From Candidatus Dadabacteria bacterium (GTDB lineage Bacteria > Desulfobacterota_D > UBA1144 > Nemesobacterales > CSP1-2): 35,198 nucleotides of DNA. The stretch covers positions 1 through 35,198 of the forward strand of contig JAHFBK010000007.1 of the NCBI GenBank assembly GCA_023250035.1, in the 5' to 3' direction. Under the pieces are notes generated by a model that was not told the DNA's origin, ran no database searches, and saw only the letters and a program-made list of their open reading frames with translations. The translations under genes and the position numbers were made by a program. This document shows, in pieces, positions 1 through 35,198 of this stretch. Within the stretch, counting starts at the first letter, position 1; each line of letters begins with the position of its first letter.

Positions 1-381
1 GTAGAAGCGGAGAAGCTTTCAAAAAGTTCAGAGGAGCAGGACTCGGCTAAAAATAAATAGGGTCTGTTAATTAATATAGGATTAGTAAGCATTGCGGTTG
101 GTGTAATCACCTTTGTTTGGCCAGGTCTTACTGCACTAGCATTGCTTTATTTGATTGGGGCTTGGGCTATCGTGAGGGGCATCTTCGAGGGCGAGTGGTT
201 AATGATCATTGCCGGTATGGCTTCGGTGCTTTTCGGGGTGATCATGGTGCTTTGGTCAGGAGCCGGCGCACTCGCTGTTCTCTGGTTGATCGGAATCTTT
301 GCGATTATCTTCGGTGTGCTAATGATCATCCTCGCATTCAAGCTACGCGGGCTTAAGAAGCGCGTGGAGCAGGCAGCCTGA
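1..381 (+). pseudogene. HdeD/DUF308-family membrane protein, degraded (in-frame TAG at 58-60, apparent small internal deletion)
   Basis: Frame 1 reads [79 protein letters not shown]...; HdeD-like repeated TM pattern (compare intact ORF 4640-5272). 5' end lies outside the window. Confidence 0.6.
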
Positions 382-654
382 TAAATTTAGAATAATGCAA
401 ATATAACTCGGGCTAGAAATAAGGGTAAGACTTAAGGAGAGAGGCAAGCCGGCTGACGATGCATAGAAGAATAGCTTATTACTAACGCTCGATGTGTCGA
501 TCGGTTTCTAGTGTGTGTTAGCACGGAGAATTACAAAAATTTGCCTCTGGTGATTGACTTGTTAATTAAGCTGCTTTACATTGAATTCAACGTCATATCA
601 AATCCCGGCCCATGAGAGGGGAACTTTCCTCAATGGCTTCGGGGAGGAGGTAAC

Positions 655-1945
655 ATGAACAAAACATATAAACCCTATATGCGTATGTTGAGTTGGTTGA
701 TGCTCTTTTTTCTTATAGCTCCAGTTAGTGTAATGTCTCAGGATACTGGGGAAACATCTCCGTCTACAAAGTTCTCGAAAGAAGAACTTACTCAGATGCT
801 TGCGCCAATAGCCCTTTATCCTGATTCACTCGTGGCCCAAATCCTGATGGCATCAACCTACCCGCTTGAGGTCGTGGAGGCTGACCGATGGGGTTAAGCA
901 GAACCCGAACCTGAAGGGAGACGCCTTAAACGAAGCCCTCAAAGACAAAAGCTGGGATGTAAGCGTGAAGTCACTCTGTCATTTCCCTGATGTCCTGTCC
1001 GCGATGAGTAAGAACCTCGACCAGACATCAAAACTTGGAGACGCCGTTCTAAGTCAGCAGCAAGATGTCATGGATACGATCCAGGAACTTCGCGCTAAGG
1101 CTCAAGCTCAGGGTAATCTGAAGACAACGGAGCAGCAGAAGGTGATTGTCGATCCTGCCGACCCCCAGGTCATCGTGATCGAGCCTGCCAACCCCCAGGT
1201 CATCTATGTTCCTTCGTACAATCCTGCGGTGGTTTACGGTTCATGGGCGTACCCCGCTTATCCACCCTATGCACCCTGGTACTACCCTGCCGGGGCTGCT
1301 CTGGTCGGAGGGGCTATCGGATTCGGAGTCGGTTATGCCGTAGGGGCATCCGTAGGTTCATGGTCCAATTGCAACTGGGGACGCGGTGATATTGATGTGG
1401 ACATAAACAGGACGAATAATTTCAACAGGGTTAATATCAACAACAAGGTCGGTAACCAAAATTGGCGACATAACGTGGATCATAGAAGGGGAGTTGCATA
1501 CCGGGACAACACCACGAGCCAGCGCTTCGGGCAGTCCCCCAAGAGGTCTTTGGAGTCCAGGCAAGCCCGCGGGTACGGAGACCTCGGCTCTAAAAGGCAG
1601 GGCCTCGAACAGGGTAAATTAGGACAGGGTGTGAGCCGTGAGGGTAGCATGAAGGGCGTCGGCGAAAGGCAGGGGCTTCAACAGGGAAAATTAAAACAGG
1701 GTGGAAGCCGAGAGAGCGCCTTTAAGGGTAGTATCAGCGGTGGAGGTCGTGAGAGCACCTTAAAGAGCACGGGCAGTAGAGGTCGTGATAGTGCATTCAG
1801 CGGTATCGGCAATGGGAAAAGCACGCGTATGGCAAGTAATCGCGGTAGTTCCAGCCGCAGTGAAAGCCTCAAAAGTGGATCTCGTGGTGGAGGTGGAACC
1901 CGTGGAGGCGGTGGCTCCCGCGGCGGGGGCGGCCGTCGCAGGTAA
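655..1945 (+). pseudogene. DUF3300 domain protein, split by a frameshift at GGGG 890-893; Gly/Arg/Ser-rich C-terminus
   Basis: ORFs 655-897 (...LAPIALYPDSLVAQILMASTYPLEVVEADRW) and 866-1945 (VKQNPNLKGDALNEALKDKSWDVSVKSL...) join into one DUF3300-like protein if one G is removed. Could be a sequencing indel. Confidence 0.75.
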
Positions 1946-2043
1946 TGAACAAGATACGTCGTCGAAATGCGACAGGCTTTCGTAATTGCACAAACCAAAA
2001 CTAAAGGAATTCACGTCTGATACCTTTGTAATGGAGGAAAAAA

Positions 2044-3003
2044 ATGTTTAACACAAAAAATAGAAATAGTTATTCACTCTGGCGTACAGTTTTAAATATG
2101 TTGATCGTTGTCATCATGATGGCGTTCGCAATCTATACTCATGCAAACGCTGGTGACATAAAGCAGAAGAGCTACGCTTCTCCTGAAGAAGCTGTCAAGG
2201 CTCTTATTGACGCAGTTAAGGCTGATAATAATCAGGAGCTTTTAGCCATTTTTGGTCCCGAAGGTAAGGAGATGATCTCTTCGGGTGATGAGGTAGCCGA
2301 CAAGAAGGCTCGCGAAAAATTCCTCAGTGACTACGAGGAAAAGAACAAACTCGAAAAAGAAACACCGGACAAAGTAGTTCTCGATACTGGCTCAGAGGAT
2401 TGGCCTTTTCCGATACCGATAGTAAAGAAGGGTGAGACTTGGGTTTTTGATACTAAGGCTGGAAAGGATGAGATACTGAACCGAAGGATAGGCAGAAACG
2501 AGCTAGACACAATCGAGGTGATGCATGCGTATGTTGATGCTCAGCGCGAATATGTGAGCAAGGACCGTGATGGTAATGGAGATATAGAATTTGCCCAGAA
2601 GATTATCAGCACGGAAGGCAAGCATGATGGTCTCTACTGGAAAGCGAAAGAGGGTGAGGAGGAGAGCCCCTTTGGCCCGCTAATCGCTGAGGCCACAAAG
2701 GGGGGATACACCAGCAAAACCTCACCCTACCACGGATATTACTATAAGATTCTGAAAGAGCAAGGAAAGAATGCTCAGGGTGGCCAGTATGTTTACGTTG
2801 TAAATGGCAAAATGATTCTTGGTTTTGCCCTCCTCGCATATCCTGCCTCGTATGGCTCCTCTGGAATTATGACCTTTCTAATAAATCAGGACGATGTGGT
2901 ATACCAGAAGGACCTCGGAAAGAATACTGCGAAAATAGCGGAGTCAATAACCAGGTATAATCCAGACAAAACCTGGACTAAGGTAGAAGAGCCCGAACAA
3001 TAG
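2044..3003 (+). CDS. DUF2950 family exported protein
   Basis: 319-aa ORF, signal peptide, QKSYASPEEAVKALIDAVKADNNQELLAIFGPEGKE; neighbours DUF3300 as commonly seen; upstream GGAGG. Confidence 0.8.
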   Translation: MFNTKNRNSYSLWRTVLNMLIVVIMMAFAIYTHANAGDIKQKSYASPEEAVKALIDAVKADNNQELLAIFGPEGKEMISSGDEVADKKAREKFLSDYEEKNKLEKETPDKVVLDTGSEDWPFPIPIVKKGETWVFDTKAGKDEILNRRIGRNELDTIEVMHAYVDAQREYVSKDRDGNGDIEFAQKIISTEGKHDGLYWKAKEGEEESPFGPLIAEATKGGYTSKTSPYHGYYYKILKEQGKNAQGGQYVYVVNGKMILGFALLAYPASYGSSGIMTFLINQDDVVYQKDLGKNTAKIAESITRYNPDKTWTKVEEPEQ

Positions 3004-3249
3004 GCACTCTGAAGGTTGGTAGGAATGCGAAAAAGTTCGACTGCGTGAGGTAAACCGAGCAGTGGCGATTTCCGTCCAGAAACCATAACGAGGATAGGTT
3101 CACAATCATAGGTCTTCTATAAAATGTTGATCCAGCCAAAACTGGCGGTTTTGATTGGACGCCACGCCTCGTTCTTCAGCTCCTCTTCGCTTATTGATAA
3201 GAGCAAGCTTTTGGAAATTGGTTCAATTTAGTCATAAGGAGAGAAACAT

Positions 3250-4398
3250 ATGTCGTTAAAATTCAATAGTTTTATCACCCTAATCTTTGGAGGCATACCA
3301 TGCCGAACCTCGAGCATAGCATTTTATATTGGAATTGTTTTATTTATATTGAGCCTCTCAATTTGGTGGTGTGATATTACAGCTATGGCCGAGACTGAAT
3401 CTGGGATTCCACCACAGAAACTATTTCAATTTTTGAAAGAAGACATGAGGTTTTCTGAAGAAGAATTATCAACTATAAAACAAGGAAAGCTCATAACCAA
3501 GCTTATTGATGCTGATACGAAGGACGAAGTCTCTTATCTTAGTATCACACGTATAGACATTCCCAAAGTATTTTTCTTAACACACTACGGAAAAGACATT
3601 AACCCTATAGAAACCTTCTCTATTCTGGAAATGGGAAGGTTCGGAAATCCTCCAAAGCAAACAGAAATTCAGGATCTTCAACTAGACTCTAAAGACATAC
3701 AGGCTTTAAAAGACTGCAAAGTCGGTGAATGCGATATGAAAATATCCTCAAAGATGATGGAGAGCTTCAGCAATCAAATGGACTGGTCTCAACCGGACTA
3801 TGACGAACGCGCGAACAAGCTTTTCCAGCAGATACTATTCGCATACATCCAAGGTTATTTGTCTGGAGGCAATGCCGCCCTGATTGAATATGACGACCAG
3901 CGTCAACCCATTCGTCTTAGTGAGGAATTCAATGATATTCTCGAGGAGTTCCCATATATGTTCAAGTATTCACCAGAGTTCTACAAATATCTGGAGACTT
4001 TTCCGGATGGGAAGCCTTCAGGGGTTGGAAGCTATATCTACTGGTCAAAAGAGGACATAGGGGCGAACTATAATGTAGTGAGCCTCAACCATATTATCCT
4101 CCTCATACCAGATGATCCCACACTTAGCCCAACCATAGTCTCGAAACAGATCTACGCAGACCACTACTTCGAGGCTTCACTTAGATTGACAACGGCTGTG
4201 GAAAACCCAGAAACTGCTACTTCAAGCATGTACTTCTTGCATCTTAATCGATCAAGGATTGACGCCCTTAGACGGAATGGATTTCTTACCGGGACAATAA
4301 GGAGCAGAATTCAAAGTGGATTAATTAATTCGATGAGTCAGAGAATGAAGGCTATCAAGGAAAAGTTAGAAGCCTTATATCAAGTGGAGATAAGATAA
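3250..4398 (+). CDS. hypothetical protein with N-terminal signal/TM segment
   Basis: 382-aa ORF, RBS-like AAGGAGAG upstream; no family recognised. Confidence 0.7.
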   Translation: MSLKFNSFITLIFGGIPCRTSSIAFYIGIVLFILSLSIWWCDITAMAETESGIPPQKLFQFLKEDMRFSEEELSTIKQGKLITKLIDADTKDEVSYLSITRIDIPKVFFLTHYGKDINPIETFSILEMGRFGNPPKQTEIQDLQLDSKDIQALKDCKVGECDMKISSKMMESFSNQMDWSQPDYDERANKLFQQILFAYIQGYLSGGNAALIEYDDQRQPIRLSEEFNDILEEFPYMFKYSPEFYKYLETFPDGKPSGVGSYIYWSKEDIGANYNVVSLNHIILLIPDDPTLSPTIVSKQIYADHYFEASLRLTTAVENPETATSSMYFLHLNRSRIDALRRNGFLTGTIRSRIQSGLINSMSQRMKAIKEKLEALYQVEIR

Positions 4399-4639
4399 GG
4401 TTTGATAAATGCATAGTTTTGATGCGGCAAGAATGGAAGGCAGGAAGCTAAGGATACCTGGGTTTTATTCTGGCAGTAATCGTATACAAATCTGGCAGGG
4501 CAACTTCGCGTTTCGAGGATCTGAAACTGAAGAGAGGTAGGTATGCCACGTAAATCTTAGCTGGCTGAAAACACTCTGAGTGGAAATGAAAATCTCACCA
4601 CCGCTGTGAAATAGAATTGAGAAACAGAGGAGAAACTCA

Positions 4640-5272
4640 ATGAATAATACTCAAAAGGATCAAAAACAAGAGAGCCTTAGATCATTTACTGCTGGCTTGC
4701 AGAGCCTGGTTAGCGGCAAGCTCGGCGACATCTGGTGGTTCTTCATGCTACGTGGCGTGTTGGCCGGTGTGTTGGGTATCTGCGCTCTGATCTGGCCAAC
4801 TATCAGTCTGGGAGTTCTGACAGTTCTGGTCGGTATCTACTGTATGGCGGACGGTCTGGCCGGACTGGTGGGAGCGATACGGTCTACTAAGCGAAGTACT
4901 TACCTGCTTCAGGCTCTCATTAGCCTCGTCGCCGGCGCAGTCCTCGTCTTTGGGCCCAGGGAATCCATCAGGACATTGCTCATGGTTTTCGGTGCGTGGG
5001 CACTCTTTACCGGGGTCAGCCAGATCATTGCGGCTCGCCGGACGGATGACGATGTCACCGACCGGGGCCTAATGACTACCGTCGGCGGAATTACAGCAGT
5101 GGTCGGCCTGGTACTGCTTGTCTGGCCAGGGGCCGGTATCGTAACCATCTCCTGGGTTATTGCTGTCGCGTTACTGCTGTTAGCAGGGCTTTTGATATTC
5201 CTGGCGATACGGCTCAAGCGGTTCAAGGCACGTGTGGACAAACTCACCGTTTCCAAACCCAACCCAAGATAA
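4640..5272 (+). CDS. HdeD/DUF308 family membrane protein
   Basis: 210 aa, repeated TM hairpins (GVLTVLVGIYCMADGLAGLVGAIRS...), GAGGAG RBS. Confidence 0.8.
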   Translation: MNNTQKDQKQESLRSFTAGLQSLVSGKLGDIWWFFMLRGVLAGVLGICALIWPTISLGVLTVLVGIYCMADGLAGLVGAIRSTKRSTYLLQALISLVAGAVLVFGPRESIRTLLMVFGAWALFTGVSQIIAARRTDDDVTDRGLMTTVGGITAVVGLVLLVWPGAGIVTISWVIAVALLLLAGLLIFLAIRLKRFKARVDKLTVSKPNPR

Positions 5273-5275
5273 GGT

Positions 5276-5749
5276 GTGAATGACATGAAATCATTAACTA
5301 TTATAACCGTGATCATGATACTATCTCTGCTTGCCTGCCAGCAAGATAAAGGTGAGAAAAGTAGTACCGCTTCCAAGCCTCAGGCCAAACCTGTAGAGAA
5401 AATCCTTTCCGGGACAGTCTGGCTATTGGAAGACATCGCAGGGCGGGGCGTGATCGACAACGCGCAGGCGACGATCCGTTTCGAGGCGGATGGACGCGTA
5501 TCCGGCAGAACGGGTTGCAATCGTTTCAATGGCACGGCCACGATCGAGGGGAACAAAGTTACGTTCGGCCCGCTGGCGACGACGCGACGCGCCTGCGTAC
5601 CCGCTTTGATGGATCAGGAAAAGCGGTTCCTCAAAGCGGTGGGTGAAGTCCGCAGTTTCACAGTGGATGAAAACGGGTTGCTCCACCTCAAGGATGCGAA
5701 TTCCGAGACTCTCTTGCGGCTCTCACGTTTGGAGGACCATAACCAATAA
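5276..5749 (+). CDS. META domain-containing lipoprotein (HslJ-like)
   Basis: lipobox ILSLLAC; GTVWLLEDIAG...GRVSGRTGCNRFNGTATIEGNKVTFGPLATTRRAC. Confidence 0.8.
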   Translation: MNDMKSLTIITVIMILSLLACQQDKGEKSSTASKPQAKPVEKILSGTVWLLEDIAGRGVIDNAQATIRFEADGRVSGRTGCNRFNGTATIEGNKVTFGPLATTRRACVPALMDQEKRFLKAVGEVRSFTVDENGLLHLKDANSETLLRLSRLEDHNQ

Positions 5750-5837
5750 CTAAAGGAAAAAATGACATGAACCCAAACTGCACCCTTTTGGTGAACCCGT
5801 TTAATCTTAGCAAGAAACACATAGGAGGGAAGTCATT

Positions 5838-6638
5838 ATGGACATTCCAATTTTCTATCAGATGCCATACTGGGTCAATGGGCTGCTTTTTATTGTGGTA
5901 CTGCTCGGGGCGCTGGAGGCCTGCTATCGAATCGGCCGTTGGCGAGTGAGGACAACCGGCGAGTCTGGCAGGAAGGACGAAGGGGATCTCGTTCTGGCGT
6001 CGATGTACACCCTGCTGGGTCTTGTGCTGGCGTTCACTTACGCCTTCACGTTGAGCCGCGCCGACCTGCGCAAACAGGCTGTGATAGATGAAGCGAACGC
6101 CATCGGAACGGCGTTTCTCCGGGCCGGGATGGCCCCGGAATCGGTACGGACCGAGCTGCGAACACTGCTCCTCGACTACGCCAGGACCCGTGTGGTCACG
6201 GTCGAGAATGCCGGGAGTATGGATCGATTCCGCAAGACTCATGCACGGACATTGCAGATTCAGTCCAAAATCTGGCCCGCCACCGAGCGGATGGTGAAGG
6301 CCATGCCCGCCGGGCCGGTTGAGGTTTCGATCGTCCAGTCGATCAACCAGGTTCTCGACATTCACACCAAGCGCCTCGCCGTGTCCTTCGATCGGCTGCC
6401 TGGAATCGTGTTACTAATGCTGGTGTTCATAGCCGGGGCATCACTGGCAATAACCGGTTACAACGCTGGGCTTTCCGGACGCCTGGACCGCTGGCGTCTC
6501 ACATCACTCACACTTGTCCTTGCTGTTGTCATGCTGGTGATCATAGACTTTGACCGCCCAATCCGCGGATTTGTCCAGGTAAGCCAGCAAAGCCTGGGGA
6601 ATGTAATCAGAGACATGGAGGCTACGCTAAATGAATGA
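5838..6638 (+). CDS. bestrophin-like/DUF4239 family membrane protein
   Basis: 266 aa; LVLASMYTLLGLVLAFTYAFTLSRADLRKQAVIDEANAIGTAFLRAG typical of the family; AGGAGG RBS. Confidence 0.6.
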   Translation: MDIPIFYQMPYWVNGLLFIVVLLGALEACYRIGRWRVRTTGESGRKDEGDLVLASMYTLLGLVLAFTYAFTLSRADLRKQAVIDEANAIGTAFLRAGMAPESVRTELRTLLLDYARTRVVTVENAGSMDRFRKTHARTLQIQSKIWPATERMVKAMPAGPVEVSIVQSINQVLDIHTKRLAVSFDRLPGIVLLMLVFIAGASLAITGYNAGLSGRLDRWRLTSLTLVLAVVMLVIIDFDRPIRGFVQVSQQSLGNVIRDMEATLNE

Positions 6639-6809
6639 TGCACCACAGGTAAGGCGGAAGAAACCCTCGGGGAAGGGAAGATAGCTAATAAAGAAAATAA
6701 TATAGAATGAATGACGAAATGTTTATTAAACTATCGAACCGCTGTTTCACTACACTAAAGGTAATGGAAAATTAGAAAGAAAGAAACAAAATTAAGGAGA
6801 TAATCGAAA

Positions 6810-9524
6810 ATGGAGCAGGAAAAAGTAAGGTTAAGAGAATGTAAGGAAAAAAATATCCCATGGAAGAAGTGGGGTCCTTATCTTAGTGAGAGGCAGTGGG
6901 GAACTGTGAGGGAGGACTACAGCGAATTCGGTACTGCCTGGGACTACTTTCCTCACGACCATGCGCGCTCTCGAGCCTATCGCTGGGGCGAAGACGGCCT
7001 TGCTGGTTTCTCCGACGATAAACAGTGGCTGTGCTTCGCGATTGCCTTGTGGAACGGAAAAGACCCAATCCTCAAAGAGCGCCTTTTCGGACTGACCAAT
7101 AGCGAGGGCAATCATGGCGAGGATGTCAAGGAGTGCTATTTTTATCTTGACAGCGCTCCGACTCACTCCTACATGAAATATCTATACAAGTATCCTCAGT
7201 CAGCATACCCTTACTCAGACCTCGTCGAGACTAACAGACGCCGGAGCAGGTATGAGCTTGAATACGAATTGATTGACACAGGAGTGTTTGATGAGGACCG
7301 CTACTTTGATGTTTTTGTCGAATACGCCAAAGAATCACCAGAAGATATTCTTATCAAAATAAGTCTTTGCAATCGCGGCTCTGAGTCCGCAACGCTTCAC
7401 CTACTTCCGACCCTTTGGTTGAGAAATACGTGGTCATGGGGTGACAATTTGCCTAAGCCGGCGCTGAAACAGGTGCAAAGTAAAAAAAACATGAGTGTGG
7501 TTGAGGCTTCTCATGAGGCTCTTGGAAAGCGATACCTCTACTGCGAAGGGGATGTGCCGCTGCTTTTTACTGACAATGAAACCAACACGGAACGAATTTT
7601 CGGAGACCCTAACTCGAGTCCTTACGTCAAGGATGGGATAAACAACTATATCGTGCATGGTCGGAAACAAGCGGTTAATCCTGATAGGGTAGGTACTAAG
7701 GTATCAGCGCATTATATTCTAGATGTGGGTGGAGGGGAAACTAAGGTGATCCGGCTCCGTCTCAATGACAACCCTCCTTCCTCAGCGAGAGGCAATCCAT
7801 TTGGAAACCACTTTGATGAATTATTTCGATCTCGTCAACGTGAAGCGGACGAGTTTTATGATTCAATTACTCCTCCATCAGTCGGCGAGGATGCACGTAG
7901 AGTAATGCGACAGGCTCTGGCGGGCATGTTATGGTCAAAGCAGTACTATCACCTCGACCTTGATAAATGGCTTGAAGAACACGGCGCAAACCCTATGAAA
8001 ATAAAACCGCGACTTAACGTCAGGAACAGGGATTGGTTTCACATGGTGAACGATGACGTCATCTCAATGCCTGACAAGTGGGAATACCCATGGTATGCCG
8101 CATGGGATTTGGGATTTCATACGATTGCGCTTGACATGGTAGACATAGATTTCGCTAAGGAGCAACTCGAATTAATGCTACGTGAGGTTTATCTTCATCC
8201 CAATGGCCAGATTCCCGCCTATGAGTGGAACTTTAGTGATGTCAACCCCCCAGTTCACGCCTTTGCATCTTTGTTCCTTTATCATACTGAGAAGCAGCTT
8301 TACGGTAAGGGTGACATTGCGTTTCTAAAAAACATCTTTGGGAAGCTCATGTTGAACTTTACCTGGTGGGTAAATCGCAAGGATCGAACCGGTAGGAACA
8401 TTTTTGAAGGGGGTTTCCTTGGCTTAGACAACATCGGTGTTTTTGATCGTAGCGCTCCACTACCAACCGGTGGTTTTCTAGAGCAGGCGGATGGGACCGC
8501 CTGGATGGCGATATTTTGCCAGAACATGCTTGAGATTGCTTTGGAGTTGGCTTTGCATGATCCGATCTTCGAAGAGATGGCTTTGAAGTTCGTTGAGCAC
8601 TTCCTGTGGATCGCCTCTGCTATGGATCGAATCGGAGAGCAACACGATGAGATGTGGGATGAGGAAGACGGCTTCTTTTACGACCTTCTGCGATTCCCAG
8701 ATGGCAGTGCTACCCGCCTGAAGGTTCGCTCCCTGGTGGGATTACTTCCCATGTGTGCGACCACTTTTTATGATAAAGATGTTGTGGACAAATTTCCAAG
8801 GTTGAGGGAACGCGTCTCAAGGCGTATCCGTCGTATGCCAGAGCTTGTAGCTACAATTCATCCGCCTGATAAACTTGGTGTTGCTGGTCGGCATTTGCTT
8901 GCGATCCTCGATGAGAATAAGCTTAGGCGAGTGCTTTCGAGAATGCTAGATGAAAACGAGTTCCTGGGTGATTTCGGGATTCGCTCAATCTCTCGTTATC
9001 ATAAGGAACATCCCTACCTATTCCAGGTTCATGGTGAGGAATATAGGGTTGATTACATGCCTGCGGAATCCAATAGCGGTCTATTTGGCGGGAATTCAAA
9101 CTGGCGAGGTCCTGTCTGGTTTCCCACTAATGCGCTAATAATACGCGCGCTTCTCCACTTCTATAAATATTACGGGGATGATTTCATTGTGGAATGTCCA
9201 ACAGGTTCGGGGAAACAGATGAACCTTTACCAGGTCAGTGAGGAAATTGCCAACCGTCTCATTCGCATTTTTCTAAGGGATGAGCATGGGAGACGCCCCG
9301 TCCATGGCGCCACAAAAAAATTTGAAACAGACCCCCACTGGCGCGATTACATCCTTTTCTATGAGTACTTTCACGGAGACAACGGCGCAGGCATCGGGGC
9401 AAATCATCAAACGGGTTGGACTGGTCTTATTGCGAAGCTTATACAATTGTACGGATACATAACACCCAAACAGATTCTGGAGGGCGGAAGGGGCGCAGTA
9501 GTGGCGTATAAAAATAAAAAGTAA
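6810..9524 (+). CDS. MGH1/GH63-type glycoside hydrolase (glucosidase)
   Basis: 904 aa; WEYPWYAAWDLGFHTIALDMVDIDFAKEQL...; NSNWRGPVWFPTN; typical bacterial GH63-like glucosidase. Confidence 0.8.
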   Translation: MEQEKVRLRECKEKNIPWKKWGPYLSERQWGTVREDYSEFGTAWDYFPHDHARSRAYRWGEDGLAGFSDDKQWLCFAIALWNGKDPILKERLFGLTNSEGNHGEDVKECYFYLDSAPTHSYMKYLYKYPQSAYPYSDLVETNRRRSRYELEYELIDTGVFDEDRYFDVFVEYAKESPEDILIKISLCNRGSESATLHLLPTLWLRNTWSWGDNLPKPALKQVQSKKNMSVVEASHEALGKRYLYCEGDVPLLFTDNETNTERIFGDPNSSPYVKDGINNYIVHGRKQAVNPDRVGTKVSAHYILDVGGGETKVIRLRLNDNPPSSARGNPFGNHFDELFRSRQREADEFYDSITPPSVGEDARRVMRQALAGMLWSKQYYHLDLDKWLEEHGANPMKIKPRLNVRNRDWFHMVNDDVISMPDKWEYPWYAAWDLGFHTIALDMVDIDFAKEQLELMLREVYLHPNGQIPAYEWNFSDVNPPVHAFASLFLYHTEKQLYGKGDIAFLKNIFGKLMLNFTWWVNRKDRTGRNIFEGGFLGLDNIGVFDRSAPLPTGGFLEQADGTAWMAIFCQNMLEIALELALHDPIFEEMALKFVEHFLWIASAMDRIGEQHDEMWDEEDGFFYDLLRFPDGSATRLKVRSLVGLLPMCATTFYDKDVVDKFPRLRERVSRRIRRMPELVATIHPPDKLGVAGRHLLAILDENKLRRVLSRMLDENEFLGDFGIRSISRYHKEHPYLFQVHGEEYRVDYMPAESNSGLFGGNSNWRGPVWFPTNALIIRALLHFYKYYGDDFIVECPTGSGKQMNLYQVSEEIANRLIRIFLRDEHGRRPVHGATKKFETDPHWRDYILFYEYFHGDNGAGIGANHQTGWTGLIAKLIQLYGYITPKQILEGGRGAVVAYKNKK

Positions 9525-9550
9525 CCAATAGTTCGTAATGACAGCGGAAA

Positions 9551-9589
9551 CCCTGCAGTAGGGCAGGTTTGAAACCTGCCCCTACAGGG
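9551..9589. repeat. palindromic element (GTAGGGCAGGTTT/GAAACCTGCCCCTAC)
   Basis: Near-perfect inverted repeat CCCTGCAGTAGGGCAGGTTTGAAACCTGCCCCTACAGGG downstream of the GH63 gene. Confidence 0.8.
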
Positions 9590-9758
9590 AATTATCAAGT
9601 TGAAAACAATAACCCACGAATTTGTTTGCATAGAATATGAGTTGCAAAATGGATTTAAATAGAATTATCATACTGTTGGAAGACCCGGATAAGGCTATTT
9701 CATTCATCATGAGGGACGGGAAGGATTACAGCAACACTTAGCAGTTTAAGGAGGTCCC

Positions 9759-10388
9759 ATGAAAGGGTTAGTTGATTTTGTGAAGACGACGGTTATCGGA
9801 GGCTTGCTGTTCCTAGTTCCGGCTGTGCTTATAGTGCTCTTGATTAAACAGGCAGTCCTACTCGCTAGAAAAATACTGGTGCCGATTGAAAAGCTTCTCC
9901 CCATCGAAAACATTGCAGGAGTAGCAGTTGAACATCTGGTTGCGATCGTATTGATACTGGCTGTCTGCTTCGCTGCAGGGCTAGCTGCCCGAACGAGTCC
10001 GGGTGCAAAACTGAACGCCTGGCTGGAGCGGGCGATCTTGAGGCGTGTACCGGGTTTCGGCTTGATCAAGAGGGTAACCCATGAAATGGCCAACATCGAG
10101 TCTAAATCCGACTTCTCCGTGGCATTGGCACGAATAGAAGATGCGTGGGTGCTTTCATTCATCGTCGAAAAGCTGGACAGCGGCCTGCTTGCAGTGTTTG
10201 TACCCAGTGCCCCAACGCCTGCTGTCGGTTCCATCTATTATCTAACCGAGGATCGGGTGAAGCGGTTAGACGTACCCGTGGCTTCGGCGATACAGTGCAT
10301 CATGCGACTAGGCGTAGGCTCGAAGGAGTTACTCGAAGGGTATCCGAATCTTGAAAAACTGACAGGAGAACATCGTTCTAATCAGTGA
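9759..10388 (+). CDS. DUF502 domain-containing membrane protein
   Basis: 209 aa; VKTTVIGGLLFLVPAVLIVLLIKQA...VFVPSAPTPAVGSIYYL; AAGGAGG RBS. Confidence 0.8.
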   Translation: MKGLVDFVKTTVIGGLLFLVPAVLIVLLIKQAVLLARKILVPIEKLLPIENIAGVAVEHLVAIVLILAVCFAAGLAARTSPGAKLNAWLERAILRRVPGFGLIKRVTHEMANIESKSDFSVALARIEDAWVLSFIVEKLDSGLLAVFVPSAPTPAVGSIYYLTEDRVKRLDVPVASAIQCIMRLGVGSKELLEGYPNLEKLTGEHRSNQ

Positions 10389-10492
10389 TGGCTTAGAGAT
10401 TTAAAAAACATTATCAAGCAAGTGCACTAAACCGTGCCTTGAAGAAGGACCGAAATTAAAATAGAGGAAAAAACAAAAATAGGAGGTGTAAC

Positions 10493-12184
10493 ATGAATTC
10501 AAAGAGGAATTTCTCTTTTCTAGGATTTGCGGTTTTGCTAATAACGCTCATTTTCTTCTCCCATGCATGTTCGCAGGAGAAAGCATACGGTGAGAAGGTT
10601 GAGAGCGAAAAGCAAACCAAGTTGGAAACGGGTGAACAAGCCAAAACAGCGAATCTCGCGCCGGAGCAGGGACCTGTGGTTGCTCAACGGCCGGAGACAA
10701 CATCAAAGAGCACTAACGGCAAGCCTAACATCCTCATCATCTGGGGTGATGATATCGGCTGGTTTAACCCCAGCGCCTATCACCGCGGTATCATGGGCTA
10801 CAAGACGCCGAACATTGATCGTCTCGCTCGCGAGGGTGCGATGTTTACCGACTGGTATGGTCAGCAGAGCTGCACCGCTGGCCGCGCGGCCTTCCTCACC
10901 GGCCAGTCGCCCGTCCGCACCGGCCTCACTAAGGTCGGCTTGCCCGGGGCTGAGCTCGGCCTAAAGAAGGAGGATCCTACAATCGCTGAGCTGCTCAAGC
11001 CATACGGTTATATGACTGCCCAGTTTGGCAAGAACCACGTCGGCGACCGCGATGAGCACCTGCCCACCGCCCACGGCTTCGATGAGTTCATGGGCAACCT
11101 CTACCATCTCAACGCTGAAGAGGAACCGGAACTTCCTGATTATCCGAAGGATCCGGCGTTCAAGAAAAAGTTCGGTCCACGCGGCGTGATCCACTCCTAC
11201 GCCGGCGGTAAAATCGAGAACACCGGCCCACTGACCAAAAAGCGCATGGAGACCGTGGATGAGGAAGTCACCGCCGCCGCACTCGACTTCATAGATCGCG
11301 CGCACAAGTCGAACAAACCCTTCTTTCTCTGGTGGAACTCCACCCGCATGCACATCTGGACGCACTTGAAGCCAGATTCCGATGGCAAGACTGGCCTCGG
11401 AATCTATGCCGACGGCATGGTCGAGCACGACGCCATGGTCGGACAGTTGCTCAAGAAGCTCGACGAGCTGGGCATCGCAGACAACACGATTGTTATGTAT
11501 TCGACGGACAACGGCGCCGAGGTAATGAGTTGGCCCGACGGCGGTACGACGCCTTTCCGCGGAGAGAAGAACACCAACTGGGAAGGCGGTTACCGTGTGC
11601 CCTGCATCATCAGGTGGCCCGGCGTCATTAAACCCAGCACGGTGGCCAACGGCATCGGCGCGCATGAGGACATGATTCCCACACTCCTGGCCGCCATCGG
11701 CGAGCCGAACATCGTGGAGAAGCTGAAGAAAGGATACAACATCGGCGGACGCAACTACAAGGTCCACCTCGACGGCTACAACCTCCTGCCGTATCTGAAG
11801 GGTGAAACCGAGGAATCGCCCCGGAAGGACTTCCTCTACTGGAACGACGATGGCAACCTGGTAGCCCTCCGCTTCATGAATTGGAAGGTCGTGTTCGCCG
11901 AGCAACGCGCCCACAGCTTCGATGTCTGGGTGGAGCCCTTCGTCCAGCTCCGCGTTCCCAAGATCTTTAACCTCCGGAGCGACCCCTTCGAGAGGGCCGA
12001 TGAGGAGTCCATCCTCTACGACAGGTGGTTGATCGACCACGTCTTCCTGCTTGTTCCAGCCCAAGCCTACGTGACGCAGTGGGTGTCGAGCTTCAAGGAA
12101 TTCCCGCCACGCCAGAAGCCTGCCAGCTTCAGCATGGATCAGGTAATGCAGAAGCTGTCTGAGACTACCGGCGGCAAGAACTGA
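10493..12184 (+). CDS. sulfatase (arylsulfatase family), exported
   Basis: 563 aa; PNILIIWGDDIGWFN, active-site CTAGR (CxAxR formylglycine motif) in QQSCTAGRAAFLTGQSPVRTGL; AGGAGG RBS. Confidence 0.9.
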   Translation: MNSKRNFSFLGFAVLLITLIFFSHACSQEKAYGEKVESEKQTKLETGEQAKTANLAPEQGPVVAQRPETTSKSTNGKPNILIIWGDDIGWFNPSAYHRGIMGYKTPNIDRLAREGAMFTDWYGQQSCTAGRAAFLTGQSPVRTGLTKVGLPGAELGLKKEDPTIAELLKPYGYMTAQFGKNHVGDRDEHLPTAHGFDEFMGNLYHLNAEEEPELPDYPKDPAFKKKFGPRGVIHSYAGGKIENTGPLTKKRMETVDEEVTAAALDFIDRAHKSNKPFFLWWNSTRMHIWTHLKPDSDGKTGLGIYADGMVEHDAMVGQLLKKLDELGIADNTIVMYSTDNGAEVMSWPDGGTTPFRGEKNTNWEGGYRVPCIIRWPGVIKPSTVANGIGAHEDMIPTLLAAIGEPNIVEKLKKGYNIGGRNYKVHLDGYNLLPYLKGETEESPRKDFLYWNDDGNLVALRFMNWKVVFAEQRAHSFDVWVEPFVQLRVPKIFNLRSDPFERADEESILYDRWLIDHVFLLVPAQAYVTQWVSSFKEFPPRQKPASFSMDQVMQKLSETTGGKN

Positions 12185-12243
12185 TTCGCTGCGAACGCCG
12201 TGGTGAACATGTTTAACATTGATATGATGAATGCGACACGGAG

Positions 12244-12266
12244 TAGGCGACAGTCAACCTGTCGCC
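12244..12266. repeat. short palindrome GGCGACAG-tcaac-CTGTCGCC (GTAGG-led)
   Basis: Perfect 8-bp arms 12246-12253 / 12259-12266, immediately after the sulfatase gene. Confidence 0.6.
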
Positions 12267-12369
12267 GCCTCGACAGGTTGCGGGAGGACAAGCCATGAAA
12301 CTGTACAGAGCGTTAGAAACCCAACAGCGCGGTTGGATTGTAGTTAATACGAAGAAGGATTTCGATAGA

Positions 12370-12651
12370 GCAAGAAGATCGCGCTTAACGTAAACTTCAC
12401 TGACCTGGGCAAGCAGTATGCACTCGTGGTCGAGAACGGAGTGCTAAATTACTCCACCAAGCCGGTTGCTAGCGCGGACGCATCGCTAACGCTCACTAAG
12501 GCCACGCTTGACGACATTCCGCTTGGCCAAGCGACGCTCGACGAAAAGATCAATTCAGGTGAGCTAAAGATCGAGGGTCGGCCCGAGGCATTTACCGAGT
12601 TCCTCGGGCTGCTCGAGCTATCCGTTCTGGTTCAACATTGTGACGCCTTGA
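12370..12651 (+). pseudogene. orphan C-terminal (SCP2-like) domain of an alkyl sulfatase (SdsA1/BDS1-type), frameshifted
   Basis: KKIALNVNFTDLGKQYALVVENGVLNYSTKPVASADASLTLTKATLDDIPLGQATLDEKINSGELKIEGRPEAFTEFLGLL, then in another frame YPFWFNIVTP* ending at TGA 12649-12651. Confidence 0.7.
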
Positions 12652-12674
12652 CGACAGCCTCGGAGGTGCGTAGC

Positions 12675-14102
12675 ATGAGATTAATGATTCAAAGAACGAT
12701 TCTATTATTTCTGATTTTATTTCAGAGTCAGCTTGTTTCTGCCCAAGAGGAATTGTTGACAAAACCCTGGAAAGGGGATTACGACGGAATGGCCAAGCGA
12801 CGGGTGGTTCGTTTTATTGTGGTGTACAGCAAGACATTCTATTTCGTGGATAAGGCTGACCAGAAGGGTATTGGCTATGAGCTTGGAAAATTGTTTGAGG
12901 AAGAAATCAATAAGGACCAGAAAGACAAAACGCTGAAAATAAACGTTGTCTTTGTCCCGGTGAGACGGGACGAGCTCATACCCGCCCTGCTTGAGGGCCG
13001 TGGAGATATAGCGGCGTCTAATTTGACTATAACACCGGAACGCCTTAAAGAGGCGGACTTCTCCGACCCATTCCTCACGGATGTGAGTGAGCTTATTGTC
13101 ACTGGTCCTAGCGCTCCTCCGGTGAAAGTGCTGGATGATCTCGTAGGAAAGGAGATCTACGTGAGAACTTCTAGCAGTTATTACCAGAGCCTTAAACAAC
13201 TCAACGAATCTTTCAGGAAAGCAGGTAAGCCTCTTATGAAACTGCCCCCTGCTGTTGAGAATTTAGAAGACGAAGACCTGCTTGAAATGGTGAACGCAGG
13301 CCTTATTCCCATGGTGGTTGTGGATAGCCATAAGGCTCAGTTCTGGGCTCAGATCTTTGATAAAATCGTTGTTCACGAGGATATAGCTGTCCGCACAGGG
13401 GGCGAGATTGCTTGGGCTATTCGGAAAGACAGCCCAAAGCTGAAAAATGTGGTGAATGCTTTTGTAAAGAAACATAAGAAAGATACCATGATGGGCAATA
13501 TGTTGTTTCAGCGCTATTTGCGGAGCACCAAGTGGGTGAAAAACTCCACCACAGAACAGGAGCTTACAAAGTTTCAACAAACGGTGAATTTCTTCAAGGA
13601 GTACAGTGGGCAATATGGCTTTGACTATCTCATGGTGGGAGCCCAGGGTTATCAGGAGTCGGGATTGGATCAGGGTGTGAGGAGTCCCGTTGGGGCCATC
13701 GGAATCATGCAGATGTTGCCCTCTACTGCCAGGGATCCACATGTAAATATCCCGAACATAGAAAACCAGGAGAACAACATCCATGCAGGCGTCAAATACA
13801 TGCGATTCATGATGGATGAATATTTCAAAGACGCCCAGATGGATCAAATCAACAAGGCGCTCTTTGCTTTTGCTTCCTACAATGCCGGGCCAAACAAGAT
13901 CGCCAAGCTGAGGAAGCAGGCGGCGCAGAAGGGGCTTAATCCTAACGTATGGTTTAACAATGTAGAGCTTGTGGTCGCCAAAGAGATTGGAAGGGAAACA
14001 GTGCAATACGTAAGCAACATCTATAAGTATTACATTGCGTACAAGCTGATCGTCGAGCAAAGGCAGCTCAAAGAGAAAGTCAAAGGGTCTGTGAAGCAAT
14101 AA
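12675..14102 (+). CDS. MltF-like lytic transglycosylase (solute-binding domain + SLT domain)
   Basis: ATG at 12675 after GAGGTG; signal peptide MRLMIQRTILLFLILFQSQLVSAQ; SBP_bac_3-like region; SLT motif QESGLDQGVRSPVGAIGIMQMLPSTA. The ORF-track start at 12426 reads through an unrelated remnant. Confidence 0.85.
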   Translation: MRLMIQRTILLFLILFQSQLVSAQEELLTKPWKGDYDGMAKRRVVRFIVVYSKTFYFVDKADQKGIGYELGKLFEEEINKDQKDKTLKINVVFVPVRRDELIPALLEGRGDIAASNLTITPERLKEADFSDPFLTDVSELIVTGPSAPPVKVLDDLVGKEIYVRTSSSYYQSLKQLNESFRKAGKPLMKLPPAVENLEDEDLLEMVNAGLIPMVVVDSHKAQFWAQIFDKIVVHEDIAVRTGGEIAWAIRKDSPKLKNVVNAFVKKHKKDTMMGNMLFQRYLRSTKWVKNSTTEQELTKFQQTVNFFKEYSGQYGFDYLMVGAQGYQESGLDQGVRSPVGAIGIMQMLPSTARDPHVNIPNIENQENNIHAGVKYMRFMMDEYFKDAQMDQINKALFAFASYNAGPNKIAKLRKQAAQKGLNPNVWFNNVELVVAKEIGRETVQYVSNIYKYYIAYKLIVEQRQLKEKVKGSVKQ

Positions 14103-14159
14103 AGGAAATCCAAAGCCAATAGCAATGCGTGGTTGCTTCATCGAAAAGGAGGAGGGTTG

Positions 14160-14993
14160 ATGAATAAGAAACAAAAAGCCCTTAATTGTGTGCTTGCTTG
14201 TGTGCTGGTTTTCTTCGCAAGTTATGAAAAAGTGATGGCGGAGGATCCGGTTTCTAAAACGGAATCTGAGTCTGACCTTGCAAAGGCTACTCAGAATCCG
14301 GTAGCAGACCTAATTAGCCTTCCCTTCCAGAACAACACGAACTTTGGTCTTGGGCCGAATGACAATAAAGAACAGAACATCCTGAACATACAGCCCGTAA
14401 TTCCGATTAATTTAGGTCCTGTTAACCTGATAAACCGGACAATAGCCCCGATAATCTACCAACCGCCACTTGCGCCGGGAATGAATGACAAATTTGGGCT
14501 TGGAGACATTAACACTACATTTTTTATCTCTCCAGCTAAAGCAGGAAAACTCATCTGGGGTGTGGGACCAATCATTTCATTTCCCACTGCCACTGATGAT
14601 GTGCTCGGCACGGGTAAGCTGAGCCTAGGTCCATCCCTGGTGGTGTTGGTAATGCCTGGCAATGTGGTTACGGGATTCCTTGTCAATAACCTCTGGTCAG
14701 TCGCGGGTGAAGGAGATCGCCCGAAAGTCAATCAGTTTCTCCTGCAGCCTTTCGTAAATTACAACCTTCCTGAAGGTTGGTATTTTACTAGTGCGCCAAT
14801 AATCACGGCGAATTGGGAGGTTGAAAACGACAACAGATGGGTGATCCCGATAGGTGGCGGTTTGGGGAAGGTTTTCAAAATAGCCAAACAGCCGATGAAT
14901 GCCAATGTACAGGCATTTTACAATGTGGAGAGACCTGAAGGCGGTCCTGACTCGACGCTTCGTTTCACGATACAGTTCCTGTTTCCGAAGTAG
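14160..14993 (+). CDS. exported beta-barrel/transporter-like protein (often labelled neuromedin U in bacteria)
   Basis: AGGAGG then ATG 14160; signal peptide; NPVADLISLPFQNNTNFGLGPNDNKEQNILNIQPVIPINL...LRFTIQFLFPK. Confidence 0.65.
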   Translation: MNKKQKALNCVLACVLVFFASYEKVMAEDPVSKTESESDLAKATQNPVADLISLPFQNNTNFGLGPNDNKEQNILNIQPVIPINLGPVNLINRTIAPIIYQPPLAPGMNDKFGLGDINTTFFISPAKAGKLIWGVGPIISFPTATDDVLGTGKLSLGPSLVVLVMPGNVVTGFLVNNLWSVAGEGDRPKVNQFLLQPFVNYNLPEGWYFTSAPIITANWEVENDNRWVIPIGGGLGKVFKIAKQPMNANVQAFYNVERPEGGPDSTLRFTIQFLFPK

Positions 14994-15073
14994 ATTGTTT
15001 TTCCATAAAATGAAGATCTGCGAATATTGGAAGTCCCTACAATAATTTCGTCCAAAGAGTAAAACCGTCACTT

Positions 15074-15457
15074 ACTTTAGATGTGCTTGCCGGCGGTCGT
15101 TATACATATTTAGATATAGAAATAGACCTTGATGGTATATCCCCAGGGACGTGATCGGAGGTTGATGGTGATAAGGACTGGCTTGATATTTTCATAGGTG
15201 GACGGATTAGTTTGGACTTAATTAAAAAGCTAATTTTTGTGCTTAGAAGCGATGTAGGGGGTTTTGGATTTAGTTTTTCCTAGGACTTCACCTGGAATCT
15301 GGTTATTTATATTGATTGTGAATTACCCTATAGAATAACTCCAGTTATTGGATACCGTGTCCTGTATGTTGACTACGATGATGGAAACGGTATTGATCGC
15401 TTTGAGTAGAACACATGGACGTATGGACCGCAGATTGGTATTGCATTTATGTTCTGA
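15074..15457 (+). pseudogene. outer-membrane beta-barrel protein remnant with three in-frame stops
   Basis: Single frame: TLDVLAGGRYTYLDIEIDLDGISPGT*SEVDGDKDWLDIFIGGRISLDLIKKLIFVLRSDVGGFGFSFS*DFTWNLVIYIDCELPYRITPVIGYRVLYVDYDDGNGIDRFE*NTWTYGPQIGIAFMF*; stops at 15152, 15281, 15407; terminal Phe. Confidence 0.75.
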
Positions 15458-15492
15458 AGAGGTATTTGATTCTATAATCTTGTTGTCTAGGA

Positions 15493-15610
15493 TTCAAACA
15501 AGAAAGTGGTAATAAACATGAGCAACTAAACCGCTAACGAACGGAACATCACCGTGCAAGGAACCGAGACGTTAAGCGACACCAACCAGAGTGTTGGATT
15601 TACTTTTTAG
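15493..15610 (+). pseudogene. possible porin/OMP C-terminal remnant
   Basis: DSNKKVVINMSN*TANERNITVQGTETLSDTNQSVGFTF*; ends in aromatic residue like OMP C-termini, internal TAA. Confidence 0.35.
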
Positions 15611-15718
15611 ATTTCTTTGCTAGTATCTAGGACTTGTATTAGCTAAGTTAATAAGGGGGTAATTCATTGTGAAAAAAATCATACAATTCATCATTTGTTA
15701 ACTTCCTCTTCGAGAGCC

Positions 15719-15967
15719 ATGAGAAAGCGTGCCCTTTCTTCTGGTGACAAAAAGGAAACACCTGTAACAGAATTCATGACAAGAGATCCAGTTGCGATTT
15801 CCCTCGAAGACTCCAGTTTGTCAGCGGCAGCCACCCTAAAGGATTACAAAATTAAATGGATTCCTGTTGTTGATCAAAAACAAATTAGGCGCATTGTTGG
15901 TTGTATAAGCGCTAGAAAGATGATGGCTTATATATTGAAAGAAAGTAGTGCAGCAAGTGAAAAGTGA
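15719..15967 (+). CDS. single CBS-motif protein, possibly a fragment
   Basis: VTEFMTRDPVAISLEDSSLSAAATLKDYKIKWIPVVDQKQIRRIVGCISARKMMAYIL; only one CBS repeat, no clear RBS. Confidence 0.45.
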   Translation: MRKRALSSGDKKETPVTEFMTRDPVAISLEDSSLSAAATLKDYKIKWIPVVDQKQIRRIVGCISARKMMAYILKESSAASEK

Positions 15968-16075
15968 GAAGTGCCGCCTTGCCTGCAATGACGACTGCGC
16001 CTTAAGCAACTGCCATCACAGACACAATTGCTCATTCGAATGTAATCTAATTAGAGAGCCAATGAGGGACAACGC

Positions 16076-16771
16076 ATGAGAAAAGTAACTCACATCTTCT
16101 CCCGATTCTGGTCAACCGATCGAAGCCTGACCGTTCTACTAGGGCTGCTTTTTATCAACATATTTGTCCTCAATCCACTGTCCGAACTGGGTGTACTCCG
16201 TGCATTCTTTCTTCGCGACCTTCTCTTCTCGCTTATCCTCATCTCAGGAGTCATGGCTGTAGCTAAAAGCCGATTTATTACTTTGCTATCTGTAGTATTC
16301 GCTATAGCAACCTTCCTCGTCAGATGGGTGAAGAACTTTGTTCCTGGTACGGGCTTAATGACCTTGGATACCTTCCTATCTATTGTGTTCTTGGGCTTGC
16401 TCGCGGTTGTAGTGCTACTCCAGGTTTTTCGTGAAGGGCCGATCACTATGCAAAGAATCAGCGGGGCCGTTGTTGTTTATCTGCTGCTCGGGTTGATTTG
16501 GGCCTTCGCATATAAACTGGTTGCACTGTACCAGCCGGAATCTTTCAAATTTGTAGACTTCCCGGTTCCAGAGCGAGACTATGATTTCACGGCAAGACTC
16601 GAATACTTCAGCTATATCACACTTACTACGGTTGGCTATGGCGACATCACTGCAGTGCATCCTGTTGCCCGCACGTTGGCTATGCTCGAGGCGTTGATAG
16701 GTCAACTCTTTCCAGTCCTCCTGATTGCCCGTCTTGTATCCATGGAGCTTTACTACAGGAGGTTGAGGTAG
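16076..16771 (+). CDS. potassium channel family protein (Ion_trans_2)
   Basis: multiple TMs and selectivity filter TLTTVGYGDIT. Confidence 0.85.
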   Translation: MRKVTHIFSRFWSTDRSLTVLLGLLFINIFVLNPLSELGVLRAFFLRDLLFSLILISGVMAVAKSRFITLLSVVFAIATFLVRWVKNFVPGTGLMTLDTFLSIVFLGLLAVVVLLQVFREGPITMQRISGAVVVYLLLGLIWAFAYKLVALYQPESFKFVDFPVPERDYDFTARLEYFSYITLTTVGYGDITAVHPVARTLAMLEALIGQLFPVLLIARLVSMELYYRRLR

Positions 16772-16952
16772 AGGCAATGTGTTACACATCTTGCAATTCA
16801 AGCCCTGAGTGAGCTAATACTGAATTGAACTTGCAAATATATACTTACAGAACCCAATAATTATTTTCTAGGTAGAGTATCGTCTATAACTTTTACTTGA
16901 CTTCACTCGACTCTAATATATCCTTTTTTTATTATTCGGAGGTTGTCAAAAC

Positions 16953-18371
16953 ATGAGAAGATTTGTACAATTGAATATCATATTTCTTAGCTGTCTATCG
17001 GTTGTTATATCATTATTTCCGAGCCTGGAAATACAGGCTACGGATCTTACATCTTTAGCCGAACAGGTTAAGAGGTTAAAGCCATCTGTTGTAAATATAA
17101 GTACTACAAGTGTAATGGGAAAAGGGACATCTCCATCACCATTTGGAGGTGGTCAGCAGGACCCATTTGAAGAATTCTTCAAAAGATTCTTTGGGGACCT
17201 TCCTCAGAGGGAATTCAGACAAAGAGGGCTCGGTTCGGGGTTTGTTTTAACAGAAGATGGATATATTGTGACAAATAATCATGTAGTCGAGAAGGCCACT
17301 GATATTGACGTAATCCTTGAGGATGGACAAAAGTACGATGCCAAGGTTATAGGTAAAGACCCAAAGACCGATGTTGCGCTTCTTAAGATAAATCCCAAAC
17401 ATAAACTACCTGCAGTTAGCCTTGGAGATTCTGAAAAACTAGAAATCGGTGATTGGGTTATAGCAGTTGGAAATCCATTTGGATTAGGACATACAGTTAC
17501 TGTAGGCATAGTCAGTGCAAAGGGTAGGTCTCTTGGTCTAGGCGCTTATGACGATTTTATTCAAACTGACGCTGCGATAAATCCAGGGAATAGTGGGGGT
17601 CCGCTTTTTAATCTTCAAGGACAGGTTGTTGGTGTAAATACTGCTATAATTGCAGGTGGGCAAGGTATAGGATTCGCAATCCCGATTGATCTTGCAAAGA
17701 ACATAATTAACCAACTAAAGGATACGGGAAAGGTAGTACGCGGATGGCTTGGTGTGTTGGTTCAACAGATAACCCCGGAGATTGCAGAGGGTTTGAAACT
17801 TCCCGAGCCTAAGGGTGCACTAGTATCGGATGTAACTCCTGGTGGACCTGCTGCAAAAGCCGGTATCCAAAGACAGGATATTATTACTCAATTTAATGGA
17901 CAAGCAATTAATGAGATGCAGGAATTACCAAAACTAGTTGCAGCTATGCCGCCTGGAACGGAAGTTCAATTAACTTACTTACGAAACGGGAAAGAAAAAA
18001 CTGCAAGATTAAAGGTAGCAGAGCAGCCTGAAGAAATTGCTAAATCAGGTATTCCAGGAGGAGAGGAAGTTGAACAGAACCTAGGTCTAGTTGTCCAAGA
18101 GGTCAACCCTCAAATACAGAGGCGTCTTAGGATTGAAGATTCTGAAGGTGTTATTATAACCAATGTGGATTCAAGGGGGCCTGCCCAAGAAGCAGGGCTG
18201 CGTGTGGGAGATTTGATTCTCGAAATAAATAAGAAGCAAATCAGGAACCTTGATGATTACAGAAAAGCTATTGACTCAATCAAAAATGGTGAAACTGCCC
18301 TTTTACTCGTAAAAAGAGGTAAGAATACTATTTACTCGGCTCTTAAGGTTGGAGGGAATGGCAAGGGTTGA
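16953..18371 (+). CDS. degQ: DegP/DegQ (HtrA/Do) periplasmic serine protease with two PDZ domains
   Basis: catalytic TDAAINPGNSGGPL, TNNHVV, tandem PDZ; GGAGG RBS. Confidence 0.9.
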   Translation: MRRFVQLNIIFLSCLSVVISLFPSLEIQATDLTSLAEQVKRLKPSVVNISTTSVMGKGTSPSPFGGGQQDPFEEFFKRFFGDLPQREFRQRGLGSGFVLTEDGYIVTNNHVVEKATDIDVILEDGQKYDAKVIGKDPKTDVALLKINPKHKLPAVSLGDSEKLEIGDWVIAVGNPFGLGHTVTVGIVSAKGRSLGLGAYDDFIQTDAAINPGNSGGPLFNLQGQVVGVNTAIIAGGQGIGFAIPIDLAKNIINQLKDTGKVVRGWLGVLVQQITPEIAEGLKLPEPKGALVSDVTPGGPAAKAGIQRQDIITQFNGQAINEMQELPKLVAAMPPGTEVQLTYLRNGKEKTARLKVAEQPEEIAKSGIPGGEEVEQNLGLVVQEVNPQIQRRLRIEDSEGVIITNVDSRGPAQEAGLRVGDLILEINKKQIRNLDDYRKAIDSIKNGETALLLVKRGKNTIYSALKVGGNGKG

Positions 18372-18822
18372 GGAAAGGCTGAGAGAGCTTGGGATTGAAA
18401 TAAATACTCCTCCAAAGCCACAAGGCCATTATCAGCATGCTGTTATATCAGGGAATCTTATATTTATCTCCGGTCAGCTTCCTTTAAAAGGGGAGAAGCT
18501 TTTATACAAAGGGAAGGTTGGAAAAGAGGTCTCACTTGAAGAGGGGGTGATGGCGGCAAGGCTTGCTGCTATTAATTCTCTTTCTGTTATGAAGAGTGAG
18601 CTTGCCGACCTAGGTAGAATCAGAAAAATCGTTAAAGTGACCGGTTATGTCGCTAGCGCTCCGGGATTTAATTTGCAGGCTAAGGTTATAAATGGGGCAT
18701 CAGAATTCTTTTACGACATCTTTGGAGATATGGGTAAACACGCCCGTGCCACTGTTGGTGTTTATGAGCTGCCTCTGGATGCTCCTGTTGAATTAGAGGT
18801 TATTGCTGAGATTTCTTCTTAA
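18358..18822 (+). CDS. RidA family protein (YjgF/YER057c/UK114)
   Basis: AVISGNLIFISGQLPLKGEKLLYKGKVG...KHARATVGVYELPLDAPVELEVIAE; start overlaps degQ end by 14 bp with GGAGGG upstream. Confidence 0.85.
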   Translation: MARVEERLRELGIEINTPPKPQGHYQHAVISGNLIFISGQLPLKGEKLLYKGKVGKEVSLEEGVMAARLAAINSLSVMKSELADLGRIRKIVKVTGYVASAPGFNLQAKVINGASEFFYDIFGDMGKHARATVGVYELPLDAPVELEVIAEISS

Positions 18823-18850
18823 AAAATTTAATCGGTAATAAACATTAGCA

Positions 18851-18911
18851 TAGCCCGCCAGTCGTGCTGGTGAGCTAGGTGGTGGCAACGAGCAAGACTC
18901 GTTGCCTACCC
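18851..18911. repeat. tandem hairpins: TAGCCCGCCAG/CTGGTGAGCTA and GGCAACGAG/CTCGTTGCC
   Basis: Arms 18851-18861/18867-18877 (imperfect) and 18884-18892/18898-18906 (perfect). CTCGTTGCCTACCCA is the reverse complement of TGGGTAGGCAACGAG at 30121-30135. Confidence 0.7.
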
Positions 18912-18979
18912 ATTTAGGTTATTAACTATTATCAATTTAACAAATGCAATCAACGTGTAATGTCAATATAAGGCTAACT

Positions 18980-19007
18980 GTAGGGGTGCATTGCGATACG
19001 CTCCTAC
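18980..19007. repeat. palindromic element GTAGGGGTGCATTGCGATACGCTCCTAC
   Basis: Imperfect inverted repeat with GTAGGGG / CTCCTAC ends upstream of ORF 19038. Confidence 0.6.
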
Positions 19008-19037
19008 TATGGACTGTATTATTGTACTATCGCAGTC

Positions 19038-19934
19038 ATGGCTAAAATCAAAGGGATTTTCATCTATTCAGACCAACCGTCAAAATCATTGTCAATTCCT
19101 GAGATAATTAACTATATTAGTTGTTATGGATTTTCTGCTGAGTACCGAGGAGACCTTTTTGAATTTTTAGCTCTTTCTAAAGAAGAAGCTTTAGAGTTAG
19201 CAAGAAGAATTGCAGGAACAAGGGTTTTGGACATAGAATCTCCTATAGATGAAATCCGCGAACCGATTTATGGAGAAATTGATGTAGAGCTAAGAAGACT
19301 TAAAGGAGAGGGAAGTTATTTGGAAGTAGGGGCAATTGGCTTCGCCGAAATGCCAGACCGCCACCTGCATTTTGGCTACACCGATAGTGCCCTACCCACT
19401 ACCCGCACTATTCATGAATTGCCCCTACTCTCCGATGGGCTATGGCTTCAGAGGATTTTTTACAAGATCATGGCTTCCAAAAATCCGTTTGAGTTTAATG
19501 GCAGTTTTATTCAAATAATCTTTACTAGTAGGCTTTTTGGAACTTATGAGACAAATAGGTATCATGCAAGAGTGGTTCTAACTGGTCTTCCTTCTTTAAT
19601 TTCAACTTCTGGAATAGTAGAAGCACCCGCAAGACCAAAGGAGTACTACTGGCTTAAAGCCAGCTTTAGACAAGCAGGAAAAGACCTGAGTGAGCTTGAC
19701 CTTATCTATAAGGGGAGATTTATCGAATACGAAGATCCTAGAATTAGTTCAGTCTTAGCTCCTTATGTTCTTCAGGCGATTTTTTATGAGCTCACTGGAA
19801 ATGCTTTCTGTGATAATTCTTCATGCTGTCTTTATAATTCCCACTGGCAGGAAGAGGTTCTAAAGGCTCAGATTGAGGGAAAACTGTGTGAGGAACATAG
19901 GGATGTTATTCTGGGACTGGCAGAAAATACATAG
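19038..19934 (+). CDS. DUF6775-like protein (putative metallopeptidase) with apparent in-frame palindromic insertion
   Basis: 298 aa; FTSRLFGTYETNRYHARVVLTGLPSLISTSGIVEAPARPKEYYWLKA; C-terminal FCDNSSCCLYNSHWQEEVLKAQ...LCEEH. Family name from memory. Confidence 0.6.
   Translation: MAKIKGIFIYSDQPSKSLSIPEIINYISCYGFSAEYRGDLFEFLALSKEEALELARRIAGTRVLDIESPIDEIREPIYGEIDVELRRLKGEGSYLEVGAIGFAEMPDRHLHFGYTDSALPTTRTIHELPLLSDGLWLQRIFYKIMASKNPFEFNGSFIQIIFTSRLFGTYETNRYHARVVLTGLPSLISTSGIVEAPARPKEYYWLKASFRQAGKDLSELDLIYKGRFIEYEDPRISSVLAPYVLQAIFYELTGNAFCDNSSCCLYNSHWQEEVLKAQIEGKLCEEHRDVILGLAENT
19326..19428. repeat. 103-bp element with perfect 12-bp inverted ends GTAGGGGCAATT...AATTGCCCCTAC, inside CDS 19038-19934
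   Basis: Arms 19326-19337 and 19417-19428; internal 41-bp stretch (19333-19373) recurs at ~24656-24696 with 4 mismatches. Confidence 0.8.
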
Positions 19935-19975
19935 TGCTAACCGTCGTTAAAGGGACTGCTTGATTTCTTTATCAT

Positions 19976-20025
19976 GTAGGTCTTGCACCTGCCCTAATTT
20001 GGGCAATCGCAAGGATTGCCCCTAC
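19976..20025. repeat. double-hairpin palindromic element (same subfamily as 29594-29652)
   Basis: GTAGGTCTTGCACCTGCCCTAATTTGGGCAATCGCAAGGATTGCCCCTAC; matches reverse complement of 29594-29652 in layout and loop words. Confidence 0.7.
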
Positions 20026-20074
20026 GAATTTAATGCTATATTTCTATCCAGATTCGGTAATATAGTAGATGAGG

Positions 20075-20100
20075 CAGGCGGGGGTTGGAACCCCCCCTAT
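20075..20100. repeat. palindrome AGGCGGGGGTTGGAACCCCCCCTAT
   Basis: GGGGGTT/AACCCCC arms, resembles 22569-22586 and 33047-33068. Confidence 0.6.
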
Positions 20101-20122
20101 CCTAAGAATTTAAAGTTAACTC

Positions 20123-20932
20123 TTATGCTCTTGCCTGTTCTTGAAGCCTGCGAATAGCAACCTCTGCAGCCTTTTTTCCCGAAAGAAGCATTCCGCCGAA
20201 GGTTGGTCCCATTCTAGGAAGACCAAACGCGGTGTTCACAGCCATTCCACAGGCAATCAAACCAGGTGCTACTTCACCTGTATATTCTACTAAGGCATCC
20301 TCGGATTTTTCTACCCACATGGAGCCGTGTCCAGGGAGCTTATTATAGAGTCCTTGTTTAGCAAGTCTAGAGATAAGGTAAGCGTCATGCCCAGTAGCGT
20401 CAATGACGAGCTTTGCCTCAAGTGCAATTGGATCTAGGCACGTGATCTCCTTTGGCATATTTGAAATAGGAGTCCAGTTTACAACAACCCCTGCAACACG
20501 CCCATTTTCCCTGTAAACAAGGTCATCAAACATAGTCATATTTGCAACCTTAACCCCTGCCTCACATGTTGCTGCTATTAGTTTTGAACAAGCATAAGGA
20601 CCGTCGGCAACATAAAGCCCGTCGGAAACCTCTTTGTATGGAACCTCTATTTCGTCAAGCACCTTTTGGCCTGGATCTCTGACTGTGACTTTATTCATCA
20701 GGTATCCCCCAATCCAGAATCCACCACCTAGGTAATTCATCCTTTCCACAAGAAGTACTTTATATTTTTTCTTTGCAATGTCTTTAGCCGCAACTAGACC
20801 GCTAGGGCCTCCACCCACAACAATCACATCGCTTGTTACATAGTCTAAAAATTCTTTTGAGAACTCATCCACTATGGCTCTAGTAATCTCCTTCTCGCCT
20901 ACAGGTGCAAAAAGCCTTTGTCTTTCAGCCAT
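20123..20932 (-). CDS. thi4: Thi4-type thiazole biosynthesis protein (THI4/ribose-1,5-bisphosphate isomerase-like fold)
   Basis: [84 protein letters not shown]. Confidence 0.9.
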
Positions 20933-21021
20933 AATATATTCACCTCCCCTGAAGTTAGCTCACTTATTAAATCCTAATCCTATCACAAGTATATAAGTCG
21001 TCAAGTTGAGAAGCAGAGATA

Positions 21022-21050
21022 TTGACAAACACAAAACGGTTATAGATTAT
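21022..21050 (+). promoter_or_regulatory. sigma70-like promoter TTGACA-17-GATTAT
   Basis: TTGACA 21022-21027, 17-nt spacer, GATTAT 21045-21050, 65 nt upstream of ATG 21115. Confidence 0.35.
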
Positions 21051-21114
21051 TAAATTGCTTTATAATAACCAATTAGCATAAAGTTAATAAAAATTTAAGG
21101 AGGCGTTATATAAA

Positions 21115-21891
21115 ATGAATATAACTATTAAAAAGGTATACCTTTCTTTTCTAGTGACTACAATGATTGCAGTTGGATTGGTTACAGATGCATATGGTGG
21201 GCTTATTATGGAGCAGATAAGATATGAAAAAGGAAGCGACCAGAAAGAGAAGGGAATAATCTATGTATCTAATAATAAAATCAAGGCCATTCAGGAAAAA
21301 GGATCCGGGGTGGTTATATTCGACTTAAATACTGGTGAGATGATTCAAGTTGATAACGATAACAAAAGATATGTTGTGGCGAAACCGGATGAGATGAGGT
21401 CTGCATTGGAAGTCCAAATTTCTAAGCTTCCACCTGAACAAAGGGCTAAGCTAGAAGAGTTTATGAAATCTCAGTCGAAACCAAAGAAGTTGACTTTAAA
21501 ACGAACAGGTATACAAGAGAAGATTGCAGGGTACACATCTCAGAAATACGAAATTTACGAAGATGGAAAACTCAACCAGGAAATATGGGCGAGTAAGGAA
21601 GTTATACCAAATAATGAACTCGATCCAGGAAAGATGGCTAGCTATATTAAGGAATTGGAAAAGATAAAAAGTGCAGCCGGTGGGGATTCTAATCAAGATG
21701 ATGAGGAAATGGTTTTCAAACAGATATACGAGTCAGGGTTTCCTATGAGATCGGTGGATTATTCATCCGGAAGTAGCGTCTTTGTTGAGGAGATAGTAAA
21801 GGTTACAACAGCTAACGTATCGGAAACTGAATTTCAAGCCCCGGCTGGATACAAGAAGGTTACTCTTCAAGAGATGATGTCACTGGAGTGA
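21115..21891 (+). CDS. exported DUF4412-like protein
   Basis: 258 aa, signal peptide, MEQIRYEKGSDQKEKGIIYVSNNKIKAIQEKGSGVVIFDLNTGEMIQVDNDNKRYVV; AAGGAGG RBS. Confidence 0.6.
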   Translation: MNITIKKVYLSFLVTTMIAVGLVTDAYGGLIMEQIRYEKGSDQKEKGIIYVSNNKIKAIQEKGSGVVIFDLNTGEMIQVDNDNKRYVVAKPDEMRSALEVQISKLPPEQRAKLEEFMKSQSKPKKLTLKRTGIQEKIAGYTSQKYEIYEDGKLNQEIWASKEVIPNNELDPGKMASYIKELEKIKSAAGGDSNQDDEEMVFKQIYESGFPMRSVDYSSGSSVFVEEIVKVTTANVSETEFQAPAGYKKVTLQEMMSLE

Positions 21892-21892
21892 A

Positions 21893-22009
21893 CGTGAATC
21901 GTGGTTAGTGACTCGTGATTCAGTGTTCGTGGCTCGTGGTTCGAATGTAATGCGCGAAACACGAGTTACAAATCCCGATGTACAATACCCGATCCACGAA
22001 CCACGAATT
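21893..22009. repeat. degenerate (T)CGTGGTTCG word-repeat palindrome between convergent genes
   Basis: CGTGGTT/CGTGATT/CGTGGCTCGTGGTTCG on the left, ATCCACGAACCACGAATTC on the right. Confidence 0.6.
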
Positions 22010-22010
22010 C

Positions 22011-22460
22011 TTATCCTTCTTCTTTTATAACTTCAACCCTAATGTCTATAGTTACGTCATGGTGAAGTCTTACAGGAACCTCGTGAACTCCTAGGGTTTT
22101 AATCGGCGACTCAAGCTCAATATCCCTTTTTAAAATCTCAAAACCAAGTTTTGTAAGGGAGTCGGATATATTTTGAGAGGTCACCGACCCAAATAATTTG
22201 TCTTCTTCTCCAACTTTTACAGGAATAATACAGATGGCCCCGCGAAGTTTGTCTGCTAAACCTGCAGCCTCAGTTCTTTCCTTATCCTCTTTTTTCTTTA
22301 TGGCCTGCTTTTGCTGTCCCCAGACTTTAAGGTTTCCCTGGGTTGCCACAATTGCGAATTTTTTTGGAAAAAGAAAGTTTCTTGCAAACCCATCTTTTAC
22401 CTCTTTTATTTCCCCCCTTTTCCCAATCGATTCAACATCGGCAATAAGAATTACCTTCAT
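22011..22460 (-). CDS. rplI: 50S ribosomal protein bL9
   Basis: [36 protein letters not shown]. Confidence 0.97.
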
Positions 22461-22508
22461 TTCTCATTCCTCCTACTATTTTGGTTGGGACAGGATGTTT
22501 TTTTAGAT

Positions 22509-22693
22509 GTGTCAACTTAAGCAAATTCTGGGATACAGGAGTAAGGGTTTGATAATCAAAACCCAGATAGGCGGGGTTTTCCAACCCCGCTTGCCAATAC
22601 GGGACTAGAAAGTGCCGTCTATTGAAAGCCCCGTCTGACTTACTAAATTTCCATTCGAATGCCACAATTGCCTCTCATCCCTTAAGTTAACAC
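22509..22693. mobile_element. MITE-like 185-bp segment with 13-bp inverted ends between rpsR and rplI
   Basis: GTGTCAACTTAAG (22509-22521) vs CTTAAGTTAACAC (22681-22693), 12/13 complementary; contains ATAGGCGGGGTTTTCCAACCCCGC hairpin; no ORF of note. Confidence 0.5.
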
Positions 22694-22756
22694 TGATGCA
22701 CATAGTTCTGTCCCTACGTAATTACATTCGTGACAAAAATTGACTTGGCACTAGTT

Positions 22757-22999
22757 CTAGTGAAGCACTGTGAACGGAAGAAGAGCCATAACACGTGCCC
22801 TCTTTATTGCTGAAGCAAGTTCCCTTTGATGGTATGCACAGAGTCCCGAACTTCTTCTTGGCACTATTTTCTTTCGTTCAGTTATAAACTGTGAGAGAAG
22901 ATCAACCCTTTTATAATCTACTTCTAATGCTTCCATACAGAATCTGCATACCTTCTTTCTCACAAAATACTTTTTTTCTTTTGTATTTTCTCTTTCCAT
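22757..22999 (-). CDS. rpsR: 30S ribosomal protein bS18
   Basis: [63 protein letters not shown]. Confidence 0.97.
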
Positions 23000-23002
23000 C
23001 TT

Positions 23003-23374
23003 TTATGAGCCTCCCTCTTCTAAATGCATTTCTGAAGCGGCTTTCTCACTTAGGGCTGTCTCCTTTTTTATCCTAACAGTCATAAATCTGAGCACATCGG
23101 TGTTAAAGAACCTGAGGTTTTTCTCCACTTCAGCTACAACGCTTGGAAAGGCCTTGTAAATAAGAATATGGTAAACTCCCTTTGTAAACCTTCCGATCCT
23201 ATATGCGAGGTTTCGCTCAGACCATTTCTCAGATTTATAAATCTCCCCCTCATTATTTGCTATGGCCTCCTTTAGCTTTCCCTGGACTTTACCTAGTTCA
23301 TCCTCTGTTAGGTCTGGTCGGATCAGGTAAAGCGTCTCATAATAGTTTAGCTCTGTCATTAAAATACCTCCCAT
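23003..23374 (-). CDS. rpsF: 30S ribosomal protein bS6
   Basis: NYYETLYLIRPDLTEDE...KWSERNLAYRIGRFTKGVYHILIYKA. Confidence 0.95.
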   Translation of the reverse strand: MGGILMTELNYYETLYLIRPDLTEDELGKVQGKLKEAIANNEGEIYKSEKWSERNLAYRIGRFTKGVYHILIYKAFPSVVAEVEKNLRFFNTDVLRFMTVRIKKETALSEKAASEMHLEEGGS

Positions 23375-23430
23375 TTTGGACTTTCCGACCCTATGCTTAT
23401 GATTTGAATCATAAGCTAAGAGTAACGGGT

Positions 23431-24519
23431 TTAACTTTTGAACCTAAAATATACCATATCCCCATCCTGAATTTGATAGTCTTTGCCTTCTATCCTTAAG
23501 AGTCCTGATTCTCTTGCAGCTGTGTCAGAACGAGACCTTATAAAATCCTCATATGATACTACCTCAGCTTTGATAAACCCCTTTTCAAAATCACTATGTA
23601 TCTTTCCTGCGGCTTTTGGAGCATAAGTCCCCTTTTTTACTGTCCATGCTCGAAGCTCTATTCCATTTGTCGTGTAAAACGTTATAAGATTGAGTAACTT
23701 GTATGCCGCTTTTATGAGCCTTCTAAGTCCAGACTCAGTTAGACCCATATCACTTAGAAAGGCCTTCGATTCTTCTTCTGAGAATTCCGATAGTTCGGCC
23801 TCAAGTTTGCCTAGGATTTCAATAAGTCCGGCTTTTTCCTCTTCTGCTATATTCCTTAATGTTTCAATACGAAATTCATGTCCTTCTTTTTCTTCAAGGT
23901 TCGCTACATAAAGAACTGGTTTAATCGTAAGAAGGTTTAACTCGCCCAGAATCTTTTCATCTATATCTCCCTTGGTTATAAATAGTCTAGCCGATTTTCC
24001 CTGAGATATATGGGTTTTTAAGCGTTCCAACAAACTGAGCTCTGCCAGTGCTTCTTTATTTCCGGATTTTGAAGCCTTTTCTAGTTTTACGATTCTTTTC
24101 TCAACGGTGTCAAGATCGGAAAGTAGAAGTTCAAGATTTATTACATCTACATCTCGCTTAGGATCAATACTTTCAAAAATGTGTGGGACCTGAGACTCAA
24201 AGCACCTTACAACATGAATTACAGCATCTACCTCTCGAATATGCGCAAGAAATCTATTTCCAAGACCTTCACCTTTACTTGCTCCCTTTACGAGTCCTGC
24301 GATGTCAATGATTTTAATTGTGGCTGGGATGGTCCTATCGGGTTTTATAATCTCTGCCAATTTACTCAGCCTTTCATCAGGGACATTAACAATTCCTACG
24401 TTTGGATCAATTGTAGTAAAGGGATAGTTAGCTACAAGTGCTTTAGCAGATGTTAGGGCATTAAATATAGTAGATTTTCCTGCATTAGGCAGTCCCACAA
24501 TTCCGCAGCTAAGATTCAT
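23431..24519 (-). CDS. ychF: redox-regulated ATPase YchF/OLA1
   Basis: MNLSCGIVGLPNAGKSTIFNALTSAKALVANYPFTTIDPNVGIV. Confidence 0.97.
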   Translation of the reverse strand: MNLSCGIVGLPNAGKSTIFNALTSAKALVANYPFTTIDPNVGIVNVPDERLSKLAEIIKPDRTIPATIKIIDIAGLVKGASKGEGLGNRFLAHIREVDAVIHVVRCFESQVPHIFESIDPKRDVDVINLELLLSDLDTVEKRIVKLEKASKSGNKEALAELSLLERLKTHISQGKSARLFITKGDIDEKILGELNLLTIKPVLYVANLEEKEGHEFRIETLRNIAEEEKAGLIEILGKLEAELSEFSEEESKAFLSDMGLTESGLRRLIKAAYKLLNLITFYTTNGIELRAWTVKKGTYAPKAAGKIHSDFEKGFIKAEVVSYEDFIRSRSDTAARESGLLRIEGKDYQIQDGDMVYFRFKS

Positions 24520-24654
24520 GTCTACCCATCTTTTTGTGACTATTTAGCCACAAATGAATGCGAAACTTACATAAGTGATGCATGATTCATGATACATGAA
24601 GTTTTTACGTGCATCCTGTATCGTACATCCTGTTTTCATTCGAGTTAATTTGTG

Positions 24655-24700
24655 TCAATTGGCTTCGCCGAAATGCCTGACCACTACCCGCATTTTCGTG
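24655..24700. repeat. partial copy of the 19326-19428 element, overlapping the pth stop codon
   Basis: CAATTGGCTTCGCCGAAATGCCTGACCACTACCCGCATTTT vs CAATTGGCTTCGCCGAAATGCCAGACCGCCACCTGCATTTT (37/41). Confidence 0.75.
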
Positions 24701-25280
24701 GCTGAGATGTTACTTCGGGTTTTTTATTGAACTTATTCATAGCGCTTTCCGCACCCCTTAGGACGATTTCTATAACTGCATCTGCAACTCTAACTATCAG
24801 CTCTTTGGCTAACTTTTTCTCTTCTTTTTCAAACTGTGAAAGTACATGGTCAATGACCTCAGACTTTTGAACTGGTTTTCCTATCCCTACTCTTACCCTT
24901 ATAAAGTCACTATCTCCAAGTGAGTTTATTATGGACTGGATTCCCTTATGTCCTGCGCTTCCTCCCCCGACTTTTACCTTTATACTTCCAAGTGATAGGT
25001 CCATTTCATCATAGACAACGATTATATCTTTCGCAGGTATTTTAAAAAATTCTGCAGCCTCTGAAAGAGCCTCTCCACTTCGGTTCATGTAGGTATCCGG
25101 TTTTAGGAGTATTAGTTTCTTTTCGTCAATAGGTGCTTGGGCGTAGTGACTTCTAAACCCCTTCTTCTTAACACTTACGCCAAGTCTTTTCGCAAGCTCA
25201 TCTATAACTATAAAGCCAATGTTGTGCCTTGAGGAAGCATATCCCTTTCCTGGATTCCCTAGTCCAGCAACCAAAATCAT
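24684..25280 (-). CDS. pth: peptidyl-tRNA hydrolase
   Basis: MILVAGLGNPGKGYASSRHNIGFIVIDELA...LLKPDTYMNRSGEAL. Confidence 0.97.
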   Translation of the reverse strand: MILVAGLGNPGKGYASSRHNIGFIVIDELAKRLGVSVKKKGFRSHYAQAPIDEKKLILLKPDTYMNRSGEALSEAAEFFKIPAKDIIVVYDEMDLSLGSIKVKVGGGSAGHKGIQSIINSLGDSDFIRVRVGIGKPVQKSEVIDHVLSQFEKEEKKLAKELIVRVADAVIEIVLRGAESAMNKFNKKPEVTSQPRKCG

Positions 25281-25288
25281 TATTCAGA

Positions 25289-25957
25289 CTATTCCTCAGC
25301 CTCTTCTTTCTCGGTTTCGGCTTTGGCTTCTCCCTCTTCAGCCTCAGTCGGAGCTATGACCTCGGCAGGAGCAACGGGTTTTACTTCTTCCATTACAGGT
25401 GAAAGAATCGTTACGATTGTCTCCTCAGGTTCGTGAAGGACTGTAACTCCCTCGGAGAGACTCAAATCGCTGATGTGTATTGAATAACCTATACCAAGTT
25501 GAGATACATCAACATCAATAACGTTAGGAATTGCAGTAGGAAGACATTCAACCTCGATTTCTCTCAGTATTTCTTCAAGAATTCCTCCTTCATGAACTCC
25601 TTGAGCCCTACCTACAATTCTAATAGGAACTTTTACTGTTATTAGCTCCTTCATCTGAACCTCTTGAAAGTCAAAATGTATAGGAAGGCTCTTGAGATGG
25701 TCATATTGTACATCGCGAAGTAAAGCGATCTTTGTTATTTCATCTCCGTCACCTTTTATGTGAAGCTCCAGAAGGGTATTCTCTCCGGCTTCTGTGGAAA
25801 GGGCTTTTTTAAGATCAAGAGGGTTTACCGTTAATGGAATAGGATCGGTCTCTCTTCCATAGAATATGGCAGGGATTGCACCTTCTTTTCTGATCTTTTT
25901 TGCAACACCCTTTCCCACTCTATTTCTCTTCATGACAAATAATGTACTTTGTGCCAC
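25289..25957 (-). CDS. rplY: 50S ribosomal protein bL25/general stress protein Ctc
   Basis: KRNRVGKGVAKKIRKEGAIPAIFYGRETDPIPLTVNPLDLKKAL; acidic C-terminal tail. Confidence 0.93.
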   Translation of the reverse strand: MAQSTLFVMKRNRVGKGVAKKIRKEGAIPAIFYGRETDPIPLTVNPLDLKKALSTEAGENTLLELHIKGDGDEITKIALLRDVQYDHLKSLPIHFDFQEVQMKELITVKVPIRIVGRAQGVHEGGILEEILREIEVECLPTAIPNVIDVDVSQLGIGYSIHISDLSLSEGVTVLHEPEETIVTILSPVMEEVKPVAPAEVIAPTEAEEGEAKAETEKEEAEE

Positions 25958-25973
25958 GGTTTGACTCCTTCAA

Positions 25974-26915
25974 TTAAGTAAATAGTGTGCTTATTGAATC
26001 TCCTGCGGCTATCCTACGTATGGCTTCACCTAGGAGTTCTGCAATGCTAAGGACCTTAATCTTTTTACTCCTCTTTGTTTCTTCCCTAAGTTGAATTGTA
26101 TCTGTTATGATTACCTCTTCTAGTACAGAATTTTCAATCTTTTGGGGGGCGTTTCCTGAAAACACACCGTGAGTACAGCATAGCGTTACATGCCTTGCGC
26201 CTTCTCTCGCTAAGGCTTGGGCGGCTTGTATGGCTGTTCCAGCGGTGTCTACCATATCATCAATTATAACTACTGTTTTCCCTCTGACCTCTCCAATAAC
26301 ATGCGTTATCTTGGCTTCATTCGGTCCCGGTCTCCTTTTATATGTCACAGCGAGTTTGGCATCAAGCCTCTTTGCATATTCTCCCGCTCTTTCTAGCCCA
26401 CCAGCATCTGGTGATACCACGACTATTTCATCTTTATTGAATTTCTTTTTTAAATAGCTTATAAAGACAGGGGCTGCATAAAGATGATCAACGGGAACAT
26501 CAAAAAAACCCTGAATCTGCCCTGCATGAAGATCAACTGTTACAACCCTGCTTATACCCGCCTTAACGATAATGTCTGCAACGAGCTTTGCTGAGATTGG
26601 AGCCCTTGGTTGAACCTTCCTATCCTGCCTGGCGTAGCCATAGTATGGAATAACAGCAGTAATTGCCCTTGCCGATGCCCTTTTTAATGCATCTGTGATA
26701 ATAAGGAGTTCCATTATATGCTCATTTACAGGAGGACAGGTTGACTGGATGACAAAGACATGCGATCCCCTGACGCTTTCTGAGATCTCTGTGAATATCT
26801 CACCGTCGCTGAACCTTCTGATCTCAGCCTTCCCAAGCGGAACATCCAGGTACTTGCACACAGCCTCGGAAAGGGGGATATTTGATGTACCGCTAAATAT
26901 CTTTGTATGTTCCAT
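25974..26915 (-). CDS. prs: ribose-phosphate pyrophosphokinase
   Basis: RASARAITAVIPYYGYARQDRK; VVIIDDMVDTAGT. Confidence 0.97.
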   Translation of the reverse strand: MEHTKIFSGTSNIPLSEAVCKYLDVPLGKAEIRRFSDGEIFTEISESVRGSHVFVIQSTCPPVNEHIMELLIITDALKRASARAITAVIPYYGYARQDRKVQPRAPISAKLVADIIVKAGISRVVTVDLHAGQIQGFFDVPVDHLYAAPVFISYLKKKFNKDEIVVVSPDAGGLERAGEYAKRLDAKLAVTYKRRPGPNEAKITHVIGEVRGKTVVIIDDMVDTAGTAIQAAQALAREGARHVTLCCTHGVFSGNAPQKIENSVLEEVIITDTIQLREETKRSKKIKVLSIAELLGEAIRRIAAGDSISTLFT

Positions 26916-27032
26916 TGATTTTAAAGAAATGAAAGTGCTGTAAGCCTTCCTGTTATGAAAAAACTATTATAAAATACTCCATAAATAATTCAAGTTTGAT
27001 GGTAAGTGTGTTGAGACTGACAAGCCGGTCCT

Positions 27033-27464
27033 ATGATTAAACCAAAGGATAAAGAAATTGAGTTTATAAAATCACACAAGGTTGCAAGATTGGCAACAGT
27101 AGACGGATTAGGAAGGCCGTTAGTAGTCCCCATATGCTACTATTTTGATGGAAGGTTTATTTACACACCGATAGATAAAAAGCCAAAGCGTGCCTCTCCA
27201 AAAGAGCTAAGGAGGATTAGGAATATAATTGAAAATCCAAATGTATCGCTTGTAATTGATGAGTATTACGAGGATTGGACCAAGCTCTATTACGTCATCA
27301 TTAATGGGAGAGCTGAGATAATAGAGTCGGGGGAGGAATATCAGAATTCATTGAGACTACTCTCAGAAAAGTATCCTCAGTATGGAGACATGAAACTATC
27401 TGGATTAAACCTTCCAGTAATTAAAATCATTCTTGAGCGGATCATCTCCTGGGGTAATTTCTAA
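27033..27464 (+). CDS. PPOX-class (pyridoxamine 5'-phosphate oxidase-like) protein, probably flavin/F420-binding
   Basis: IEFIKSHKVARLATVDGLGRPLVVPICYYFDG; LRRIRNIIENPNVSLVIDEYYEDWTKLYYVIINGRAEI. Confidence 0.75.
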   Translation: MIKPKDKEIEFIKSHKVARLATVDGLGRPLVVPICYYFDGRFIYTPIDKKPKRASPKELRRIRNIIENPNVSLVIDEYYEDWTKLYYVIINGRAEIIESGEEYQNSLRLLSEKYPQYGDMKLSGLNLPVIKIILERIISWGNF

Positions 27465-27465
27465 A

Positions 27466-28764
27466 ATGATAAAGGTAGTTGTGTTGGGTTCTGGGTTTGG
27501 AGGGATGGAAGCTGTACTAACCCTTGAGTCTCGACTCGGCAAAAGAAAAGATGTGGAAATAACCCTTGTAAGCAATCAGAATTATACCTTATTCACCCCT
27601 TTACTTCCTCAGATTGTTTCTTCATACATAGAGCCAAGACACATAATTCAGACAATAAGAGATATCCGAAGGGACAAAAAATTTAGGTTTATTCGGGATT
27701 CAGTAACTGGAATAGACCTTGATAGGAAATTAATAAGACTTTCAGAGGGTGAACTCTCTTGTGATTATCTTGTTATAGCAATAGGTGGTACAACCAATTA
27801 TTTCAACGTGCCGGGTGCTGAAAGTCATACCTTTGCTCTTAAAACCCTGCAGGATTCTGCAGAATTAAGGGACCACATCATTGACATGCTTGAGCACGCC
27901 GACCACGAGCATGATATAACTTTAAAAAATGAGATGCTCACGTTTCTAATAGTAGGAGGCGGCTATACAGGGGTTGAATTAACAACGGAATTGAGAGATT
28001 TTATCTGCCGTTACGTCATAAAAAACTATAAAGGGATAAGGTTAAACGATGTAAGAATAGCGCTACTCGAAGTAAGTAGAGAAATTCTTGAAGGTGTTGA
28101 TCCAGAGCTAGCTAAAAGGGCAAGAGCGAAACTACAAAAAGGAGGCATCGAGGTTAGGACAGATTCTAAGGTTACAAAGTGTACTGAAAACGGTGTAGAA
28201 ATTAATAATCAATATATCTTGAGAACAGGAATAGTGATCTGGACAGCAGGCGTAAGAGCAAACCCTATATCAGATTCCTTGACGGTAAGAAAAGGAAAAT
28301 TTGGAAGAATACTGGTGAACGATTATTTGCAGATACAAGAGTTCCCAGAGGCTTACGCTATTGGTGATAATGCCATAGTTGATAGAGAAACCCCTGCAAA
28401 ATCATCTCAGCCAATAGCACCTGTGGCAATCCATCAGGGAAGGATAGCGGCAAGGAACATTGTTAATTCAATAGAAAATAGACCTTTAGAAAAATACCTA
28501 TTTACTCCCTCTGGAATGCTGATTTCTCTTGGGATGAATGATGCGGTGATAAACATCAAAGGATTTAAGTTTGTGGGTTTCATTGCATGGTTGCTGTGGA
28601 ATGCAGTGCATCTACTTAAACTTGTAGGTCTCAAAAAGCAACTCCAAGTTGCTCTCGATTGGTCTCTTGGCTCAATTTTCCCAAGAGATTCAGCAATTAT
28701 AAGATTCCCGCAAAGATGTAGGATTTGCGCAAGAAAGAGAGGAGTAGAAAACAAAAAATACTAA
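27466..28764 (+). CDS. NAD(P)/FAD-dependent oxidoreductase, type II NADH dehydrogenase-like
   Basis: VVVLGSGFGGMEAVLTLE...TLFTPLLPQIVSSYIEPRHI...FLIVGGGYTGVELTTEL...GVRANPISDSL; true start ATG 27466. Confidence 0.85.
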   Translation: MIKVVVLGSGFGGMEAVLTLESRLGKRKDVEITLVSNQNYTLFTPLLPQIVSSYIEPRHIIQTIRDIRRDKKFRFIRDSVTGIDLDRKLIRLSEGELSCDYLVIAIGGTTNYFNVPGAESHTFALKTLQDSAELRDHIIDMLEHADHEHDITLKNEMLTFLIVGGGYTGVELTTELRDFICRYVIKNYKGIRLNDVRIALLEVSREILEGVDPELAKRARAKLQKGGIEVRTDSKVTKCTENGVEINNQYILRTGIVIWTAGVRANPISDSLTVRKGKFGRILVNDYLQIQEFPEAYAIGDNAIVDRETPAKSSQPIAPVAIHQGRIAARNIVNSIENRPLEKYLFTPSGMLISLGMNDAVINIKGFKFVGFIAWLLWNAVHLLKLVGLKKQLQVALDWSLGSIFPRDSAIIRFPQRCRICARKRGVENKKY

Positions 28765-28820
28765 TATTGTTCATTATAACATTTCCAGTTATTGATTGGT
28801 TAATCATATTTTCCTCCGCT

Positions 28821-28914
28821 ATAGGCGGGACATTTCCTTCGACCCTTCGTCAAGCTCAGGGCTCAGGGCAGGCTTGTCCCGCTCTCCTTGACGGGGTTAG
28901 AAAACCCCGTCTAT
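28821..28914. repeat. 94-bp dispersed repeat, inverted copy of 33047-33140
   Basis: ATAGGCGGGACATTTCCTTCGACCCTTCGTCAAGCTCAGG...GGGGTTAGAAAACCCCGTCTAT; 4 mismatches in 94 bp to reverse complement of the other copy; similarity continues into 28774-28820. Confidence 0.9.
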
Positions 28915-29043
28915 CTTGTTTATTAACACAGATTTGAATTAATCAACTATTTGTAACTGAATGATAAGGAGACGGAGCCGGATCTGAGAAGTCTCCCGCC
29001 CCGCCTTAAATGCTTACTATCTGCTACTGATCGTCCCTCCTGC

Positions 29044-29570
29044 TAAGGAACTGTATTTATACTATCACAGCCGAGTATGGAGTCGCCAGCCATAGTTTCT
29101 CCTGTCAAGCATGCCTCAGTGTCTCCAGGATTTATGCCTGTGTTTTTTGTCTGGAAATGGAGAATCGTATCCGTGTCACCGTCACCATCCGCATCCTTAA
29201 GGTGTCATTTATTATGTATTTCCATTGCGCCTGACGGACTAAACTCGACGGTTATTGGTTTAACAGAGGCAGCATCAAAGGTTGATGTAGTCAGAATCGC
29301 TACTGGAATCACCTCAGCGCTGTTAGGGTTAATGCTGTTGTGATTGCCGCCCGGCTTGATGTCAATGGTCACCTCCACATCCGCTATTTTCACTACTAGA
29401 TTGGCAGAAAAGGTGAGTGGACTATTATTCATGTTATCATTCGCGCCGTTCGTATCTGGGTCCACAGAGGCGAAGACACCACTTAGCGTATATTTCCCCG
29501 GGATATTAGGGTTCGTGAGGATGCTACTATTAAGCATCAAGGTTACACGAGCGCTAACAGGAGAGACCAA
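29044..29570 (-). pseudogene. fragment of a secreted repeat-domain protein (VTIDIKPG...NSINPNSAEVIPVAILTT type) with in-frame TGA
   Basis: ...MEIHNK*HLKDADGDGDTDTILHFQTKNTGINPGDTEACLTGETMAGDSILGCDSINTVP*: same frame continues past TGA (29205-29207). Confidence 0.75.
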
Positions 29571-29593
29571 ATACTGACCTAATCTATGCGTTT

Positions 29594-29652
29594 GTAGGGG
29601 TAACCCTTGCGGTTACACAAAATAATAGGGCGGGTGCAAGACCCGCCCCTAC
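29594..29652. repeat. double-hairpin palindromic element with GTAGGGG/CCCCTAC ends
   Basis: GTAGGGGTAACCCTTGCGGTTACACAAAATAATAGGGCGGGTGCAAGACCCGCCCCTAC. Confidence 0.8.
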
Positions 29653-29960
29653 AGCTACTGAATATTTCTGAACAATCCCAAGATAAAATCTTAAGAAACG
29701 GAATGAAAAAAAACTCTCTTAATGAAGCTAAGTATGGTAGAAAGGAATATCACACCTACTACTGGAAGCTGTAAAAAATGGGTAAAGAAATCCTTTTTGA
29801 CAGGATGTGGTCTTAATGCACCGGATGAGAGGGTATATCTTGTTTTAATATGAACTATCCCATCTACCATCTACCTCATATGTGAATAGATTATCCGTCA
29901 TTTGACTGTATGAAGTTAAGTAGGATTTTTTATGAGATGGAAAAAGCATGGGTGATTAGT

Positions 29961-30068
29961 AGCGGAATTCTTCGTTCGACATTGCTCACGACAGGTTAGG
30001 ATTCCATTGGGATCTGGGGTATCCCCGATCAGGTCGGGGATCAAGAGGGAGGAATTCAGGGAACCGCT
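29961..30068. repeat. imperfect palindromic element with internal ATCCCCGA/TCGGGGAT hairpin
   Basis: AGCGGAATTC at left, GAATTCAGGGAACCGCT at right, perfect hairpin centred near 30030. Confidence 0.5.
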
Positions 30069-30120
30069 TTCGGAGGTTTGATGGTTTTTCAATTATTAAA
30101 CAGGTGATAGATAACTCAAC

Positions 30121-30265
30121 TGGGTAGGCAACGAGCTCAAATATTGTAGGCACAGACTTGTCTGTGCTATTTTTTGCACGAACAAGTTTATGCCTACAAT
30201 GCTCTTTATGGCGACCTAAAGGTCGCCACTGCTATGAGGGCAGACACAGGGGTCTGCCCCTACAG
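30121..30265. repeat. cluster of consecutive hairpins at the 3' end of glgA
   Basis: ATTGTAGGCA/TGCCTACAAT (30143-30152/30191-30200), CACAGA/TCTGTG nested, GGCGACC/GGTCGCC (30210-30227), GGGCAGAC/GTCTGCCC (30238-30259) followed by CTACAG. Confidence 0.85.
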
Positions 30266-31735
30266 ATGGACTTTCAACCTCTCATACAGCTCCAGATATT
30301 TTTCACTCGATCTTTTCCAGGAAAAATCCTCTTTCATCGCTCTTGTCACAAGCCCTATCCACTCCTTACGGTTTTCGTATACCAAAAGCGCTCTTGTTAG
30401 AGCATCGAGGAAACTCACCTTCGAAAAGAGGTGAAATACAAATCCGTTTCCATGCTTTCTATCAACCGAATAGTCCCTAACTGAATCCAAGAGACCGCCT
30501 GTTCCTCTTACAACAGGAATGCTTCCATACTTCATTGCAATCATCTGTCCAAGTCCGCATGGTTCAAACCGTGAAGGCATAAGGAACATGTCACAGCCAG
30601 CGTAGATTCTTCTTGCGATTTCGTTATTAAAACCAATAACCACCGATAGATTTCCTTTATATCTTGACTTAGCGTTCTCAAGCATACGCACATATTTCTC
30701 CTCGCCTGTTCCGAGAATTGCCACCTGAAATCCAAGGTCAAAAATCTGTGGAAGCGCTTCAACAACAAGGTCTATGCCCTTTTGTTCTGTGAGCCTCGAT
30801 ACCATTCCGAGAAGCGGTTTTCCTTCCTCAGCGTAAAGCCCTAGCTCATTTCGCAACTCGGATTTATTTTTTAATTTGCCATTAATGTCACCTATTCCGT
30901 AGTTTACGTAAAGAGCCTTATCTGTCTTGGGACCCCATGCATCATAGTCAATTCCGTTTAAAATCCCTACTAGCTTATTTGATTTCTGTGAAATCCATCT
31001 GAGTATACCATCCAAGCTATTTCCATACTCAGGCGTTTTTATCTCTTCGGCATAGTTAGGGCTTACGGTTGTAACCGCGTCTCCATAGACTATGCCGCCT
31101 TTTAGAAGGCTTACCTTGCCATAGAACTCAATGCCTTGGGGTGTAAATACGAACCAGGGAAGGCCAAACTTTTCTAATATCTCCCTTGGAAATAATCCCT
31201 GATAAGAAATATTATGAATCGTAAAAACGATTTTAGAATCTGAAAAAAATGGGTCCTCTTTTACATGCCTTCTCCATTTGAGAGAAATCGGGACAAGCGC
31301 CGTTTGCCAGTCATGGCAGTGGATAATATCTGGCTTGAAATCAAGTGCTTTTGCTATTTCAAGGGCGCCCAGAGAAAGAAATCCAAATCTCAGGTCGTTA
31401 TCTTGATAATCACCCTGAGGCGTACTGTATATGTATTCACGGTTAAAAAAATTATCATTCCTGAGTAAATAAACGGTAAGTCCGTTTAAATTAACCTCCA
31501 TCACGTCACCTTTAAAGGGAAGCCAATCGAGGCAAACTATTATTTCTTTCCTTAGATTCTTTGCTTTTAGTTTAAGGTTTTTTAGATTCTCTTTTACATG
31601 GTTATAATGCGGGATAATTACTCTCACGTCACATCCGAGGTTTTCAAGCTCTTTTGGAAGGGCGCCAACAACATCAGCAAGCCCTCCCACTTTAGCAAGC
31701 GGCTCCATCTCAGGCGAAACAAAAAGCACCTTCAT
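30260..31735 (-). CDS. glgA: glycogen synthase (ADP-glucose)
   Basis: MKVLFVSPEMEPLAKVGGLADVVGALPKEL; SRFEPCGLGQMIAMKYGSIPVVRGTGGL. Confidence 0.97.
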   Translation of the reverse strand: MKVLFVSPEMEPLAKVGGLADVVGALPKELENLGCDVRVIIPHYNHVKENLKNLKLKAKNLRKEIIVCLDWLPFKGDVMEVNLNGLTVYLLRNDNFFNREYIYSTPQGDYQDNDLRFGFLSLGALEIAKALDFKPDIIHCHDWQTALVPISLKWRRHVKEDPFFSDSKIVFTIHNISYQGLFPREILEKFGLPWFVFTPQGIEFYGKVSLLKGGIVYGDAVTTVSPNYAEEIKTPEYGNSLDGILRWISQKSNKLVGILNGIDYDAWGPKTDKALYVNYGIGDINGKLKNKSELRNELGLYAEEGKPLLGMVSRLTEQKGIDLVVEALPQIFDLGFQVAILGTGEEKYVRMLENAKSRYKGNLSVVIGFNNEIARRIYAGCDMFLMPSRFEPCGLGQMIAMKYGSIPVVRGTGGLLDSVRDYSVDRKHGNGFVFHLFSKVSFLDALTRALLVYENRKEWIGLVTRAMKEDFSWKRSSEKYLELYERLKVHL

Positions 31736-31738
31736 TAG

Positions 31739-32368
31739 TTATTCCTCCAATTCTCTCAACTTTTGAATGACCATCTTTGCTCTTTGAGAGATGGTTTTAG
31801 GATCAGTCGAACTATCGCTTCCTATCAAACTACTTGAAAGACCGACTGAAGTGGCTCCTGCTTGAAGGAACTCGGTAAAATTCTCGACCTTTACACCACC
31901 TGTAGTCATAATTTCAATAAAAGGAAGAGTTTCTTTTATTGCTTTTATATATGATGCTCCTCCTACGGCTTTAACAGGAAATATTTTTACCAAGTCTACT
32001 CCTAAATTCCATGCGTTTAATATCTCTGAAGACGTAAGTGCCCCCGATGCTACTAAAAGTTCCTTGGCTTTAGCAAATGAGATGATTTCTTTATCTGTGT
32101 GAGGAGAGATTATAAACCTTGCACCAGAAGTGGCTGCAGTTTTTGCCATATCCATATTGAGTACCGTTCCTGCTCCCACAATAACATCGTCTATTTTGCT
32201 TAACTCTTTTATCACACCATCTGCTCCGGGAAATGAAAATGTAATCTCAATTAATTTAAGACCGCCTTCTATACAAGCGTCTGCAAATCTAATAGCATTT
32301 TCAGTATCCTCGGCTCGGATTACAGCAAATACCTTGTTTTTTCTAATAAAATCCATGATGTTCTTCAT
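31739..32368 (-). CDS. eda: 2-dehydro-3-deoxyphosphogluconate aldolase (KDPG/KHG aldolase)
   Basis: VFAVIRAEDTENAIRFADACIEGGLKLIEITFSFPGA...VGAGTVLN...VKIFPVKAVGGASYIKAIKETLPFIEIMTTGGV. Confidence 0.93.
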   Translation of the reverse strand: MKNIMDFIRKNKVFAVIRAEDTENAIRFADACIEGGLKLIEITFSFPGADGVIKELSKIDDVIVGAGTVLNMDMAKTAATSGARFIISPHTDKEIISFAKAKELLVASGALTSSEILNAWNLGVDLVKIFPVKAVGGASYIKAIKETLPFIEIMTTGGVKVENFTEFLQAGATSVGLSSSLIGSDSSTDPKTISQRAKMVIQKLRELEE

Positions 32369-32594
32369 GAGAACCGAATTACCTTACTCGCACTACCTTT
32401 TGTTTTCAAGTTCTACTTGATGCATACAGGAATTTGAATGCTTTACTTTACGTGAATTGAGATCACACTTGAATCAGATTTGATCCACGTGGCTGAAATA
32501 CTTAGGTTGGCATTCAGTTGACGCACATGAAAATCCGTTATTAGGGTGATGCCTGATGCCATTATTAGCTTTCCGGAATCTTGTATTGCTTGCT

Positions 32595-32888
32595 TTACTT
32601 GCCGAGGCACATTTTGGCAACATCTTCGCATGTAGCGCCAGCCCTTATTGTAATTGATCCTACGTTAAGAAATGGTAGTACGAAGTTGGTTGCCTTTTCC
32701 GGGCTATCCGCTTCTAGAACAAGGATAACAGTGTGTTCCGGCTCATATACCCAATCGGCTAAGATCTTAACTCCGTACTTGCTGGCATTAGACTGTGTTA
32801 CATGGCTAGACAGTTGCCGCACCATTTCAGGGTTTTTGGTTGGGCAACTTTCCGCTGTATGGGTGTGCTGCACGAGATATAAAGGCAT
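32595..32888 (-). CDS. small conserved-looking protein of unknown function
   Basis: MPLYLVQHTHTAESCPTKNPEMVRQLSSHVTQSNASKYGVKILADWVYEPEHTVILVLEADSPEKATNFVLPFL; AAGGAGG RBS before ATG at 32888. Confidence 0.65.
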   Translation of the reverse strand: MPLYLVQHTHTAESCPTKNPEMVRQLSSHVTQSNASKYGVKILADWVYEPEHTVILVLEADSPEKATNFVLPFLNVGSITIRAGATCEDVAKMCLGK

Positions 32889-33009
32889 AATTATAACCTC
32901 CTTTCCCATACCAGCCACAACTTTAGGCAAGTATGGGCTATATATTATTGTATAACACAGATATATTTAAATTAAATACAGAAAAAACTTTATTTACGTT
33001 TGTTGTTAA

Positions 33010-33186
33010 TAATACCATTTCCAATATGAAAATGGTTAAAGTTGCGATAGGCGGGGTTTTCTAACCCCGTCAATGAGAGCGGGACAAGCCTGTCCTGAGC
33101 CCTGAGCTTGACGAAGGGTCGAAGGAAATGTCCTGCCTATGGCTGAGAAGAATATGTTTAACCAGTTAATAACAGGAAATGGTATA
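33010..33186. mobile_element. MITE-like element with ATACCATTTCC/GGAAATGGTAT ends carrying the 94-bp repeat
   Basis: ATACCATTTCC near 33013 and GGAAATGGTAT near 33175 are reverse complements; similarity continues inward to GGTTAAA; core 33047-33140 repeated at 28821-28914. Confidence 0.65.
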
Positions 33187-33211
33187 ACTACTAGAATAGA
33201 GGAGTTTTACA

Positions 33212-33580
33212 ATGCCTACTTGGCTATATGACGAACATGGCGTTCCCAGAATGAGGCTTATTTATGACGGTCGAATAATTGATATTGAAGATAATCTGGT
33301 CGGATGGGTGTCTCTATCTGAGGGTGCAGTTTATGCGTCTGATCTAAGGCATGTTGGCTGGCTTAAAAATGGTATCTTGAGGGATAACGACGGTTGGGTG
33401 GTGGCATTCACAAGGGATGCTGATGATCCTGATATGCCGGGGCTTCCAGACCCTATGATCCCTCCCAATATTCCCGATCCAGTGAGCAATTTAACCCCTC
33501 CCGATTTTCCTAAGCCATCTTCTCAACCTGAGTTCCTCGCCCTTTGGTCTTCAGTGCCACTTGAAAGGTTTTTTGATTAG
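33212..33580 (+). CDS. putative 4-fold beta-flower domain protein
   Basis: repeating YDEHGVPRMRLIYDGRIIDIEDNLVGWVSLSEGAVYASDLRHVGWLKNGILRDNDGWVVAFTRDA; Pro-rich tail. Confidence 0.6.
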   Translation: MPTWLYDEHGVPRMRLIYDGRIIDIEDNLVGWVSLSEGAVYASDLRHVGWLKNGILRDNDGWVVAFTRDADDPDMPGLPDPMIPPNIPDPVSNLTPPDFPKPSSQPEFLALWSSVPLERFFD

Positions 33581-33609
33581 CAGGGGCAGGTTTCAAACCT
33601 GTCCCTGCT
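33579..33609. repeat. palindromic element AGCAGGGGCAGGTTTCAAACCTGTCCCTGCT between convergent ORFs
   Basis: ~15-bp arms, same core as 9551-9589; supplies the stop of the minus ORF ending at 33593. Confidence 0.8.
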
Positions 33610-33820
33610 CTTCCTCTGTACCCACGCATTCTAATGTGTATACAACAGTCGAATCAGGGTTAACGAGTTTAGATACGGTCTTCCATTTAAAACCGTTCAT
33701 TGAGTATGTCTTATCATAGGAATCGTAGAGTCCTTTGTCTCGAAGGGTTTTAAGCTCCTTTTCTGTTATATCCCTTTTATCTCCCTCGTTCCAGTTTTGA
33801 ATATCTCCGATTTTCTTCAC
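33593..33820 (-). CDS. hypothetical small protein
   Basis: 75 aa, ATG overlaps the stop of the downstream-read subtilase ORF (33817). Confidence 0.5.
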   Translation of the reverse strand: MKKIGDIQNWNEGDKRDITEKELKTLRDKGLYDSYDKTYSMNGFKWKTVSKLVNPDSTVVYTLECVGTEEEQGQV

Positions 33821-35198
33821 TTGATCCCTTCTGACTGAAATTTTGCCATAATCTTCTTAAGACCCAGTAACAGTATCGGAAGAAGGAAAACTAGAAGGTT
33901 GGCTAAGCTCTGGCTGGCGTCGGCTTTTTCCCCGATAGAACATCCGCCACCACTGTTGCCATCACCACCTGAATTGGTGGGGGTGGGAGTTGGTGTTGGA
34001 GTTGGTGTTGGTGCTGGGGTTGGTGTTGGTAGTGCTGGTACAGATTGAACGGCCTCAAATGCATCAACTATTCCAAAGCCAGATATATTACTAAACGCTC
34101 TTGTATCTGCTAGATTATCTTTATCAGTTAAACTTGCAACCAGATTTGATGGAAGACTAACAGCAGTTTTTTTAATTGCGACCGCCACCTCAGTTGGTGA
34201 TAGGTTTGGATTCTTACTAAGTATAAGAGCGGCGACACCGGCTACATGAGGAGCTGATGCAGATGTTCCACAGAAAAAGAAACCTCCCTTTCCATCGGAA
34301 TTTCCAAAACCTCCGACACCTGTTATGTGAACCCCGTCGGGTGCAACAACATCGGGTTTTGGTCTTTGGTCAAACGTACTAAGTCCGCCAGGGGTAAAGA
34401 AGATCGTACTAGGCCCCTGTGCACTGTAGTCTTCTACCTCATTAGGTCCCGATGCACCTGTAAAGCAGAGATCATCAGCAGTAGCAGGAACAGCGCCTAC
34501 AGCAATAGCATCTTTTATAGCAGGGTGTCCAAAAACCCCGTCAGATGGAACGTTAAATTTCTCTACAAATATTGTTCCATTGAAATTCATCTCAAGGGTT
34601 CGATGGGAGCCACTTACACGGTTAATTACAACATTCACCGTAACTTGATTAGGTGTATTATTTTGAAATGATACAATCTCAATAGGATGATCTTGAGACC
34701 CTGTTTGTGGATCTTCGCTGCTATCTAGTAAATTTTCGTCATCATCAAATAAATAGAGATTATAGTCGTTTGAAGAACCATCAAAAGGGTCATTCCACTG
34801 CAGGACAACAACAATGAAGTTATTTGGAGCAAACAATGTACCACCTACCAAAATAGGCATGGTAATATCACTCGCCCCTCCTTCGGCGACGCCAAAGTCG
34901 TGGCGATTATTACCCTCGGGGTCATCTCCGGGAGTTTCATCAACATAATCTGCTTGGTAATGTTCATCCGCATTGTTTCCAGCGGCGGATACATAAACGA
35001 CTCCCTTTGCGATGGCATCCTTGACTGCCTGGGCTACCATACCATCTTGGAAATATGGTTCATTTAGGAAACCAATGTCATCAACAATAATATCTACGTC
35101 TGCATCGTTAACCAGAAAATTAAGGGAGTTTATAAACGTAACACTAGTACCAAACCCTTCAGAAAATGCGAGATCTGCACCGGGGGCTATGTCATGTA
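33817..35198 (-). CDS. S8 subtilisin-like serine protease, N-terminus beyond window
   Basis: Ser motif GTSASAPHVAGVAALIL; ORF remains open from 35040 to the window edge (HDIAPGADLAFSEGFGTSVTFIN...); Pro-Thr linker and C-terminal TM. Confidence 0.88.
   Translation of the reverse strand, partial: HDIAPGADLAFSEGFGTSVTFINSLNFLVNDADVDIIVDDIGFLNEPYFQDGMVAQAVKDAIAKGVVYVSAAGNNADEHYQADYVDETPGDDPEGNNRHDFGVAEGGASDITMPILVGGTLFAPNNFIVVVLQWNDPFDGSSNDYNLYLFDDDENLLDSSEDPQTGSQDHPIEIVSFQNNTPNQVTVNVVINRVSGSHRTLEMNFNGTIFVEKFNVPSDGVFGHPAIKDAIAVGAVPATADDLCFTGASGPNEVEDYSAQGPSTIFFTPGGLSTFDQRPKPDVVAPDGVHITGVGGFGNSDGKGGFFFCGTSASAPHVAGVAALILSKNPNLSPTEVAVAIKKTAVSLPSNLVASLTDKDNLADTRAFSNISGFGIVDAFEAVQSVPALPTPTPAPTPTPTPTPTPTNSGGDGNSGGGCSIGEKADASQSLANLLVFLLPILLLGLKKIMAKFQSEGIK

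Follow-up and report, generated by a model that had tools for sequence, protein, structure and literature searches.

A probable in-frame palindromic insertion in a DUF6775 gene of Candidatus Dadabacteria

How does a 103-bp block with inverted ends come to lie inside a protein gene while leaving its frame open? We addressed this question in a 35,198-nucleotide stretch (the window) from a draft MAG of Candidatus Dadabacteria, where such a block occupies part of a gene encoding a DUF6775 protein. Our analysis makes it very likely that the block is a non-autonomous palindromic repeat that was inserted in frame into this gene and is most likely translated with the protein. The features on which the argument turns are the following.

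19038..19934, + strand: host gene, DUF6775 probable metallopeptidase, 298 aa (Pfam PF20565; Foldseek)
19326..19428, + strand: composite palindromic element, 103 bp, net in-frame gain 99 bp or 33 residues (alignment gap, fold, empty homologues)
19326..19337, + strand: left part of 28-bp shell, GTAGGGGCAATT (uninterrupted copies elsewhere)
19338..19373, + strand: nested hairpin module 1, 36 bp, GGCTTCGCC...GCATTTT (shell-free occurrences; hairpin in fold)
19374..19412, + strand: nested hairpin module 2, 39 bp, GGCTACACC...GCACTATT, related to module 1 (related module in cyclase genes)
19413..19428, + strand: right part of 28-bp shell, CATGAATTGCCCCTAC (uninterrupted copies elsewhere)
24656..24696, + strand: partial relative, module 1 with flanks (90% over 41 bp)

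A nested element inside a conserved gene

The initial annotation had placed a 103-bp block with perfect 12-bp inverted ends (GTAGGGGCAATT/AATTGCCCCTAC) and an open frame at 19326-19428, all of which is exactly as described. These ends alone are suggestive but short of decisive, because 2 inverted-repeat pairs of 12 bp within 110 bp were counted in the window against 0.35 expected under a first-order Markov model. The block folds strongly both as RNA (-42.5 kcal/mol, z -6.9 versus shuffles) and as single-stranded DNA (z -5.9 versus shuffles), and an Rfam search of the window returned no match. It had been taken for a simple palindrome-ended element; the inverted ends stand, but the structure is instead a nested composite. 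When joined, the ends form a 28-bp palindrome (GTAGGGGCAATT followed by CATGAATTGCCCCTAC), and the 75 bp between its halves can be read as a pair of related hairpin modules, one of 36 bp and one of 39 bp.

Each part of this composite resembles repeats elsewhere at about 88-95%, while a full copy with these ends occurs only once in the genome. Uninterrupted 28-bp shells (GTAGGGGCAATTCATGAATTGCCCCTAC) were found in the window genome (G000:C223:10603) and in two others (G005:C36, G005:C45 and G006:C36). Module 1 is also found shell-free, in a different repeat setting, at position 24656 of the window and at four further loci (L003, L176, L302 and L304), and in three cyclase genes (L080, L085 and L086) the shell encloses a module closely related to module 2. 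A 128-bp composite (G001:C15) includes module 2 and an 89-bp composite (G000:C66) lacks it; their flanks are alike, and the two intergenic sites appear to correspond. Good evidence of nesting comes from cyclase genes, which form a series with no clear shell (L263 and L278), the shell only (L260 and L268) or the shell plus one module (L259, L261 and L266).

The second 41-bp copy reported near 24656 is real (24656-24696) but imperfect, and it does not lie purely in non-coding DNA as had been proposed, since it runs into the 3' end of pth (24684-25280, minus strand), whose last codons and TAG stop it supplies. As proof of a mobile full element this copy was rejected, since it represents module 1 only, in a different repeat context.

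The host gene matches PF20565 in two stretches (E 9.6e-68), the best of which begins at residue 130. Its product is probably a metallopeptidase with an archaemetzincin-like fold: the top PDB match of the predicted structure is archaemetzincin 2x7m (Foldseek E 4.5e-3, probability 1.00). Despite this fold, an HExxH motif was not seen at the expected zinc site. A structure model, which the initial annotation had suggested as a check and which was made with AlphaFold, is confident (mean pLDDT 83.9) except for residues 95-127, the sole stretch below 50, which sits between a helix (78-88) and a strand (131-133). The insert thus probably adds a floppy, disordered loop to an otherwise confident predicted fold. 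Comparison of the window genome with the same-genus MAG CSP1-2 gave dN/dS values of 0.147/0.956 overall, 0.169/0.774 before the insert and 0.134/1.087 after it, so the gene is conserved and, judged by codon substitutions, under purifying selection on both sides, although the bulk of this divergence may be older than the insertion. Near-palindromic GTAG-type repeats also lie on each side of the gene, at 18980-19007 and 20001-20025.

Whether homologues carry the segment bears most directly on insertion. In an alignment of 17 sequences (the window and 16 homologues), the window sequence alone opens a 33-residue gap; the segment is absent from all 16 homologues, including those of CSP1-2 (L138) and of a same-family genome (G006). 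The DNA of the element spans codons 97-131 (V97-L131; the encoded peptide includes VGAIGFAEMPDR), which agrees with the roughly 35 residues first estimated, while the net gain by alignment is 33 residues, or 99 bp. Among 60 relatives searched, homologue matches end near residues 68-97 and resume near 128-133. In the G006 gene both pieces are contiguous in DNA, with the junction at residues 95|129. This empty site reads GTACTC and the window reads GTA-[element]-TACTC, so an element that entered at G-TA-C and duplicated the TA would leave such flanks, although at this single locus an element whose own ends are TA would leave them too. Clean empty sites for the GTAG class come chiefly from this gene. 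The empty site in the same genus and the perfect arms fit a recent insertion, and together with the low-confidence loop and dN far below dS they support the initial proposal of a recent insertion tolerated in frame.

Palindromic repeats across related genomes

We next asked how widely such palindromes occur, using targeted searches from which all copy sets and counts derive. Many other genomic copies with GTAGGGG...CCCCTAC ends were found; with the segment also absent from the aligned homologues, neither of the two outcomes that the initial annotation had named as refuting was observed. Strict palindromes of the form GTAGGGGC-N(6-14)-GCCCCTAC numbered 14 in the window genome (G000), 20 in G001 (CSP1-2), 27 in G002 and 42 in G006; G004 and G005 have 3 apiece, the rest of the order has almost none, and reversed-pattern controls gave near-zero counts. 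Their interiors differ between copies yet stay self-complementary. Near-perfect palindromes in fetched DNA comprised 20 in open frames, 3 doubtful and 37 intergenic cases (37/60). The set is not a random one, and the census, which demanded an open frame of 130 codons or more, is partly biased towards such frames and may count some of the 20 intragenic copies as overlapping views of one locus. The intragenic copies use two reading frames (VGA...PL and SRG...RAPT), each of which is open.

Genes carrying these palindromes in frame encode NAD-dependent DNA ligase, isoleucyl-tRNA synthetase (IleS), a type ISP protein and cyclases, as well as, identified by reading the sequence, PyrE, an ABC transporter, an RND pump, an ECF sigma factor and a sigma54 regulator; in the last, the palindrome sits at almost the same position in two species, with self-complementary interiors that differ. 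A clean insertion was rejected for LigA, where the palindrome amounts to only +3 residues relative to CSP1-2, and a clean 28-bp shell insertion was not demonstrated in the cyclases or IleS, whose homologues align without a gap. Because LigA gains 3 residues and the cyclases about none, some palindromes took the place of local sequence instead of only interrupting it.

A second, unrelated family is built on a unit of about 45 bp (GYGGTTCCCT...CCCAGATCCC), with versions of 60 bp and longer carrying nested insertions. Overall, 21 of the 48 copies found are in frame within genes, which encode, by Pfam or PDB matches, DnaE, TilS, SuhB, RimO, NirB, a luciferase-like oxidoreductase, EndoV and others. 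Clean empty sites, with a constant length difference of 45 or 60 bp, were found for the oxidoreductase (G006 and G002) and for DUF6775. The matched cores of intragenic copies measure 43, 58, 61, 70, 73 or 85, all a multiple of three plus one, while intergenic cores also include 42, 56, 57, 60 and 72; part of this regularity arises because an open frame was required. The empty sites in the LLM and DUF6775 genes show a 2-bp excess, which is probably part of a 45-bp element. Target duplication was rejected for this family, as the left dinucleotide is usually GC or GT and is unrepeated on the right.

DUF6775 itself has been struck by this second family in a relative: the CSP1-2 protein has its own insert of about 20 residues downstream of the window's site, alone in the 17-sequence alignment, and the insert belongs to the 45-bp family. 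Second-family inserts with different interiors occupy the same DUF6775 site in G002 (L075, 1730-1796) and G001 (L020, 1445-1508), and the window genome, of the same genus as G001, lacks one; either an ancestral insertion was lost or one site was struck independently. Other inserts of this family also share a place in two species, namely in TilS (L232 in G000, L131 in G001), GspF (L121 in G000, L126 in G006) and DnaE (L179 in G000, L247 in G001), with differing interiors in TilS and GspF. The window contains one intergenic copy of the 45/60-bp family, at 30007-30065 on the minus strand.

Origin, persistence and alternative explanations

The element probably arrived as a nested composite or grew into one, with the 28-bp shell coming first and hairpin modules entering it later. 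Insertion would have occurred at G-TA-C with TA duplicated, for a net 99 bp. The insert probably survives for three reasons: its net length is divisible by three, it has one open frame, and its site falls between the helix and the strand. The element would be moved by an HUH transposase (Y1/RAYT type) that works on its hairpin in single-stranded form. Transposase genes matching PF01797 occur in 7/7 family genomes, and four short HUH transposase genes contain an in-frame GTAG palindrome 21-25 nt past the HUH motif, with differing interiors; the palindrome-bearing loci (L209/L328 in G000, L341 in G001, L099/L187 in G005 and L207 in G058, the last from a genome related to that of the window at domain level only) have perfect palindromes. 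A decayed version seems to be present at L176. One long RAYT gene has a palindrome 45 bp beyond its 3' end, yet most fetched RAYT loci have none nearby. For these reasons we regard the HUH mechanism as plausible but unproven, with somewhat less than an even chance of being right. The targeted searches brought up no autonomous element with the same ends as the 103-bp element. A DNA search with a palindrome-bearing transposase locus for plasmid relatives gave only weak, uninformative matches, on the adjacent adenosine-specific kinase gene or unannotated DNA.

Could the insertion instead be neutral debris in a decaying pseudogene, open by chance? That it looks recent and is confined to a single genome would suit such decay, but 298 codons are still open, the fold around the insert is confident, dN is far below dS on both sides (with the caveat that much of the divergence may predate the insertion) and clear cases of disruption by GTAG palindromes are hardly seen in other genes, all of which makes decay unlikely. 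Ribosomes might instead skip the RNA hairpin, which is very stable, as in mobile byp-type elements, yielding a protein without the loop. Bypass requires neither an open frame nor a preserved one, however, whereas the insert and nearly all intragenic copies are stop-free and in frame (in a census that partly selects open frames), and copies that differ in the frame used are each open; we consider this reading highly improbable. Least credible of all, to the point of being nearly dismissible, is a native clade-specific loop whose likeness to repeats is coincidental: loop length does vary slightly among archaeal homologues of DUF6775, but the segment is absent in every relative, those of the same genus and family included, its ends and modules match repeats elsewhere, and its palindromic fold is strong.

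In-frame insertion of a palindromic repeat thus remains the preferred explanation for the DUF6775 locus as assembled in this draft MAG, with translation most likely on the strength of the open frame. Extending it to the whole Dadabacterial family is a rather doubtful step: several unrelated palindromes would be codon-compatible selfish DNA, of 24, 45, 60 or 99 bp net and with nested hairpin modules, spreading through essential genes at little cost and lengthening where they sit as further modules nest in them, with the presumed mobiliser HUH genes carrying the palindrome in frame just past the HUH motif.

Relation to known repeat systems

Palindromes inserted in frame are known above all from Rickettsia, a lineage of obligate intracellular bacteria, alongside scattered intragenic REPs in other bacteria. 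The present case comes from a distant phylum whose representatives are environmental MAGs (the same-family HRbin37 is G003 in our set), where two unrelated repeat families, empty sites in relatives and stepwise nesting make repeat-made protein segments testable by comparison. Host genes of in-frame palindromes include core DNA- and tRNA-processing enzymes, and because the inserts of two species share a position in several genes (DnaE, TilS, GspF and the ECF sigma factor), some with differing interiors, persistence and internal turnover can be traced.

Rickettsia palindromic elements (RPEs; Ogata et al. 2000, 2002) are summarised as palindromic repeats that sit in the reading frame of unrelated protein genes, are missing from homologues and also occur between genes, with several unrelated families in one lineage (PMC10969869, PMC3733652). 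The Dadabacterial element behaves like an RPE in each of these respects, and some target classes coincide (DnaE; DNA-repair and tRNA enzymes). The initial comparison with RPEs was therefore right in substance, as an analogy of kind and behaviour. The differences are the phylum, Candidatus Dadabacteria, and the architecture, which here consists of hairpins nested in a 28-bp shell or insertions nested in a 45-bp unit.

Intragenic GTAG or CGTC REPs are likewise already established (PMC10969869, PMC3733652). GTAG REPs are 20-40 bp palindromes with an unpaired GTAG at one end, intra-ORF in several species and with RAYT genes alongside (PMC3733652), and they supply TAG stops to flanking genes (Di Nocera et al. 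2013, PMC3733652). Our repeats share the GTAG ends, the 20-40 bp palindrome, the TAG stops, intra-ORF copies and a high, mostly intergenic copy number (14-42 strict copies in four family genomes; 37/60 intergenic); RAYT genes occur here too, though most of the fetched loci have no palindrome nearby. Unlike GTAG REPs, the strict copies and the window element have GTAG at both ends, paired with CTAC, so the element is not a classical GTAG REP; near-perfect palindromes, variable self-complementary interiors and nested modules are further differences. With MITEs (PMC10969869) the element shares short length, a non-autonomous nature, inverted ends and possible TA duplication, whereas the 28-bp shell alone falls below the MITE range of 70-300 bp (PMC3733652).

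The main text of PMC3733652 does not mention Dadabacteria; papers retrieved for Dadabacteria with repeats and palindromes concern, by title, sponge microbiomes and defence systems, and a search with the string GTAGGGGC gave unrelated papers only, among the matches listed. What is new is thus the presence of in-frame palindromes genome-wide in one Dadabacterial family, in at least two unrelated repeat families, of a kind already known from RPEs and intragenic REPs.
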